Shown here piece by piece: positions 1 through 64,000 of a stretch of DNA of 64,000 bases (within the stretch, counting starts at the first letter, position 1; every line of letters begins with the position of its first letter). The translations under genes and the position numbers were made by a program. The stretch is taken from contig CP066225.1 in NCBI GenBank assembly GCA_016350165.1, positions 5,084,001-5,148,000 on the forward strand, written 5' to 3'. The notes below the pieces were generated by a model that had not been told where the DNA came from, searched no databases, and worked only from the letters and a program-made list of their open reading frames with translations. Source of the stretch: Planctomycetota bacterium (GTDB taxonomy: Bacteria > Planctomycetota > Phycisphaerae > Phycisphaerales > Phycisphaeraceae).

Positions 1-3000
1 CTGAGAAATCAGTCTTATCGAGTTGAGCACAAGCTTTATCCGTAAGATCAGTAACAATCTCACGCATATTCATTTGATTCAGTTGACCCTGATTCAGCTT
101 CACATCAAAACGTGATTTTGCCCAACTAACAAGGCCTCTCAAGTCCCATTCATTCGGAGGCACTTCATCAGAAATATACTCACCAATCGTTACATCTATA
201 ATCTGACCTATCTCAATGCGAGCATTTGTCAAAATAATTTTCTGCAACTCATCAATGTTATCTAAGTGCAATTTCGAAGGCTCAATCGCAACGTCAACTT
301 CGCTCTTCACCCATTCAGCAACCTGACGTTTCGCATAAAGCTTCTCTTTATACAGATCAACTGCATCCTCAACTGATTCAGTGATGTACTCAAAGATAAT
401 CTGCCTGACATTCTTACCTTCAAGCACTTCCTGTCTCAAGCCATAGAACGTATTACGCTGATACTCCATCACCTCGTCATATTCGAGCAGGTTCTTACGT
501 ATTTCATAGTTACGTTCTTCGACCTTACGCTGTGCTCTTTCCACTGACTTGGTCACCCAACGGTGCTCGATCGCATCGCCTTCTTTCATACCAAGCTTCG
601 ACAAAGCAGCAAGCGTTGTCTTGCCAGCAAACATCTTCATCAAATCATCTTCAAGCGAGATGAAGAAACGTGATGAACCATTATCACCCTGACGACCAGA
701 ACGACCACGCAACTGATTATCAATACGGCGTGATTCATGACGCTCGGTACCGATGATGTGCAAGCCGCCCATTTCTTCAATGTTTTTCCAAACTTGTAAA
801 CGATGCAGATAATACTCAGGCAATGAATCAAGCATCTTCATGCATGCATCTTGCGCCATGTTCTGCGCCTTCTTAGGATCAGCATAAGCATCACGTGCAC
901 ACAGGAATCGTAAGTAATCGAGCTTCAATTGCTCGTCACTCAATGCATCCGCGTCCTTCGCACTAAGACCTGTGCTTACAACAGCCAAGTGGCGATACGC
1001 TGCTGCAATCAGTTCGTCATCACTCATCTCAGCTTTCGCATTCTTCGGCAGCATATTTCTCATCTGCCAATGCTTCACCAGTACTTCACGAGCAATCGGT
1101 GTCAATCGAATGTCAGTACCACGACCAGCCATATTGGTTGCGATCATCACTGCGCCAAGTTCACCAGCGTGCGCAACAATATTTGATTCGCGTTCCGCTT
1201 GATCAACCTTAGCGTTCAAAACCTCGTGTTTAATGCTGTATTTCTGCTTCAAGCCACGAGAGAGCATTTCACTCTTTTCAACAGAAGTCGTACCCACAAG
1301 CACCGGCCGACCAACATCATGCGTACGTTTAATTTCATCAACGATCGCATTCCATTTATCCTTCTCAGAAAGATAAATCAGGTCATCACGGTCTGTTCTT
1401 GCAATCGCAACGTTTGTTGGAATACAAACAACTTCCAAGCCATAAATCTCAAGGAATTCAGTTGCTTCAGTCACCGCTGTACCCGTCATACCCGCAAGAC
1501 GTTTATACAACTTAAAGAAGTTCTGAATCGTCACAGTCGCAAGCGTCTGTGTTTCTTCCTTGATCTTAACGCGTTCTTTCGATTCAACAGCCTGATGCAA
1601 ACCATCTGACCATTGACGACCAATCATCAAACGACCTGTAAATTCGTCAACGATGATCACTTCACCTTCGCGAACCACATAATCCTTATCACGCTTATAA
1701 ACAACGTGTGCACGCAAAGCATTTTCAAGCAAGTGTGGGAAGTCCATGTTCTTTCCAACATAGAACGAACCAACGCCCGCCTTCTTCTGTGCTTCAGCAA
1801 TACCATCATGTGTCAGATGGACAGCTTTCTTGTCGATTTCAACTTCGTAGTACTGAGTAAACTGGTCACGATCAGCCTCAAGTGATGGCAGTTGAGCTTC
1901 CAAATCCTGCATCTCAGTTTTCATTGAAGGAACTTTAGCTTTGTCCCTCGCATTACGAATATCACCTTCCAGCCCCTTGATTTTCATAATTGTTTGCTGA
2001 ACAAATTTATCCTTCGCATCCCATTCCTTCTGCATACCAACAAGGTGAGCTGAAATCTTGTCAGCTTCGCCATAGCGTGGTGCATCCTGATGGGCAGGAC
2101 CTGAAATAATCAAAGGTGTTCTGGCCTCATCAACCAAAATCGAGTCGATTTCGTCGACAATCACAAAGTCACGTTGCTTCTGCACCTGCTCTTCAGCAGT
2201 CAACTTCATGTTATCTCGAAGATAGTCGAAGCCTAACTCGGAGTTAGTCGCATACAGCACATTACATTTATAAGCCAACGTCTTTTCTTGTGGCGGCTGC
2301 ATGTGATATGGGTGAATCGCACCAACAGTCAGACCCAGTGAATAGTAGAATGGGAACACCCAGTCACGGTCACGTTGGACAAGGTAATCATTGACCGTCA
2401 CAACGTGACACTGCAAATCATCAACACATGCAACATAACAAGCCAAAGGCGCAACAATCGTTTTACCTTCACCTGTTTTCATTTCCGCAATCTTGCCTTC
2501 ACCCAGCACCATACCACCGATCAACTGCACATCGAACGGACGCGCTCTGAATGGAGGCTTTGACTTTGGATACAGTTCTCTCACTGCATCGTACATCGCC
2601 ACCGGGACCTCAACCTGTAAATGACCCGGTGCTGGTTCGCCGCCCAATACAGGCTCAGGATCAAGTGAATCAGCCTTCGCTTTGATCTCTGCATAAACGC
2701 TCTGCAAATCACTTGGTAATTGCGTGGGATCAAAATCAAATGCAGGATTAAATATATTTCTAAGACCAACTGAACGGTCCATTGCTTCACGCGCCACAGC
2801 CATAATCTCTGGCAGTACGTCAGCAGTCTTCTCACCGTTCTTGATGCGGTTCTTAAATTCTCCTGTCTTCGCCTTCAACTCTGCATCAGTTAGCCGACGC
2901 ATCTCTGGTTCAAGTGTATTAATCACATCAACGCGACGTTGATATTGCTTCAGCATACGTTCATTACGTGAACCAAATACGGATGTGAATGCCTTACTTA

Positions 3001-3016
3001 CATATGGAATAAACAT
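1..3016 (-). CDS. secA: SecA preprotein translocase ATPase (3' end cut off by the window)
   Basis: Motor ATPase that drives unfolded proteins through SecYEG. The first ~1005 residues are present and the C-terminus lies beyond base 1. Visible marks: Walker A GEGKT near residue 180, a DEAD-type segment VDEIDSILVDEARTP near 285, AGMTGTA, and the ERHESRRIDNQLRGRSGRQ segment near 755. The start at 3016 follows GAGG with 6-7 nt spacing. Two stretches are longer than in E. coli SecA: a charged coiled-coil-like segment after the DEAD motif (about residues 310-360), and ~110 residues between AGRGTDI and GGLHIIGTERH where E. coli has ~30. The full protein would therefore exceed the usual ~900 residues. 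Family assignment is certain; the role of the insertions is unknown. Confidence 0.97.
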   Translation of the reverse strand, partial: MFIPYVSKAFTSVFGSRNERMLKQYQRRVDVINTLEPEMRRLTDAELKAKTGEFKNRIKNGEKTADVLPEIMAVAREAMDRSVGLRNIFNPAFDFDPTQLPSDLQSVYAEIKAKADSLDPEPVLGGEPAPGHLQVEVPVAMYDAVRELYPKSKPPFRARPFDVQLIGGMVLGEGKIAEMKTGEGKTIVAPLACYVACVDDLQCHVVTVNDYLVQRDRDWVFPFYYSLGLTVGAIHPYHMQPPQEKTLAYKCNVLYATNSELGFDYLRDNMKLTAEEQVQKQRDFVIVDEIDSILVDEARTPLIISGPAHQDAPRYGEADKISAHLVGMQKEWDAKDKFVQQTIMKIKGLEGDIRNARDKAKVPSMKTEMQDLEAQLPSLEADRDQFTQYYEVEIDKKAVHLTHDGIAEAQKKAGVGSFYVGKNMDFPHLLENALRAHVVYKRDKDYVVREGEVIIVDEFTGRLMIGRQWSDGLHQAVESKERVKIKEETQTLATVTIQNFFKLYKRLAGMTGTAVTEATEFLEIYGLEVVCIPTNVAIARTDRDDLIYLSEKDKWNAIVDEIKRTHDVGRPVLVGTTSVEKSEMLSRGLKQKYSIKHEVLNAKVDQAERESNIVAHAGELGAVMIATNMAGRGTDIRLTPIAREVLVKHWQMRNMLPKNAKAEMSDDELIAAAYRHLAVVSTGLSAKDADALSDEQLKLDYLRFLCARDAYADPKKAQNMAQDACMKMLDSLPEYYLHRLQVWKNIEEMGGLHIIGTERHESRRIDNQLRGRSGRQGDNGSSRFFISLEDDLMKMFAGKTTLAALSKLGMKEGDAIEHRWVTKSVERAQRKVEERNYEIRKNLLEYDEVMEYQRNTFYGLRQEVLEGKNVRQIIFEYITESVEDAVDLYKEKLYAKRQVAEWVKSEVDVAIEPSKLHLDNIDELQKIILTNARIEIGQIIDVTIGEYISDEVPPNEWDLRGLVSWAKSRFDVKLNQGQLNQMNMREIVTDLTDKACAQLDKTDFS

Positions 3017-3327
3017 GTTCTGCCTCAATCTTCGATTGATGGTGATAAGCTTTTAATTTCAGCTCATGATTTGCTTGTGATAGATAGTAGGTGTTGCTCA
3101 ACACAACCTGCCAAGCCTTCATTGCAACATGCCTTTATTCTTTGCATATACAAAGCAGCGCACGTGACTATAAAACAGTCCGCAATAAATACACCTAAGT
3201 TGTCCAATGTGATTAAGAGCAAACAGACTAGAGTCGCCCTGCTCTTCCGTGCCATCGCCAACCATCAAACGACACACCACGCAAGCACGATAGATGTGGT
3301 TGCGCAAAATCTTTGATGGCGTATCAA

Positions 3328-3696
3328 TTACATCTTCGGCGGCGGTAAATTAAGAAGTGTTTGATGAAGATACCTGCCCGGATCTGAAAGTAAGTCCTGC
3401 TGCGATTCAATCACAACAGTATCACGTTGTTCATTGGCTGTCTGAACAGTCAGCAGTTGAGCAGATGTGATAGACGGCTTCGGCTTGTGCTGCTGAACTT
3501 GTTTCGCCAAGTCACTCAGGAAGTCCGCGATCAATTTCTCTTCGCGACTCTGCAATGCCATCTCACCCGAACGCAGATTCAGATTCACCGTCGTTGCCGA
3601 GGCATCCGAAATCGCACCCAGACATACAAACACCGACATCGTCAGCGTCAGGTATGGCAGAGCAAATTGTGATGACTTACTTTTCACTGCAAACAT
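3328..3696 (-). CDS. Small exported protein of unknown function
   Basis: 122 residues. The N-terminus is basic (KSKSS) and followed by a hydrophobic stretch of about 20 residues ending near DASA, which reads as a signal peptide. The mature part is polar, rich in Gln and Leu, and ends in a short proline-rich tail (LPPPKM). A GGAAGGG sequence lies about 11 nt before the ATG, which is long for a ribosome-binding site. The gene lies 311 nt upstream of secA on the same strand. I do not recognise the family. Codon usage and the signal peptide argue for a real gene, but the overlapping frames on the other strand are also open. Confidence 0.6.
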   Translation of the reverse strand: MFAVKSKSSQFALPYLTLTMSVFVCLGAISDASATTVNLNLRSGEMALQSREEKLIADFLSDLAKQVQQHKPKPSITSAQLLTVQTANEQRDTVVIESQQDLLSDPGRYLHQTLLNLPPPKM

Positions 3697-4177
3697 TATC
3701 GACCAGACCCTTCCAACAGGTCAAGCCAGCCCTATATTATTCAGCTGTATGTGCATACCCGCGAAGCACTTCCAACCCTATAATCCATGCCTTTCACCCA
3801 ATTAGACCCATTTTCAGGCTCTTTGCCAATTACTTGCCAGTTCACCGCCAAGTTCATTCCAAATTCGGAAATTGGGCATCCAATTTGCTATATCTGACCG
3901 TTTTAGATCGATTTTGACTATCGGATTACCAAAATACATCTCTGAATTCGCTGTTATTCATCACAGGACATCGCGTAGGGTTACATGACACTTTATGACA
4001 TTTGATAGCCAAAAAGGACGAAATAATATTCATTAGATGATTCTAGGCATAGATTTATGCACTTTGCGGTGCATAACCCTTTATGAGTTGGCCAGCCATG
4101 CCGATAACGATATCATCATTTTGTCCATTTTAGTTTTATGACAATTTAACTCACCCCTGTCTCATGGAAGCAGGCTC
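3697..4177. other. Gene-free divergent intergenic region (secA side / sucC)
   Basis: About 480 nt, AT-rich, between two divergent transcription units. It should hold the promoters of the small exported protein and of sucC. Visible elements are a 7-bp inverted repeat AAATTGG/CCAATTT (3869-3875 and 3880-3886) just before a GCTATAT box, and two copies of TTTATGACA near 3992 and 4136. No convincing ORF or RNA gene was found. Confidence 0.5.
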
Positions 4178-5380
4178 ATGAATATTCATGAATATCAATC
4201 GCGTGAAATGCTGCAGACGTTCGGAATCCCCGTTCCGCCCGGCATTCTTGTACAGAACCCGGTCGCTGCTCAAAAAGCATTTGACGAACTCCAAAAACGT
4301 TACGACGTTGGTGTTTGCGTTGTAAAAGCTCAGGTCCACGCAGGCGGCCGCGGCAAAGGTGGCGGGGTCAAACTCGTCAAATCAGGCGAAGAAGCTCGTA
4401 AAGCAGCTAACAGCATCCTCAGCAAGCCTCTGATCACACCTCAGACCGGCCCAGAAGGTGTCCCTGTCATGAAGCTTCTCGTCGCAGCTGGCGTTGAGAT
4501 TGAAAAAGAATATTACCTCGCGATCACGGTTGACCGTGTTTCAGCATGCCCGGTGCTCATCGCATCCAGCGAAGGTGGCATGGACATTGAGGAAGTCGCG
4601 AAAACAAAGCCAGACGCAATTATCCGCGAGCCAATCAGTGCGGTCGCAGGTTTGCGTCCTTACCAGGCACGTAAGATCTGTTACTTCCTTGGTTTCAAGG
4701 GCAAGCAGGTGCGTATGGCTGGTAAGATCATGCACCAACTCGCTGACCTGTTCCTGAAGAATGACGCGAACCTTGCTGAAATCAACCCACTCGTGGTTAC
4801 AAAGGCGACTGACGAACACCCAGACGGCACCGTCATTGCACTTGATGCGAAGCTAAATTTCGACGAAAACGCGCTCTTTAGACAAGATGATGTCAGAAGT
4901 TACGAAGATCCGACTGAAGAAGAGCCGGCAGAACGTCGTGCGAAGCAATTCGGCCTTTCATATATCAAGCTTGACGGCAGTATTGGCTGTTTGGTCAACG
5001 GTGCGGGCCTTGCGATGTCGACCATGGACATCATTAAGCTGCACGGCGGTGAGCCTGCAAACTTCCTGGACGTTGGTGGTTCAGCGTCAGAAGAGGCTGT
5101 CACAGAAGCATTTAGAATCATTTTGAGTGATGATTCCGTGAAGGGTATTTTGGTTAATATCTTTGGCGGCATCGCGAAGTGTGACACGATCGCAAGAGCG
5201 ATTGTGACGGCTGCGAAGGAAGTCGGGTTTACAGTACCACTGGTCGTGAGACTGGAAGGTACGAATGTTGAGCCTGCCCGTCAGATTCTTGAAGAGGCGA
5301 AGGCAGATATCCCAACGATGGAAATCGGCAAGGATCTGACTGATGCTGCGAAGAAGATTACGGCGCACAGTGCTGCGTAA
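4178..5380 (+). CDS. sucC: Succinate-CoA ligase [ADP-forming] beta subunit
   Basis: 400 residues, the family's usual length. The ATP-grasp subunit of the TCA-cycle enzyme that interconverts succinyl-CoA and succinate with ATP/GTP. Evidence: N-terminus [10 protein letters not shown], the glycine loop [10 protein letters not shown] at residues 54-63, the metal-binding EINPLVV near 201, GGSASEEAV, and [13 protein letters not shown] near 327 in the CoA-ligase domain. The partner gene sucD, usually directly downstream, is absent: sucC is followed by its own terminator and a small gene. The alpha subunit must be encoded elsewhere. Confidence 0.96.
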
Positions 5381-5425
5381 TTATGAACATTGAAGTTTGT
5401 GTTGAAAATAAATATAAGTAAATTG

Positions 5426-5458
5426 ATGGACGGTAGATGACTCTGCCGTCCATTTTTT
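5426..5458 (+). terminator. Intrinsic terminator after sucC
   Basis: Stem ATGGACGG / CCGTCCAT (5426-5433 and 5446-5453) followed by T6. It ends 17 nt before the next small gene, so that gene probably has its own promoter or depends on read-through. Confidence 0.85.
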
Positions 5459-5475
5459 AGAGAGGACAATTTGAG

Positions 5476-5679
5476 ATGAAAGTTGAACCGTTTTTAGCTG
5501 AACTGAATCGCTTGCGTCAGGACATTGACAAGGATGATACGGATATGGAGTGGCTGACGCTGCATCATGTTTTTTGCTTTGTCAGTTACAAGATGGGTGA
5601 TTTTGAGAAATACTTGAACGAGCATGAAGCGATGGGTGAATTTGAGGCTTATAAAGAAGAGATGGGCATCGAAGACTGA
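5476..5679 (+). CDS. Small acidic protein of unknown function
   Basis: 67 residues, start MKVEPFLAEL with GAGAGGAC 10-16 nt upstream. Very acidic and helical, with one central hydrophobic patch (LHHVFCFVSYKM). No recognised motif. It lies between two strong terminators (5426-5458 and 5713-5765), which isolates it as a one-gene unit. The ribosome-binding site and framing terminators support a real gene. I do not recognise the family. Confidence 0.65.
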   Translation: MKVEPFLAELNRLRQDIDKDDTDMEWLTLHHVFCFVSYKMGDFEKYLNEHEAMGEFEAYKEEMGIED

Positions 5680-6023
5680 AATGTAGTCTAATCATCAAAT
5701 AGATAAAATATGAACGTGCGCACAAAAGCGGTTTTCAACGTCGGTTTTGTGCGCACGTTTTTTAATTTTCGTTGGTTTACCCTAATATAAAAGTAGCTAG
5801 AAATGGTCAGAAATGATCAAAGAATTGCGCGCACGTTCAGGTTATCGCGCGCTAAATGAATTTTCCGCGCAAGTGCGAAAAGAGCCAAATGCGTGTTTGT
5901 GCGCGCTGGCAGATTTTTTTTGAAGAGCATGGTTCTGGCATGTATTTTGCACCGTATATTAATTTAGATGAAAGTGTGCATGGCACTGTGAGTTGATCTT
6001 ACAAGTTAATATGAGGCGGTGAT
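5680..6023. repeat. A-rich intergenic island A with GTGCGCAC/TGCGCGCA motifs
   Basis: No gene seen. The region holds a near-palindromic motif several times: GTGCGCAC at 5716-5723 and 5749-5756, TGCGCGCAC at 5826-5834, GCGCGC near 5843, and GTGCGCGC at 5899-5906. The first pair forms the stem of the terminator at 5713-5765. The same motif family dominates gene-free stretches at about 36.1-36.5 kb and 58.2-58.45 kb. Confidence 0.6.
5713..5765 (+). terminator. Terminator with 15-bp GTGCGCAC-containing stem
   Basis: Perfect 15-bp inverted repeat (5713-5727 and 5745-5759) containing GTGCGCAC in each arm, loop of 17 nt, then T6-7. It ends the 67-residue gene. The paired inverted motif in a terminator resembles how DNA-uptake sequences are often arranged in other bacteria; any such role is speculation. 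Confidence 0.8.
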
Positions 6024-6407
6024 ATGAAAGCTCTATCCGTTGTGACGCATGCGGGCGAATTGATTTGCTCAGGTAAGAAAACATTGGAGATCCGGCGATG
6101 GTTGCCGGAGGAAATACCTTTGATTGATCTGGCGATCGTGCAGAACCAGCATCGTTTGAGTATGGAGAGGCCTACGGATGAAGAGGGTATGGTGGTCGCG
6201 GTAGTGGATGTGTGCTGCGTAAGAGAATGGGATCGTGAGGATGCGGAGTCGGCTTGCTCGCAATGGGATTCGGGTTGGTATGCGTGGGAACTAGAGAACA
6301 TACGTGTTGTTCGTGGTAAGTTTAAGGCACCGGCAAAGAGACGTATCTACAGTATTGATATTGATTATGAAACGTTATCATTTACTGAACACTATCAGAA
6401 AAAGTGA
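6024..6407 (+). CDS. ASCH-domain protein (PUA-like fold)
   Basis: 127 residues. The N-terminus MKALSVVTHAGELICSGKKTLEIRRW fits the ASCH pattern: a strand, the G-K-K-T/x-E-x-R motif at about residues 17-25, then a later strand pair. ASCH domains are related to PUA domains and bind RNA or modified nucleotides; the substrate here is unknown. The start has GAGG 8 nt upstream. It is a single gene, with long non-coding stretches on both sides and the GCGC-motif island just upstream. Confidence 0.75.
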   Translation: MKALSVVTHAGELICSGKKTLEIRRWLPEEIPLIDLAIVQNQHRLSMERPTDEEGMVVAVVDVCCVREWDREDAESACSQWDSGWYAWELENIRVVRGKFKAPAKRRIYSIDIDYETLSFTEHYQKK

Positions 6408-6709
6408 CAAAGATATGGTTCATTTTCTCGTATCTAATCGATAGTTAGTTTCAGGTCTTTCCCGAAGGGGCTGCGTTTTATCTTGTGGGTTTGGTCAGAC
6501 TGGCTTACACTTCGAGCGGTTAGGTTGTGGTGAGTGTGTGTTGCCTGTCTTGTTTTGTGATGTTTGTAATTATTAAATGTTGTTGCGTTCGCCTGTCTAA
6601 TATTCGATTAGGTTAATCTGCCAATATAGATGTCGCTACTGATTCTCGAATCAGTAGTTTGTCGTGCATGTTGAGCCTATAAAACACGCTATATATGAGG
6701 GGATACAGA

Positions 6710-7756
6710 ATGCGATTACCATTTGCTTTGATTGATGTGCTGGATAAGGTTGCGGACGGAGCGGGTATCAATAAACGTGAAGCGAGTTATTTGCTTGGCT
6801 TTGATGAACATTCTATAGAAGCCTCATTGATTCGCGCTGTAGCAAATGATGTGTCCAGGGAACGGTTTGGGAATTGTGGTGTTGTGCAAGGTCAGATTGG
6901 TGTAGAGATCATGCCTTGCCCAGCTAATTGTGGTTTTTGTGTATTTGGGGCAAAGTATAAAATGTTTGAGCCTTATGTTATGCCTGAGGAGGAAATTCTT
7001 GAGAAGGCTTTGGCATTTTCTGAGACAGGGCGATTGTCATCGTTATTTATAATGACGATGCATCAGTTTGGATTTGATCGGTTGGTAAAGACGATTGAGA
7101 TGTTGCGTCATCATATTTTGCCTGAGATTGAAATCGTTGTGAATATTGGTGATTTTGATCGCAAGCAAGGTGAGGAATTGAAGGCGGTGGGGGTTAATGG
7201 GGCTTACCATGTTTTGAGATTGCGTGAAGGGATTGATACAAATTTAGATCCTGAAAAGCGAGTCAAAACACTGGGTGTGATTAAGGACGTGGGTTTGGAT
7301 TTACATTATTGCTGTGAACCACTTGGACCTGAGCATAGCAATGAAGAGATTGTTGAGCAGATGTTTCGAGGTATTGAATATGAGTGTGCGGAACATGCAG
7401 CGATGAAAAGAGTTTGGGTTGAACAGTTGCCTTTGGCCAGGTTTGGACAAATCACAGAATTGAGATTGGCGCAAGTGGTGGCGGTTGTGACATTGGCATC
7501 GGTGAATAACCCTGCATTAAAACATATTGCGGTACATGAACCTAATAAAATTGGGCTGACGAGTGGAGCGAATACGGTCTATGCGGAAAGCGGATCTAAT
7601 CCGCGTGATTGTGATGCTGAAACTGAAACATGCCGAGGCAGAACGGTGGATGATTGTGTAGAGATGTTGTTTGACTCGGGGTTTAGTTCATTGCTGTATG
7701 GTAATGGTTGTGTTGGATCGCTTACTCATGAGGTTTGTCAGCATTTGCAAATATAG
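6710..7756 (+). CDS. BioB-like radical SAM enzyme
   Basis: 348 residues. The CxxxCxxC motif C70-P-A-N-C74-G-F-C77 binds the [4Fe-4S] cluster that cleaves S-adenosylmethionine. Length, the HYCCEPLGPEH segment and the C-terminal GLTSGANTVY segment match the biotin synthase superfamily (compare GANSIF in BioB). The CxxxCxxC loop and second-cluster region diverge from true BioB, so the substrate is uncertain; HydE/PylB-like or another sulfur/methyl chemistry is possible. I chose ATG 6710 because AGGGG lies 8 nt upstream; an ATG at 6695 is in frame. No biotin genes are nearby. Confidence 0.75.
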   Translation: MRLPFALIDVLDKVADGAGINKREASYLLGFDEHSIEASLIRAVANDVSRERFGNCGVVQGQIGVEIMPCPANCGFCVFGAKYKMFEPYVMPEEEILEKALAFSETGRLSSLFIMTMHQFGFDRLVKTIEMLRHHILPEIEIVVNIGDFDRKQGEELKAVGVNGAYHVLRLREGIDTNLDPEKRVKTLGVIKDVGLDLHYCCEPLGPEHSNEEIVEQMFRGIEYECAEHAAMKRVWVEQLPLARFGQITELRLAQVVAVVTLASVNNPALKHIAVHEPNKIGLTSGANTVYAESGSNPRDCDAETETCRGRTVDDCVEMLFDSGFSSLLYGNGCVGSLTHEVCQHLQI

Positions 7757-7758
7757 GA

Positions 7759-8346
7759 TTATGCTTTAGGTGGATTTGGCTTTGGTGTAGGTTTGCTGGC
7801 TATCTTGTTATTAGAGGCATTGTTTTTCTTCATTGTGATCGGCATTGATTCGGGTTGTATGAGGAAAGAGAGAGCGAGGATGAGGAAGATGGAATGAATG
7901 AGGCCTTGGAATTCAAGTTGGGAAAGATTTGGTGTCACTGAGCGGTAGGTGAGAAAATATTCCGAAGCAAAAGCAACAAGACAGATAAAGAAAAAGATAA
8001 GCGCGATGCCGAAGCCGAGAGATGCTAGCCATTTTGAGCGATGGAATTCAGGTTGAGGTTTGAAGGCATAAACGAGGAGGTTGATAGAGCCTAATGCGAG
8101 ACAAGCGGTTGCGAGTGCTTGGATGAGTATGATGAAATCGAATATTCTTACTGCAAGGTCTTCAGAAGTTATTGCGCGATAGGTTATGTCGACTGTTTCG
8201 GGAAGCGTAGACATATTGAGCGTGTTATTGATTTCAATCTGATTAAGTTCAGGCTGATTGATGTTTGTGATGGTGATAAACCCCAGCCACAGGGCGAAGG
8301 CTGCGGTCATGATAATTTTGATCAAGCGTAAGATAAACGTCGTCAT
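7759..8346 (-). CDS. DUF2165-family integral membrane protein
   Basis: 195 residues with four predicted membrane segments: near residues 9-29, 66-92, 104-128 and 146-163. The YRAITSED motif after the first loop and the general layout match the small DUF2165 family, whose function is unknown. The tail is Lys/Pro/Asn-rich and cytoplasmic by the positive-inside rule. It converges on the BioB-like gene, with 2 nt between the stops. Confidence 0.7.
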   Translation of the reverse strand: MTTFILRLIKIIMTAAFALWLGFITITNINQPELNQIEINNTLNMSTLPETVDITYRAITSEDLAVRIFDFIILIQALATACLALGSINLLVYAFKPQPEFHRSKWLASLGFGIALIFFFICLVAFASEYFLTYRSVTPNLSQLEFQGLIHSIFLILALSFLIQPESMPITMKKNNASNNKIASKPTPKPNPPKA

Positions 8347-8524
8347 AAATGTTGTATCGTGAGAGTTGGAAGGTGTGTTTATTGGGGTTTGAATGGTTGA
8401 AAGCTAGGTGCGATAGTGGGTTATTGGGATGGAGTTCTATGTGAATAGCGTCAAATACCTTCATAAAAAAGTGCTTAAGTGAAACTGGCTTGTTTGATAT
8501 GGTGTAGGTAGAAAGGCTTGTGTG

Positions 8525-9805
8525 ATGAAGGTAATGATTGTGACTGTGGGATCGCGAGGGGATGTACAACCTTATGTTGCGCTGGGTGTTGGTTTGAGAG
8601 AAGCGGGGCATGAGGTGATGGTGTGTGCTCCAAATTGTTTTGAAGAAATGGTGAAGGGATATGGACTGTCGTATGGATATATGAACAGTGAAATGATTGA
8701 GTTGCTGCAGTCTGATTTGGGGAAGGAGTTGACAGAGAATCTGACGAATATTGTGAAAACACTTCGTGCATTTTTTCGGTTGTATAAACAAATGGGGCCG
8801 ATGCAGCGGCGGATGATCGACGATGGAGGTGAGGTCGCAAAAACGTTTAAACCTGATGTGGTGGTGTATCATCCGAAAGCGTGTGGTGGTCCTTGGTATG
8901 CGGAGATGGTGGGTGGGAAGGCAATGATGGCGGTGCCTATGGGGATGATGGTTTCGAGTGGCGAGATGCCTTGTATAGGGTTTCCTAACTTGCGACTAGG
9001 GTGGTTAAATCGACTAACCTATAAATTGGTGATGTTGTTGTCGATGAAAGGTTGCCGAAAACAGATTGAAGGGTGGCGAAAAGAAATGGGTATTGAGGGG
9101 GAGAGTATGTATCGTGATTTAGCGCATCGTAGGAATGGGGATATGTTGCCGGTGATGCATTGTTATAGCGGTGTGATAGGAGATGTGCCGAGTGATTGGC
9201 CTGACAATTCTGTGGCAACGGGGTTTTGGTTTTTGAAGCGAAAAACGGATTGGGTTGCAGATGCGAAATTAGTGAAGTTTTTGGAGGAAGGCGATACGCC
9301 GATTGTTTATGTTGGTTTTGGGAGTATGTCTGGTAAGAATCCGGAGCGACGCGCGAAAGCTGTGGTTGAAGGGCTGATAAAAGCTGGTGTAAAGGGAGTG
9401 GTTTCAAAGGGTTGGGGTGGGATGGTTAACGAGACTTTGCCAGCATCTATTTACGAGATAGATGATGTGCCACATGATTGGTTGTTTGAGAAGGTCGATG
9501 TGGTGGTTCATCATGGAGGAGCAGGATCAACGGCTGCAGGATTGAGAGCTGGGAAGCCGACGATTGTATGTCCGTTTTTTGGAGATCAGCCGTATTGGGG
9601 GAAGTGTGTTTGGAAGCTGGGCGCGGGAGTGCGGCCAATACCACAGAAGAAGTTGACCGGTGATAAATTGGCTTCTGCAATTCGTAGGGTTTTGCGTAAT
9701 GAAGGTATGAAAGAAAAAGCGAAAGAGGTGGGTACAAAGTTGCAGGCTGAAGATGGAGTCGGTGAAGCGGTGCGGTTTATTGAGAAATATGCTGCAGATG
9801 ATTAA
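8525..9805 (+). CDS. GT1-family glycosyltransferase (UDP-glucosyl/sterol-glycosyltransferase type)
   Basis: 426 residues with two Rossmann halves (GT-B fold). The N-terminal GSRGDVQPYVAL at about residues 8-19 is the hallmark of Atg26/UGT51- and macrolide-type transferases. The C-terminal HHGGAGSTAAGL is the nucleotide-sugar binding motif. It transfers a sugar to a lipid or other small acceptor; the acceptor cannot be read from sequence. ATG 8525 is favoured because AAAGG lies 6 nt upstream; GTG 8522 directly precedes it. The coding strand is very G/T-rich, like the neighbouring non-coding DNA. The stop overlaps the stop of the convergent amidase by 4 nt. Confidence 0.88.
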   Translation: MKVMIVTVGSRGDVQPYVALGVGLREAGHEVMVCAPNCFEEMVKGYGLSYGYMNSEMIELLQSDLGKELTENLTNIVKTLRAFFRLYKQMGPMQRRMIDDGGEVAKTFKPDVVVYHPKACGGPWYAEMVGGKAMMAVPMGMMVSSGEMPCIGFPNLRLGWLNRLTYKLVMLLSMKGCRKQIEGWRKEMGIEGESMYRDLAHRRNGDMLPVMHCYSGVIGDVPSDWPDNSVATGFWFLKRKTDWVADAKLVKFLEEGDTPIVYVGFGSMSGKNPERRAKAVVEGLIKAGVKGVVSKGWGGMVNETLPASIYEIDDVPHDWLFEKVDVVVHHGGAGSTAAGLRAGKPTIVCPFFGDQPYWGKCVWKLGAGVRPIPQKKLTGDKLASAIRRVLRNEGMKEKAKEVGTKLQAEDGVGEAVRFIEKYAADD

Positions 9806-10758
9806 TCGAAGCTTTCAAAGCGTACTTTCTTGACGTCCTCTTCTTTGCCTGTGGGTTGTGTAATGTGAGAGTAAAGATCGGGGCGACGGGTTTTGATCCA
9901 GCGTTGACCGATGGACGTGGGCAGGAGTGAGAAATCGAGGGTTGCTGTGATCATCGTGTCAGCTGATTCGCATGTCTCAGCGAGGATGTTGCCATAGGGA
10001 TCGAAAATCATTGCGTTGCCTGTACGGATTTCATTGTCATCGCGACCTACACCGTTGGAGAAGATGAGGAAGATGCCGTTGTCATGAGCGCGGGCGGGGA
10101 GCCATTTCATGAGCCATGCACGACCTTTAGGGCCCTTGAATTCTTCGATGAGTTCCGTGCGTTGGGCTTCACGGTTATTCCAGAGATTGATGTCGATGGC
10201 GCCCATACAAAGAGGTGAAGGTGTGAGGCAGCCACCGGTTTGATGAGGGGCGAGTAGGATTTGTGCGCCTTTGAGAGCGGTGATGCGCACGTTCTCGATG
10301 ATGTTGTTGTCGTAGCAGATAAGGATGCCAGCTTTGATGCCGTTGGGGAGTTCGAAGACAGTGAAGTCTGAGCCTGAGGAGAGATTGGGGTTGATGAAGC
10401 AATGAAGTTTGCGATGCTTGGCGATTTGGCCGTTAGGCATGGCGACGATGTAGGTGTTGAAGAGTTCGTCGGTGGCAGAATCATGTTCAATGAGACCGGC
10501 CCCGATGGAAATGTTGTATTTTGTGGCGAGGTTGAGGAGGTGTTGAGTCGAAGGGCCTGCCGGGACTTGTTCTGTGAGTGGGTTTAATTGTTCACGTGTG
10601 AAATTGCGAAGATGCCAGTAGCCGGTGATGCACATTTCGGGGAAGGCGATGAGTTCGATACCCTGCTCTGCGGCTTGTTTAGTGAAGGATGTAATGGTGT
10701 TGAGATTGGCTGTGATGTCGCCGGGGATGTGATTGAATTGGACTGAGGCTACTTGCAT
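9802..10758 (-). CDS. Carbon-nitrogen hydrolase (nitrilase superfamily)
   Basis: 318 residues. The Glu-Lys-Cys triad is visible as E41 (FPEMC), K117 (HRKLHCF) and C148 (ICYDNN). These enzymes hydrolyse C-N bonds in amides or carbamoyl compounds. The sequence resembles the aliphatic amidase / N-carbamoyl-amino-acid hydrolase branches, but the substrate is not determinable. The start at 10758 has GAAGG with about 9 nt spacing. It is probably a single-gene unit. Confidence 0.88.
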   Translation of the reverse strand: MQVASVQFNHIPGDITANLNTITSFTKQAAEQGIELIAFPEMCITGYWHLRNFTREQLNPLTEQVPAGPSTQHLLNLATKYNISIGAGLIEHDSATDELFNTYIVAMPNGQIAKHRKLHCFINPNLSSGSDFTVFELPNGIKAGILICYDNNIIENVRITALKGAQILLAPHQTGGCLTPSPLCMGAIDINLWNNREAQRTELIEEFKGPKGRAWLMKWLPARAHDNGIFLIFSNGVGRDDNEIRTGNAMIFDPYGNILAETCESADTMITATLDFSLLPTSIGQRWIKTRRPDLYSHITQPTGKEEDVKKVRFESFD

Positions 10759-10841
10759 AAAAAAACGCCTTCTTTTATGGGTAAAAGAGTCGTATCGATT
10801 CTATATTGTGGGGTATGTTAAATCTATCGACTAATACGTGA

Positions 10842-11549
10842 TTAGACAGAAGCTTTTTGCATCATTTCGTCGCGGTCGAGTTTACCATCTTTTAGACGGA
10901 TGACGCGTTGGCAACGATCGGCGACGGATTCGTCGTGGGTGACCATGATGATGGTTAGGCCTTCACGATGGAGGTCGTCGAACATGTTGAGGATGTCGGT
11001 GCCTGTCTTGGAGTCGAGATTACCCGTGGGTTCGTCTGCGAGGAGGATGGATGGTTTGTTAACGAGTGCGCGGGCAATGGCGACGCGCTGCATTTGACCG
11101 CCGGAGAGTTGTGATGGGCGGTGGGTGAGGCGATCGGAGAGGCCTACTTTTGCGAGTGTTTCTTCGGCTGCTTTGATGCGTTCGTGTTTGGGAATGGCTT
11201 GATAGAAGAGTGGGACTTGGACATTTTCGAGGATGGTGAGTTGAGGGATAAGATTGAAGGCTTGGAAGACAAAGCCGAGTTTTTGGCCTCGGATTTGTGA
11301 GAGATCTTCATCGTTCATGACAGCGACATTGGTGCCGTCGATGAGGTAGTCACCTTTGGTGGGACGATCGAGGCAACCGAGAATGTTCATAAGAGTGGAT
11401 TTACCGGAGCCAGAGGGGCCCATGATGGCGAGGTATTGGCCTTCAGGAATATTCACTGAGACGCCGTCAAGAGCATGGACAGCTGGTGCGTCTTTGTTCT
11501 TCTGATAGATTTTGTATACATCGTTAATGACGGCGACTGTATTGGACAC
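10842..11549 (-). CDS. ABC transporter ATP-binding protein (LolD/MacB/FtsE type)
   Basis: 235 residues with Walker A GPSGSGKST (44-52), Q-loop FVFQAFNLIP, signature LSGGQMQRVAIARAL, Walker B ILLADEPTGNLDS and the switch His in MVTHDE. The NLIPxLTxxENV and PTGNLDS wording is typical of the LolD/MacB group, which powers lipoprotein release or efflux. The start is GTG with GAAAGG 6 nt upstream. No permease gene lies beside it, so the membrane partner is encoded elsewhere. Confidence 0.92.
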   Translation of the reverse strand: MSNTVAVINDVYKIYQKNKDAPAVHALDGVSVNIPEGQYLAIMGPSGSGKSTLMNILGCLDRPTKGDYLIDGTNVAVMNDEDLSQIRGQKLGFVFQAFNLIPQLTILENVQVPLFYQAIPKHERIKAAEETLAKVGLSDRLTHRPSQLSGGQMQRVAIARALVNKPSILLADEPTGNLDSKTGTDILNMFDDLHREGLTIIMVTHDESVADRCQRVIRLKDGKLDRDEMMQKASV

Positions 11550-11654
11550 ATTGGGCCTTTCGTCGAGTGGGCATAATGTCAGGCGAGGCTCCCATTATAA
11601 CGTGGAAATGAGATTGCGAGTTTGTGACTATTTTACGTATTTAAAGAAAGTAAT

Positions 11655-11682
11655 GAAAAAACTGCGACCGGTGTGGTCGCAG
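11655..11682 (-). terminator. Terminator after the MoxR gene
   Basis: Reading on the minus strand: stem CTGCGACC / GGTCGCAG, 5-nt loop, then T6. It lies 23 nt after the MoxR stop. Confidence 0.85.
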
Positions 11683-11704
11683 CCTTGTTTTGCTTGGGGT
11701 TGTA

Positions 11705-12631
11705 TCAGACCGGCGAGGCAACTGATTCGATGATCTGCTGCATGATTCGCTGCGAAGTTATGCCGCCTGTGTCGTGAATGTAGTTCTTTGGTGTGATGCG
11801 GTGAGCGAAAACGGGGATGATGTTTTCTGCGATGTCATCTGGGGTAACATAATCACGGTTAGCGAGGAGTGCTGAGGCTTTGGCTGTGTGGATCAGAGCA
11901 AGTGTGCCACGTGGTGAAACGCCGATCTGGATCTGATCATTGGCCCGAGTGGCTGATGCGATTTCAACGATGTACTCGACGAGCGACTGGTCGATGGTGA
12001 TATTCTGGGCTTGCTTCTGAAGCTCGATGAGTTTTTCAGTGGTCATGACTGGTTTGAGGTCTTTGAGTTCATTGCGAGAAGGGTCACGTGTGAGGATTTG
12101 AGCTTCGTTTTCGGGCGTTGGATAACCGAGGGACATACGCATGAGAAATCGGTCGAGTTGTGATTCTGGAAGGAAGTATGTGCCTTCGAATTCATATGGG
12201 TTTTGCGTTGCGATGACGATGAATGGGGGCATGAGTTGGTAGGTTGAACCATCGATGGAGACTTGTGACTCGGACATGGCTTCGAGGAGGGCGGATTGAG
12301 TACGTGGTGTTGTGCGGTTGACTTCATCGGCGAGGATGATGTTTGCAAAGATGGGTCCTGATTTGAATGAGAATTCAGATTTGTGCTGATCCCAGATGGT
12401 GACGCCGAGGATGTCAGCGGGAAGCATGTCGGGGGTGAACTGTATGCGAGAAAGTGAGCCATCAATTGATTTGGCCAATGAGATGGCAAGGGTGGTTTTA
12501 CCGACGCCTGGGACGTCTTCGATGAGCATGTGGCCTTGAGCTAGAAGGCAGATGATAAGTTTGTCGATTGCTTTGGGATTTCCAAAGAAACACTTAGCGA
12601 TGTTGTCACGGAGATTTTGTAGTTCTTGCAT
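11705..12631 (-). CDS. MoxR-family AAA+ ATPase
   Basis: 308 residues. Walker A PGVGKTT at 41-47, Walker B IILADEVNR, sensor-1 ATQNP, and the EGTYFLPESQLDRF segment typical of MoxR proteins. These ATPases act as chaperones for maturation of partner proteins, usually with a DUF58/VWA protein encoded next door. No such partner gene is present here. Ribosome-binding site weak. Confidence 0.92.
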   Translation of the reverse strand: MQELQNLRDNIAKCFFGNPKAIDKLIICLLAQGHMLIEDVPGVGKTTLAISLAKSIDGSLSRIQFTPDMLPADILGVTIWDQHKSEFSFKSGPIFANIILADEVNRTTPRTQSALLEAMSESQVSIDGSTYQLMPPFIVIATQNPYEFEGTYFLPESQLDRFLMRMSLGYPTPENEAQILTRDPSRNELKDLKPVMTTEKLIELQKQAQNITIDQSLVEYIVEIASATRANDQIQIGVSPRGTLALIHTAKASALLANRDYVTPDDIAENIIPVFAHRITPKNYIHDTGGITSQRIMQQIIESVASPV

Positions 12632-13172
12632 AATTAAGCTTGGTTCCCACGGAATTTGGTTTGCGTTTCATGTATGAGAGTTTAACGCACAAGTTTGGTG
12701 TTTAATTGCAATAAGGTGCTAATTGGAGGGTGAGTTGATGCGGGGATTGTGATGTTGTGCGTGTAGTGGCATGTCGCTTGCCTTCGTACATTGAAAGAAG
12801 CTGTGTTTTATGAATGAGGATAGTCGAATTTTGCGGTTGTGTGAAGAATTTCAATTAATACGAAATGTATGAATGAGCGTGTGCGTTATACGTTAGTGGG
12901 GAGGCGCAGAAGTTACCGGACAATCCAAGGAGTTATCGGCCCGAAAAACCGCTGTAAAGCGAGTATTTCTATAGAAGTAGATTGATTTAGGCCCCAGAGG
13001 TATAAGGTTGCCGATACAATGATTCGATGGGGTGGGATTACGCAGATTTTGTGCGTAGGGGAGAATATTTACTTGGTGGAGAGGATTTGAAGCTGCTACG
13101 ACGAAGGATTAAGTGGCGGCGTTGGATTGCAGGGAAGTGAAGCCTGGCGAGCAAGAGTAACGAGAGGCGCGC
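12632..13172. other. 541-nt gene-free leader upstream of the cdaA operon
   Basis: G-rich, with no convincing ORF above about 25 codons. It separates divergent moxR and cdaA units. The stretch 12895-13010 has several complementary G/C-rich blocks and could fold as an RNA leader, but I cannot match it to a known riboswitch. A 17-codon basic reading frame starting with TTG (13087-13140) lies 32 nt before cdaA; nothing supports its translation beyond a GGAGAGG placed too close to the start. Confidence 0.4.
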
Positions 13173-14081
13173 GTGTCAGATCGTTTTAGTCAGTTATGGA
13201 GTCGGATTGAAGACTACCTGAATACTCAATTCTGGCAGGTTGCTGTGGAATTGGCGATTATTTGGTTGGTTGTATATGTGATTTGGCGGTTTTTGCGTGG
13301 CACAAGAGGGGCTCGTGTAATTAAAGGCTTGGCGGTGATTCTGGTGGCGGTGGTGCTGATCCAGTTTGTGAGTAGCGACAAATATTACGAGCGATTGAAT
13401 TTTCTATCGAGCAATTTTTTGACGGTTGTTTCATTGATGCTTGTGATTGTGTTCCAGCCTGAGCTTCGAAGAGCGCTGGTTCGACTGGGTGAGGCGAATT
13501 TTTTCAAACAAACTGGACTCCGTAAAGCAAGGCTGATTGAAGAGGTACTTGCTGCGGTGGCATATATGTCACGTAATAAGATTGGCGCATTGATTGCGAT
13601 CGAGCGTCAAGTTGGATTACGTGGTATTGTTGAAGCTGGCACGACGCTGGACGCTGAGATCAGTCGTGAGTTATTGCAAACTATTTTCTGGCCCGGCAGT
13701 GCGTTGCACGATATGGGAGTGGTCATTCGTGGCGATCACATTGCAGCAGCTGGGGTACAATTCCCACTTGCTGAGGGTGAAAAAATTCCATCGGAGTTGG
13801 GGTCGAGGCATAGAGCTGCAATTGGCTTATCGCAAGAAGCTGATGCGCTTGTGATTGTTGTTAGCGAAGAGACGGGGATCATTGGCCTGGCTGAACGCGG
13901 AGAACTGCGTCGCGGGTTTAGTATTGATGAATTACGGCCGGTTCTGACGAAGGAATTGGGCAACTTGAATATTGATGCTGCAGGTGAAGAAGAGATTGGC
14001 GGGGTTGAAAGCCCTGCTTTACCACCTGAAGTAAAAGCTAAAAAGCCTAAAGAAAAGAAGAAAAAAACTGAAGAATCTTGA
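13173..14081 (+). CDS. cdaA: Diadenylate cyclase CdaA (DisA_N domain), c-di-AMP synthase
   Basis: 302 residues: three N-terminal membrane segments (about residues 21-39, 49-66 and 77-94), then the DAC domain (about 110-260), then a Lys/Glu-rich tail. It joins two ATP into cyclic di-AMP. The RHR motif is intact at R212-H213-R214 in GSRHRAAIG, followed by VSEETG. The catalytic DGA motif reads D180-M181-G182. The Asp is kept but the following Gly-Ala is shifted or replaced. The start is GTG with GAGAGG 5 nt upstream. The next gene encodes a YbbR-domain protein, the usual regulator partner, which supports the call. Confidence 0.9.
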   Translation: MSDRFSQLWSRIEDYLNTQFWQVAVELAIIWLVVYVIWRFLRGTRGARVIKGLAVILVAVVLIQFVSSDKYYERLNFLSSNFLTVVSLMLVIVFQPELRRALVRLGEANFFKQTGLRKARLIEEVLAAVAYMSRNKIGALIAIERQVGLRGIVEAGTTLDAEISRELLQTIFWPGSALHDMGVVIRGDHIAAAGVQFPLAEGEKIPSELGSRHRAAIGLSQEADALVIVVSEETGIIGLAERGELRRGFSIDELRPVLTKELGNLNIDAAGEEEIGGVESPALPPEVKAKKPKEKKKKTEES

Positions 14082-14120
14082 GAAAATTGAAGGATTCTTC
14101 GAGGACTTATTGAGAACGTG

Positions 14121-15140
14121 ATGAAGACGAACGTACTGGACAAATTAACGACAATTATTGCGGTGAGTGCAATTACACTGTTGGTGTGGTTGTGGGCGGA
14201 AGGGCGCATCACGAAAGATGGTGATGTTAATTTAACAGTGCAATTTACTGGACAGAATCTAAAGATTATTCCTGAAGAAGAGATGGTCAAAGTTCAGTTT
14301 CGTGCATCACAAAGTGCAATTGATGCACTTAAAAAAGATCTGAATGATAATGGCGATATTATCAAAATCCCAGTAAGTTCTGATCAAAATTCTGTCTCGA
14401 TTAAAGACGCGCTTGATGATAGTGAACTATTTAAAGAGCACGTCATTACGATTAAGAACACCTCTCCACCTACGATGCCGCTTGATGTTATTCCTCTTGA
14501 GACAAAAATGGTTCGTGTTGCTGCAAAAACTAACGGGAATGTTCGATTGGATAACACTTCGATTGAGCCAAGTGAAGTGTCGGTGACATTACCAGCAGCC
14601 CAGGCAGATAGTGTGAACGATGTGAGTGTGTATTTGCAGCCAGAAGATTATCACAATGCTGAAGAGAATGTTCCTCAGAGTGCGGTATTGCCTGTCAGGC
14701 TAAATAATTTTATACCTGAAGGCATGGTGAAGATTACGCCTGAGGTTGTAAAATTGAACTATACGATTCAAAATCAAACTGAGGTTTATCAGATGCCAAG
14801 CGTGCCGATTGTTGTGAGCGTGGCACCGGATATCCGTAAGGGGCGAGAGGTTTTATTGCCTGAGAATCAGAAGGTTTTGAGGGATGTCGTTTTTGAGGGG
14901 CCGAAGGATTTGATCGAGATGATCAAGCGGCACGAACGCCGTGTGGAGGCTGTAATTCGGCCTACAGCTGCGCAACTTGAGAGTGGCGGCTGGAATGCGA
15001 CGATCGAGATAATGAAGCCAGATCAAGTGAGAGTGGTTTCTCCATCGCCGTTACCTCAGATTCCGGTGACTGTTCAGCAGCAAAGTAGTGATGGTTCAGC
15101 TGCTAATGGTGGATTGACAGGGGTTGTGCCGGGCAGTTGA
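14121..15140 (+). CDS. YbbR-domain protein, CdaR-like regulator of CdaA
   Basis: 339 residues. One N-terminal membrane anchor (residues 11-27, IIAVSAITLLVWLWAEG), then an extracytoplasmic region built of YbbR-like beta modules and ending in a Gly/Ser-rich tail. In Firmicutes, CdaR sits beside CdaA and tunes c-di-AMP production. Here it starts 39 nt after cdaA on the same strand, so co-transcription is likely. GTG 14118 immediately before the chosen ATG is an alternative start. glmM, often third in this operon, is replaced by proA. Confidence 0.8.
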   Translation: MKTNVLDKLTTIIAVSAITLLVWLWAEGRITKDGDVNLTVQFTGQNLKIIPEEEMVKVQFRASQSAIDALKKDLNDNGDIIKIPVSSDQNSVSIKDALDDSELFKEHVITIKNTSPPTMPLDVIPLETKMVRVAAKTNGNVRLDNTSIEPSEVSVTLPAAQADSVNDVSVYLQPEDYHNAEENVPQSAVLPVRLNNFIPEGMVKITPEVVKLNYTIQNQTEVYQMPSVPIVVSVAPDIRKGREVLLPENQKVLRDVVFEGPKDLIEMIKRHERRVEAVIRPTAAQLESGGWNATIEIMKPDQVRVVSPSPLPQIPVTVQQQSSDGSAANGGLTGVVPGS

Positions 15141-15189
15141 GTGGCTTGAGGTGTGGAATTAGGGGGATGTGTCGGAATTGTGCATGTCT

Positions 15190-15206
15190 GCTAGAATGTT
15201 GCTGTT
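15190..15206 (+). promoter_or_regulatory. Extended -10-like promoter directly before proA
   Basis: TGCTAGAAT (15189-15197) matches an extended -10 box and ends 9 nt before the proA ATG at 15207. No Shine-Dalgarno sequence is visible, so the transcript would be leaderless or nearly so. No good -35 box is visible. Confidence 0.4.
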
Positions 15207-16481
15207 ATGAGTACAGCAGCTATGAATATACCGGAATATTGTCAGGAACTTGGTCTTAAGGCTCAGGCAGCTAGCCGTGCATTGGCGGCAGTGAGCGGTG
15301 CGAAACGTGATGAAGCGTTGCGTGCGATTGCTGCGGCAATCAGAGCAAATGCTGAAACACTGAAGACTGAGAATGCAAAAGATCTTGAAGCTGGTGAAGC
15401 GAACGGGCTTAGTTCGTCCATGCTTGACCGATTGAAGATCGATGATGCCGGAGTGGAGAAGATTGCCAAGGCGGTTGAAGAAGTTGCAGCTCAAACTGAT
15501 CCGTTGGGTGCTGTGCTTGAAGGTAAAGTGCTGCCAAATGGGATCAAGCTTCAGAAGCTGAGAGTTCCAATTGGTGTTGTGCTGATTATTTTTGAGAGCA
15601 GGCCAAATGTGACCAGTGATGCGGCTGCTTTATGCTTGAAGAGTGGTAATGCTTGTGTGCTGCGTGGTGGTAAGGAAGCAGTGCACTCGAATCTTGCGAT
15701 TGCCAAGTGCGTGCAGGAAGGATTGGCTACAGCAGGTCTTGATCCGAATGTTGTGCAGTTGGTTGAAACAACAGATCGTGCTGCAGTTGGTGAATTACTA
15801 CGCCAAGATGAAACGATTGATCTGTGTATACCACGAGGTGGCAAGGGCCTAATTCGTGCAGTCGTTGAACAGGCACATATTCCTGTGATTAAGCACTACA
15901 ACGGGATTTGTCATACATATGTTGATGGCGACTGTGATGAACAGATGGCGATTGATTTGTGTGTTAATGGCAAAACCCAACGCACTGGTGTTTGCAACTC
16001 GACTGAAACAATTTTGATTCACAAGAATGCGGTGATCAATGGGCTAGCTGCGAAAATTTGTGAAGCATTGGTCGCGAAAAATTGTGAGATACGTGGATGC
16101 GAGCAGATTCAAGCTCTATGCAAAAAAGCGAAACTGGCAACAGATGAAGATTGGGGCGAGGAATATCTCGACCTGATTGTATCAATCAAAATTGTTGATT
16201 CGATCGGTGACGCGGTTGCTCACATTAATAAATGGGGCTCGAAACATACTGATGCAATCGTGACTAAGAATATTTCAGCAGCTGAGAAGTTTACGAAGCT
16301 CGTTGATACTGCGAATGCGTTTGTAAACTGTTCGACAAGATTTAGTGATGGCGGTGAATATGGTTTAGGTGCTGAAATTGGAATCAGTACTGACAAGCTA
16401 CATTCACGCGGGCCGATGGGTGCAGCTGATCTGACGACTTACAAATGGGTTGCATATGGTGACGGCCAAATGCGAGGTTAA
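15207..16481 (+). CDS. proA: Gamma-glutamyl phosphate reductase
   Basis: 424 residues, normal family length. Second step of proline synthesis: NADPH-dependent reduction of gamma-glutamyl phosphate to glutamate semialdehyde. The aldehyde-dehydrogenase-fold catalytic Cys is C263 in TGVCNSTET. IPRGGKGLI and the C-terminal FVNCSTRFSDGGEYGLGAEIG are also typical. proB is not in the window. The gene has no ribosome-binding site but a -10-like box just before its ATG, and is closed by a strong terminator. Confidence 0.96.
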   Translation: MSTAAMNIPEYCQELGLKAQAASRALAAVSGAKRDEALRAIAAAIRANAETLKTENAKDLEAGEANGLSSSMLDRLKIDDAGVEKIAKAVEEVAAQTDPLGAVLEGKVLPNGIKLQKLRVPIGVVLIIFESRPNVTSDAAALCLKSGNACVLRGGKEAVHSNLAIAKCVQEGLATAGLDPNVVQLVETTDRAAVGELLRQDETIDLCIPRGGKGLIRAVVEQAHIPVIKHYNGICHTYVDGDCDEQMAIDLCVNGKTQRTGVCNSTETILIHKNAVINGLAAKICEALVAKNCEIRGCEQIQALCKKAKLATDEDWGEEYLDLIVSIKIVDSIGDAVAHINKWGSKHTDAIVTKNISAAEKFTKLVDTANAFVNCSTRFSDGGEYGLGAEIGISTDKLHSRGPMGAADLTTYKWVAYGDGQMRG

Positions 16482-16505
16482 TACGTTGATCATTTTGAAT
16501 ATCAA

Positions 16506-16542
16506 AAAGAGGGAGAAGTTTACGGGCTTCTTCCTCTTTTTT
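16506..16542 (+). terminator. Terminator after proA
   Basis: 13-bp stem AAAGAGGGAGAAG / CTTCTTCCTCTTT with one G-U pair, 8-nt loop, T6. Confidence 0.85.
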
Positions 16543-16565
16543 AGTTTAATTCGGAGGTTATAGCA

Positions 16566-17231
16566 ATGGCGTGTAAGATTGAAATGGTGTGCTTTGATTT
16601 GGGGCGGGTGTTGATTGGTATTTGTGATGATTGGGGGGAAGCATGTAAGCGGGCGGGTTACGAAGTAAATGATGATAATGGTCTGGCTGGGGTTGTAATG
16701 AGTGGCTGGAAGGGTGCTGCAAAGGAATCGCTGTATTTGAATGAGATCGGCGCGTTATCGAGCGAAGTACTTTATAGGGATTTGGGTGAGTACTTTGGTG
16801 TGGACTGGGAAATCGTGCGTGATTCGGGGAAAAAGTATTTGAAACATAAATTTGAGGGGGTGGATGAATTGGTGAGTGAACTTAAGGGGAAAGGATTGAA
16901 GCTCGCGGTGTTGTCGAATACGAATGATGTGCATTGGAACATTATGACTGGGAATGACGAGATGACGGTTGAAGGAGGAGCCTTGCCCTTTGATGAAATG
17001 GATCATTTGTTTGCGAGTCATTTGTTGGCGGATAAAAAACCGAATGCGAGCATTTACTGGATGGCTGAAAGTTTGAGTGGCGTGAAGGGGGGACACATTT
17101 TATTTTTTGATGATTTGGTAGAAAATGTTGAGGCTGCGAGAGAGTGTGGCTGGAATGCTGAGAGAGTGACTGATCGAGTTAACCCGGTCAGGGAGATGCG
17201 TGGGTATTTGAAGGAATATGGTGTGATCTGA
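16566..17231 (+). CDS. HAD-superfamily hydrolase (probable phosphatase)
   Basis: 221 residues. Motif I FDLGRV with nucleophile D11; position D+2 is Gly rather than the usual Asp, as in the YihX-type 'FDLGNV' branch. Motif II is LSNTN, motif III a Lys in DKKPN, and motif IV FFDDLVENVEAA. This branch includes sugar-phosphate phosphatases; the substrate is unknown. GGAGG lies 8 nt before the ATG. It is followed after 28 nt by the next gene, so the two may be co-transcribed. Confidence 0.85.
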   Translation: MACKIEMVCFDLGRVLIGICDDWGEACKRAGYEVNDDNGLAGVVMSGWKGAAKESLYLNEIGALSSEVLYRDLGEYFGVDWEIVRDSGKKYLKHKFEGVDELVSELKGKGLKLAVLSNTNDVHWNIMTGNDEMTVEGGALPFDEMDHLFASHLLADKKPNASIYWMAESLSGVKGGHILFFDDLVENVEAARECGWNAERVTDRVNPVREMRGYLKEYGVI

Positions 17232-17259
17232 TTCAGTCATAGCGCGATGGAGACAAGAG

Positions 17260-18102
17260 ATGACCAAGCCTGAACATGATATCGAGGGTCTAAAAAGTGG
17301 AAAGAAAATTTTTCTGCTGACACTTTTCGTATGCGTGGTTGTGCCTTTGGTTGGCGTTGTGGTGGCATTGTGGTTGAGTAATGACCTGAAAGGGGTGAGC
17401 GAAGAAGGGGCGAGTGATTTTCCGCCATTAGTATGGGAGCAGCATGAAAATTGGCAGACGATGAAGGTAAATCCGACGGAGATTGTGAAGAAGCCAGGCC
17501 ATAAGCCGCCGTTTGAGGGGCGTGTAAGGCGAAAGCTGCCGTTTGCGTTATCTGAGCAGCAACGACGGGAAATCGGGGTTCTGAGCAGTGCAGCGGAGCG
17601 TTGGGAGCAAGCTGTAGACGCTGGGCTGGATGAATTGGCTGATTTTTCAGGGGAAGCGTTTTATGGAGATTATTTGAGGGGTCGGTATAAAAATCAGTCG
17701 CTACGAGCTTCAGAAACGGCAATTGGGTGGCAAACTAAATCATGGAATAATGCTTTTGAAAAGGCAGAGAAGGCGCTGGTGATACGGTATTTGGACGAAA
17801 GTGGAGAGCCACTAATAAGCCAAAATATAGGGACTGTGCGGGTTATTTGTGCGATCAAGCAGGATGGTGTTGTGGATGAGGGGGTCGTATTGGTGTTCCC
17901 ATATGAAATAACAGACAAAAACGGATATATTTACTTGCCTGTGTACGACACTGTGCTGCGGCTCGAAGGTAAGCTGCCAAATCAGGAAGGGGAAGCAGGA
18001 AATCTCAAGGGTATGGTGGAATATGATATTGGAGGTGGGGTTTGGTTTGAGATTCCTGGGCAGGTGGGCGAGCTGAACGCTGTAGTGAAGCGTCGTAACT
18101 GA
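17260..18102 (+). CDS. Single-pass membrane protein of unknown function
   Basis: 280 residues. A cytoplasmic N-terminus of about 16 residues, one membrane segment (residues 17-39, FLLTLFVCVVVPLVGVVVALWL), then a soluble domain of about 240 residues that is mostly beta in its second half (VRVICAIKQDG, GVVLVFPYEI). GGAGA lies 7-8 nt upstream of the ATG. I do not recognise the family. It is probably co-transcribed with the HAD gene. Confidence 0.7.
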   Translation: MTKPEHDIEGLKSGKKIFLLTLFVCVVVPLVGVVVALWLSNDLKGVSEEGASDFPPLVWEQHENWQTMKVNPTEIVKKPGHKPPFEGRVRRKLPFALSEQQRREIGVLSSAAERWEQAVDAGLDELADFSGEAFYGDYLRGRYKNQSLRASETAIGWQTKSWNNAFEKAEKALVIRYLDESGEPLISQNIGTVRVICAIKQDGVVDEGVVLVFPYEITDKNGYIYLPVYDTVLRLEGKLPNQEGEAGNLKGMVEYDIGGGVWFEIPGQVGELNAVVKRRN

Positions 18103-18221
18103 AATGAGGCGGCTAACAAGCTGCTGATCGCAACAGCAACAATCCAACAGATAGATCCACTGGTTGGTGCGAAATCGTTTAACAGGACGATTGACCACAC
18201 AAAGCGGATCAGGGAGTAGTC

Positions 18222-21200
18222 ATGACGACCCCGACCGATACTGATCGTGCAAATGTATGTGAGCAGATACGAGTAGCCCGCATCGAGATTCGGCCTAAAG
18301 CAGGTGAAATCGATCCTGAAGGTATGAAGGTGCTTACAGAGGCAAAAGGCGTCTTAGCTGGTGTTAAGGAAGTCAAAGCACGCCAGCTGTTTTTAGTCGA
18401 AGGCCCACTTGCAGACGATCAGATCAATAAAATCGCGAATGAACTTCTCGCTGATCAGGTCAATCAACGTTACACGATGGGTGCTGATGCAATTGGTGAT
18501 GATACGGTCAGTGTGGAAGTGCACTTCAAGCCGGGCGTTATGGACCCAGTCGCTCAGTCCACTAAAGACGCAATCGTCGAAATGCTTGAAGGCGTTGATG
18601 TCGAAAAGGTCGATGTCAGCACTGGCAAGCGGTTTGATTTTGTGATGGAAGCAGGGGCTGAAAAACTCAGCGACGCAGATTTGGCAGCTTTTGCTGAAAG
18701 ATACCTTGCAAATCCTGTCATCCAAGATATTCACCACGATCAATACCATCCAAGTGAGTTCGTACATGGCCATCGTTATGAACTCAACCTCACACATATC
18801 TCTATCCGTGACTTAGACGATGAGCAGCTCATGAAGCTCTCACGTGAAGGCCACCTTTTCCTTAGCTTAACTGAGATGAAGTGTGTTCAAGAATATTACC
18901 AAAAAGCAGATCGCGAACCGACGGATATCGAGCTTGAAACATTGGCTCAGACGTGGTCAGAGCACTGCGTTCATAAGACGCTCAAATCATCCGTTCGATT
19001 GAGCGAAGAAGGCGGCGTCTCGATTCCAACGCTCAAGAAAGACACCATCGGCAATCGTAAGGGTCACACCGTTAACGAAGATGGTTCCGTTACCGTCGAC
19101 AACCTACTTAAGTACACCGTTGCTGCTGCAACATTTGAGTTGATGGAAGAAGAGCCATACAAGAGTTGGTGCATCAGCGTCTTTGAAGATAACGCTGGTA
19201 TTGTGAAATTTGATGATGAAGATGCAGTTTGCATCAAGGTTGAAACACACAATCACCCATCAGCGATCGAGCCATACGGCGGCGCAGCAACGGGTATCGG
19301 CGGCTGCATCCGTGACATCATGGGTACTGGACTCTCAGCAAAACCTATTGCAAATACAGACTCATTCTGTGTCGCAATGCCTGATACCGAAAAGCTACCT
19401 AAGGGTGTGATCCATCCTAAGCGTACATTAGAACAAATCACTGCAGGCGTTCGTGACTACGGCAACCGCATGGGTATTCCAACCATCAATGGTATGGTTT
19501 ACTTCCATGAAGATTTTGTCGGCAACCCACTCGTTTTCGCTGGCTGTGTGGGTCTAATGCCAAATGACAAATGTTTTGGTGACGCTCAACCGGGCGATCG
19601 TATCATCGCACTTGGCGGTGCGACAGGTCGTGACGGTATTCATGGCGCAACCTTCTCCAGTGCTGAATTGACTGACACACACGCTGATGAATTCTCACAT
19701 GCTGTACAGATCGGCAATGCCATTACTCAAAAGAAAACGATGGATGTTATTCTTCAAGCTCGTGATCAGGAAGATGGACCACTTTATAGTGCGATCACGG
19801 ACTGTGGCGCAGGCGGTTTCAGTAGTGCTGTCGGCGAAATGGGCGAAAAAGTCGGAGCTAACGTACAGTTAGATAACGCCCCGCTGAAATACCGTGGCTT
19901 GAACTACACTGAAATTTGGATCAGTGAAGCTCAAGAACGCATGGTCATGTCGGTACCCGTTGAGAAGATTGATCGTCTTAAAGCATTATGTAAAGCTGAA
20001 GATGTTGACTTCTGCGATCTCGGCGAATTTGGTTGCACTGAAAATGATGAAGCAATGCTCAAGCTCAACTATCGGGGCACTGAAGTTGGCAAACTCAGCA
20101 TGGAGCTCATGCATGAAGGTATTCCAACGCCATTACGTGAAGCGAAATGGGAATCCGAACAAGCAGGCGGTTATGCATCTGGCAAAGGCAATACTAAGAA
20201 TTTACCTGCTGAAAAAGCTGACGTTCTCAAAGGCATTCTTGGTTCACCGAACATTGCGTCCAAGCACTGGATCGTTCGGCAGTACGACCACGAAGTGCAA
20301 GGTGGCTCAGCAATCAAACCACTCGTCGGTCCTTGCCAAGACGGTCCCGGTGATGCATCTGTTATCCGTCCGAAACTTGGAAGCACAAAGGGTATTGCCC
20401 TCTCCTGCGGTATGGGTGCCCACATGAGTGAAAAAGCCACCGCAGCGGGTGTCGCTAACGATGGAGACTCTTACTGGGCAACGCTCGCAGCTATCGATGA
20501 AGCGGTTCGTAATGCTGTTTGTGTGGGTGCAGATCCAACTCATATCGCGATCCTCGACAATTTCTGCTGGCCTGGCTGCGAAGATCCATACCTGATGGGA
20601 TCACTCGTCCGTGCAGCGGAAGCGTGCTACGACGGAGCGATGGCATATAAGACGCCTTTCGTTTCAGGTAAAGATTCACTCAACAACCAGTTCACCACCG
20701 ATGAAGGCGTTCGCTACACCATCCCTCAAACACTGCTCCTTAGTGCAATGGGCATGGTCGAAGATGTTCGCAAATGCGTAACGATGGATGCCAAATCCAG
20801 CGGTAACGCACTGATCGTTATCGGCAAAACCGACAGCGCGATGGGCGGCTCAAGCTATTGCACTGTCTACGGTGATCAGTCACGCAACATGACCATTCCT
20901 AAGGTTGACCTGAAAGTCGGCCCTCAGACCGCTAGAACCGTTGCAGGTCTTATTGATGCAGGCCTTCTTATTAAAGCCGCTCACGACTGCAGTGAAGGCG
21001 GTCTTCTCGTTGCGGCAGCTGAGATGGCTTTTGCCGGCCGCATCGGCCTTGATCTCGATCTAAAGGGAATTGCTAGCGACGATACACTTGACACCGTTGC
21101 TGCTTGTTATGCAGAAACGCCAAGCCGCTACCTCATCGAAGTGGCAAGTGCAGATATTGATGCGGTTATTAGTAAGCTCCGTGAAGCCGGTGTCGCATTC

Positions 21201-21323
21201 AGCCAAATTGGTGTCTTTGCAGATCATGATCGGCTAACGGTTTCAACCGAAAAAGATGGGCGTGTGATGGACGTTACACTCGACGAACTGGTTAAAGCAT
21301 GGCGTGACACGCTCGATTGGTAA
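18222..21323 (+). CDS. purL: PurS-PurS-PurL fusion, phosphoribosylformylglycinamidine synthase
   Basis: 1033 residues. Fourth step of purine synthesis: ATP-dependent amidation of FGAR. The C-terminal ~850 residues are the PurL core (ETHNHPSAIEPYGGAATGIGG; the second AIR-synthase half has VSGKDSLNNQ and HDCSEGGL). The first ~190 residues contain two PurS-like units, each with a strand of the form I/V-x-x-KPG/KAG-x-x-DPxG/A (about residues 20-85 and 99-170). The glutaminase domain of large PurL is absent, so a separate PurQ is expected. GGGAG lies 5 nt before the ATG. Confidence 0.93.
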   Translation: MTTPTDTDRANVCEQIRVARIEIRPKAGEIDPEGMKVLTEAKGVLAGVKEVKARQLFLVEGPLADDQINKIANELLADQVNQRYTMGADAIGDDTVSVEVHFKPGVMDPVAQSTKDAIVEMLEGVDVEKVDVSTGKRFDFVMEAGAEKLSDADLAAFAERYLANPVIQDIHHDQYHPSEFVHGHRYELNLTHISIRDLDDEQLMKLSREGHLFLSLTEMKCVQEYYQKADREPTDIELETLAQTWSEHCVHKTLKSSVRLSEEGGVSIPTLKKDTIGNRKGHTVNEDGSVTVDNLLKYTVAAATFELMEEEPYKSWCISVFEDNAGIVKFDDEDAVCIKVETHNHPSAIEPYGGAATGIGGCIRDIMGTGLSAKPIANTDSFCVAMPDTEKLPKGVIHPKRTLEQITAGVRDYGNRMGIPTINGMVYFHEDFVGNPLVFAGCVGLMPNDKCFGDAQPGDRIIALGGATGRDGIHGATFSSAELTDTHADEFSHAVQIGNAITQKKTMDVILQARDQEDGPLYSAITDCGAGGFSSAVGEMGEKVGANVQLDNAPLKYRGLNYTEIWISEAQERMVMSVPVEKIDRLKALCKAEDVDFCDLGEFGCTENDEAMLKLNYRGTEVGKLSMELMHEGIPTPLREAKWESEQAGGYASGKGNTKNLPAEKADVLKGILGSPNIASKHWIVRQYDHEVQGGSAIKPLVGPCQDGPGDASVIRPKLGSTKGIALSCGMGAHMSEKATAAGVANDGDSYWATLAAIDEAVRNAVCVGADPTHIAILDNFCWPGCEDPYLMGSLVRAAEACYDGAMAYKTPFVSGKDSLNNQFTTDEGVRYTIPQTLLLSAMGMVEDVRKCVTMDAKSSGNALIVIGKTDSAMGGSSYCTVYGDQSRNMTIPKVDLKVGPQTARTVAGLIDAGLLIKAAHDCSEGGLLVAAAEMAFAGRIGLDLDLKGIASDDTLDTVAACYAETPSRYLIEVASADIDAVISKLREAGVAFSQIGVFADHDRLTVSTEKDGRVMDVTLDELVKAWRDTLDW

Positions 21324-21345
21324 TTCGATTCAAATTCGTAATTTC

Positions 21346-21375
21346 AAGCTGGTAGTTTTTACTACCAGCTTTTTT
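21346..21375 (+). terminator. Terminator after purL, followed by CATGCGCGGG
   Basis: Perfect 10-bp stem AAGCTGGTAG / CTACCAGCTT (21346-21355 and 21362-21371), 6-nt loop, T6. The T-tract is followed by C and then ATGCGC (21377-21382), part of a pattern seen at other terminators here. Confidence 0.9.
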
Positions 21376-21416
21376 CATGCGCGGGTTGTTCGGCAATACA
21401 TACTAATGTTTGGGCG

Positions 21417-21430
21417 GTTATAATCGTGAT
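21417..21430 (+). promoter_or_regulatory. TATAAT box 6 nt before the polA ATG
   Basis: GGTTATAAT at 21416-21424 ends 6 nt before ATG 21431, and no clear Shine-Dalgarno sequence is present. This suggests a leaderless polA transcript. A TTG at 21410 in frame could be an alternative start if transcription begins further upstream. Confidence 0.4.
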
Positions 21431-24304
21431 ATGACAGCAAAATCCAAAGCAAAACGAACCCTATACCTGATCGACGGCCACGCACAAATTTTCCGTGCTT
21501 ACTACGCCATTCAAAACGGTATGACTAGCCCTGTCACAGGCGAAGCAACTGGTGCAACCTTTGCATTTACCAGTATGCTTTTTAAATTTTTTGCTGAATG
21601 TAAACCCAAACACGCTGTTATGGCTATCGATATGCCTGGCAAAACATTCCGTGATGATCTATTCAACGAATACAAAGCTAATCGTAAATCACCCCCTGAA
21701 GATTTTGCTGAGCAACTACCACGTATTTTTGATGTCACAAAGAAATTTGGAATTCCTGTTATCGGCGTTGATGGATTTGAAGCTGACGATGTAATCGCAA
21801 CAATTGTAGATAAAACGCTCAAGGATGATTCACTTGATAACGTTGAAATCAAGATTGTGTCACGAGACAAAGATCTTGAGCAATTATTACATAATCGTGT
21901 CAGTATGTATGACATCCATAAAGATGAAACCATCACAATGGATGATCTGAAAACCAAAAAGGGAATTACACCTGATCAAGTTGTCGAAGTTCAAACATTA
22001 ACCGGCGACTCGGTTGATAATATTCCCGGCGTCGAGGGTATTGGTCCCAAAACAGGGATCGCTCTTGTTCAACAATATGGCACAGTTGAAAATTTGATCG
22101 AGCATATCTGCGAACTCAAAGGTAAACGTAAAGAACGTATCGAAGCAGCAAAAGATATGCTGCCAATCTATCGTCAATTAGTAACACTAAAGCGTGATAT
22201 GGAACTCCCAGATTATTCTTGGAAAAAATCCATCATTAGCGATGCAGATAAAACTGGTTTGCATCTTATTTTTAAGGATCTCGGATTCAGGCGGCATATT
22301 AATGATCTGGATAACCTAGGTGGCAAATCTACACCAACACCTCATAAGAATACGTCTAAAAAATCGAAACAATCTGATGGTTTTGCTAATACTTTATTTG
22401 ATTTGGCAAATGACGATGGTGAAAGTATCGAAAAACCACGTGTAGAAGGTATATCTCAAACTGAAGATTTTGAATATTCAGCAATTACAACGGAATTTGA
22501 GTTAACTCAAGTCGTTAAAGATCTCAAAAAATGCAAGCGTTTCAGCATAGATACTGAAACAGTTGGTTTAGGCCATCGCACCGAGTTATGCGGCATCTGC
22601 CTGAGTTGGAATGAAGGTAAAGGTGTATATATTCCAACTAAATCACCAGTCAGCAAAAATCATCTTGACCAACCAACTGTACTGAATTTACTTCGCGAGG
22701 TATTAGAAGATCCAAAGATTAAAAAACTTGGTCATAATATCAAATATGATTACCTCGTAATCAGAAATGCTGGCATCAAGATGGAAGGAGTTAATTTTGA
22801 TTCAATGATTGCAGCATGGATGATGGAAAACCCAGGCCTCAGTATGGATGATCTTTCATACGCAATTCTGAAGCATGAAGCAACCCCGATTAGCGAATTA
22901 ATTGACACTAAAGCAAGCCGAGGCAAAAAGAAAACCAGCGATAAACCAAGCACAATGGATCAAGTGCCTCTAGATACAATCACACAATATGCCGCTGAAG
23001 ATGCCGATCTAACACTAAAACTATGTAATTACTTCGAGAAAGAACTCGAAGAGCATGATTTAATTGAACTTGCTGAAATACTTGAAATGCCACTAATCGA
23101 AGTATTAGCGGAAATGGAATACAACGGCATACGTGTCGATCCAAACGAATTAGATCGACAATGCGAAATTTTGCAATCTAAAGTTGAAAAATTAAAAATT
23201 GAAATACTCAATTTGTGTGAATGCGATTTCAATGTAGATTCACCTAAACAACTCGGCGATGTACTATTCAATAAGCTTGGTTTTCCAATTATACGAAAAA
23301 CCAAAACCGGCATCTCAACTAGTGCTGAAGTACTTGAAAAATTAGTAGGTCATGAAAAAGCACCAGAAGGTAAAGAAGCATTACCGCAAATGGTGATTGA
23401 ATATCGTCAAATGACTAAATTAGTAAATACATACTTAGTCGCACTCAAGGATGCAATTGATCCAGAAACCGGTCGTATTCACGCATCTTTCAATCAAACA
23501 GGTACATCTACGGGCCGACTTTCTTCAAGCAATCCCAATCTTCAGAACATACCTATTCGAACTGAAATTGGACGTGAGATTCGCAAGGCTTTTAAAGCTG
23601 AAGAGGATCATATACTAATTAGTGCTGACTATTCACAAATTGAACTTCGTGTGCTCGCACATTTGAGCCAAGATACAAACCTGATGCAAGCTTTTAACGA
23701 GGATGCTGATATTCATGCTGCAGTAGCTTCGCGAGTATACAACGTCCCTCTCAGCGATATAACCAGCGAACAGCGTAGTCACGCTAAAACAATTAACTTT
23801 GGTATTATTTACGGTATCACGCCCTATGGTTTGGCTCGACGTATTGATTCCTTAGATAATGATTCCGCAAAGAAACTTATTAACGATTACAAAACCCAAT
23901 TCCCCGGAATTAACAATTTTCTTGATAAATGTGTCGCCGAGGCCGAAGAGCATGGTTACGTAAAAACAATCATGGGCCGCCAAAGATCAATTGCTTATCT
24001 TGACTCAAAGAATCCACAAACTCGTGCACTCGGTGAAAGATTAGCCATCAACTCAGTTGTACAAGGTTCAGCTGCTGATCTCATTAAAATCGCCATGGTT
24101 AATCTGCAAAAACGCATTGAAAAAGAACAATTACCAATGAAGCTTCTTTTGCAAATTCACGACGAATTGGTTATCGAATGTGCTGCAACAGACAAAAGCA
24201 AGATGTCTGATATTCTCACTACTGAAATGGAAAACGCTATGCAATTAAGCATTCCATTGAAAGTGGATGTAGGTTCTGGTATCGACTGGTACGAAGCAAA
24301 ATAG
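21431..24304 (+). CDS. polA: DNA polymerase I
   Basis: 957 residues in three domains. 5'-nuclease (about 1-290; DGHAQIFRAYY, EADDVIATIV, GDSVDNIPGVEGIGPKT). 3'-5' exonuclease (about 355-560) with all three acidic motifs kept: IDTETVGL, GHNIKYDYL and YAAEDADLTL, so proofreading should work. Polymerase domain with DYSQIELRVLAH, HAKTINFGIIYG and QIHDELVIE. It repairs DNA and removes RNA primers. The start at ATG 21431 is preferred over TTG 21410. Confidence 0.97.
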   Translation: MTAKSKAKRTLYLIDGHAQIFRAYYAIQNGMTSPVTGEATGATFAFTSMLFKFFAECKPKHAVMAIDMPGKTFRDDLFNEYKANRKSPPEDFAEQLPRIFDVTKKFGIPVIGVDGFEADDVIATIVDKTLKDDSLDNVEIKIVSRDKDLEQLLHNRVSMYDIHKDETITMDDLKTKKGITPDQVVEVQTLTGDSVDNIPGVEGIGPKTGIALVQQYGTVENLIEHICELKGKRKERIEAAKDMLPIYRQLVTLKRDMELPDYSWKKSIISDADKTGLHLIFKDLGFRRHINDLDNLGGKSTPTPHKNTSKKSKQSDGFANTLFDLANDDGESIEKPRVEGISQTEDFEYSAITTEFELTQVVKDLKKCKRFSIDTETVGLGHRTELCGICLSWNEGKGVYIPTKSPVSKNHLDQPTVLNLLREVLEDPKIKKLGHNIKYDYLVIRNAGIKMEGVNFDSMIAAWMMENPGLSMDDLSYAILKHEATPISELIDTKASRGKKKTSDKPSTMDQVPLDTITQYAAEDADLTLKLCNYFEKELEEHDLIELAEILEMPLIEVLAEMEYNGIRVDPNELDRQCEILQSKVEKLKIEILNLCECDFNVDSPKQLGDVLFNKLGFPIIRKTKTGISTSAEVLEKLVGHEKAPEGKEALPQMVIEYRQMTKLVNTYLVALKDAIDPETGRIHASFNQTGTSTGRLSSSNPNLQNIPIRTEIGREIRKAFKAEEDHILISADYSQIELRVLAHLSQDTNLMQAFNEDADIHAAVASRVYNVPLSDITSEQRSHAKTINFGIIYGITPYGLARRIDSLDNDSAKKLINDYKTQFPGINNFLDKCVAEAEEHGYVKTIMGRQRSIAYLDSKNPQTRALGERLAINSVVQGSAADLIKIAMVNLQKRIEKEQLPMKLLLQIHDELVIECAATDKSKMSDILTTEMENAMQLSIPLKVDVGSGIDWYEAK

Positions 24305-24311
24305 ATATTTT

Positions 24312-24339
24312 AAAAGCCCAGATTTAACTGGGCTTTTTT
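24312..24339. terminator. Bidirectional terminator between polA and the asparaginase operon
   Basis: Stem AAAAGCCCAG / CTGGGCTTTT (24312-24321 and 24328-24337) with a 6-nt loop. T6 follows on the plus strand and T4 on the minus strand. It serves both convergent units. Confidence 0.88.
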
Positions 24340-24340
24340 A

Positions 24341-25459
24341 TTAATATTCATCAAAATATTGCTGTAATTGCTTCTGATCTTTTGTTTTTGTTAATGCAAA
24401 TTTGAGTAATATTCTTGCTTTCTGCGGCAGAAGATCATCTGCAACCACAGTACCCACCTCGTCATCATTTATCTCGTTATTTCTCGTAACAAAGCCACTC
24501 GGTATGCGCGATGCCCTTACAACAGGTATACCTTGTTTGATCACTTCTTCAACAGCCAACAGTGCAGATTCGGACATGTTACCATCTCCTACACCAGCAA
24601 TGACCAAACCGTCATATCCTAAGTCAGCTGCAGATTTGATCAAATCTCCAGACATATTTTGATTTGCATAAATAATCGCGACACGTGGCAGTTTAGAATC
24701 AACAGTTACACTAAAACCGCTATTCGTCGTATGTTTTTTTCGTATGATTCTTAATTCCCTAAAATCACCATAATTAATTTCACCAAGGTAATTATCATTA
24801 GCTGCTTTAAATGTATCGGTTTGATGAATGTTTGTTTTAGTTACATCTCTCGCAGCCACCACAATATCATCCATAGGTACTAAAACACCCTTCCCTTTTA
24901 CATCTGGATTAGCAGCAAGCGCAACAGCATTAAATAAATTTAAAGGACCATCAGCAGACAGGGATGTGGCAGGTCTCATTGCTCCCACAACAACTACAGG
25001 CTTCTCGGAATCCACTGCTAAATTAAGGAAATAAGCTGTTTCTTCCAAAGTATCCGTACCATGAGTTATGACAATACCATCCACGTTATCTTGTTTTAAG
25101 AGTTTATTGACATGATCAGTCAACTTAATTAAATAGTCATCATTCATATTTTGCGATGATATTTGCGAAAACTGTACACCTTGCACATCCGCTATTTCAT
25201 TTAACTGTGGCACAGCTTGTATAAGTGTTTCTACACCGAGCTGCCCAGGTTTGTATGTTGCCGATGTATTGCTGGCCCCGATACCTGCTATTGTTCCGCC
25301 TGTTGCGATAATCACAATGTTAGGCAAATCAGTATCCTGAACCGCTTTAATATTGCCTTGTACTGCTTCATCATCTTGCGCATATACAAACACTGCTGTC
25401 AGTGCCAAAGCAAATATGACTACTCCAGCTACTGCAGTTTGATAGGTTTTCTTAAACAT
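24341..25459 (-). CDS. Exported L-asparaginase (type II)
   Basis: 372 residues. N-terminal signal peptide (basic MFKK, then a hydrophobic segment to about residue 27, AYA-like site VYAQ). Mature enzyme motifs: ATGGTIAGIG with the nucleophilic Thr, and HGTDTLEETAYF with the second catalytic Thr-Asp pair. It hydrolyses asparagine (often also glutamine) to aspartate and ammonia in the periplasm. GAGG lies 7 nt before the ATG. It is the last gene of a four-gene minus-strand series, 36 nt after the GH67-like gene. Confidence 0.93.
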   Translation of the reverse strand: MFKKTYQTAVAGVVIFALALTAVFVYAQDDEAVQGNIKAVQDTDLPNIVIIATGGTIAGIGASNTSATYKPGQLGVETLIQAVPQLNEIADVQGVQFSQISSQNMNDDYLIKLTDHVNKLLKQDNVDGIVITHGTDTLEETAYFLNLAVDSEKPVVVVGAMRPATSLSADGPLNLFNAVALAANPDVKGKGVLVPMDDIVVAARDVTKTNIHQTDTFKAANDNYLGEINYGDFRELRIIRKKHTTNSGFSVTVDSKLPRVAIIYANQNMSGDLIKSAADLGYDGLVIAGVGDGNMSESALLAVEEVIKQGIPVVRASRIPSGFVTRNNEINDDEVGTVVADDLLPQKARILLKFALTKTKDQKQLQQYFDEY

Positions 25460-25495
25460 TCATATACCTCAGTAAATGCAATCTTGTAAGGTGAG

Positions 25496-27148
25496 TCACA
25501 TTGATTGTATTTCACTGAGAATACCCTGAGTCAACTCCCAGAAGTTCTTTTCCCGATATGGCGTAGGGGAACCCGGTAGAGTTGGCACCCTCTGAGTATG
25601 GTGATTCCATCGGTTTTGTGATGTGAGTATATGCTGCATAATCACTTGAAAAGAAATATTAGATTTAGATTCCTTAAACATTCTGTAAGCTACAAGTGCT
25701 TCAACTAAGTGTGAAATGGTTTCAATCAATGATTCATAATAAATCATTGAACTAACCAATGGTTCAATCTTCGACTGATTTTGCTTACTCAGGATAGATT
25801 GCAAAGAAGCTCTTGCTGAGTTAATTTTCTCAACAGCCAATTTCTTCTCATTCACAATTTCAGATAATGCTTTTTTATCCGCACGGCTAATCAATCTCCA
25901 TAATGCCTCAGCATCAAACACATCATCTTGTATCCAATCCGCATTCGGATGCCAACCATCAATACGCTTCTCCGCATAGCTCTTAATGTAAAATGCATGC
26001 CTAATTGTATCAGCGGACTTCTCTAAAATATCTGAAAGAACTTCAACATCATTTGCATTCTCCAACCCCAATCTTTCTACACACCAATCCTTTGATAACT
26101 GCTTTAAGTCAATTTGAGGATCATCCGTCAGCTTAGATGCAGCATATACATTCGCATCCACCCACATTTCATTATTAATAAATGGCCCACCCCAACCACC
26201 GCCTCTAACCCAAACAATCGAACCCGAAACATTAACATCATGACTTGCATTAGCCAATCCTAATGGCTCTTGCTCATCAAAAACTTCATCCATTCCATAT
26301 TTCCAGATAGGTGCCTGCCAGTTTGGAGCACTCCCTTTTCCTTCAAATTCACGTTGGCATTGGAATTCATATAAAATTGGAATTTCTCCAATTGTTTGAG
26401 ATGCCTTATTCCAAGATTGATATCGCCAAAAATCTGTATTCGTAAATTTAAACGAAATCATGAGCTGGTCTTTTTGAGCTTTAGGTAATCGGTCGACTAA
26501 CTTCTGTGCCAAATCTTTCGAGTCATGTAAACCATTTGGCCTCACATTCCATGCTCTTACAATCAATCGTTTCTGATGCATTTTCACAACTGTGTCGAAA
26601 ACACTTTGTATAGCTTTGCTAACACGATCTAATTTATTCAAGCTGCTACATCTAGGACAGTAAGGCGAATAAATATCATTCCCGGATAAAAACGGTAAAC
26701 GTGTCGCATCCGAATCTCCAATTCTTGCCACAATACCCGCTACCTGCGGCCATCTCCCAAGCTGTGCCGACAAAGCCTGCATACTCAAGTCATATGCCTT
26801 TTGGCTAGCTGGACAAATAGATGACGAACGATTCTTGCAATTTATCGCATTACTATCCATCTCAACTAAATCGGTCGGTAGGACAAGCATGTCATAAAAC
26901 AGATACACATCCAAACCAACATTAACAGCATCTGAAATTTCTTGATCGACTCTTTGGAAATGTGAATTTATCCATCGCTTATATTCAACAGATTGAATCA
27001 CATCAGGATCTGATATCCCAGATAACGCAGTCGTTGGGTACACAACAATACCGTTATAACCCAAAGCCTTTAATTCATTCGGGTCATGATAACGTGAGTC
27101 AATCAGTGGTTCGCCCGGATTCTCGATAAGCGTTGCAAGCTTTAGCAT
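25496..27148 (-). CDS. GH67-like glycosidase-superfamily protein, cytoplasmic
   Basis: 550 residues, no signal peptide. The segment WVRGGGWGGPFINNEMWVD, followed by NVYAASKL and LSKDWCVERL, resembles the C-terminal half of alpha-glucuronidases (GH67). A YCPRCSSLNK motif follows the middle barrel region. A TIM-barrel glycosidase of uncertain substrate is the best guess; catalytic residues cannot be assigned. I chose ATG 27148, with GAAGGT 9 nt upstream; TTG 27169 is in frame and would nearly abut the RND gene. It lies 21 nt after the RND pump gene, so it is in the same operon. Confidence 0.6.
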   Translation of the reverse strand: MLKLATLIENPGEPLIDSRYHDPNELKALGYNGIVVYPTTALSGISDPDVIQSVEYKRWINSHFQRVDQEISDAVNVGLDVYLFYDMLVLPTDLVEMDSNAINCKNRSSSICPASQKAYDLSMQALSAQLGRWPQVAGIVARIGDSDATRLPFLSGNDIYSPYCPRCSSLNKLDRVSKAIQSVFDTVVKMHQKRLIVRAWNVRPNGLHDSKDLAQKLVDRLPKAQKDQLMISFKFTNTDFWRYQSWNKASQTIGEIPILYEFQCQREFEGKGSAPNWQAPIWKYGMDEVFDEQEPLGLANASHDVNVSGSIVWVRGGGWGGPFINNEMWVDANVYAASKLTDDPQIDLKQLSKDWCVERLGLENANDVEVLSDILEKSADTIRHAFYIKSYAEKRIDGWHPNADWIQDDVFDAEALWRLISRADKKALSEIVNEKKLAVEKINSARASLQSILSKQNQSKIEPLVSSMIYYESLIETISHLVEALVAYRMFKESKSNISFQVIMQHILTSQNRWNHHTQRVPTLPGSPTPYREKNFWELTQGILSEIQSM

Positions 27149-27169
27149 ACTGTTGTGACCTTCAATCAA

Positions 27170-30100
27170 TCATGATACATCATACGTTTGAGCCGATGAC
27201 AGGCGTGAGTTCTTGAGTGGATCAAGCAGGCTAGCCGAACTCGACTTTATAAAAGTGTAATATGATAGCGGTATGATGAACAGTTGAAGAAGCGTTGCAA
27301 AGCCTAAACCGAACATAATTGATATCGTCAGGGGCTGCCAGAACTCCCCTCCCCCGGATATATTCAATGCCAGAGGTATCAGACCCCCAATTGTTGTAAC
27401 TGTCGTCAAAAAGATCGGCCGCAGACGTAGCTGTCCTGCTCTAATGCACGCTTTCTCAGTCGATAACCCTGCTGCTTTCAATCGATTAATAAAATCGACT
27501 AGCACAATCGCATCGTTAACCACAATCCCAGAAAGTGCCACAACACCAATCATCGCAGATATTGAGAAATAGAATCCACATATCATCAGTCCAATTGATA
27601 CGCCAACCAACGACAGCGGAACCGAAAACAGAATAATCAGTGGCTGCACAAACGAATTAAATTTCACTGTTAAGATAATTAACATCGCACCAAACGCCAC
27701 AATCAATGCTAGCGTTAGATCTTCCAATGCATCATCTCTGATTTGATTTTCTCCGCCAAACTCAATCGTCATTGCCGAATCAGCTTCAATAATATTAGTC
27801 GAATGATCATTCAGTAATTTTCGTTGATCAATCGATGAAAGCTCAGGCCGTAAAAGACTGATCATTTTCTTCTTAATATCATCAGGTATCACACCATCAT
27901 CAAGTTGACACCGAACATTGATAACACGTTGTTGATCATAATGGCGTATAACATTCGCATTATATTGATGGTCAATATCAGCAACCTGCGACAAGGTGAC
28001 AATTCGACCGGTCTCTGTACGAATTGGCAAGTTTCTCAAATCGCGATACTCATCTCTTTTCAACGGCGAATTACGAATTCGAATGTCAATCTCTTCATCA
28101 CTACCAAAATCAACATCGCTGATCTTCACTCCCTCAAGTGCAAAATTTACAGACGTTGCAATCTGTGCAGTATTAACATCATACAATGATGCAGTCGCGC
28201 GATTCGGTTCAACGACTAATTCAGGGCGCATTCTGTAATCACTCGTAATGTCATATGTACCCGGCAATGTTCGTAAATACGCTTCAATTCCAGCAGCTTT
28301 TTCAGCTAAGACATCCAAAGGCGTATCACTATTCCCAAGTAATCTAATTAACACAGGCGACCCCGTTGGAGGTCCTTCTTCAGGAACACTAACTCTTGTC
28401 TTTAATCCCGGCAGATTTGGTAATTCTTCCGAAATTGCTTTACGAATTTCCTCAGCAGTTCGCTCCCGATTTTCAGCCAATTCTAGTTCAACATATACCA
28501 TTCCAAACTCGGGACCGGCACTGTTGTCATTATCCAAATTAATGTTCAACGCACCCGGCTCACCTATCGTCGTCACTGGTTTAACACGATAGTTCGCACC
28601 CGGCGGCTGATACCATTCCTCCGGTTTTACTGCCCTTAAAACCGCTGCTTCAATCTCACCAGCAACATCTGCCGTCTTACGCTCCATCGAAGCTCCCAAC
28701 GGCAATTCAAAATTTACCTGCACAACTGGAATATCTGCCTTTGGGAAAAATTCAAACTTGATTGCACCCATTCTGAACAACACGATGGGTGTCACCGATA
28801 TCAAAATCGACAACATCAAAACAGTAAAACGATGGTGAATCGCATACTTAATCATGTGCCCATATATCTGACGAGCTTTGCTTGATTCCACCGCTGCATC
28901 AGCCGAACGTATTTCAATCTGCTCGGGCGTAAGTTTTTTATAATTAGCAGTGTCTGTTTCTGAAGGCAATTTTCGTTTCGGCACTTTCATCACATACATG
29001 CTCAAAACTGGCAATAAAAAGTGATCAACAAGCATTGCCGCCAACAACGCAAACATCACCGTCGTTGGAAGCAGCGACATGAAGTCACCCATGACGCCAC
29101 GTACTAAAAACATAGGCCCAAATGCCGCAAACGTCGTCAGATATGCGCCAATTAGCGAAGGCCCAACCTCATTAATCCCACGTTTCGCAGAATCCAAAGG
29201 CGACTCACCCAACTCACGATGCCTGAAAATATTCTCTCCCACAATAATACAACCATCCACCACCATCCCAATCACAAGAATCAACGCAAACAATGTCATA
29301 TTATTGATTGAGATATCAGGCATAATCGTGCGTTTAGCTAACCACATAAATCCGCCCGAAGCCAAGATCGCAAACGGTACCGCTATGCCAATCAAAAATG
29401 CATTACGATACCCAAGCGTGATCCACAAAATAATTATCACGAGAATCGTACCGTAGATTGCAGACATACCTAGCTGTGAGATCATATAACGTATCTCTCT
29501 TGCTTGAGATCTCACGGTACCAATAGTTGTATTTTCAGCCTTTCCCTCAGCAATAAAATCATCAACGATCCCTTGAATAGTATCAGCAGCACCGAGCACA
29601 TTTACATCAGTTTTCGCTCTCGCTAATAAGACAACTGCATCTTCACCGCCATAACGCGCTAAACTCTGTGCATCCTTACTACCAAACTCAATCGTCGCCA
29701 CATCATCCAGCAGAACAGGCTTCCCATTACGACTCCCCAACGGAATCATCTCAATTTCTTCAAGAGAATTTAGCTTCGTTTTTGCGCGAACGCGTGCATC
29801 GGTCCCAGAAGCAGCAGTAATATCCCCAGTTGGCGAATCCATATTTGAGCCAGCCACCGCAGCAGCAATCTGTTGATAGCTGAACCCATACAATGTCATC
29901 CGATTAGGATCTACATTGATGATGATCTCATCTTCAAGCCCACCAAAAATATCGACCGCCGAAATACCTGGCACATCTTCAATCTGTAATTCAAGCCGAT
30001 CTGCAATACGCCGTCTTTGTTTCGCCGAATCACCACCCGCGATAAACACTTGAATAATTGGCCAATCTTCAAACGCAATATCCGACACCAGCGGCCCCGG

Positions 30101-30487
30101 ATCTGTCTGCGCATCTTCCGGAAACTCACCTTTAATCCGGTTTATCAAAGACTCAACATCACGCTTTGCTTCTTTGACATCCGTTCCATCATCAAAAATA
30201 AATTGAACCAATGCCGCACCATTCACAGACTGCGACATCACCGACCCCTCATCGCGCAAGCCCGACAAGCTGCCAACTTCATCTTCTATTTTGCGCACGA
30301 TCTGCGCTTCATTCGTCGTTGGTGACGCACCTGGATTAGGTACAGCAACCAGAATAACCGGTAACTTAACGCGCGGCGTTCTCTCTTTAGGTAAAGACAT
30401 CGCCGCAACAAAACCAATCAAACTCACCAACACTGCAGCAAGTATGACCAACCGTGGCTTTTCAATAGCTCGATCGCTTATCTTCAT
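27170..30487 (-). CDS. RND-family efflux transporter (AcrB/MMPL type)
   Basis: 1105 residues. A proton-driven inner-membrane pump of a tripartite efflux system. Twelve membrane segments fall in the usual 1+5+1+5 layout: the first near residues 12-32, a block near 330-495, one near 560, and a block near 940-1080. The porter loops carry repeats such as VEPNRATASLYDV. GMVVDGCIIVGENI in the fourth helix carries the acidic proton-relay residue. It follows the membrane fusion protein gene after 13 nt. No outer-membrane factor is in the operon. Confidence 0.93.
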   Translation of the reverse strand: MKISDRAIEKPRLVILAAVLVSLIGFVAAMSLPKERTPRVKLPVILVAVPNPGASPTTNEAQIVRKIEDEVGSLSGLRDEGSVMSQSVNGAALVQFIFDDGTDVKEAKRDVESLINRIKGEFPEDAQTDPGPLVSDIAFEDWPIIQVFIAGGDSAKQRRRIADRLELQIEDVPGISAVDIFGGLEDEIIINVDPNRMTLYGFSYQQIAAAVAGSNMDSPTGDITAASGTDARVRAKTKLNSLEEIEMIPLGSRNGKPVLLDDVATIEFGSKDAQSLARYGGEDAVVLLARAKTDVNVLGAADTIQGIVDDFIAEGKAENTTIGTVRSQAREIRYMISQLGMSAIYGTILVIIILWITLGYRNAFLIGIAVPFAILASGGFMWLAKRTIMPDISINNMTLFALILVIGMVVDGCIIVGENIFRHRELGESPLDSAKRGINEVGPSLIGAYLTTFAAFGPMFLVRGVMGDFMSLLPTTVMFALLAAMLVDHFLLPVLSMYVMKVPKRKLPSETDTANYKKLTPEQIEIRSADAAVESSKARQIYGHMIKYAIHHRFTVLMLSILISVTPIVLFRMGAIKFEFFPKADIPVVQVNFELPLGASMERKTADVAGEIEAAVLRAVKPEEWYQPPGANYRVKPVTTIGEPGALNINLDNDNSAGPEFGMVYVELELAENRERTAEEIRKAISEELPNLPGLKTRVSVPEEGPPTGSPVLIRLLGNSDTPLDVLAEKAAGIEAYLRTLPGTYDITSDYRMRPELVVEPNRATASLYDVNTAQIATSVNFALEGVKISDVDFGSDEEIDIRIRNSPLKRDEYRDLRNLPIRTETGRIVTLSQVADIDHQYNANVIRHYDQQRVINVRCQLDDGVIPDDIKKKMISLLRPELSSIDQRKLLNDHSTNIIEADSAMTIEFGGENQIRDDALEDLTLALIVAFGAMLIILTVKFNSFVQPLIILFSVPLSLVGVSIGLMICGFYFSISAMIGVVALSGIVVNDAIVLVDFINRLKAAGLSTEKACIRAGQLRLRPIFLTTVTTIGGLIPLALNISGGGEFWQPLTISIMFGLGFATLLQLFIIPLSYYTFIKSSSASLLDPLKNSRLSSAQTYDVS

Positions 30488-30500
30488 GTGCTCTCACTCG

Positions 30501-31826
30501 TCACGGGGTCGATGATTCAACACCATCTTCACTTGCTGTAATGTAGATACTATTTTGCTTGTTTAGTGATCCACCCTTTTCCTCTGCCAGCTTCACAACT
30601 TCACCATCCACCAGCATTGAGTTCCCCTCCGTAATCAACGTCATCTCTTTCTCAGGCATCTCTGTGATCAAATAAAATTCATTATCCATATAATCCGGCA
30701 TCAATTCCAAACGCTTAGCAACAGCCGTGCCCGATTCCAGATTCTCATCCACAACAAAAGCGATAATCCGATTCCCCTTCTTCCTCACTGCGTCAGCCGG
30801 AATCGCATACGCATTGACTGTACGAATACGAACATCCGCACGTCCAATCATGCCCGGCCGTAACGATCCATCTGAATTATCAATTTCAATATCAACATTA
30901 AAAAGCCCCGTCGCATCTGCAGCCATTGGCGGAATCGTCGTCACAAGCCCCTTACGATAAATTAAATCCGCGCCTGCTTCACGATCACCATACCCATTAC
31001 GCAAAGCTTCAATATATACATCTACCTCTTGCCCTAACTTCAGCAATCCAAGCTTTCTCTCAACAACACCAATCGCCAAATTTACATTATTAATATCTAC
31101 CAACGTCGCTACGTTATCTGTAGGCGAAACCATCTGCCCTAACTCAGCAGGCACAGTCGCTACCGTCGCATCAATAGGCGAAACCAACGTCGTGTCTCGT
31201 AAATTGACCGATGCTACACTTTTCGATGCTTCAGCCGATTCTAACTGTGCCTTCGCTTCAAGCTCTTTTGCTTTGGCATTCTCAACTGCTACCTGAGCCA
31301 ACGTCACTGATAACTGTGACCGTTCCAGTTCCCTTTGTGTCGCAGCATTACTCTTCTGCAATCTCACAACACGATCACGCTCTAATACAGCATCATTCAA
31401 TCTCGCTTCTGCATCAGTGATCATCGCTTTTGATGCAGCTATCAATGCCGTCGCCTGCTGCCTTGAAGCTTCAGCCGATGCCAATTGCGCGACATAACGA
31501 TCCTGTTCAAGGCGAGCAATCACCTCACCCTTCTTCACACGCTGTCCGCTGTTAAGATTTGCAATCCCCTTCTCTTCACCCAACTGCGTAATGCGCCCTG
31601 TTATTTGAAACCCCATATCCACACGCGAATCAGGCTCAATCAATCCGAAGAACGATTCCTTAATCACATGCGGTTGTTTTGTAATATTAACACTCGCAAC
31701 AGGCACCGCATTCTTCACGCGTGGTTCCTGCATTTCATACGATTGCCCTGACCGCAAATAACCGATGCAAACAACGATCAGTATAAAGCCACCAAATATG
31801 CTGAAAATCAATAACCTGGCTTTCAT
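30501..31826 (-). CDS. RND membrane fusion protein (HlyD/AcrA family)
   Basis: 441 residues. N-terminal anchor (residues 5-24), split biotinyl-lipoyl domains (GFQITGRITQLG and the DATVATVPAELGQMV half), a central coiled-coil hairpin (about 105-215, rich in Ala/Glu/Lys/Gln), then beta-barrel and membrane-proximal domains. It links the RND pump to an outer-membrane channel. First gene of the operon; GAGAGG lies 8 nt before the ATG. Confidence 0.92.
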   Translation of the reverse strand: MKARLLIFSIFGGFILIVVCIGYLRSGQSYEMQEPRVKNAVPVASVNITKQPHVIKESFFGLIEPDSRVDMGFQITGRITQLGEEKGIANLNSGQRVKKGEVIARLEQDRYVAQLASAEASRQQATALIAASKAMITDAEARLNDAVLERDRVVRLQKSNAATQRELERSQLSVTLAQVAVENAKAKELEAKAQLESAEASKSVASVNLRDTTLVSPIDATVATVPAELGQMVSPTDNVATLVDINNVNLAIGVVERKLGLLKLGQEVDVYIEALRNGYGDREAGADLIYRKGLVTTIPPMAADATGLFNVDIEIDNSDGSLRPGMIGRADVRIRTVNAYAIPADAVRKKGNRIIAFVVDENLESGTAVAKRLELMPDYMDNEFYLITEMPEKEMTLITEGNSMLVDGEVVKLAEEKGGSLNKQNSIYITASEDGVESSTP

Positions 31827-31930
31827 TCAGAAAACCTCTCAATGATTACATTCAGCCACCATCAACACAAGGCGGGTTTGAACGTTTACTATCTTTTTCT
31901 CATTAACACTGAACTACCTGACGAATTATA

Positions 31931-31973
31931 ACGACTTTTTTTAGTACTCATACGTCCGTGTAACAAAAGTCGT
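31931..31973. promoter_or_regulatory. Inverted repeat in the divergent RND-operon / rlmN promoter region
   Basis: ACGACTTTT at 31931-31939 and AAAAGTCGT at 31965-31973, perfect 9-bp arms 25 nt apart. Placed between divergent genes, this suits an operator for a regulator of the pump operon, but no regulator gene is adjacent. Confidence 0.35.
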
Positions 31974-31994
31974 ATGCGTATAAATGCAAACTCG

Positions 31995-32013
31995 GCTAAA
32001 ATATCAGACACCC
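31995..32013 (+). promoter_or_regulatory. -10-like box GGCTAAAAT before rlmN
   Basis: TAAAAT at 31997-32002, preceded by GGC, ends 11 nt before ATG 32014. No Shine-Dalgarno sequence is visible. The earlier in-frame ATG at 31984 would lie upstream of this box. Confidence 0.35.
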
Positions 32014-33117
32014 ATGAGTAACACACAACACTTTTTCGACCTCGACGACCTGCAGCTTACTCAAGCTGTTACCTCCCTCGGCATGCCCAAATTCCGAGCA
32101 AAGCAACTTCTGGATTGGGTCTATAGCAAAGGCGTTATCGATCCCGATAAAATGACCAATTTATCCGCTAAAGACCGCGATCTCATCAAATCCAACTTCA
32201 CATTTCTTCTCGGCAAAGCGATCCATCACCAACTCGCTACCGATGGCACACAAAAACTTCTAATTGATTGGGCACTCGACCACGCTACCCAAAGCAGCTC
32301 ACTCGATGTCCTCAACAACCAAGGCGGCCCTGAATCTCAAACTGAATGTGTCATGATCCCCGCGACCTCCGAAACAGGCTCAAACCGCAAAACAGCTTGC
32401 ATCTCTTCACAAGTCGGTTGCCCCGTTGGTTGTAAATTCTGCGCTTCAGGCATTGGCGGCCTCGACGCCAACCTCACCGCCGGCCAAATCGTTCAGCAAA
32501 TTTGGCAACTCGCTCAACTACCCAACGTGGGCCGTATTACTAATGTCGTCTTCATGGGCATGGGTGAGCCTCTTTCCAACTACAACGCTGTCACGCAAGC
32601 CCTAAAGCTCATCAACGCTTCATGGGGCCTCGCTATCGGTGCTCGCAAGATCACCGTTAGCACCGTCGGGCTCCCCGCTCAAATCAAACGTCTTGCCACC
32701 ATCGAACTCCCCATCACCCTCGCTATCTCTCTTCATGCACCCAACGATCAAATTCGCCAGCAACTCATTCCATGGGCGGAATACGTCACAATCGAACAAC
32801 TTAAAGAAGCGGCAAACTTCTACTTCGATCAGACAGGCCGCGAAGTCACGCTCGAATACATCCTCCTAGGCCAACTCAATGATCAACCTGAACACGCCCG
32901 AGAACTCGCGCAAATAGCACGCTCACTCCGCTGCAATATCAACCTCATTCGCTACAACGAAGTCCAAGGCATGCCCTACAATCGCCCCCAAAGTAGCGAT
33001 GTTCTCGCCTTCCAAACCATCCTTCAAAACGCAGGCATTAACACACACATCCGCGCCAGTCGAGGTCGCGACATCGCCGCCGCCTGCGGCCAACTCCGCC
33101 ACGAACATTCGAAATAA
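32014..33117 (+). CDS. rlmN: Dual-specificity 23S rRNA/tRNA adenine-C2 methyltransferase
   Basis: 367 residues. Methylates A2503 of 23S rRNA and A37 of several tRNAs by radical SAM chemistry. The cluster motif is GCPVGCKFCASG (CxxxCxxC). The GMGEPLSNYN and SLHAPND segments and the catalytic C-terminal Cys in IAAACGQL are typical. ATG 32014 gives the usual N-terminus (DLDDLQLTQAVTSLGMPKFRAKQ); ATG 31984 would add 10 residues upstream of the probable promoter. Confidence 0.96.
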   Translation: MSNTQHFFDLDDLQLTQAVTSLGMPKFRAKQLLDWVYSKGVIDPDKMTNLSAKDRDLIKSNFTFLLGKAIHHQLATDGTQKLLIDWALDHATQSSSLDVLNNQGGPESQTECVMIPATSETGSNRKTACISSQVGCPVGCKFCASGIGGLDANLTAGQIVQQIWQLAQLPNVGRITNVVFMGMGEPLSNYNAVTQALKLINASWGLAIGARKITVSTVGLPAQIKRLATIELPITLAISLHAPNDQIRQQLIPWAEYVTIEQLKEAANFYFDQTGREVTLEYILLGQLNDQPEHARELAQIARSLRCNINLIRYNEVQGMPYNRPQSSDVLAFQTILQNAGINTHIRASRGRDIAAACGQLRHEHSK

Positions 33118-33176
33118 ACCCTGTTTTCGTTTTTAGATTCACCCGCCCGTAACCAGAACAACCACTGGTTTGTTGT

Positions 33177-33218
33177 TGCGCACCCATTACACCAACTCAT
33201 ACATCCGGAGGGTGCGCA
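33177..33218. repeat. Inverted repeat TGCGCACCC / GGGTGCGCA
   Basis: Perfect 9-bp arms (33177-33185 and 33210-33218) with a 24-nt spacer, between the rlmN stop and tRNA-Arg. The right arm follows the T8 tract of the tRNA-Arg trailer on the minus strand. It belongs to the GTGCGCA motif family of this window. Confidence 0.55.
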
Positions 33219-33228
33219 TAAAAAAAAG

Positions 33229-33302
33229 CGTACCCGGCAGGATTCGAACCTGCGACCTGCTGATTAGAAGTCAGCTGCTCTATCCAACTGAGCTACGGGT
33301 AC
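33229..33302 (-). tRNA. tRNA-Arg (anticodon TCT)
   Basis: 74 nt, read on the minus strand. Acceptor GTACCCG / CGGGTAC, D-arm TAGCTCAGTTGGATAGAGCA, anticodon stem GCTGA with loop CTTCTAA, T-arm GCAGGTTCGAATCCTGC, discriminator G. CCA is not encoded. It reads AGA codons. The 3' end runs into C and T8, which may act as the transcription stop. Confidence 0.96.
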
Positions 33303-33388
33303 ACGCAAGCACAATCATAACGATCAGCCTACATTCTTCAACCTATCTCTTTATTAACACCGCTGTTACTTCAATCGCGAAAACTGAT

Positions 33389-33652
33389 CTAAATTGAATC
33401 AAACTTGAAAATCTTCGCTGCTATCTCCACGCCCGCGTTCTCTAATGCCGTAAAGATAATTTTTCTAAAACAACTTGGGCAAAGTTTAACATCATACAGC
33501 TTGAATTCCTGGCCTTCATTCAAGTCAATTTCATAGCTCAACGACGTGATTTCGTAATCGCCCTTCTCACCCCAATTGATACCGCCATCAAGATAATATT
33601 GCCCGCCACCTCGACCGCAGTTCTCACAAACAATTTCCCTCAATCCACGCAT
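33389..33652 (-). CDS. Small CxxC-CxxC protein, paralog A
   Basis: 87 residues. An N-terminal Cys pair CENC at 9-12 and a second pair CPSC at 58-61 suggest one zinc-ribbon-like site. Between them lie the conserved DGGINWG and GDYEITSL segments. The start at 33652 is set by AAAGGAG 5 nt upstream; an open extension to 33691 is not supported. It is 50/87 identical (my count) to the next gene upstream (33940-34203). Function unknown; the family is not one I recognise. Confidence 0.78.
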   Translation of the reverse strand: MRGLREIVCENCGRGGGQYYLDGGINWGEKGDYEITSLSYEIDLNEGQEFKLYDVKLCPSCFRKIIFTALENAGVEIAAKIFKFDSI

Positions 33653-33826
33653 ACCGACTCCTTTGCGCCGCAAGAAATGAAACAAAACCAACCTTCGGAT
33701 TTGCTCAGTGACTGATCGTTTATTTTATATTGTTTTGGTACTAATGCACGTCGCTTTCCCGGATTTGCAGGGATCTTTTCTTGGCCAGAAGCAAAATAAA
33801 GATATCGTTTGATAGGCGTATAAAAT

Positions 33827-33855
33827 AAAGCCCAGTAATTAAACTGAGCTTTTTT
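33827..33855 (-). terminator. Terminator between the two CxxC paralogs
   Basis: Hairpin AAAGCCCAGT / ACTGAGCTTT with an AATTAA loop. The 26 nt are repeated exactly at 34370-34395. On the minus strand it would end transcription of paralog B; on the plus strand it is followed by T6. Confidence 0.6.
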
Positions 33856-33939
33856 AGCTATGGGTACGTACATGTTCAGCCATGACGATCACCCTACATT
33901 CATCAACCTATCATATTGTGAGCAATACAGTTACCACTC
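33856..33939 (-). repeat. Duplicated trailer with apparent tRNA-Arg relic
   Basis: The trailer of paralog B contains CTACATTCATCAACCTATC where that of paralog A has CTACATTCTTCAACCTATC. Both are followed (toward lower coordinates) by a GGGTAC block: in A this is the 5' end of tRNA-Arg (33297-33302); in B it stands as AGCTATGGGTACGTAC with no tRNA body. This looks like the remains of a duplicated tRNA-Arg end. Observation direct, interpretation inferred. Confidence 0.5.
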
Positions 33940-34203
33940 TTAATTAGCGTCAAATCTAAATATTTTTATAGCAGTTGGTATACCTGCCTTTTTTAATGCT
34001 GGAAGAATAATTTTTCTAAAACAATTTGGACAAAGATTTGCTTCAAAAAACATGAATTCTTTATGTTCTTTCAAATCCACCTCAAAGTTCAGTGATGTGA
34101 TCTCGTAATCACCTTCTTGGCCCCAATTAATACCACCATCAACATATAAATTGCCCCCACTGCGACCGCACTTTGTGCAACTGATTCCTTTTACACCCTG
34201 CAT
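33940..34203 (-). CDS. Small CxxC-CxxC protein, paralog B
   Basis: 87 residues, same length as paralog A. CTKC at 9-12 and CPNC at 58-61; DGGINWG and GDYEITSL are identical in both. The start at 34203 has AGGAGG 4 nt upstream. The leader GCGGCG-(4 nt)-GGAG-x-CGGTATG is shared with paralog A, so the duplication includes the translation start. It lies between tRNA-Asp with its terminator and paralog A. Function unknown. Confidence 0.78.
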   Translation of the reverse strand: MQGVKGISCTKCGRSGGNLYVDGGINWGQEGDYEITSLNFEVDLKEHKEFMFFEANLCPNCFRKIILPALKKAGIPTAIKIFRFDAN

Positions 34204-34365
34204 ACCGCCTCCTAAACGCCGCAATCTCAACCTTTTTGGCCATGAAATACCACTCAATGGTCGATGTGTTTTTGTAGTTAGATAGCTTCAAACCCAAAAT
34301 TTAGTTTTTTTGGGGGTCTTAAGTAGTAATCGAAAAAAATGACAAAACATAGACATTGCGCGCAT

Positions 34366-34395
34366 AAAAAAAGCCCAGTAATTAAACTGAGCTTT
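34366..34395 (-). terminator. Terminator after tRNA-Asp, followed by ATGCGCGCAA
   Basis: Minus-strand hairpin AAAGCTCAGT / ACTGGGCTTT, AATT-type loop, T7, then directly ATGCGCGCA (34357-34365). The hairpin sequence is an exact copy of the one at 33827-33852. Confidence 0.85.
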
Positions 34396-34403
34396 AAAGT
34401 AAG

Positions 34404-34477
34404 CGAGAGCGACGGGGATCGAACCCGCAACCTCTGGATCGACAGTCCAGTGCTCTAACCAATTGAGCTACGCTCCC
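34404..34477 (-). tRNA. tRNA-Asp (anticodon GTC)
   Basis: 74 nt, minus strand. Acceptor GGGAGCG / CGCTCTC (one G-U pair), D-arm TAGCTCAATTGGTTAGAGCA, anticodon stem CTGGA with loop CTGTCGA, T-arm GCGGGTTCGATCCCCGT, discriminator G, CCA not encoded. Confidence 0.95.
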
Positions 34478-34821
34478 TTACTTGTCAGTGGTTGAGAAAT
34501 GTTTTTCTCAACCGGACGGGCACAATTTAACGGGTTATTCCCTCATGTCAACTCGGCCACCAACTTGTGAATAAATTCTGTGACTTATCCACATTAGTAG
34601 CAGATGTTTAGCGCTCATATCCATAGCAAAATCAATATCAAACAATCACATGCATCACCTGACATTTCAGGCAGCAAACTTACCGTGATTTCATCATAAT
34701 TTTGCCAAACTCATGCCTCGCAATGAAAAAACAATCCTGTTTTCATGCCTGAAATAATTGCTCGCCGATTGTAGGCCACCCATTATTTTTTTTCTCATTT
34801 CTCATGACCCACAAAATATAT
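34478..34821. other. Gene-free region upstream of tRNA-Asp with hairpin and two DnaA-box sequences
   Basis: No ORF supported. It holds a perfect 10-bp hairpin GGTTGAGAAA / TTTCTCAACC with a 4-nt loop (34490-34513), 12 nt before the tRNA 5' end. It also holds two consensus DnaA boxes in opposite orientation 10 nt apart: TTATTCACA on the minus strand (34566-34574) and TTATCCACA on the plus strand (34585-34593). The rest is AT-rich. Confidence 0.55.
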
Positions 34822-35979
34822 TTATTTGACCTGACTGAGAGGAATGTCACATCCTTCCTTCGCCGACCTCACTGCTGCCTCAAGCACACGCTGTACCTCA
34901 TAAGCATCCTCAAAGCTCGGCAACGGTACCAACGACTTCTTACCACCCATCTCATTCACCATATCCGCGAACTGATTCACAAACGTATGTTCGTACCCAA
35001 GGTTGTGACCCGCAGGCCACCAGTTTTCCGCATACGGATGCCCTGCCCCCGCCTCACTCACATTGATCGTCGACCAGCCTTGCTCCTTCGCTGGCAACTC
35101 CGCGTCATAGAAATCCAGCTCCGTCATTCGCTCCAGATTAAATCGAAGCGATCCCTTCTCACCATGCAACTCAATCTTATTGTGATTCTTATATCCCCTC
35201 GCCAGCCGCGATGCCTCAAAGCTTGCCACCATCCCACTCTTAAAGCTCGCCAGCAGCAAACTAATATCATCCACATCCGATTTGCCAGTCCCACCTCCCT
35301 CAAGCAGCATCCGTTCCTTATACACCGTATGCAGCACCGCGCCATTCACCTTCTTCACATCATCTCCAGTCAGGAACCTCGCCAGATCGACACTATGAGC
35401 AACCAGATCGCCCAGAGCCCCAGATCCTGCATGCTTTTTCTTAAACCGCCACAACAACGGCGTCTCAGGCCCGCCCCAGTCTTGTAAATACACGCACCTC
35501 ACTTGCAAGATCCGTCCAAGACGCCCTGAATTGATCATCTGGTACGCCAATGACACCGCAGGACATCGCCTATAGTTAAACCACACATAAGCCTTTTGCT
35601 TCTTGTGCTTCTTCGCCACCTTTATCATCTCTCTCGCGATCGGCAGTGTATTCGCTAAAGGCTTCTCGCAAACCACATGCTTCCCATTCTCAAACGCCTC
35701 AATCGCCTGATCCCGATGCATCTCATTTGGCGTCCCCACATCCACCAAATCAACCTCCGGATTCTTCACCAACTCACGCCACTTCGTCGTCCAGCTTTCC
35801 CATCCCCACTGCTTCGCAAACTTCTTCAATGACTCCTCATCCTGAGCCGCGACCTGCTTCATCTCCACACCCATCGGCAGGTCAAAAAACCGTGGCCCAT
35901 TCACATACGCATTCGAATGTGCCCTACCCATAAACTTCGAACCAATCATCCCAATCCTCAAAACCTTTTCAGCACCCAC
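34822..35979 (-). CDS. Gfo/Idh/MocA-family oxidoreductase
   Basis: 385 residues. N-terminal NAD(P)-binding Rossmann fold (IGMIGSKFMGRAHSNAY), the family's CEKPLA motif near residue 100, and a C-terminal alpha/beta domain with DLVAHSVDLARF. Members oxidise or reduce sugars, inositols and their derivatives; planctomycetes carry many copies for carbohydrate turnover. The start is GTG 35979, with AAAGGAG 6 nt upstream; a longer frame to 36045 lacks support. Single-gene unit with a long A-rich region upstream. Confidence 0.9.
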   Translation of the reverse strand: MGAEKVLRIGMIGSKFMGRAHSNAYVNGPRFFDLPMGVEMKQVAAQDEESLKKFAKQWGWESWTTKWRELVKNPEVDLVDVGTPNEMHRDQAIEAFENGKHVVCEKPLANTLPIAREMIKVAKKHKKQKAYVWFNYRRCPAVSLAYQMINSGRLGRILQVRCVYLQDWGGPETPLLWRFKKKHAGSGALGDLVAHSVDLARFLTGDDVKKVNGAVLHTVYKERMLLEGGGTGKSDVDDISLLLASFKSGMVASFEASRLARGYKNHNKIELHGEKGSLRFNLERMTELDFYDAELPAKEQGWSTINVSEAGAGHPYAENWWPAGHNLGYEHTFVNQFADMVNEMGGKKSLVPLPSFEDAYEVQRVLEAAVRSAKEGCDIPLSQVK

Positions 35980-36565
35980 ATCAGACTCCTTTAATTTCAA
36001 CTTCAACCAATCGTAACGCCACACATTCAATTCGATCACGAACACAAAACTGTATCAAACCGAACCTGTATTTATTCGCCGCATCAGCAAACGCCATGCC
36101 AATTCAACGATTTTTCAAAACGTGCGCACATTCACGCATTTTCAAAATGATCACTACTGATTTCCATGCAATTCCGCGCTGTTTCTTCATTAAACTGATT
36201 CATTTCTTCACGTTTCAAGTCATTTCTGCTCATTTCCATGTACGGGTAAATCATCAAAAAAAGCCAAATCAAACAAAACGCGCGCACAAAAACAAACAAA
36301 ACTCACAGTTTTCAAACCGTTTTTGTCCATTCCGGTACTGTTTCAATGCTTTTCAAACAAAAAACGCAAAATCGCTTTTCAAATTTCATTCAAAATCAAT
36401 CGTTTTCAACACAATCAAAAACACGCTTTTAAGAAATTTCGTGCGCGCATAACCAAAAACACATTCAAAACCACTCAACCGATGCAAAACAATGTAACAC
36501 GCGCGCATAAAAAAAGCAGCACAATTTTGCGCTGCTTCTTGATCTCAATTTTCATTCGTACCGAC
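35980..36565. repeat. A/C-rich gene-free island B with GTGCGCAC/GCGCGCAT motifs
   Basis: No coding frame looks real: the open frames are low-complexity and Lys/Phe/His-rich. Motif copies: GTGCGCAC 36122-36129, GCGCGCAC 36280-36287, GTGCGCGCAT 36441-36450, GCGCGCAT 36501-36508, mostly followed by A-runs. CACGCATTTT at 36135-36144 also occurs in the 58.3-kb island. The right end contains the fabZ terminator. Confidence 0.6.
36509..36537 (-). terminator. Terminator after fabZ, followed by ATGCGCGCG
   Basis: Minus strand: stem AAGCAGC / GCTGCTT (36514-36520 and 36531-36537), T7 (36509-36515), then directly ATGCGCGCG. Confidence 0.85.
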
Positions 36566-37039
36566 TTACATCGGCATGCCCGTGATTGTTGCTTCGAACA
36601 CTAAGTTCCCTTCAACAAATCCCTGAGCATCGCACACACATCGGCGACGACGAAACTCTGTTTCCTTAATCATAATCAACAGCTTATCGCCCGGCTTCAC
36701 CTGACCGCGGAACTTTACATTGTCCACGCCTGCAAAACCCATGAAGTCCTGATCCTTCAATTTCTGCAGGCACATATAGCTCGCAAGCTGTGCCGCAGCT
36801 TCAATCATCAAAACACCAGGAAATAACGGACGACCTGGAATATGACCAGACACCCAAAATTCATCATGACCGACATTTTTATATGCCAGCAATTCGCCAA
36901 TTGGGATATCCTCGCAGATAATCCCATCCAATAATCTCATGCAGCCACGATGTGGGTTGATCGTTTCAATAAAATCAACACCACGAACTTCACTGTCCAG
37001 ATCAACGTGACTGATATCGAAAAGAAGCGTTGGAGCCAT
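36566..37039 (-). CDS. fabZ: 3-hydroxyacyl-ACP dehydratase
   Basis: 157 residues, hotdog fold. Dehydrates 3-hydroxyacyl-ACP to trans-2-enoyl-ACP in fatty acid elongation. The catalytic His is H66 in SGHIPGRPLFPGVLMIEA and the catalytic Glu is E80. NPHRG near residue 28 matches the FabZ N-terminal motif. Not linked to lpx or other fab genes here, so it is either the general dehydratase or a paralog. Confidence 0.92.
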   Translation of the reverse strand: MAPTLLFDISHVDLDSEVRGVDFIETINPHRGCMRLLDGIICEDIPIGELLAYKNVGHDEFWVSGHIPGRPLFPGVLMIEAAAQLASYMCLQKLKDQDFMGFAGVDNVKFRGQVKPGDKLLIMIKETEFRRRRCVCDAQGFVEGNLVFEATITGMPM

Positions 37040-37162
37040 AGATAATGCGATTCCGTATCTTCATTCTTGAATTCTGATTCATTCATACCATCATCATCAC
37101 AACGCATCCGCAGCTCATCACCGCAGCTCCGCTGTCATGCAACAACATGAATCCGATCCGTC

Positions 37163-37339
37163 TTACTCAGCGTCGCGGTTCTCGAGAATCTTCTTACGAA
37201 GTTCTTGAGCAACGTTCTTCACGTCCTGCATTTGCTTGCGGACACGTGTACCTGCAGCCTTGTTGCCACCAGCAGCCTTGCGGATGTCATCTTCTACAGA
37301 TGCGACGAGATTTTTCAGTTGTTCATAAGTATCGAGCAT
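37163..37339 (-). CDS. Histone H1-like DNA-binding protein (Hc1 family)
   Basis: 58 residues. N-terminus MLDTYEQLKNLVASVEDDI; core NKAAGTRVRKQMQDVKN and ELRKKILEN. Short, helical and Lys/Arg-rich. The AAGTRVRKxMQ signature is that of the small Hc1/'histone H1' proteins of chlamydiae, bacteroidetes and planctomycetes, thought to bind and compact DNA. CAGGAGA lies 5 nt before the ATG. Compact single-gene unit between fabZ and the isochorismatase-like gene. Confidence 0.85.
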   Translation of the reverse strand: MLDTYEQLKNLVASVEDDIRKAAGGNKAAGTRVRKQMQDVKNVAQELRKKILENRDAE

Positions 37340-37520
37340 GCCAGTCTCCTGTTTGGTTGACTCAATTATGATATCGCCAAAGGCGTTTATGGGTAATTAG
37401 AGTACATATCTGCGAGAAATTCGGCAACTTCTACGCTGAAATATTTACCTGTTCCATACGAAACTTTTATTCTTTGACAATAAAGGAATTCTCTATCTTC
37501 AGACGCTTTTTGCACCTATA

Positions 37521-38072
37521 TCACATAACCAGTGGGCGAACTTTCTTGAAATTCTCGCTCTTTGCGTCACCCACTAATTCGAACACAGATGATTCCACTG
37601 TCATGATTGTAACATCATTCTGCTGCATACGGGCGATTGATGTATCCCACTCAATCGGATTCCGTGACCCAATCGCATCCACGATCACGCCAACGTTGTA
37701 TCCAGCCAGCTTCAGATCCAGGCAACTCTGCATCACGCAAACGTGCGCCTCGACGCCCAGGATCAGCACAGATTTCACGCCCTTGTCATCCAAATCTTTC
37801 ATGACCTCATCTGTGCATGCACTGAACTTAGTCTTGTCATACACCGAATCATTCTCGTCAAACAGTTGCTTGATCACATCTACAGTCTGCCCCAAACCCT
37901 GTGGGTACTGCTGCGTTGCGATGATCGGCATGCCAATTTCTTTGGCACAACGAATCATCACACTTGAGCGTTCAATGATGCGTGGATTGTCGTGCATTGC
38001 TGGCAACAACTTCTCCTGAAGGTCAACAACGATCAGTGCGGTTTCTTCGATCACAAACTTCTTAACTTCCAC
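37521..38072 (-). CDS. Isochorismatase-like cysteine hydrolase
   Basis: 183 residues from GTG 38072, chosen because AAAGG lies 7 nt upstream (an in-frame GTG at 38087 is less likely). The Asp-Lys-Cys triad is visible as D17 (VVDLQ), K82 (KTKFS) and C112 (EAHVCVMQS). Members hydrolyse isochorismate, nicotinamide or N-carbamoyl compounds; the YcaC-like wording suggests a general hydrolase. Substrate unknown. Confidence 0.88.
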   Translation of the reverse strand: MEVKKFVIEETALIVVDLQEKLLPAMHDNPRIIERSSVMIRCAKEIGMPIIATQQYPQGLGQTVDVIKQLFDENDSVYDKTKFSACTDEVMKDLDDKGVKSVLILGVEAHVCVMQSCLDLKLAGYNVGVIVDAIGSRNPIEWDTSIARMQQNDVTIMTVESSVFELVGDAKSENFKKVRPLVM

Positions 38073-38133
38073 AAGAAAACCTTTCACGTTCTGCGGCTAC
38101 CCCGGAAAAATGATCCGAGGATATCTTTGAGTT

Positions 38134-39678
38134 TTACTTTTGCTTTTCTGTCGCATTTACAACAGCATCAACCAGTCCGTCTATATTAAAGACCTCTGCT
38201 TCGACATCGATGTTCCATCCGCATTTCTGGATGGTTTGTGATGTGATGTGGCCGATGGATGCGGTCTTGGTTTTATTCATTAGTTCAGCTTTGTCGCCGA
38301 GCAAGTCGCGCATGTTCTGTGCAGTTGATGAACTGGTAAATGTCACCCAGTCCACCGAACCTTCCTCTAGTGCATCAACTACTTCCTCAGGCAACGCGGC
38401 AGCACGCTTAGTTTCATAAATCACAAACTCATTCACGTCTGCGCCAGCTTCTTTCAATAACTTGGGTAAAGCGGGTCGCGCGATATCAGCCCTTAAAAGC
38501 AGTACTTTTTTGCCTTTTATATCGTGCTCCGCAATCAACTCACCTGCAAGTGATTCTGCGATATAGCGTGTTGGCACAAGGTCTGCGTTGATACAGAGTT
38601 GTTCTTTAAGTACGCGTTCAGTGGCATCGCCGATGGCTGCAATCTTGAGATTCGCAAATTGACGTGCATCCAATCCGAGCTTGGTCATACGCGTTTTGAG
38701 TGCCTCGACACCATTGACGGAGGTGAGGATCAGCCAATCGTAATGATTGATTTCTTTGATGGTCTGATCGACTTGATTCCAATCGTCGGGTTGCTGAATT
38801 TCAATGGTCGGTGCTTCAAGAACATCAGCTCCGAGATCACGTAATTTGTCACTCAGCGCGGAGGCTTGTTGGCGTGTGCGTGTAACGACGATGCGTTGGC
38901 CGAAGAGTGGGCGGTCGGTGAAGAAACCAAGTCCGGGCTTGTCGATGCCTGCGACGTCACCGACGACGATGATGGCTGGCGAACTGATGCCGGAATCTTG
39001 GACGACTTGGACAATGTTTTGGAGATTGCCGCGAACACTACGTTGCTTGGGATGAGTACCCCATTGAACGAGAGCAACGGGCTTAGATTCGGGGACGCCA
39101 TTTTTGGTTAGCGTGTCACGAATAGATTGCAGCCGCCCTACCCCCATATAGAAGCAGACGGTCCCGCCGGAGTTGATCATGCCAGCGAGCGCTGCGTAAT
39201 CGACAGCAGAATTGTCCTTGGTCGGGTCCTCGTGGCCGGTAACGACAGTGAGAGTGCTTGAAAGCTCGCGGTATGTGACTGGAATCCCAGCTGCGGCTGG
39301 GGCAGCGATGCCGCTGGTGACGCCCGGGACGATCTCACAGGTTACCCCATGTTCCGCGAGGTAGATCGCTTCCTCGGCACCTCGGCCGAAGAGATATGGG
39401 TCGCCGCCCTTTAATCGGACTACAAATTTTCCCTCACACGCTTTGTCCACAAGCAGCTGATTGGTCTGATCTTGGGTCAATTTATGGTTTTTTGCTCTCT
39501 TCCCAACGTCGATAAGCTCAGCATGATCGGACGCTTTGGCGAGCAATGCGGGATTCGCGAGCGCATCAAAGACCACAACATCTGCATTAGCAAGACGTTG
39601 CAGACCTTTTGCGGTAATAAGACCGGGATCACCGGGGCCAGCCCCAATGAGACAAACTTGGCAAATTGATTTCTGCAT
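38134..39678 (-). CDS. Fused uroporphyrinogen-III C-methyltransferase / uroporphyrinogen-III synthase
   Basis: 514 residues. The N-terminal half (about 1-250) is SUMT/CobA: LIGAGPGDPGLITAKG, VVRLKGGDPYLFGRG, IVPGVTSG, and VTGHEDP. The C-terminal half (about 260-510) is HemD: RTRQQASALSDKLRDLGADV and the ending VDWVTFTSSSTAQNM. The two activities make uroporphyrinogen III and methylate it toward precorrin-2 (siroheme/cobalamin). Fusions of this kind are known in several phyla. I chose ATG 39678; GTG 39690 is in frame. The ribosome-binding site is weak for both. Confidence 0.94.
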   Translation of the reverse strand: MQKSICQVCLIGAGPGDPGLITAKGLQRLANADVVVFDALANPALLAKASDHAELIDVGKRAKNHKLTQDQTNQLLVDKACEGKFVVRLKGGDPYLFGRGAEEAIYLAEHGVTCEIVPGVTSGIAAPAAAGIPVTYRELSSTLTVVTGHEDPTKDNSAVDYAALAGMINSGGTVCFYMGVGRLQSIRDTLTKNGVPESKPVALVQWGTHPKQRSVRGNLQNIVQVVQDSGISSPAIIVVGDVAGIDKPGLGFFTDRPLFGQRIVVTRTRQQASALSDKLRDLGADVLEAPTIEIQQPDDWNQVDQTIKEINHYDWLILTSVNGVEALKTRMTKLGLDARQFANLKIAAIGDATERVLKEQLCINADLVPTRYIAESLAGELIAEHDIKGKKVLLLRADIARPALPKLLKEAGADVNEFVIYETKRAAALPEEVVDALEEGSVDWVTFTSSSTAQNMRDLLGDKAELMNKTKTASIGHITSQTIQKCGWNIDVEAEVFNIDGLVDAVVNATEKQK

Positions 39679-39796
39679 TTTTTTTATCACACGTCATAAA
39701 CCTTGCCGGATATTACGCCGATGCCAGTTATAACGGATCATGGACGATCCATCACATGCGTTCAGGTAAGGATACCTGCATAGGAGAATCCAAGCC

Positions 39797-40171
39797 ATGT
39801 CAAGCCAACCGACATTACGACTGATAGACGACTCAGCCCTTGAACCCGATTCATATGTATTTGATCGCAGACGTTGTATGCGTCGTCGCGCATCGGGAAC
39901 TGTAACAGCTGTTTCGACACCATCTGATGATTCAGATGCACCTAAGCGTATCCGTAGTCTTCAATTGATCGATTCATCAGAGACTGGCGTCGGTGCCATT
40001 ATGACTGAAGAAATCGATCTTGGCTCACGCATTGTGATGTTCTTCCCGTCACATGGCAACGAAAAAGGCTTTGATTTAGTAGGTCACGTTGTCCGTTGCC
40101 ATCAGTGCAAAGATGGTTATCGTGTTGGCGTGAAGCTCAAGTCAGCAGCAGCACCTGTTTCGGCTGCATAA
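39797..40171 (+). CDS. PilZ-domain-like protein
   Basis: 124 residues. The arginine cluster RRRCMRRRASG (about 24-34), followed after ~30 residues by DSSETGVGAIM, fits the c-di-GMP-binding pattern RxxxR ... (D/N)xSxxG. A later strand VGHVVRC and YRVGVKL complete a PilZ-like barrel. It would act as a small c-di-GMP effector. AGGAG lies about 9 nt before the ATG. It has its own terminator. Confidence 0.72.
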   Translation: MSSQPTLRLIDDSALEPDSYVFDRRRCMRRRASGTVTAVSTPSDDSDAPKRIRSLQLIDSSETGVGAIMTEEIDLGSRIVMFFPSHGNEKGFDLVGHVVRCHQCKDGYRVGVKLKSAAAPVSAA

Positions 40172-40224
40172 TTTGAGCGTCTTACGGGTTGCTCAATAAG
40201 CAATACAAACAAGTTTTCCCACCG

Positions 40225-40253
40225 CGCTGCACATGGAAGTCGCAGCGTTTTTT
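40225..40253 (+). terminator. Terminator after the PilZ gene, followed by ATGCGC
   Basis: Stem CGCTGC / GCAGCG (40225-40230 and 40242-40247), 11-nt loop, T6, then directly ATGCGC (40254-40259). Confidence 0.8.
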
Positions 40254-40299
40254 ATGCGCTTAACTGTTGTTGAAAACATCGCATCTATCTAACAATGAG

Positions 40300-40908
40300 T
40301 TAGCTGCTGGATTGACTGTCGGTATCAAGCACTTTTTGAACAGCTTCGAGAAGCATGTCGTAACTTTCCTGAAGTGATTGGGGGATGACGCGCACGTCAC
40401 CAACGACTTCCATGAAATTAACGTCGCCATGCCAACGGGGGACGATGTGCATGTGAACGTGGCCAGGAACGCCTGCACCGGCACATCTCCCTAGATTTAT
40501 GCCGATATTTACGCCTTGCGGATTCATGGCGATACGCACTGCCTTGTTAGCAACGTTAGTCAGTTCCATCATTTCTGAACGCTGTTCATTAGTCATATCA
40601 GCAATGTCAGCGACATGATCGAAAGGTGCAACGAGTATATGTCCGTTGCTATAAGGATAGCGGTTAAGCATGAGCAGACAGTGAGTTCCCCTGTGCAATA
40701 CAAGTTGATCTTTTTGTTGCTGCTCTGTAAGGTCTACGTCGGATGCACCGCACAGGAAGCATCTGTTTGGATTGGGACCCCCCGACGTATGACGTTTAGA
40801 TTGATCGTCCTCGGTTTCGAGGCTTTTGATGTAGGAGATACGCCACGGTGCCCAGAGATTTTTATTTTCCATACTACATAGATTATCGTCGGTTACGCGG
40901 ACGGTCAT
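40300..40908 (-). CDS. HIT-family nucleotide hydrolase/phosphorylase
   Basis: 202 residues. The histidine triad is HVHMHIVPRW, with nucleophilic middle His. WAPWR near the N-terminus and a CFLC zinc-type pair place it in the Ap4A-phosphorylase-like HIT branch. Start ATG 40908 has AAAGGA 7 nt upstream. An internal ATG at 40872 gives the more usual family N-terminus (MENKNLWAPWR) and is preceded by GATAAT 9 nt upstream, so a leaderless shorter form is possible. Confidence 0.88.
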   Translation of the reverse strand: MTVRVTDDNLCSMENKNLWAPWRISYIKSLETEDDQSKRHTSGGPNPNRCFLCGASDVDLTEQQQKDQLVLHRGTHCLLMLNRYPYSNGHILVAPFDHVADIADMTNEQRSEMMELTNVANKAVRIAMNPQGVNIGINLGRCAGAGVPGHVHMHIVPRWHGDVNFMEVVGDVRVIPQSLQESYDMLLEAVQKVLDTDSQSSS

Positions 40909-41071
40909 CTACGTATCCTTTCGTCCAGATAATTTCCCGCATCTCAGGATTGTTAAAACCATTCCTGAAAAAGAGTCCGTATTCATACCCACTCTCATTC
41001 AGGAGAATCCCTTGTCTTACCGATGATCAGGATGTCACTGCCAGCGTAACTGGTTTGGGATGGTGCCATTT

Positions 41072-41089
41072 TGTGGATAAACAATCGCA
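41072..41089 (+). promoter_or_regulatory. DnaA-box sequence and -10-like box before mrpA
   Basis: TGTGGATAA (41072-41080) is a perfect DnaA box on the minus strand and overlaps a GATAAA box ending 8 nt before the mrpA ATG. There is no Shine-Dalgarno sequence. Single DnaA boxes are expected by chance at this scale, so the regulatory reading is weak. Confidence 0.25.
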
Positions 41090-43687
41090 ATGATTTCTAC
41101 CCTTTTTTTAACGTTAATTGGCGCAGATAACGGTCAACACGCTTCCGTTGCAGGGCCGGCATTGGTCGAAGGCGCAGGTTCGAGTAGTCGAACGTTGCTT
41201 TTGCTTTTAGCGATCTTTGCTCCACTGGTAACGGGATTGATCACTCTCTTCTATCCAAGGAAGGGAATAACACTACGTGTTTTAACTGCACTCGCAGGGC
41301 CTGTTATTGCATTTCTTTTATTGCTGAATCATTTTAATGTGAATGGTGTTCAACCTCTTGATGCAGGCAGTGGTCCTGTTGCAGAGATCAGTTGGATGCC
41401 TTTGCTGCATTTGAATCTAGCATTCCTGACTGATGGGTTAGGTTTGTTCTTTGCGTTGCTTGTTTCAGGCGTTGGCGCATTGATCGTGCTTTACGCACGC
41501 GGCTATTTTGGAAAGAACGAAGATGATTTATATCGCTTCTATCCAACACTCGGCTTCTTTACGACGGCGATGATTGGTGTTGTTCTTTCGGACTATATGC
41601 TGCTGACCCTGCTCTTCTGGGAATTGACTTCGATCAGTTCGTTCCTGCTGATTGGCTGGGATCGATACGACAAGCATGCAGTAAAGCTGGCGATGCAGGC
41701 GTTTGTGACGACCGGTATGGGCGGCATGGGCTTGTTTGGCGGTATCCTGCTTTTCGGCATGACAACCAATGTATGGACATGGTCTGAGTTCATAAACTTT
41801 GGAACATGGTGGCAGGCTGAGTATGCTTCGCTTGCTTTTAATAATCCGGTTTTCTGGGCATTTTTATTGATGTTCTTTGGGGCAGCGACGAAGAGTGCTC
41901 AATTCCCATGGCAATATTGGTTGCCGGGCGCGATGGCGGCACCGACGCCTGTTTCTGCGTTCCTTCACTCTGCAACGATGGTTAAGGCTGGTGTGTTTTT
42001 AACTGGCCGACTGTTGCCGGTGTTTGGTGGGGCGATGGTTGCAGCGGATGGTTTACGAGCGGGGCTTGAGATATGGCCTTGGCTGGTGACTATCATCGGT
42101 GGATTTACGATGGTGCTGGGGGCACTGATCTCGATCAATCAGCATGACCTGAAACGCATCTTTGCATACACGACTGTTTCGCAACTTGGCTTGCTGATGT
42201 GTATGTATGGTTTGGGTTCGTTTGCTTATGAGCATAACGGACATTTGCTGCAGAATATTGATTTCGATATCACGCAGATTGCGAACCATGCTTTCTACAA
42301 GGCTCCGCTGTTTATCTTGGCGGGTGCATTGGGACATGTTCTTTCACGTAATATCACTGAATTGAACGGTGCGATTAAGAAGCATCCAGCGATGTGTATC
42401 ACGATCATCTTGGCGGGTTATGGTTTAGCTGCTGGGCCGGGCACGATCTCGTTCCAAGCAAAGGAACTGTTCCTGTATGCGATCTATCACCTGAAATATA
42501 CCGCAGTCGGTAACTGGTGGATGTTGCTTATGGCGGCAGCGATCGTGACTGCAACATGTAACGTTGCGATCTTTATCCGTTTGACAACAACCCTGATTGG
42601 TTTGCCAGGCGGGTTTAAAGCTGATCCAAATGCCATCGAAGCGGATCATCATCACCATGAACACGAGCACGGTTTCTGGGCATCGATGATCTGGGTGCCG
42701 GGTGCGATACTTGTTTCATTTCAGTACATCGGCGGCTTCGTTCCATCATTATGGATGCGAGTCTTCGGTGATCTTGAAGTGTATAACAACAACTATTTCG
42801 CAGAAGGTATTCCGACTTTCTGGGGTGCGATCATTCATGGTATACATGAATTCAGCGTACCTTTGATGTGTTCAGGTATCGCGATTGTATGTGGTATTGT
42901 ACTTGGCTTCTCGCCGATCTTCCGTGGCACGATCAAGGATGTTTGTGACAAGATTTACCCGGGTATTTACTGGCTTGCAGTAACTGGTGGTGGTAAAGCT
43001 TTCAGACTGATTCAGACTGGCAATATGCGTCACTACACTGTGATGGTTTTGATTGCTTTCTTGAGTGTGTTTTACTTTGTATCGCTTGGTGATTCGAAGA
43101 TGTTTGATCTTGCTGTTAGTCAGCTTGGCAGCTTCAACGAATTTTGGCCGGGCGTATTCCTTGGTGTGATTATTTGTACAACAGCATTGTCGCTGCCACT
43201 GGTTAGCCACAGAATCATTCGCATTCTGCTACTTGGTTCATGTGGTTTTACGGTTGTTGCAATGTACCTTGTTTATCAGGCACCTGACCTTGCACTGACA
43301 CAACTAACGTTTGAAATTATTTCAGTTGTGTTATTTGTGCTAGTGATTCGCTTGCTGCCACGTGACGTTCCAAAGTATCGTCCGAATCCGATCTGGCGTA
43401 TTGCTTTGGGAACAATGGCTGGCCTTGCATTTGGCTGGATGACCCTCGTTGCAGTGGGTGCTGATCCTGCGAACAAACTTGGCATGTGGTTTACGATGAA
43501 TTCTTATGAAGGATTCGTGAGAGATGTTTATAACGCTGGTCGAGGTGGTGGCGGCAAGAACATTGTCAACGTGATTCTGGTTGACTTCCGTGGTTTTGAT
43601 ACGCTCGGTGAGATTACTGTGCTGTCACTCGCTGCATTAGGCGTGTGGTCATTGCTGCCTAGCCGAAGGAGTCGTAAAACATCATGA
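41090..43687 (+). CDS. mrpA: Mrp Na+/H+ antiporter subunit A
   Basis: 865 residues, about 20 membrane segments. NuoL/ND5-like proton channel domain ([49 protein letters not shown] carries the essential Glu/Lys and His pattern). It is followed by the C-terminal Mrp-specific extension ending with [11 protein letters not shown] histidine-rich loop HHHHEHEHG sits near residue 518 between membrane helices. First gene of a seven-gene operon that exports Na+ in exchange for H+. Confidence 0.96.
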
Positions 43688-44106
43688 CATCGTTAATTCT
43701 TAAAACAGCGATGCGGTTGATTGTGCCGCTGACTCTTTTGTTTGCTGTGTATATGGCATTGAAGGGTCATAACGAGCCAGGTGGTGGTTTTATTGGTGGC
43801 CTAATCGCGTCGGTATCCATTGCTTTGTATCGCATGACGTATGGTGCGGAATCATTCGATAAATTGCTCCCAATTCATCCACGTATTCTTGTGTTTGTCG
43901 GTTTAACGATGGCATTTTTAGTAGCTGTATTCCCACTGCTATTTGATAGACCGTTGTTGACGTCATATGAGCAATACCTGAATCTTGGGTTTGGCCAAAC
44001 CGTTCACTTTGTGTCAGCTGCAATATTTGACATCGGTGTGCTTCTTGTGGTCATTGGTGTTTCAGTCGGCATGATTGATCGCCTCAGCAGGGAGGTAGAG
44101 AAATGA
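43684..44106 (+). CDS. mrpB: Mrp antiporter subunit B
   Basis: 140 residues, four membrane segments; [14 protein letters not shown] near residue 28 is the MnhB/MrpB signature. The ATG overlaps the mrpA stop by 4 nt, so translation is coupled. Confidence 0.95.
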
Positions 44107-44567
44107 CTGTAGTACTCGCAGTATGTGTGGCAGTGACGTTTGGTGTGAGCATTTACATGATGCTTGGCCGTGAGTTGATGGGACTTGCGATTGGCGTGTT
44201 CCTGATTGGTCATGCTGCCAACCTATCGATTCTTGCGATGAGTGGTTCGCCTGTAATTCAACATGATAAGGCATACCAAACGGCTGAATTTAAGATACCG
44301 CCTGTTCTTGAATCAGATCAGCAAGCAAAGGATTGGTCTGAAGCGCAGCTAATTAAGGCTGAACATCCAGAGCAGGACGTTGTAAATCCGCTTGATGAAA
44401 TGGTTGATCCATTGCCACAGGCTTTGATTTTAACAGCGATTGTTATTGGCTTTGCTGTGATGGGCTTCCTGCTCACATTGATCGTACTGACACAGCGTAG
44501 AGCAAAGACGCTTGATGTTAATGAACTCGCAAAAATGGACTTGCCTACACCATCGCAAGCTCACTAA
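44103..44567 (+). CDS. mrpC: Mrp antiporter subunit C (NuoK-like)
   Basis: 154 residues. Three membrane segments with the NuoK-like [17 protein letters not shown] segment. An extended polar insert between helices 2 and 3 (about residues 57-100) makes it longer than the typical ~115 residues. The C-terminal helix has [17 protein letters not shown], the usual MrpC wording. It overlaps mrpB by 4 nt. Confidence 0.94.
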
Positions 44568-44608
44568 CCGTTAGTTAGATAACGATAGAACACCGAAAGA
44601 CTTAATCT

Positions 44609-46306
44609 ATGTCCGGTTCAATCAATAATTTCATAATCCTTTTCTGCGTGATTCCACTCGCAGCGGGGTTGTTGAGTGTGCCTTTGGTTGGTCGCTCGTT
44701 CCCAAGTCGTGTGATTGGCACGTTGTCGTTTGCTTCGACATTCCTGCTGGCGGTTTACCTGCTTATTCAGGGATATGCTGATAACACCATTTATGTTTCT
44801 TACATGGGTTCTTGGACAGCTCCATTTGGCATCTCAGTTGTATTCGACAATTTGTCAGGTTTGTTGCTTGCTACAGCATCGGCAGTCGCACTTGGCTCGT
44901 ATATACACTCGTATTCGACGAATGCTTCGCATATTGAACGTGGTTACTTTCATCCATTAATTCAATTGCTCATGTTTGGCGTGAACCTTTCATTCCTGAC
45001 AGGTGACATTTTCAACTTGTTCGTGTCATTTGAAATCATGCTGATGGCTTCATATGCGTTGCTAACAATTGGTGCATCGAAGAAGCAAATGTCGCAGGCA
45101 TACAAGTATGTAATGCTAAACCTGCTTGCTTCAACGATCTTTGTTATTGCAGCTGGTATGGCTTACGGCATGCTTGGCACGTTGAACATGGCTGATATGG
45201 CACTGATCGTAAAAACGAAGCTTGCATCTGGCGAAGGGTTGCCAGTTGGTTTCACCGCTTTGGCCGTGATGTTCTTGTTGGTCTTTGCGTTGAAAGGTGC
45301 ATTTTTCCCACTTTGGTTCTGGCTACCTGATACCTACTACACCTGCCCGATTTCGATTGCAGGACTATTCGGCGGCATGCTTACCAAGGTCGGCGTCTAT
45401 GCGGTCGTTAGAACGTTCCCATTAATATTCACTCAATCTGTTGCAGATATTGCTAGTGTTGACGTAAATCCAACTCGAACCACGATCCTATGGATCATCG
45501 CTGTTGCAGCAGCATTTACGATGTTCCTTGGTGTTTTGGGTGCCGTGTCTCAACATGAAGTTCGCCGCATTTTGTCGATTCACGTGATCAGTCAGGTTGG
45601 CTACATGGTCTTTGGTCTTGCGATCATGACTGGATGGGCACTGGCTGGCTGCATTTTCTACATGATCCAGCATATGGTTGTGAAGTGTTCACTGTTCCTT
45701 TGCTGTGGCATCATGGAAAAACATGCTGGTTCGGACGACCTCGATAAACTTGGCGGACTGTTAAAACGAGACACGTTACTTGGTGTTCTGTTCTTCGTTG
45801 CAGCGATGTCATTGGTTGGTCTGCCTCCACTGTCTGGTTTCTTTGGCAAGATGGTGATCATCCAGGAAGGCTGGAACAACGGCCTTTGGTGGTTGTCGAT
45901 CATTGGTTTAGCAACAGGTGCACTTACACTGCTCTCGATGCTGAAGATCTGGTCATATGGCTACTGGAATCCTGAGCCGAAGAAGTATCCACAAGCTGCA
46001 AAGCCTGAGAATGTGAAAAGTTCATCGCGTAGTGGTTACATCGGCATTGCAATGCTGGTTGTACTCGCATTGTTCCTTGGCTTCGGTGCCAATCCTGTCT
46101 ACAAATTTGCAGATCGTGCAGGCGAACAATTGGTTTCACCAGATGCATACATCATGGCTGTGCTTCCGAAAGAGCGAATTAAACTCGTGAATCCGGAATT
46201 GGCAGCTAAATTATATGATGGAATTGGTCATGACCGTATGTCAGAGCCATTGGATGAAGAACCTATGATTATTTCAGCAAGCTATAACAAGGAGGTACAT
46301 CCATGA
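44609..46306 (+). CDS. mrpD: Mrp antiporter subunit D (NuoN/NuoM-like)
   Basis: 565 residues, about 14 membrane segments. Proton-channel subunit homologous to NuoM/N: GDIFNLFVSFEIMLMASYALL carries the conserved Glu, and KGAFFPLWFWLPDTYYTCP the conserved Lys-Pro-Asp region. The C-terminal ~65 residues are polar. It starts 41 nt after mrpC with a weak ribosome-binding site. Confidence 0.95.
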   Translation: MSGSINNFIILFCVIPLAAGLLSVPLVGRSFPSRVIGTLSFASTFLLAVYLLIQGYADNTIYVSYMGSWTAPFGISVVFDNLSGLLLATASAVALGSYIHSYSTNASHIERGYFHPLIQLLMFGVNLSFLTGDIFNLFVSFEIMLMASYALLTIGASKKQMSQAYKYVMLNLLASTIFVIAAGMAYGMLGTLNMADMALIVKTKLASGEGLPVGFTALAVMFLLVFALKGAFFPLWFWLPDTYYTCPISIAGLFGGMLTKVGVYAVVRTFPLIFTQSVADIASVDVNPTRTTILWIIAVAAAFTMFLGVLGAVSQHEVRRILSIHVISQVGYMVFGLAIMTGWALAGCIFYMIQHMVVKCSLFLCCGIMEKHAGSDDLDKLGGLLKRDTLLGVLFFVAAMSLVGLPPLSGFFGKMVIIQEGWNNGLWWLSIIGLATGALTLLSMLKIWSYGYWNPEPKKYPQAAKPENVKSSSRSGYIGIAMLVVLALFLGFGANPVYKFADRAGEQLVSPDAYIMAVLPKERIKLVNPELAAKLYDGIGHDRMSEPLDEEPMIISASYNKEVHP

Positions 46307-46818
46307 GTGGCTTGTTTATGATGAACCTGCTTTTAGCGGGTATCTGGCTAGCTTTATCGAGTGAAGTCAGTTTCCTGAACATTCTGATGGGCTTGGTAAT
46401 TGGCGCGTTGTTGTTAGCGTTGTATACACGCGTGCTCGGCCGTGACAATTACCTGATGAAGCTGATCCGTTTGTTCCAGTACATCTGTTATTTCATTCGT
46501 ATTTTGATCAAAGTCAACTTTCAGGTTGCTAAAGAAGTGATCACACCTGGCTACCAGATGTCTCCACGCATCATTCGGTATCCAGTTGAAGGTTTGACTG
46601 ATATTCAGATTACGACGCTTGCCAATTCGATCACGCTTACGCCCGGCACATTGTCTGCAGATGTTGATGACAATGATCCTAATGGCAAATGCCTCTACAT
46701 CCATTGCATGTATGCGAAAAATCGTGACGAGGCTATCAGTGAATTAGATGAATTAAAAACCCGTTTGTTATGGGAGGTGTTCGGTGTTCCTGAACATGAG
46801 CAGCCTAAATCTAAATAA
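46303..46818 (+). CDS. mrpE: Mrp antiporter subunit E
   Basis: 171 residues. Two N-terminal membrane segments, then a soluble domain with TTLANSITLTPGTLSADVDD, the MnhE/MrpE hallmark. It overlaps mrpD by 4 nt (ATGA). An AAGGAGGT site lies 5-6 nt before its ATG. Confidence 0.95.
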   Translation: MSGLFMMNLLLAGIWLALSSEVSFLNILMGLVIGALLLALYTRVLGRDNYLMKLIRLFQYICYFIRILIKVNFQVAKEVITPGYQMSPRIIRYPVEGLTDIQITTLANSITLTPGTLSADVDDNDPNGKCLYIHCMYAKNRDEAISELDELKTRLLWEVFGVPEHEQPKSK

Positions 46819-47191
46819 TCTGTTGGCTTCGGCACCTGTCCAGACTGCAGAAGCGACACGTGATTTAATCATGGTTAATCCATATGCTGAAGGCATGATC
46901 AACATCCTGCTATGGGGTGGTACCCTCTCTTTGGTTACAGGTATTATTCTTTGTGTTGCGAGAATTTTGCGTGGGCCTCACATGGCTGACCGTGTACTCG
47001 CTGCTGACACATTGTCATTGCAGGTGCTCGGACTAGTCGTGTTACTCACAATTATTACGCGTGAATCGATGTACTTTGATGCATGCCTTGCGGTGGCAAT
47101 CCTTGGATTCGCCAGTACCGTAGCATTTTCACAATACATTGGCGCCCGTGCTGAAGAAAAACTCCTCAAGAATAAGGAGTCCCAATCATGA
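46784..47191 (+). CDS. mrpF: Mrp antiporter subunit F
   Basis: 135 residues from GTG 46784, which has GGGAGG 6 nt upstream and overlaps mrpE by 35 nt. ATG 46796 is the next in-frame choice. Three membrane segments; RILRGPHMADRVLAADTL is the MrpF signature. The ~45-residue N-terminal extension before the first helix is longer than usual. Confidence 0.92.
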   Translation: MFLNMSSLNLNNLLASAPVQTAEATRDLIMVNPYAEGMINILLWGGTLSLVTGIILCVARILRGPHMADRVLAADTLSLQVLGLVVLLTIITRESMYFDACLAVAILGFASTVAFSQYIGARAEEKLLKNKESQS

Positions 47192-47631
47192 CCACACTCA
47201 CCTTTTTAGCAGCAGCAACTGAAGCAGCCAGTCAACAGGCTGGTGAAGCTACTGAAATGGATTTGATGACATTTGCACTCACATCAATTCGTGAGTTTGC
47301 CGCGGTCTTCTTCCTATTCTTCGGTTTGTTCTTCATGTTTGTGGGCGCATTCGGTGTCTACCGTTTGCCTGATGTCTTCCACAGAATGCATGCTGCTTCC
47401 AAATGCTCAACATTAGGTATCCTTGGTTTGATGCTTGGTGTTATCTTTGCTGTCGGTACGCTTGCTATCACAACCAAAGCGATCTTAACGGTCGTCTTTG
47501 CATTCGCAGCGGTTCCTGTTGGTTCACACTTACTCGCCAAAGCCGCACTCAAAGATGGTGCACCCAAATGGTCTGGCACGATCCAAGACGAATGGTCTCA
47601 ATCGCCTACAGCACCTACTGATATGGACTAA
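47188..47631 (+). CDS. mrpG: Mrp antiporter subunit G
   Basis: 147 residues, three membrane segments. GAFGVYRLPDVFHRMHAASKCSTLG is diagnostic for MrpG/MnhG. Overlaps mrpF by 4 nt and closes the operon before a strong terminator. Confidence 0.95.
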   Translation: MTTLTFLAAATEAASQQAGEATEMDLMTFALTSIREFAAVFFLFFGLFFMFVGAFGVYRLPDVFHRMHAASKCSTLGILGLMLGVIFAVGTLAITTKAILTVVFAFAAVPVGSHLLAKAALKDGAPKWSGTIQDEWSQSPTAPTDMD

Positions 47632-47654
47632 TATCCAAATTTATTGATAAGTTC

Positions 47655-47683
47655 AAAGCTGACTTAAAAGTCAGCTTTTTTTA
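47655..47683 (+). terminator. Terminator of the mrp operon
   Basis: Stem AAAGCTGAC / GTCAGCTTT (47655-47663 and 47670-47678), 6-nt loop, T7. Confidence 0.88.
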
Positions 47684-47696
47684 TTCGTACTTTCGA

Positions 47697-47710
47697 ATTA
47701 GAATTTCGAT
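47697..47710 (+). promoter_or_regulatory. TAGAAT box 6 nt before the next start
   Basis: TAGAAT (47699-47704) lies 6 nt before ATG 47711, with no Shine-Dalgarno sequence. It fits the leaderless-start pattern seen at proA, nadD, polA and rlmN. Confidence 0.35.
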
Positions 47711-48178
47711 ATGTCAAAACGTTTTGGAAAATCTTGTTTCATCATTGCCATCTTGCTCGTATTATTTTTTGTGGTAACTATTCTGTATGGCCTCATCATG
47801 ATGGCTAAAGGGCCAAAAGTATTTGAAAATGTCAGTATTAATGAATGTCCATACCCGGTTGCGAATGAAGCAACAGACATAAGTTACGTTACGCAACCGC
47901 CGTTTTACCCTTCTTACTATGTCGAGTTTACGATCAAAGAAAAAGACTTTCGGTCCTGGGTTAACACTTTAGATATGCCTTTATCGCTGAAAGAGATTAC
48001 AAATCCAGTGCAAATTGCAACTTACCGTCAATACCTGGATTCTGACGCACAGTCTTCACACACGATTATAGATGGCTTATCCGGTTCATATTATGACCCT
48101 GATAAGCCTGATAACGGCAAGGCTTTTTATTATGATCGCGACCTGAAACGTGCTTATGTCGAATCTCATGCAAGGTAA
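47711..48178 (+). CDS. Membrane-anchored protein of unknown function
   Basis: 155 residues. N-terminal membrane anchor (residues 8-32, CFIIAILLVLFFVVTILYGLIMM), then an extracytoplasmic domain of about 120 residues with many aromatic residues (PPFYPSYYVEF). No recognised family. A single gene after the mrp terminator, followed by 81 nt before the next gene. Confidence 0.7.
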   Translation: MSKRFGKSCFIIAILLVLFFVVTILYGLIMMAKGPKVFENVSINECPYPVANEATDISYVTQPPFYPSYYVEFTIKEKDFRSWVNTLDMPLSLKEITNPVQIATYRQYLDSDAQSSHTIIDGLSGSYYDPDKPDNGKAFYYDRDLKRAYVESHAR

Positions 48179-48259
48179 ATATTTTAAATAAATCTATGCT
48201 AGCATTCAGTACGTCTTAACTTTTAAGGGTATCTAACGTACGTAACGCGAGATAATGTC

Positions 48260-49141
48260 ATGGCACGCTGGAAAGATCGAGCATATAAGCTTCGCCGCTG
48301 GTTTTTAGTCACATCTATTGTTCTTTGTATTGCTGCCATAATCACCATGCTTCTGCCTATACTGACATCATTCGATAATCCCCCAATTGTCATTCTTGAG
48401 CCAATTTTCAGTATCGTGTATTTAACCGATATGCTAATTGCAAAACAAAGTGGCTCGATCTTATTTCATTTTGAATATATTGGTTACTTAAGCTATTTTC
48501 TGTTGATCTGGTCATTGTTCTTCTTTTCAATGTGGCATTACTTGAGGCCAAGAAAAGATTGGGTTAAGAAAATGACATCCAATCCAAAGCCGATGAAGCG
48601 GGCAATCCTAATCGCATCGTTCTTCTCAGCGATGCTCTCGATTGGAATAATTTTCTTACTCATTGAATTAACTAATCTTCTGGAGAGTGAAATTGATCTA
48701 ACACAATTAATTTACTACAGCATCTTCTTTGGGAGCTTTATTTTTTTCTGGGGGATATGGGCTTTTGTGTTCTACAAGTACCACACCAAAGGCGATCAAT
48801 ATTCACAGCTTTCAAAAATGACGCGAGGCTTATTCGCTGGTTCTGCGACCGAAGCAGTTGTTTCAATTTCGGTATTTGCAAACAATCCTCATAATCAGGA
48901 ATGTTATTGCTATCGTGGCTCTTATTTATCACTCATCATTTCCATGACCGTTATACTCTGGTGCTTTGGTCCTGGTTTGGTTTTTCTATACATGAGAGAA
49001 AAGCGGCGCCAAGCATTGCTGCTTCCTCCTCAGTATTGCCCGAACTGTGAGTACAGTCTTTTTAATATTGCTTCAGATACTTGCCCTGAATGCGGCGAGA
49101 AAATTAATAAAAAAGGCCCGTTTCATAACGGACCTCTGTGA
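48260..49141 (+). CDS. Membrane protein with C-terminal zinc-ribbon-like motif
   Basis: 293 residues. Six hydrophobic segments (about 14-35, 43-65, 73-95, 112-135, 148-172, 218-245), followed by a cytoplasmic tail with CPNCEYSL ... CPECGEK, two CxxC pairs 16 residues apart. Such tails are frequent in planctomycete membrane proteins of unknown role. The last ~10 codons overlap the hairpin that terminates the convergent CBM9-like gene. Confidence 0.75.
   Translation: MARWKDRAYKLRRWFLVTSIVLCIAAIITMLLPILTSFDNPPIVILEPIFSIVYLTDMLIAKQSGSILFHFEYIGYLSYFLLIWSLFFFSMWHYLRPRKDWVKKMTSNPKPMKRAILIASFFSAMLSIGIIFLLIELTNLLESEIDLTQLIYYSIFFGSFIFFWGIWAFVFYKYHTKGDQYSQLSKMTRGLFAGSATEAVVSISVFANNPHNQECYCYRGSYLSLIISMTVILWCFGPGLVFLYMREKRRQALLLPPQYCPNCEYSLFNIASDTCPECGEKINKKGPFHNGPL
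49109..49134 (-). terminator. Terminator of the CBM9-like gene, inside the 3' end of the convergent gene
   Basis: Minus strand: stem GGTCCGTT / AACGGGCC (one mismatch pair as G-U), 4-nt loop, T6. It lies within the last codons of the 48260-49141 gene, encoding K-K-G-P-F-H-N-G-P-L there. Confidence 0.75.
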
Positions 49142-49158
49142 TTTATACCATTATTTGT

Positions 49159-49827
49159 TTATTCAAAAACAATCTCACCAAATTTATCTGGCTGATGGAA
49201 ATCTAACTTCTTGCCTACATCGTTCCACATTCCCCAATGCGGATGGCTTGATTCATCTGCACATTTATAGAAGTTGCCTCGCCACTTCACACCCTTACCT
49301 TCTTTAGGCTTCTGTTCACTAAGCTCGCCAACATATGCTTCAAATAAACCCCAAGGTACGAAGTATTCGATTTGCCAAACGGTTGGTTCAACAATCTCTT
49401 TTTTAATTACAGCTGGTAATGAATGATAAATCTTCATTTGATCTAACCATTCATTAGACACAGGCTCGTCAATCTGTCTTGGTTTTGTTGTGTGATATAG
49501 AAGCACATTACCACCACAATTAATTTCGAAATTGAAGTATCCCTTACCTTCCACCGGTTGCACAAAAAACTCAGCACAGCTATCACGGCAAACCATCCCT
49601 TGCCGCTCATTAAATTTCGCAATTACGTACTGATCCTGAACACGAAAATGTATGTAAATACCTGCGTCATCGTAGGTCATTTTTACTTGCACGTTCGGAT
49701 GATGATCGCTGCTTTGTTCATGAAAATCATCTAGCGTAACACCTGTCACACTACCCCACACTTCACCATTCCAATCGCCAAGCATTTCTGGCGTCTTAGC
49801 AGTTTTATTGACTTGATATGTTTTCAT
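49159..49827 (-). CDS. CBM9-like carbohydrate-binding protein
   Basis: 222 residues, no signal peptide. The pattern of an all-beta domain with GIYIHFRVQDQYV, EFFVQP, YFNFEINCGG, and the ending HWGMWNDVGKKLDFHQPDKFGEIVF is typical of 'carbohydrate-binding family 9-like' domains. In isolation such proteins bind sugars; the role is unknown. AAAGGA lies 7 nt before the ATG. Confidence 0.8.
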   Translation of the reverse strand: MKTYQVNKTAKTPEMLGDWNGEVWGSVTGVTLDDFHEQSSDHHPNVQVKMTYDDAGIYIHFRVQDQYVIAKFNERQGMVCRDSCAEFFVQPVEGKGYFNFEINCGGNVLLYHTTKPRQIDEPVSNEWLDQMKIYHSLPAVIKKEIVEPTVWQIEYFVPWGLFEAYVGELSEQKPKEGKGVKWRGNFYKCADESSHPHWGMWNDVGKKLDFHQPDKFGEIVFE

Positions 49828-49847
49828 TGCACAATCCTTTTGCTTAT

Positions 49848-49878
49848 AAAAAAGCCGACCACCACAGCGATCGGCTTT
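49848..49878 (-). terminator. Terminator after nuoC
   Basis: Stem AAAGCCGA / TCGGCTTT (49851-49858 and 49871-49878), 12-nt loop, T6 on the minus strand. It also precedes the CBM9-like gene, which therefore needs its own promoter in a short gap. Confidence 0.8.
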
Positions 49879-49906
49879 AATCTTTTCTTATTTATTCCCA
49901 ACCCAC

Positions 49907-50473
49907 TCAAGCGTCTTCACGACCAATAACACGGAAGTTCTCACGCTCGCCGCGACCTTCGACTGGGTAATCCTTACGAAGTGGATGAGCTGGGTAATCT
50001 TCCCAGAGCAGAATACGACGCAGGTCTGGGTGTCCATCGAAACGGATGCCGTACATATCGAACACTTCACGTTCCATCCATTCAGCACCAGGCCAAATGT
50101 CTGTTACCGTATCAACATGTAATGCGGGGTCTTCTTCGATGCCATCGGTTGGCAAACTTGGATCAAGCATGACCTTAACAATCAAGTTTGTGTTGGTCTT
50201 GGTACTCACCAAAATATAAACCACAGCAAAGCGGCCTTCTGGAGCGTTACCCTCAGATTTTGGATAGCCCATGTAATCAACACCTGTCACGTGAGACAGG
50301 AAGTCGTAATTGGTTTCATAATCCTGACGCAGGTACGACATAATTTCATGCAGATTCTGCTTTTCAACCACCAACGTTGTGTCGCCACGAAATTCCGTCG
50401 CAAACAATTTGGCTTTGGGAAATCTTGCTTTTACAAGTGCCAGTGTTGGGTGATCTAAATTCGGCTTCGCCAT
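49907..50473 (-). CDS. nuoC: NADH-quinone oxidoreductase subunit C
   Basis: 188 residues, the 30-kDa peripheral-arm subunit. The C-terminal WPGAEWMEREVFDMYGI followed by GHPDLRRILLWEDYPAHPLRKDYP is diagnostic. Other nuo genes are not adjacent: the gene is flanked by a CBM9-like gene and an unknown gene, and by its own terminator. The rest of complex I must be encoded elsewhere, or this is a paralog. Confidence 0.93.
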   Translation of the reverse strand: MAKPNLDHPTLALVKARFPKAKLFATEFRGDTTLVVEKQNLHEIMSYLRQDYETNYDFLSHVTGVDYMGYPKSEGNAPEGRFAVVYILVSTKTNTNLIVKVMLDPSLPTDGIEEDPALHVDTVTDIWPGAEWMEREVFDMYGIRFDGHPDLRRILLWEDYPAHPLRKDYPVEGRGERENFRVIGREDA

Positions 50474-50658
50474 CGTTTTCTCGCTTCGTCTTAAATCGAG
50501 TCAGGTTCTGTACCTGTATCAATCCAGCCCACCCCTCATAACCCCCTCACGATCAACAAATTGTAGAGCAATCTCTCAGCTTGCCAAGTTCGCACACCCA
50601 AACTGCCCAATTCCCCACATATCAAGCTCCAACTAGCCTCCACAACCCCCTCTGATCT

Positions 50659-51276
50659 CTATTCAGCCGTTTCTTCTTGGATTTCATTGATCAACCCCAC
50701 GATCAATTCATCCCACTTAGCCGCCACTTCAGGCCATTCATAAGCCAAAACGTCCGCCATCGCGACCATGTCTTGATTGATGATCAGTTCTTTCAGCTCA
50801 GAAAGCTGCTTCAAAAGCGTTGCAGCATATTTCTCAACCGATTCTTCCCCAACCTTCAACTCATCCAAACGCAGCCCCATTAGGCTCGATGACTGAGACA
50901 CACCCTGTTGCACCCACAACCAGCATTGCGTCAACTCGCCAATCAGCCCCAATGCCTCTGATGCCTGGTCCTGCTGAAGCAGATCTGCCGCTTCTTGCTG
51001 AATTCGCTGTATCTCATTAATTTGGCCGCGCATCTGGTTCAGTACTTCCACCGCCAACTCAACCGTATCTGCAGTTTCCATTTTCAGCACATCACCATCC
51101 GCTGCAATGCGACTCATCACAGCTTCCAGTACCTCGCCTTCCATAGGCTCATCGTTCAACTTCACATCAACAACAATCCGACCAAATTTCCCAGCTAAAT
51201 CGCTGGCTTCCTCGATCGCATCCCCAATCGTGCTGACTTCCAGTTCCAACGTCTGATCATCCATGTATACTTGCAT
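50659..51276 (-). CDS. Helical acidic protein of unknown function
   Basis: 205 residues, strongly acidic and predicted mostly helical with heptad-like spacing (EIQRIQQEAADLLQQDQ). The N-terminal ~75 residues look alpha/beta (LEVSTIGDAIEEASDLAGKFGRIVVDVKL). No recognised domain and no signal or membrane segment. The chosen start is ATG 51276; ATG 51297 and ATG 51264 are alternatives. No ribosome-binding site decides it: GAAGG lies 13 nt before 51276. Confidence 0.7.
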   Translation of the reverse strand: MQVYMDDQTLELEVSTIGDAIEEASDLAGKFGRIVVDVKLNDEPMEGEVLEAVMSRIAADGDVLKMETADTVELAVEVLNQMRGQINEIQRIQQEAADLLQQDQASEALGLIGELTQCWLWVQQGVSQSSSLMGLRLDELKVGEESVEKYAATLLKQLSELKELIINQDMVAMADVLAYEWPEVAAKWDELIVGLINEIQEETAE

Positions 51277-51355
51277 GCACGTATGATACCTTCTCATACC
51301 TCAATCAACCAATCCGAGTACACCTCGTGTACTCCTTCAATACCGGAGTTCATTC

Positions 51356-52366
51356 ATGCCAACCGACCTCGCAAAACGCATCATCGTCCTCGACGGCCAC
51401 ACCCTCACGCCAAACACACCTGAAAATCTCATCAACGATCATGAACCTGTCTGGGATGGCATCGCTTCTCTCGCTGAAAACATTACAGTCTACCCGCGCA
51501 CACAACCAGCAGACGTCGTCAATCACATCGGTGACGCACCCATCGTTCTCGCAAACAAAGCTCTCGTCACAGCCGACGTGATCGCACAATGCCCTAACCT
51601 CAAATATGTCGGCGTCCTCGCCACCGGCTACAACAATGTCGACATTCCTACAGCCACCGCAGCTAACATCACTGTCACCAATGCAGCTGGCTACTCAACC
51701 GCATCAGTCGCACAGCATGTCTTCGCTCTCATACTTGAACTGCTCGCACACACCGCTTCCCATGGCCTCGCCGTCCATAACGGCCAATGGTCCGCCTCAC
51801 CCGACTTCTGCTTCACCGTTCGCCCAACAACCGAACTCGCAGGCAAAAACCTCGCCATCGTTGGCCTTGGAACCATCGGCAAAAACGTCGCCAAGATCGG
51901 CCACGCACTTGGCATGAACATCATCGCCCTCGAACGCCCTTCCTCTGCCGCTGTCAAAATTCATGGCCTCCCCATCTCATTCCTCCCACTCAACGAACTG
52001 CTCGCTCAAGCCGACGTTCTCTCGCTCCACTGCCCTCTCAATGACCACACCCATCACATGATCAATGCGGAATCTCTCAAACTCATGAAGCAATCCGCTA
52101 TCCTCATCAACACAGGTCGCGGACCTCTCATCGACGAGCAAGCTCTCGCCGACGCTTTAAAACAAGGCACAATCGCAGGTGCAGGCCTCGACGTCCTCTC
52201 ATCCGAACCACCTTCACAAGACAACCCTCTCGTCGGTGCACCACGCACTGTCATTACCCCACACATTGCATGGGCTACACGCGAAGCTCGGCTCCGCCTC
52301 ATGGACATTGTCACCAACAACCTACGAGCATACCTCGAAGGTCATCCGGTCAACAAAGTGAACTAA
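51356..52366 (+). CDS. D-2-hydroxyacid dehydrogenase (glycerate/lactate type)
   Basis: 336 residues. NAD-binding GLGTIGKNVAKIG near 175. The catalytic Arg lies in NTGRGPLID, the Glu in DVLSSEPP and the His in TPHIAW. Substrates of the family include hydroxypyruvate, glyoxylate and pyruvate. CGGAG lies about 10 nt before the ATG. The coding strand is very C/A-rich, in contrast with G/T-rich genes at 6-18 kb. It ends 18 nt before a long inverted repeat. Confidence 0.92.
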   Translation: MPTDLAKRIIVLDGHTLTPNTPENLINDHEPVWDGIASLAENITVYPRTQPADVVNHIGDAPIVLANKALVTADVIAQCPNLKYVGVLATGYNNVDIPTATAANITVTNAAGYSTASVAQHVFALILELLAHTASHGLAVHNGQWSASPDFCFTVRPTTELAGKNLAIVGLGTIGKNVAKIGHALGMNIIALERPSSAAVKIHGLPISFLPLNELLAQADVLSLHCPLNDHTHHMINAESLKLMKQSAILINTGRGPLIDEQALADALKQGTIAGAGLDVLSSEPPSQDNPLVGAPRTVITPHIAWATREARLRLMDIVTNNLRAYLEGHPVNKVN

Positions 52367-52383
52367 TCACTACAAATAAAATG

Positions 52384-52442
52384 AAATACTCATACAATGA
52401 CTCGAAACGTTCATCGCTTTTCGAGTCATTGTATGAGTATTT
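52384..52442. repeat. Perfect 24-bp inverted repeat directly before the luxR start
   Basis: Arms 52384-52407 and 52419-52442 are exact reverse complements (each contains ACTCATACAATGACTCGAAA or its complement), with an 11-nt loop. It ends 3 nt before ATG 52446. It lacks a T-tract, so it is a poor intrinsic terminator. It could be an operator for a dimeric regulator, or an mRNA hairpin blocking the start. Confidence 0.85.
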
Positions 52443-52445
52443 ATC

Positions 52446-53252
52446 ATGCCCACTGCAACACCAACTCATTCCATCGATTCACTTAACCAAGACGACGTTC
52501 GCGCCATCGTCCGTTTGCTCAGCAATATCGCTGTCATACCAACCAATGTACTCGAACAGAAACGCACACTTCTGCAAGGTCTTGCCGATCTTATTGACTG
52601 CGACTATTGGCTATGGAGCACAATGCTTTTTTCAGATAACAAGCCTTCAGTTGGCCTCGAAACCATCCACAATTTCCCCGAACACATTTTCACCGCAATA
52701 ACCTCTAGCAATTACGAACTTACCAACAGCGAATTAAAAAAGCAGATCATTAAAAACAACAAAACAAAAATACACTGGACATGTAGACGAAATAGCCTGG
52801 TTCCTGATAGCGTGTTCAAAAATTCCATGCTTTACAGTAAATACATCGCAGACACCAAACTCGGTGATGCTCTTTTCACCGCTTACCCCCTCAATTCCAA
52901 CCCCTCAATTATCTCCGGCATCAGCGTCCATCGAACACACGACAAACCCTCCTTCACCTCACGCGATTGCCTCATCATGCATATCCTCACCTCCGAAATC
53001 GATTGGCTCCACGAAATTAATGCTGAAAGCTACGACACCAAAACTCACGCCCTACTCACACCACGTCTTCAAACCGTTTTCGCACTCCTCATGGATGGCA
53101 TTACGCCAAAGCGAATCGCACATCACCTGAGCCTCTCAGAAAATTCTGTCCGAGCATACATCCAACTCATTTACAAACATTTCAATGCTTCAAGTCGCCT
53201 AGAACTCACAAACCGCTTCACACAAGGCGATGGCAACCACATCTCTATCTAA
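52446..53252 (+). CDS. LuxR-type transcriptional regulator
   Basis: 268 residues. The C-terminal HTH (about 203-258) has LTPRLQTVFALLMDGITPKRIAHHLSLSENSVRAYI, the LuxR/FixJ pattern. The N-terminal ~190 residues look like a PAS/GAF-type sensor without an obvious ligand motif and without a receiver Asp. There is no ribosome-binding site: the ATG directly follows the 24-bp inverted repeat. It lies 161 nt upstream of the PEP-CTERM gene on the same strand and is a natural candidate to regulate it (inference). Confidence 0.82.
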   Translation: MPTATPTHSIDSLNQDDVRAIVRLLSNIAVIPTNVLEQKRTLLQGLADLIDCDYWLWSTMLFSDNKPSVGLETIHNFPEHIFTAITSSNYELTNSELKKQIIKNNKTKIHWTCRRNSLVPDSVFKNSMLYSKYIADTKLGDALFTAYPLNSNPSIISGISVHRTHDKPSFTSRDCLIMHILTSEIDWLHEINAESYDTKTHALLTPRLQTVFALLMDGITPKRIAHHLSLSENSVRAYIQLIYKHFNASSRLELTNRFTQGDGNHISI

Positions 53253-53413
53253 AATTCCACAAACCTATTAACTTTGAGACACCCTATCTTCCCTTTCTTG
53301 TGTCACATTTAGCATAAAATTCGGCCGCGCGTTCTCAGCAGCCATGGAATATCCATTTATTTCTGTAGCTGTCTTAAACGCATTCCATCTTCAACCGTGA
53401 AGGAGATTCATAC

Positions 53414-56023
53414 ATGTTTCATCATTCTTATATTGCCGCTCTTGTTCTTCCAACTTTATTGAGTACTGCATTTGCTTCTTCTACCAACACAAATCTACTC
53501 ACGAACTCCGAATTTTACTCAGACGATTGCTACTTTCCTCAGCCCGATGAATACGGCATCATGTTCGATGGAATTGAAGATTGCAATCTCGATTACAACA
53601 TCTACAACCGATGGCAATTAACACGTTTCGATGCAAACAGCAAGATCATGCCCTCATTTCCTGCCCTCCCACGTGCTGAACATAGCCCCGGCTCTGGTGA
53701 ATTCTTTGCGCACACAGGTACCAACCAAAAAGCCTATTTAGGTCAAGTCATCGACTTTGACCCTATTAAACCAACACTCGATCAAACTCGTCTAAATCAA
53801 GGTGGTTACCTCCTCCATTTCGGCGGTTCACAACGGACCGTCCCACATACATGGGGTTCCGATTCCTCACTCATCTCACTCCAGCAATTCGACACGACCC
53901 CCATCGGTTATTCTCACACCGCCAATGCTGGTTGGAATGTTTCCGGCGACTGGGCCGTCCATCAAAACTATACACCACTCGTCGCAGACACCACCCAACT
54001 CCTCTACCTTTTCCAAGCGGACCATCACAACATCTGGTCACCCACTAACTATGCATACCTCGACAACGCATTCATGAAAATCGTTGAAGCACCCATCTAT
54101 TCTTTCGGCTCCGTTTCCGTGCCAATCCAAACCACACCTCTTAATCCAAACGCAACCTTCACCGACTATCACCTCGGCACTGCTTTTGATTACCAACCCT
54201 CAAACCTAAACATCTCCAACAACGCAACATTCACCACCAATACCTTCAAAATCGGTCACAAAGATTCAACCAGTCCCGTTGACCTTTTTGTCAATGATTC
54301 TACTTTCAACACCAATGCACTATCTACAATCGAAGGCGCCAAAACCGCTATCTATCTCGACAACAGCACATGGAACGCGACCGGCGGCATCTACACTAAA
54401 CAAAACCGACCCGGTGGCATGGGCTACTGCGATACCGACATTAAACTAACCAATAACTCAACTCTCAATACCACCGGCGCAACCACACTCCTAACCGAAT
54501 TTCACTCTGGTCTCTGTATTAAACTCGATAACAGTACATGGAACGCAACAGGTCACATCCACTCAGACCTCGCCAACGACTACCCCTCATGGGCCGGCTG
54601 GACCTCACATTACATTAACATCGAAAACGGCAGCCATTTCAACATCAACTCAGCAAACTTCTTTCGCGCATTAAACCTCTGGATTCGCAACAGCCAATTC
54701 ACTTCCACCGGCAACGTCAACTTTAACAACGCAAACCTAGCCATGAATCAACAAGCAAATTGGCAATCTCATGCCCCTGTTACTTTCACAAACGCATCAG
54801 CCTCCATCAACAACAGCACATGGAACGCACTAGACCAAATCACAAACACCAATTCCACCATCAACTTAAACAATAGTACATTAACATCCTCAAAGAACAT
54901 CGAGAACAAAGGCACCATCACACTTACCAACCAAAGCCAACTCACCGCTCAATCACTCTCCAACGAATCCAATCTCACACTCAATAAAAGCTCCGCAAAC
55001 ATCACTGTTTTCGCAAACACAGACACAACCTCAATTGCCAATCAATCCAATCTAACCCTCGGCTACACCGTCAACTCAGGTTCCTTCACAACCAACAACT
55101 CAACCCTCACTCACAACGACAAACTCGTTAACCTCGGCGGAAACTTCACCGTCAATCACGATAGCACATGGAACAGCAACGGTGGCGCATATGTCCTCGG
55201 CGGCAACATCCTCTTCAGCAATGCAACCATTAACACCCACGCTCCATTCACCATCGACTCCGGCATCCTTACCGTCAACCAAAACACCAAATGGACCGCA
55301 TACGATCAAATCTCCGTCGGCTCCGCAACCAATCAAGCAACCTTCAACATTGACAATGCAACCCTTGAACTCAGAGACAACCTCTACATCAATTACTCCT
55401 CAAACCTCAACCTCAATAACGCAACAATTAAAACCTACCTCAACTTTACAGAAGCCATCACAAGTGATTCTGCTATCACACTCAACAACTCCACAATCAA
55501 TGGCAATACAAATCTCATCGCCCCCCTCATTCAACTCAACAACGGTACCATTATCAGCGACTCAAGCATAAATATTCAAAGCGATATCCAAGGCACAGGC
55601 TACATCGGTTTAGCCAACATCCACGGCAACCTTTCACTCGATGCTACACCCTCCACACTTACCCTATTCGGTATTACAATGATGAACTCATCCCTCATTA
55701 CACAACTCGATATTCTCTCCGAAACTTACCACGACATAATCAACTTTGATCTCTTATCTGACTTCAACGGCTCAACCATCAACATCATCTTCGATCCAAC
55801 CTTCACTCCCACACAATACGCACAATTCGACATTTTTAACTGCGAAAACGCTAACCTCGCAGACTCTCTCGCAACCGCAAACATCATTCTTCCCCTAAAC
55901 ACATCACTCGACTACAACACCGGCATCCTCACATACACAATCCCTGAGCCTGCCTCCGTCCTTCTCATTTTATCACTCACACCACTTCTGCTAACACGTT
56001 CTTGTAATCGCAAAAATAACTAA
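53414..56023 (+). CDS. PEP-CTERM surface protein with Asn/Thr/Ser-rich repeats
   Basis: 869 residues. Signal peptide at residues 1-20 (ends AFASS). Residues 24-225 form an N-terminal beta domain. Residues 240-790 are low-charge repeats rich in N, T and S, with recurring STWNA/STWNS units (DNA near 54359, 54528, 54810 and 55160) and about forty N-x-S/T sequons by eye. The C-terminus has a PEP motif (844-846), a hydrophobic helix and a basic tail, the PEP-CTERM sorting signal recognised by exosortase. The repeats suggest a beta-helix. AAGGAG lies 8 nt before the ATG. It is followed by a terminator. Confidence 0.88.
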   Translation: MFHHSYIAALVLPTLLSTAFASSTNTNLLTNSEFYSDDCYFPQPDEYGIMFDGIEDCNLDYNIYNRWQLTRFDANSKIMPSFPALPRAEHSPGSGEFFAHTGTNQKAYLGQVIDFDPIKPTLDQTRLNQGGYLLHFGGSQRTVPHTWGSDSSLISLQQFDTTPIGYSHTANAGWNVSGDWAVHQNYTPLVADTTQLLYLFQADHHNIWSPTNYAYLDNAFMKIVEAPIYSFGSVSVPIQTTPLNPNATFTDYHLGTAFDYQPSNLNISNNATFTTNTFKIGHKDSTSPVDLFVNDSTFNTNALSTIEGAKTAIYLDNSTWNATGGIYTKQNRPGGMGYCDTDIKLTNNSTLNTTGATTLLTEFHSGLCIKLDNSTWNATGHIHSDLANDYPSWAGWTSHYINIENGSHFNINSANFFRALNLWIRNSQFTSTGNVNFNNANLAMNQQANWQSHAPVTFTNASASINNSTWNALDQITNTNSTINLNNSTLTSSKNIENKGTITLTNQSQLTAQSLSNESNLTLNKSSANITVFANTDTTSIANQSNLTLGYTVNSGSFTTNNSTLTHNDKLVNLGGNFTVNHDSTWNSNGGAYVLGGNILFSNATINTHAPFTIDSGILTVNQNTKWTAYDQISVGSATNQATFNIDNATLELRDNLYINYSSNLNLNNATIKTYLNFTEAITSDSAITLNNSTINGNTNLIAPLIQLNNGTIISDSSINIQSDIQGTGYIGLANIHGNLSLDATPSTLTLFGITMMNSSLITQLDILSETYHDIINFDLLSDFNGSTINIIFDPTFTPTQYAQFDIFNCENANLADSLATANIILPLNTSLDYNTGILTYTIPEPASVLLILSLTPLLLTRSCNRKNN

Positions 56024-56057
56024 AATACTGGACGTTTAACTCTATTTTTCAGATAAT

Positions 56058-56106
56058 CAGGTATGAGCATGGCTAATAAATAATTCATGCTTGTACCTGT
56101 TTTTTA
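56058..56106 (+). terminator. Terminator after the PEP-CTERM gene
   Basis: Long imperfect hairpin CAGGTATGAGCATG / CATGCTTGTACCTG (two non-Watson-Crick pairs), 14-nt loop, T6. Confidence 0.75.
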
Positions 56107-56146
56107 TTGATACTAAAAAGGATCACAACCACGCAAGGACGCGACC

Positions 56147-56923
56147 TTGACCGATCAGCCACACAACATTCTACTTCTTACTGCAATGGTCTCCGAGATG
56201 CTTCCGATCTTGCAAGCACTTGATCTATCCAGCCGCGACATCGATAAAACTTCACAACTCAACGAACATTTTCAAATTACCCCGTCTGTCGTTGGCGTCG
56301 GTACCAAATTTGCATCTGAACACACAAAAAAACTCATCGAAAAACACGCTCCCGATCTCATCGTCCTTCTCGGTATCTCAGGCTCATTAGATCCTCATCT
56401 TAAATCGGGTGACCTCGTCATCCCCGACTCATTCATCACTGATAACAAAGACCCCGTCGTCCTCCCCGAAGCCGCTCGCAATAAACGTGTCATTCAAAAC
56501 TTCCAAACTATCGATGCGCTCAAGGAAGCCATCAGTATCACCGCGAGTCAACTCGTAACAACACCCGAATACAAGCTTCATCTCTACGAACACAAACTCG
56601 CGCAAATCGTAGACATGGAATCATACCCCGTCGCAAGGTCTGCTCGTGAATACAGTATCCCTGCAATCGTCATCCGTTCCATTAGCGATACCTCTGACGA
56701 TCATCTTCTCCCTGAAGCATCCAACTGGGTCGATCAGAAAACCGGCAACCAAAAACCGATTGCAGCTTTCTTCCATCTCCTCACACACCCAACCGTTCTT
56801 CCCGAAATGCTCTACATGAAAAAGACATTCGAAATCGCAACCCAGTCCCTCGCCATTGCTGCAAAACAGCTATTCAGCAACTTACCTATAAAAGAAGATG
56901 ACCAAACTTGCGATGAAGAATAA
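56147..56923 (+). CDS. Nucleoside phosphorylase / nucleosidase family protein
   Basis: 258 residues. PNP/UDP-phosphorylase fold: LLLTAMVSEM, VVGVGTKFA, LIVLLGISGSL, VDMESYPVARSARE and RSISDTSDD with the catalytic-region Asp. Related to MTA/SAH nucleosidases and to futalosine or hopanoid-linked phosphorylases; substrate unclear. The start is TTG 56147, with AAGGA 7 nt upstream. About 35 C-terminal residues after the domain are unexplained. Confidence 0.8.
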   Translation: MTDQPHNILLLTAMVSEMLPILQALDLSSRDIDKTSQLNEHFQITPSVVGVGTKFASEHTKKLIEKHAPDLIVLLGISGSLDPHLKSGDLVIPDSFITDNKDPVVLPEAARNKRVIQNFQTIDALKEAISITASQLVTTPEYKLHLYEHKLAQIVDMESYPVARSAREYSIPAIVIRSISDTSDDHLLPEASNWVDQKTGNQKPIAAFFHLLTHPTVLPEMLYMKKTFEIATQSLAIAAKQLFSNLPIKEDDQTCDEE

Positions 56924-56966
56924 ATCACACCTGAATTTTACCATCAACTAAACGTTATCAAACATC

Positions 56967-56983
56967 TGCTAAAATACGCTCAT
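56967..56983 (+). promoter_or_regulatory. Extended -10-like promoter before nadD
   Basis: TGCTAAAAT (56967-56975) matches the extended -10 form and ends 8 nt before ATG 56984. No Shine-Dalgarno sequence, so a leaderless or near-leaderless mRNA is likely. Confidence 0.45.
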
Positions 56984-57622
56984 ATGGATCTCACACCCTA
57001 CAAAAACATCATCGTCTTCGGCGGCTCCTTCGACCCCCCTCATCGTGCGCACATTACGCTCCCTCAACTTGTGCGAGAAAAGCTAAACGCCGACCTCGTC
57101 CTCTACATCCCCGCAGGACGCGCCCCTCATAAACTCGATAAAAAACAAACAGATCCAATCCATCGCCACGCGATGCTCAACATCGCGCTCAAAGACACAA
57201 CCAACACAGCAATAAGTACCATCGAAATCGATCGTGTCGAGTCAAGCCGACCATCTTACACATCTGACACTCTTGAGCAGCTCCACAATCTCATCTCACC
57301 AAAAACCAAACTACGCCTCCTCTTCGGTGCAGACCAACTTCGCATCTTCGACAAGTGGCATGAACCCGAAAAAATCGAAGAACTTGCAGAACCAGTCGTC
57401 ATGGTCCGCCCACCAGATACCAAAGCCAAACTTCTCAACGATTTACCCGAAGATCAACGCGAAAAATGGGCCAAACGTTTAGTAGAACTCCCACAAATAG
57501 ATATCTCTTCCACGAGTATCAGGGACACAATTAAAAACGCCGCCCCAAATCAAGCATTCCATCCAGACATCCCACTCTCAGTCATGGATTACATCCACAT
57601 GCATCATCTATACGAAGATTAA
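56984..57622 (+). CDS. nadD: Nicotinate-nucleotide adenylyltransferase
   Basis: 212 residues. Adenylates nicotinate mononucleotide in NAD synthesis. The nucleotidyltransferase motif GGSFDPPHRAH lies at 13-23, followed by YIPAGRAPHK, LLFGADQLR and the C-terminal ISSTSIRD motif. An inverted repeat GATTAATTG / CAATTAATC (57617-57625 and 57642-57650) overlaps the stop but lacks a T-tract. Confidence 0.95.
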   Translation: MDLTPYKNIIVFGGSFDPPHRAHITLPQLVREKLNADLVLYIPAGRAPHKLDKKQTDPIHRHAMLNIALKDTTNTAISTIEIDRVESSRPSYTSDTLEQLHNLISPKTKLRLLFGADQLRIFDKWHEPEKIEELAEPVVMVRPPDTKAKLLNDLPEDQREKWAKRLVELPQIDISSTSIRDTIKNAAPNQAFHPDIPLSVMDYIHMHHLYED

Positions 57623-58557
57623 TTGCATTGATGTTAGTAAACAATTAATCACTGGAATTAAAACAGTGTGAGCTACAAATTTGCCACACTTAAAATGCAG
57701 TTAGATTTAATTGCACAGCCACCATGCTTTACATCCGCAGATAAAAATATCATCTTCAACAAAACTTCATTCTCTACATCCTATCCAACGTCATTCAATC
57801 ATCTCGTCCTTTCCTCCCCTCCCTTCGTCAACTTAATTTCGTCTTCCACCAAACACACCCCAACAAACTTACCCCGCTATCTCAAACCATCTCAACGATT
57901 TCGCTATCCACTCAATACATCCAAAATATCTTGCCCCGTTCACGCCAACCTATTCCATTTCACCCAACTTCATTCGATTCCATTCGAAAGTATTCACACA
58001 ACCAACTCTTTCCCCCATATCAGTTTTCAAAATTTCAGTCTAACTAATCATTAGTTGGTTTATATGTCAGTTTGCTTGAATACAATCAAATGAAATCCAT
58101 ACTCAAAAATCACTCACAGACTAACAACCACAACTCAATGTATTTCATACCAAACAACAAATACTCCTAGAAAACTAATTTAGTTGCTATATTGCCTACC
58201 CTTTTTGTGCGCACGAAATGTAATTTTTAGTGATTTACACGTAGTAAAGAATCGTTAAAAACAGCTAAAAATACGACAAAAAAGGATCAAAACTGACTGT
58301 TTTAGTTATAAAACAATCAAACTGCGAGCGCGTTTTTGCGCGCAAACACGCATTTTAAACAAAACGTGCGCACAAAAACGCATTGAGCGCTAACTCTCAA
58401 TTCTTGGCACGATATTTGCTCCGAACATTTTCATGCGCGCAAAAACAAACCCATTCCAACACGCACCACGCACACAAAATTACATCTTGTCATACAAACA
58501 AAAACAGGCAGCATTTCATGCGCTGCCTGTTTGATGAATAATTATTATATCGTTTGT
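57623..58557. repeat. 935-nt gene-free region with island C of GTGCGCAC/TGCGCGCA motifs
   Basis: The left part (57668-58054) is an open frame of 128 codons, but its product is a low-complexity Ser/Thr/Phe/His/Pro string without motifs, and the DNA is simply extremely C-rich. I treat it as non-coding. A 15-bp palindrome AACTAATCATTAGTT lies at 58042-58056. The right part is A-rich with GTGCGCAC at 58207-58214 and 58366-58373, TGCGCGCA at 58337-58344, ATGCGCGCA at 58433-58441, and CACGCATTTT near 58347. Confidence 0.55.
58499..58531 (-). terminator. Terminator after the glutamate dehydrogenase gene
   Basis: Minus strand: 10-bp stem AACAGGCAGC / GCTGCCTGTT (58503-58512 and 58522-58531), 9-nt loop with GCGC, then T5. 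Confidence 0.85.
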
Positions 58558-59862
58558 TTATGGGAAGATGCCGCGAGTGTGATACACCTTATCGATGTTA
58601 TCAAGTGCAGCGCAATATGCGGCAGTACGCATATCACATTCATAGCGGTGCAGTGCAAGTTTCACACGAGCCGCAGCCGCATACATGTGTTTACGCAGAT
58701 TTTCATCCACTGTCTTCTCATCCCACGACTCAGCTTGACGATTTTGTCGCCATTCAAAGTAACTCACCGTAACACCACCCGAGTTGCAGAGAATCGCTGG
58801 CAAAATCGCAACGCCCTTCTCACGCAAAACTTTTTCGCCCGGAGGTGTTGTCGGTGCATTCGCAGCTTCTGCAACCACTTTAGTATTCAGCATTTCCGCT
58901 TTGCGTGCATCGATCATCTGTTCCAACGCAGCCGGAATGAATAGATCCACCTCAGTTTTGTAGAACTCATCCTCAGAAATTTCTTCCGCATCAGGATAAC
59001 CAACCACTCCACCAGTTTCAGTCACGTAATTCGCTAATTTCACTGCGTCGATACCGTCATCGCAAATGATCGCGCCCGAGTGGTCCATCACTGTCCTAAG
59101 TTTAGATCCATGCGGCTGTAACAACCGCGCAGCCCATGAACCCACATTACCGTAACCCACTACAGAATATGTGATCTGATCCAGCGGCAATCCCATCTCC
59201 GGCATCAATTCTTCAAGAATATAAACAACCCCCTGCCCAGTCGCTTTCGCGCGCCCTTGCGAACCACCAAACTCCACAGGCTTGCCTGTAACGACAGCCT
59301 GTCCCATCCATCGCTTGGTTGCGGGAGTCATATTGATATACGTATCTGCAAACCAGGCCATGATTTGCGCGTTTGTGCCCACATCAGGCGCAGGGATGTC
59401 GTAATCTGGCCCAATATTATCACCGAGCGCGGAAACAAAGCGCCGCGTTAACCTCGTTAATTCATCAGGACTTAACGCTCTCGGATCGACTTGCACACCA
59501 CCCTTCGCACCACCCAAAGGCAGGCGAACGAGCGAATTTTTCATTGTCATCAACACCGCAAGAGATTTCACATGATCGAGCGAAACGCCTGCGTGAAATC
59601 TCATACCACCTTTGTAAGGCCCGAGAATATTGTTGTGCTGTACCCGATAACCCTTAAATAATTTGTAATCCCCATCATCCATCTGCACAGGAAAGTGCAT
59701 AATGATCTCATTTTTGGGTTGTGCGAGAATGAGTTGGAGGTGTCGGGGGACATCCATGACCTGACAGGCGTGTAAAACGTCGTTAATGACCTGCTGATAG
59801 AGGTCGGAAGGGTCGTAACGGAACCCGAGTTCGGTCATGATGCTTTCAGGAAGATCTGCCAC
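58558..59862 (-). CDS. Glutamate dehydrogenase (Glu/Leu/Phe/Val dehydrogenase family)
   Basis: 434 residues. Interconverts glutamate with 2-oxoglutarate and ammonia. Substrate Lys residues K84 (PYKGGMRFH) and K108 and catalytic K120 (LPLGGAKGGV) are kept. NAD-binding VGYGNVGSWAARLL follows near 245. The start is GTG 59862, with GGAG 8 nt upstream; ATG at residue 9 is an alternative. C-terminal AAYCAALDNIDKVYHTRGIFP is typical. Single-gene unit. Confidence 0.94.
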   Translation of the reverse strand: MADLPESIMTELGFRYDPSDLYQQVINDVLHACQVMDVPRHLQLILAQPKNEIIMHFPVQMDDGDYKLFKGYRVQHNNILGPYKGGMRFHAGVSLDHVKSLAVLMTMKNSLVRLPLGGAKGGVQVDPRALSPDELTRLTRRFVSALGDNIGPDYDIPAPDVGTNAQIMAWFADTYINMTPATKRWMGQAVVTGKPVEFGGSQGRAKATGQGVVYILEELMPEMGLPLDQITYSVVGYGNVGSWAARLLQPHGSKLRTVMDHSGAIICDDGIDAVKLANYVTETGGVVGYPDAEEISEDEFYKTEVDLFIPAALEQMIDARKAEMLNTKVVAEAANAPTTPPGEKVLREKGVAILPAILCNSGGVTVSYFEWRQNRQAESWDEKTVDENLRKHMYAAAARVKLALHRYECDMRTAAYCAALDNIDKVYHTRGIFP

Positions 59863-60025
59863 TGTTTAGACTCCACGGTTGCCTGTGATGCCTGCTGGGC
59901 CCCCTATGTACCCAAAATGCCAATTGCTTATATGGTAGCCGTCTGGACATTGCTGGTATATATCCCGTGCCAACAGAAAATTAACTTGTCATCTGACACA
60001 TCTATCGACATTTCGGTATCATCAA

Positions 60026-60403
60026 ATGATGATCTTATATTGCTGCAACGACCTAATTTTTGGAACAAAGATCAAATCGACGGCAGATGCGCTGGGAATT
60101 GTGTCTCGTCCAGTACGTAATCGGACCATGATGCAAAAGAGAATCGATTTGGTTGATGATGGGAAACCGAACCATCCAGTGAGCGGTTTACTGCTGGACC
60201 TGGAAACAGGTGAGGATGGTTTGGAGTTATTGGACATGCTGAAGGCGGCGATGCCGGAGGTGCCGGTGACGGCGTTTGGGCCGCATGTTGCGGTGGAGAT
60301 GCTGCAGGAAGCGCGTGATCGTGGTGCGGATTTTGTGATGCCCCGAAGCGCGTTTGTTGCGACGCTGCCTGAGATGTTGGAACGAATGAAGGGTGCAATC
60401 TGA
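60026..60403 (+). CDS. Receiver-like domain protein (atypical response regulator)
   Basis: 125 residues, one alpha/beta domain. LLLDLETGEDGLELL could carry the acceptor Asp (about D58), but the acidic pair at the N-terminus is only C-N-D, and the conserved Lys of receivers is Arg in VMPRSAF. The TAFGPHV and PRSAF wording matches a small receiver-like family seen in several phyla whose role is unknown. There is no clear ribosome-binding site; two ATGs are in tandem (60026 and 60029). It is divergent from the glutamate dehydrogenase gene. Confidence 0.68.
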   Translation: MMILYCCNDLIFGTKIKSTADALGIVSRPVRNRTMMQKRIDLVDDGKPNHPVSGLLLDLETGEDGLELLDMLKAAMPEVPVTAFGPHVAVEMLQEARDRGADFVMPRSAFVATLPEMLERMKGAI

Positions 60404-60516
60404 CTCTGTACGTTGCATTTTTTATGGCACAACGACCAACATTCGCTTAATATACTTCGGCTTCAAAACATCATAAATTTCTTTAGAAATCACGTACGGG
60501 TAATGTGGAGAGTTGT

Positions 60517-62670
60517 ATGCTGCGCTTGTTACTGACTTCTTTATTCGTATTTTCTTTCAACATCAACATTTTAGATGCAGGGGATGAATTTAAGGGCGAG
60601 TTGAAGCCGCTACCCGCTGGCGCGATCCAACCGGAAGGTTGGCTTGCCGTTATGACTGAGGAGGCGGCTGCTGGTTATACGGGTAACATGGAGGGGATCA
60701 ACGCTGATGCAACGCATAATAAAACGTTTCCGATCAACAACTGGAAAAACATCCGCGAAAAAGTGACCAGTTGGGCGCGGCTCGAGCAAGAAGGATATTA
60801 CCTCGATGGCCTAGCCAGACTGGCGTACATTCTGGATGATGAAGGGCTGATTGAGAAAGTTAAAGAGGAGATTGATCCTGTTGTGGAGGGACAAGAGGAA
60901 GATGGATATTTCTTCCACCCGTCATTGAAAGAAATCCTTTACGAAAGCGATTTAAATCAAGGACTGATGAATCCGCGTTTCACTGTGAAGGATGATGGTG
61001 AGGAGGCAGAGGACAGTCTACCGAAGAGCAAAGCTGCGAAACGCAGACAGCGATTACTACCTTCGACAGCATCACGAAACCTGTGGTCGATTGCGGTTTT
61101 CAACCGCGCGGTGTTGGCACTTTATGATGCGAGCGGGGAATCGAAATATATTGATTTTTTGGAGCGTTATTACGAGAACATGCCTGTTTTCAAGCGTGAA
61201 GTGCCTCAGAATTATCCAATCAGCGGCACGGAAATGCATTTCGATCGGCATCTGGTAAATCTTGAGAACATGTTTGAAGTGGCGAACCGTACTGGGAATG
61301 ATGTGATCCGTGACAAAGCAATACGAACGCTTGAAGAACATGCATCGGGCATGGTTGACAGTTGGCTGGATGGTGATTTTGCTTTCACAAGGATTTGCCA
61401 CGGCGTGACATTCAATGAAATCTTCAAGCTGTATGCGACGGCTTTGGATGATGGCAAGCCTGAATACCTGAAGGCGTCGGAAGCTGCTTTTGAGTTTTTG
61501 AAGAAGGAGCATCTGCAGGCGTATGGGGTCAATACAGCAAACGAATACCTTATGGGCAAAGGCGGCTTCACATCAACGGAACTGTGTAATGTGGTTGACC
61601 TTTCATGGTCATTGATTTGGATGACACGAGCAACGGGCAAGGCTGAGTATGGAGATGTGATTGAACAAGCGTTCTTCAACGCATTCCCTGCAAGCATCGA
61701 CAAATACCAGCAGCATGTGTACGTGTTCGGACCGAACCGCCTACCACACGTTGCGTGCAGTGACCATCGCACAATCCAGCATGATTTCAGGCCGATCTGG
61801 GCACCGTATTGCTGTACGGGAAATCTAAACCGCGCGTTGCCAAATTTTATAATGAATATCGCTATGCGTACGGCGGATCATGGCCTTGCGTATATCACTT
61901 ACGGGCCGAACACGGTCAACACTAAAATCAAAGGCCAAAATGTCAGCCTGAAAACCGAAACGAAATATCCTTTTGGCGATCAGATTGATATCACGTTGAA
62001 CAGCGACAAGGCTATCAGCTTCCCATTGCATTTGCGTATCCCTGAATGGTGCGGATCCTATCGGATCAAAGTCAATGGCGAGACGATTGCCACAAAAACC
62101 AATGACAAGGGCTTTGTGGTGCTGTCACGCCGCTGGAAGGATGCGGATCGTGTGAGCCTGAAGCTGGATATGAAAGTCGAAGTCCACACGGATGTTGAGA
62201 ACAAGCTGGTGGATAAGCATGGCAAGCAGATATACATTGCCCCGGGTGCTGCAAGGATTGATACGAAAGCTGAGAATATTGTAAGTGGCGCCCGATATGC
62301 TTATATCACACGCGGACCGCTTTTGTTCAGTCTTGCATTTGATGAAAAGAATGTGAACGAGGCAGCGGATCAGCATAATGGTTATGCTTTGCCTTTGGAA
62401 ATCGCTGTGAATGATGTGCGTGTGAACGAGAAGACGACCGATGGGCCGGTATGGGATTGGCAGGCGACACCGATTGAGTTATATGTGAAAACTCAAAAAA
62501 TTGATTTTGATTTTACTGCTGAAGGAAGTGAAGTGGGGCAGATGCCACAATCAACATTTGCCACAAACGAAAAGGATCTGACACAAATCCGGATGATACC
62601 TTTTGGTGCGGCCAAGTTCCGGCTGACTTATTTCCCGATTGCTGATGAAGTCCAAGTTGACAGCGAATGA
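60517..62670 (+). CDS. GH127-like (DUF1680) glycosidase, exported
   Basis: 717 residues from ATG 60517 (GGAG 6 nt upstream). Signal peptide at residues 1-21. An (alpha/alpha)6-barrel enzyme of the beta-L-arabinofuranosidase/DUF1680 family. The zinc-site pattern of the family is kept: E355 and C357 in STELCNV, and C432-C433 in APYCCTGN. C433 or C432 would be the nucleophile. Beta domains follow (HLRIPEWCGSYRIKVNG). It probably releases arabinose or a related sugar from polysaccharide outside the cytoplasm; the true substrate is unknown. A sulfatase lies 690 nt downstream on the other strand. Confidence 0.85.
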   Translation: MLRLLLTSLFVFSFNINILDAGDEFKGELKPLPAGAIQPEGWLAVMTEEAAAGYTGNMEGINADATHNKTFPINNWKNIREKVTSWARLEQEGYYLDGLARLAYILDDEGLIEKVKEEIDPVVEGQEEDGYFFHPSLKEILYESDLNQGLMNPRFTVKDDGEEAEDSLPKSKAAKRRQRLLPSTASRNLWSIAVFNRAVLALYDASGESKYIDFLERYYENMPVFKREVPQNYPISGTEMHFDRHLVNLENMFEVANRTGNDVIRDKAIRTLEEHASGMVDSWLDGDFAFTRICHGVTFNEIFKLYATALDDGKPEYLKASEAAFEFLKKEHLQAYGVNTANEYLMGKGGFTSTELCNVVDLSWSLIWMTRATGKAEYGDVIEQAFFNAFPASIDKYQQHVYVFGPNRLPHVACSDHRTIQHDFRPIWAPYCCTGNLNRALPNFIMNIAMRTADHGLAYITYGPNTVNTKIKGQNVSLKTETKYPFGDQIDITLNSDKAISFPLHLRIPEWCGSYRIKVNGETIATKTNDKGFVVLSRRWKDADRVSLKLDMKVEVHTDVENKLVDKHGKQIYIAPGAARIDTKAENIVSGARYAYITRGPLLFSLAFDEKNVNEAADQHNGYALPLEIAVNDVRVNEKTTDGPVWDWQATPIELYVKTQKIDFDFTAEGSEVGQMPQSTFATNEKDLTQIRMIPFGAAKFRLTYFPIADEVQVDSE

Positions 62671-62710
62671 TGCTGGCGGTTGACGCGAACTTAAAACAGA
62701 TGAAGATTGC

Positions 62711-62739
62711 AAAGCCCACAAGATGGCATGTGGGCTTTT
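62711..62739 (+). terminator. Terminator after the GH127-like gene
   Basis: 10-bp stem AAAGCCCACA / TGTGGGCTTT (62711-62720 and 62729-62738), 8-nt loop, short T-tract (T4). Confidence 0.78.
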
Positions 62740-62808
62740 ATCGCTTTGGATAAAAACGGTTGGCAGTATATTGAAGACTGTTACAGTACATCTTGTTAGG
62801 ATACTAGC

Positions 62809-63351
62809 ATGAATCTGAAATCGATGGATAATATTAGTAAGTTTTTGAGTTTTGTGTTGAGGCATAAGCCGGAGACGATTGGGCTTGAGTTGGACGAACA
62901 TGGTTGGGTGGATGTTGATGAGTTAATTAAAAAAGCACAGAGTGAATGTGAACTGACGTTCGAGTTGCTTGAACGGGTTGTTGAGGAAAGTGATAAGAAG
63001 CGATTCGCGTTTTCAGCTGACATGCAGAATATTCGTGCGAATCAGGGGCATTCGGTGAAGGTGGATTTGCAATTGGAAGCGAAGAAGCCGCCACGTATGC
63101 TTTATCATGGGACGGCAACACGGTTTGTTGATTCTATTATGCAAGAAGGGTTGAAGGCGGGTTCACGTCATCATGTGCATTTGTCAGTTGATGTTGCGAC
63201 TGCGACAGCGGTTGGAAAGCGATATGGAAAGCCTTGCATTTTAGAGGTGGCGGCTGGTGAGATGTTTGAAAAAGAGTTTGAGTTTTTTGTTTCTGAGAAT
63301 GGGGTTTGGTTGACGGAGAAGGTGCCGGTGAAGTTTATACACGTCGAGTAA
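62809..63351 (+). CDS. kptA: RNA 2'-phosphotransferase (Tpt1/KptA family)
   Basis: 180 residues. It transfers an internal RNA 2'-phosphate to NAD+. Catalytic pattern: R18-H19 in LRHKPETIGLELDEHGWVDV, the Arg in IRANQGHSV, and the Arg region after MLYHGTATRF. In fungi it ends tRNA splicing; the bacterial role is not established. AGGA lies about 7 nt before the ATG. Its stop is 10 nt from the stop of the convergent sulfatase. Confidence 0.94.
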   Translation: MNLKSMDNISKFLSFVLRHKPETIGLELDEHGWVDVDELIKKAQSECELTFELLERVVEESDKKRFAFSADMQNIRANQGHSVKVDLQLEAKKPPRMLYHGTATRFVDSIMQEGLKAGSRHHVHLSVDVATATAVGKRYGKPCILEVAAGEMFEKEFEFFVSENGVWLTEKVPVKFIHVE

Positions 63352-63361
63352 TGCATGAAAA

Positions 63362-64000
63362 TTAATCTTCAAACACGACGGCTGGACCTACGGGAGCGAA
63401 ACCTACCATGATGTATTGGTTCAAACATTCATCTTCATGTTCATAGGCAAATTGCCAAATGCGTTTGCATAGATCTTTTACAAGTTCTTTGTGCTGTGGG
63501 TCATTAATTAAATTGGTTGTTTGGCCGGGGTCTGCCTGTATGTCGTATAGTTCGTCGTAGTCGAAGCCGTTAAAAATGTATTTCCAATTTTCGGTTTGTA
63601 TTGAACGCTGTATGCCATAGAGTTCGTTGCCGTTGGTTTGCGTGAAGTGTGCATCTCGCCATATATCTGGTTGATTGCCTTTGAAGAATGACAACAAGCT
63701 TTGACCTGAAGATTCATTTGCAGGTTGGATGTTGGCAAAATCTAGGATTGTTGGGGCAAAGTCGGTTAATGAAACGAAATGATTGATGGTTGTGTTTTCT
63801 TGTTTATGTTTAGGATGCCGTATGATTGCTGGGACGTGATAAGCACTATTAAAGCATGGGATACCTTTGCACCACAAACCGTGTTCGCCGCAGTAGTCGC
63901 CATGATCAGAGAGGAAGATGACGATCGTGTTGTCGGCTTGCCCGGTTTGCTCAAGCGTATCGAGGATTTGACCGAAGAGATAATCTTCATATGAACAAAA
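63362..64000 (-). CDS. Sulfatase, C-terminal part (5' end beyond the window)
   Basis: About 212 residues visible, frame open at base 64000. SDHGDYCGEHGLWCKG is the alkaline-phosphatase-superfamily motif carrying metal-binding Asp-His. VPAIIRHP, VSLTDFAPTILDFA and the C-terminal ELYDIQADPGQTTNLI are standard for type I sulfatases. The C/S-x-P-x-R formylglycine site lies beyond the window. It presumably removes sulfate from algal polysaccharide, which fits the nearby GH127-like enzyme. Confidence 0.92.
   Translation of the reverse strand, partial: FCSYEDYLFGQILDTLEQTGQADNTIVIFLSDHGDYCGEHGLWCKGIPCFNSAYHVPAIIRHPKHKQENTTINHFVSLTDFAPTILDFANIQPANESSGQSLLSFFKGNQPDIWRDAHFTQTNGNELYGIQRSIQTENWKYIFNGFDYDELYDIQADPGQTTNLINDPQHKELVKDLCKRIWQFAYEHEDECLNQYIMVGFAPVGPAVVFED

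Follow-up and report, generated by a model that had tools for sequence, protein, structure and literature searches.

A likely tandem duplication ending inside tRNA-Arg and an orphan pair of cysteine-knuckle genes between two tRNA genes of a planctomycete

Two small neighbouring genes, here called A and B, lie between a tRNA-Asp and a tRNA-Arg gene, and the arrangement is, with fair though far from full confidence, best explained by one tandem duplication which ended inside tRNA-Arg and left an orphan pair of cysteine-knuckle genes. In their codon patterns A and B alike behave like protein genes that purifying selection maintains, not like young duplicates. The window, that is the whole stretch of 64,000 nt analysed, covers positions 5084001-5148000 of a genome of 5,234,020 bp (G000:C1). 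This genome appears to be that of Poriferisphaera heterotrophicis ZRK32, seemingly a deep-sea planctomycete (PMC10945688). The sister genome used for comparison (G001, 4,291,168 bp) appears to be P. corsica KS4 (PMC7783415). The two are called ZRK32 and KS4 below.

Features of the locus are collected in Table 1. Both flanking tRNA genes which had been claimed in the initial annotation are real. In the direction of transcription on the minus strand, tRNA-Asp is followed by a hairpin, gene B and one copy of a 79-nt repeat, and then by a second hairpin, gene A, the other copy of the 79-nt repeat and tRNA-Arg. Elsewhere in the window (62809-63351) a Tpt1/KptA-type RNA 2'-phosphotransferase is encoded (PF01885, 2.2e-52), a type of enzyme whose role in bacteria is unclear.

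Table 1. Features of the ZRK32 locus (positions are those of the window)
Feature	Position	Strand	Remarks
rlmN	31984-33117	+	beyond tRNA-Arg
tRNA-Arg (TCT)	33228-33302	-	intact, downstream of gene A; adjoins rlmN in KS4 too
Probable tRNA-Arg promoter, TTGAAG-16-TATGAT	33314-33341	-	within the trailer of copy A; same hexamers, spacing and place in KS4
Gene A, 87 aa, CxxC...CPxC	33389-33652	-	ORF, alignment to B, codon-position pattern
Second terminator-like hairpin copy	33827-33852	-	downstream of gene B; duplicate of 34370-34395
Relic: tRNA-Arg promoter copy with altered -10, and first ~12 nt of tRNA-Arg (33856-33867)	33856-33908	-	probable duplication junction
Gene B, 87 aa, CxxC...CPxC	33940-34203	-	ORF, alignment to A, codon-position pattern
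tRNA-Asp terminator-like hairpin	34370-34395	-	KS4 counterpart present
tRNA-Asp (GTC)	34403-34477	-	intact; serves as the prophage attachment site of KS4
Gfo/Idh/MocA oxidoreductase	34822-36045		beyond tRNA-Asp

The two halves of the interval repeat each other in the same order and at a spacing of 543-565 nt, over 242 nt (71% identity), over the 79-nt trailers (72%) and over 30 nt that include the hairpin (97%). When each alignment was compared with 200 single-base shuffles, z reached 22.2 for the genes, 8.3 for the trailers and 4.0 for the leaders, and the leader value dropped to 1.7 without the 30 nt adjoining the start codon. Duplicated leaders and trailers had both been described before; the trailers stand, whereas the leaders are duplicated only near the ribosome-binding site and in the terminator tail. 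The exact duplication of a 26-nt hairpin was also borne out (26/26 identical). Both hairpins resemble intrinsic terminators of the minus strand, with three such sites found in 33100-34700 against 1.4 expected by chance. The first sits 7 nt after tRNA-Asp and is regarded as the tRNA-Asp terminator because the gene-free KS4 locus carries a matching element in that position (E 0.05, with 80% identity over 43 nt; also recovered by terminator scan and alignment). The terminator tail CTTTTTTTATGCGC (window 34360-34373) is recurrent in this planctomycete family, exact matches numbering 14 in G000, 3 in G001, 8 in G031, 2 in G009 and 0 in G004, and the reversed control gave 0 matches in all five genomes.

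Within the 79-nt trailer of A a sigma-70-like site (Table 1) ends 11 nt before tRNA-Arg. Promoter-like sites in the ZRK32 region are not above chance (2 found, 3.6 expected). In KS4, where 1 was found and 0.2 expected by chance, identical hexamers at that spacing precede tRNA-Arg, and for this reason the trailers are read as mostly copies of the tRNA-Arg promoter region and not as gene tails. The GGGTAC block which had been likened to a tRNA-Arg start is real, the relic differing at 12 of 53 positions from its equivalent at 33291-33343; in copy B, 3 nt separate the second hairpin from a block made up of the promoter and the first ~12 nt of tRNA-Arg. Where the two copies of this stretch differ, KS4 agrees with A at 8 positions, with B at 0 and with neither at 4, so it is copy B that has decayed.

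The proposed history starts from a small cysteine-knuckle gene, probably zinc-binding and met so far in this genome alone, placed between the tRNA-Asp terminator and the tRNA-Arg promoter. The segment copied would have begun a little upstream of the terminator, taken in the gene and the promoter, and stopped about 12 nt into tRNA-Arg. Its product, read in transcription order, would be tRNA-Asp, terminator, gene B, a tRNA-Arg promoter that is now dead and is followed by 12 nt of the tRNA start, terminator, gene A, the live promoter and tRNA-Arg. Afterwards both proteins would have diverged under purifying selection and the spare promoter would have decayed; if both genes are transcribed, as seems likely, the second hairpin now probably terminates the gene B transcript. 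A single duplication of this kind requires a truncated tRNA-Arg upstream and an intact one downstream, and this matches the arrangement seen. The tRNA-Arg gene and the hairpin have a 9-nt match, AGCTCAGTT, in common which may have aided the duplication, although the seam is not the exact product of this match, which counts against the proposed history. A single clock is also contradicted: third positions changed at 50/87 and four-fold sites at 12/17, against 12/53 in the relic and 0/26 in the hairpin. To reconcile these rates, gene conversion or selection acting separately (for example on the terminator) is needed.

In the corresponding KS4 locus a short spacer separates rlmN (76% identical) and tRNA-Arg from the terminator, which is followed by a 3' part of tRNA-Asp. 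At a distance of 28,790 bp from this part the gene is found complete, and a 52-nt core is common to both. Between the repeated cores (L020 4685-4736 and L114 13475-13526) a 28.8-kb tailed-phage prophage occupies tRNA-Asp (G001:C1:2102684-2131474), and the Gfo/Idh/MocA gene beyond it is 66% identical over 399 residues to its ZRK32 counterpart. The prophage carries genes of a tyrosine integrase (PF00589, 5.3e-12), terminase, portal and tape measure, and 4 of the 5 proteins tried matched PHROGs. It can thus be said that tRNA-Asp is a phage site in this genus. No copy of genes A and B was detectable in KS4, though the terminator and the promoter are present; with two genomes compared, the pair may have been either gained by ZRK32 or lost by KS4.

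A mobile element using the tRNA-Asp attachment site could have left genes A and B behind or carried them as cargo, which would be compatible with the duplication history. The occupation of the very same tRNA-Asp by the KS4 prophage and the lack of both genes in KS4 favour this idea; nevertheless the genes sit outside the position of the KS4 element, past the host's own tRNA-Asp terminator, and no phage or viral homologue turned up in the phage and IMG/VR collections. Two tRNA-Asp 3' ends flanking an element were not found in ZRK32 either: a search of 32900-36000 for another tRNA-Asp 20-mer, allowing up to 4 mismatches, found none, and the one 14-mer match, at plus-strand position 33203 and with 2 mismatches, was taken as chance. 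No integrase gene was seen at the site in a scan which covered PF00589 recombinases, the genome's 12 matches all lying outside 5084001-5148000. On this balance a mobile origin is considered rather unlikely. By hand comparison 7 of these 12 matches are no more than 400 bp away from a tRNA match, and many tRNA genes of ZRK32 seem to be integration sites.

The initial annotation had supposed that the whole unit was duplicated with a complete tRNA-Arg, one copy of which later lost its body. The copying of the hairpin, gene, trailer and start of tRNA-Arg stands, but for the decayed tRNA a breakpoint about 12 nt into the gene is a simpler account, as no longer remnant was found. The promoter copy is better conserved (41/53) than the leaders beyond the ribosome-binding site, as if it had recently been useful, and this favours the older reading. 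However, it calls for a second event where one would do and leaves open which of the copies should be truncated, and nothing of the tRNA-Arg body past ~12 nt was found between the two tRNA genes. A search of 33303-34402 with Rfam (E up to 5) gave no tRNA match and no recognisable tRNA-Arg body, and among tRNA-Arg 14-mers only the 5' one matches between the tRNA genes (2 mismatches, 33867); another matches at 35858, outside this interval. Duplication of a full tRNA is held to be unlikely. Within gene B the same Rfam search returned REN-SRE at 28.2 bits (E 1.5e-4), under its cut-off of 41; this and three further sub-threshold matches were taken as chance. If the single duplication ending within tRNA-Arg is accepted, the locus illustrates how such an event beside a terminator can mimic a dead tRNA.

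The pair of 87-residue proteins described before was confirmed, 50 of 86 aligned residues being identical with zero gaps; the length of 87 assumes ATG starts, and in-frame TTG codons upstream would give 100 and 105 aa. Blocks common to both are CxxC, DGGINWG, GDYEITSL and LCPxCFRKII, and all four cysteines (C9/C12 and C58/C61, forming two CxxC knuckles) are conserved. Over 87 codons the differences fall 20/18/50 on first, second and third positions (p = 2e-5 against equal shares), which supports the earlier claim that both copies are maintained and shows them evolving as proteins. The dN between A and B is 0.26 and NG86 returned no finite dS, which is read as saturation. Among the 17 four-fold sites at which A and B share the first two codon bases, 12 are different. 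That the two ORFs are not genes and resemble each other as duplicated non-coding DNA would agree with the lack of significant library matches and of credible genome relatives, but is very hard to believe given the strong third-position excess, the conservation of every cysteine without an indel, and an RBS-like GGAG five bases 5' of both ATG codons. The third-position GC of gene A is 0.466 and that of neighbouring gene B is much lower, 0.261.

Many lineage-restricted small genes of this kind exist in bacteria, and A and B form an orphan pair, orphan meaning that nothing related was found in the collections searched. No significant match was obtained in Pfam, NCBIfam, PHROGs, PADLOC or PDB sequences (best E per library 0.035-0.44), so that a well-known family did not come to light, and no relative showed the two copies in unrelated places. 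Protein A had no match at E 0.01 among 100 relatives, nor did a profile among 399 other genomes of the order. Searches of 396 other genomes of the class gave 7 weak matches outside the window's own genome (E 0.02-0.08), and those of 391 other genomes of the phylum gave 5 (E 5e-5 to 3e-3, values being per genome and uncorrected for 392 genomes, and the samples of relatives, order, class and phylum overlapping); these five were judged unrelated. Two of the five (L022, L025) fall at a RecO-like ORF with CxxC...CxxC and were rejected as homologues. The other three, from three other planctomycete genomes, were rejected too; they are CxxCH-rich and look like multihaem cytochromes by eye, their CxxCH pairs matching by spacing. 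In L023 634-2274, L024 631-2367 and L026 568-2286 a CxxC-DxxxxW-LCxSC-like stretch scores 20-23 bits against the A1 profile, which was taken as a coincidence of spacing.

Further scans relied on near-exact short peptides or fixed cysteine spacing, used contigs of at least 3,000 bases, and could miss close species, remote relatives or genomes very near that of the window which the collections may leave out. With this reach, two scans of GTDB r220 contigs and three of IMG/VR confirmed no relative, and none was found in phage collections or, for protein A only, among plasmids. Peptide scans matched 27, 61 and 46 stretches, of which 0 were confirmed at E 1e-3. The fixed-spacing pattern (CxxC, DG, W, CxxC) was found in 9 viral and 78 genome stretches, of which 71/87 contained an internal stop and were dropped; the best of the 16 open ones aligned to the A1 profile along 22 residues and scored 10.3 bits, which is chance. 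The conserved small family near tRNA genes that had been suggested finds no support in the profile, contig, viral, phage and plasmid searches, none of which gave a credible relative. What is left are two orphan proteins that are under selection and whose locus is used by a phage in the sister species.

As to function, the N-terminal CxxCG and C-terminal LCPxCFRKII agree with a small domain of the zinc-knuckle or perhaps treble-clef kind. The proteins would be stand-alone, zinc-binding accessory proteins, and binding of nucleic acid or protein would, as a guess, be the likeliest activity of such a knuckle. Both AlphaFold2 models predict a helix at 59-72 and no clear hairpin between the knuckles, with mean pLDDT of 42.1 and 41.5, which is poor. 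A bolder proposal is that the pair founds a new zinc-binding family limited to a Poriferisphaera lineage, carried as cargo at a tRNA-Asp/tRNA-Arg phage hotspot, kept as two diverged copies and possibly phage- or tRNA-related; this is regarded as quite improbable.

Three known systems can be compared with the locus. Treble-clef and zinc-ribbon proteins have a typical fold layout, and like them A and B combine an N-terminal CxxC with a C-terminal LCPxCF followed by a helix predicted with low confidence. Unlike members of known families, protein A stays far below the cut-offs of the Pfam entries that are its weak leads, DUF4428 (14.3 against 27.8) and zf_Tbcl (12.9 against 24), the weak matches spanning short stretches only. 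The phage integration at the KS4 tRNA site involves the same tRNA-Asp and the same flanking genes; in contrast, tRNA-Asp of ZRK32 is intact, no phage-integrase match falls in the window and the ORFs are on the far side of the terminator. Truncated tRNA copies occur at duplication or integration junctions, and here too a 5' tRNA fragment with its promoter stands beside a repeat copy. Unlike at such junctions, the fragment comprises only ~12 nt of the tRNA and is joined to a copy of the neighbouring terminator.
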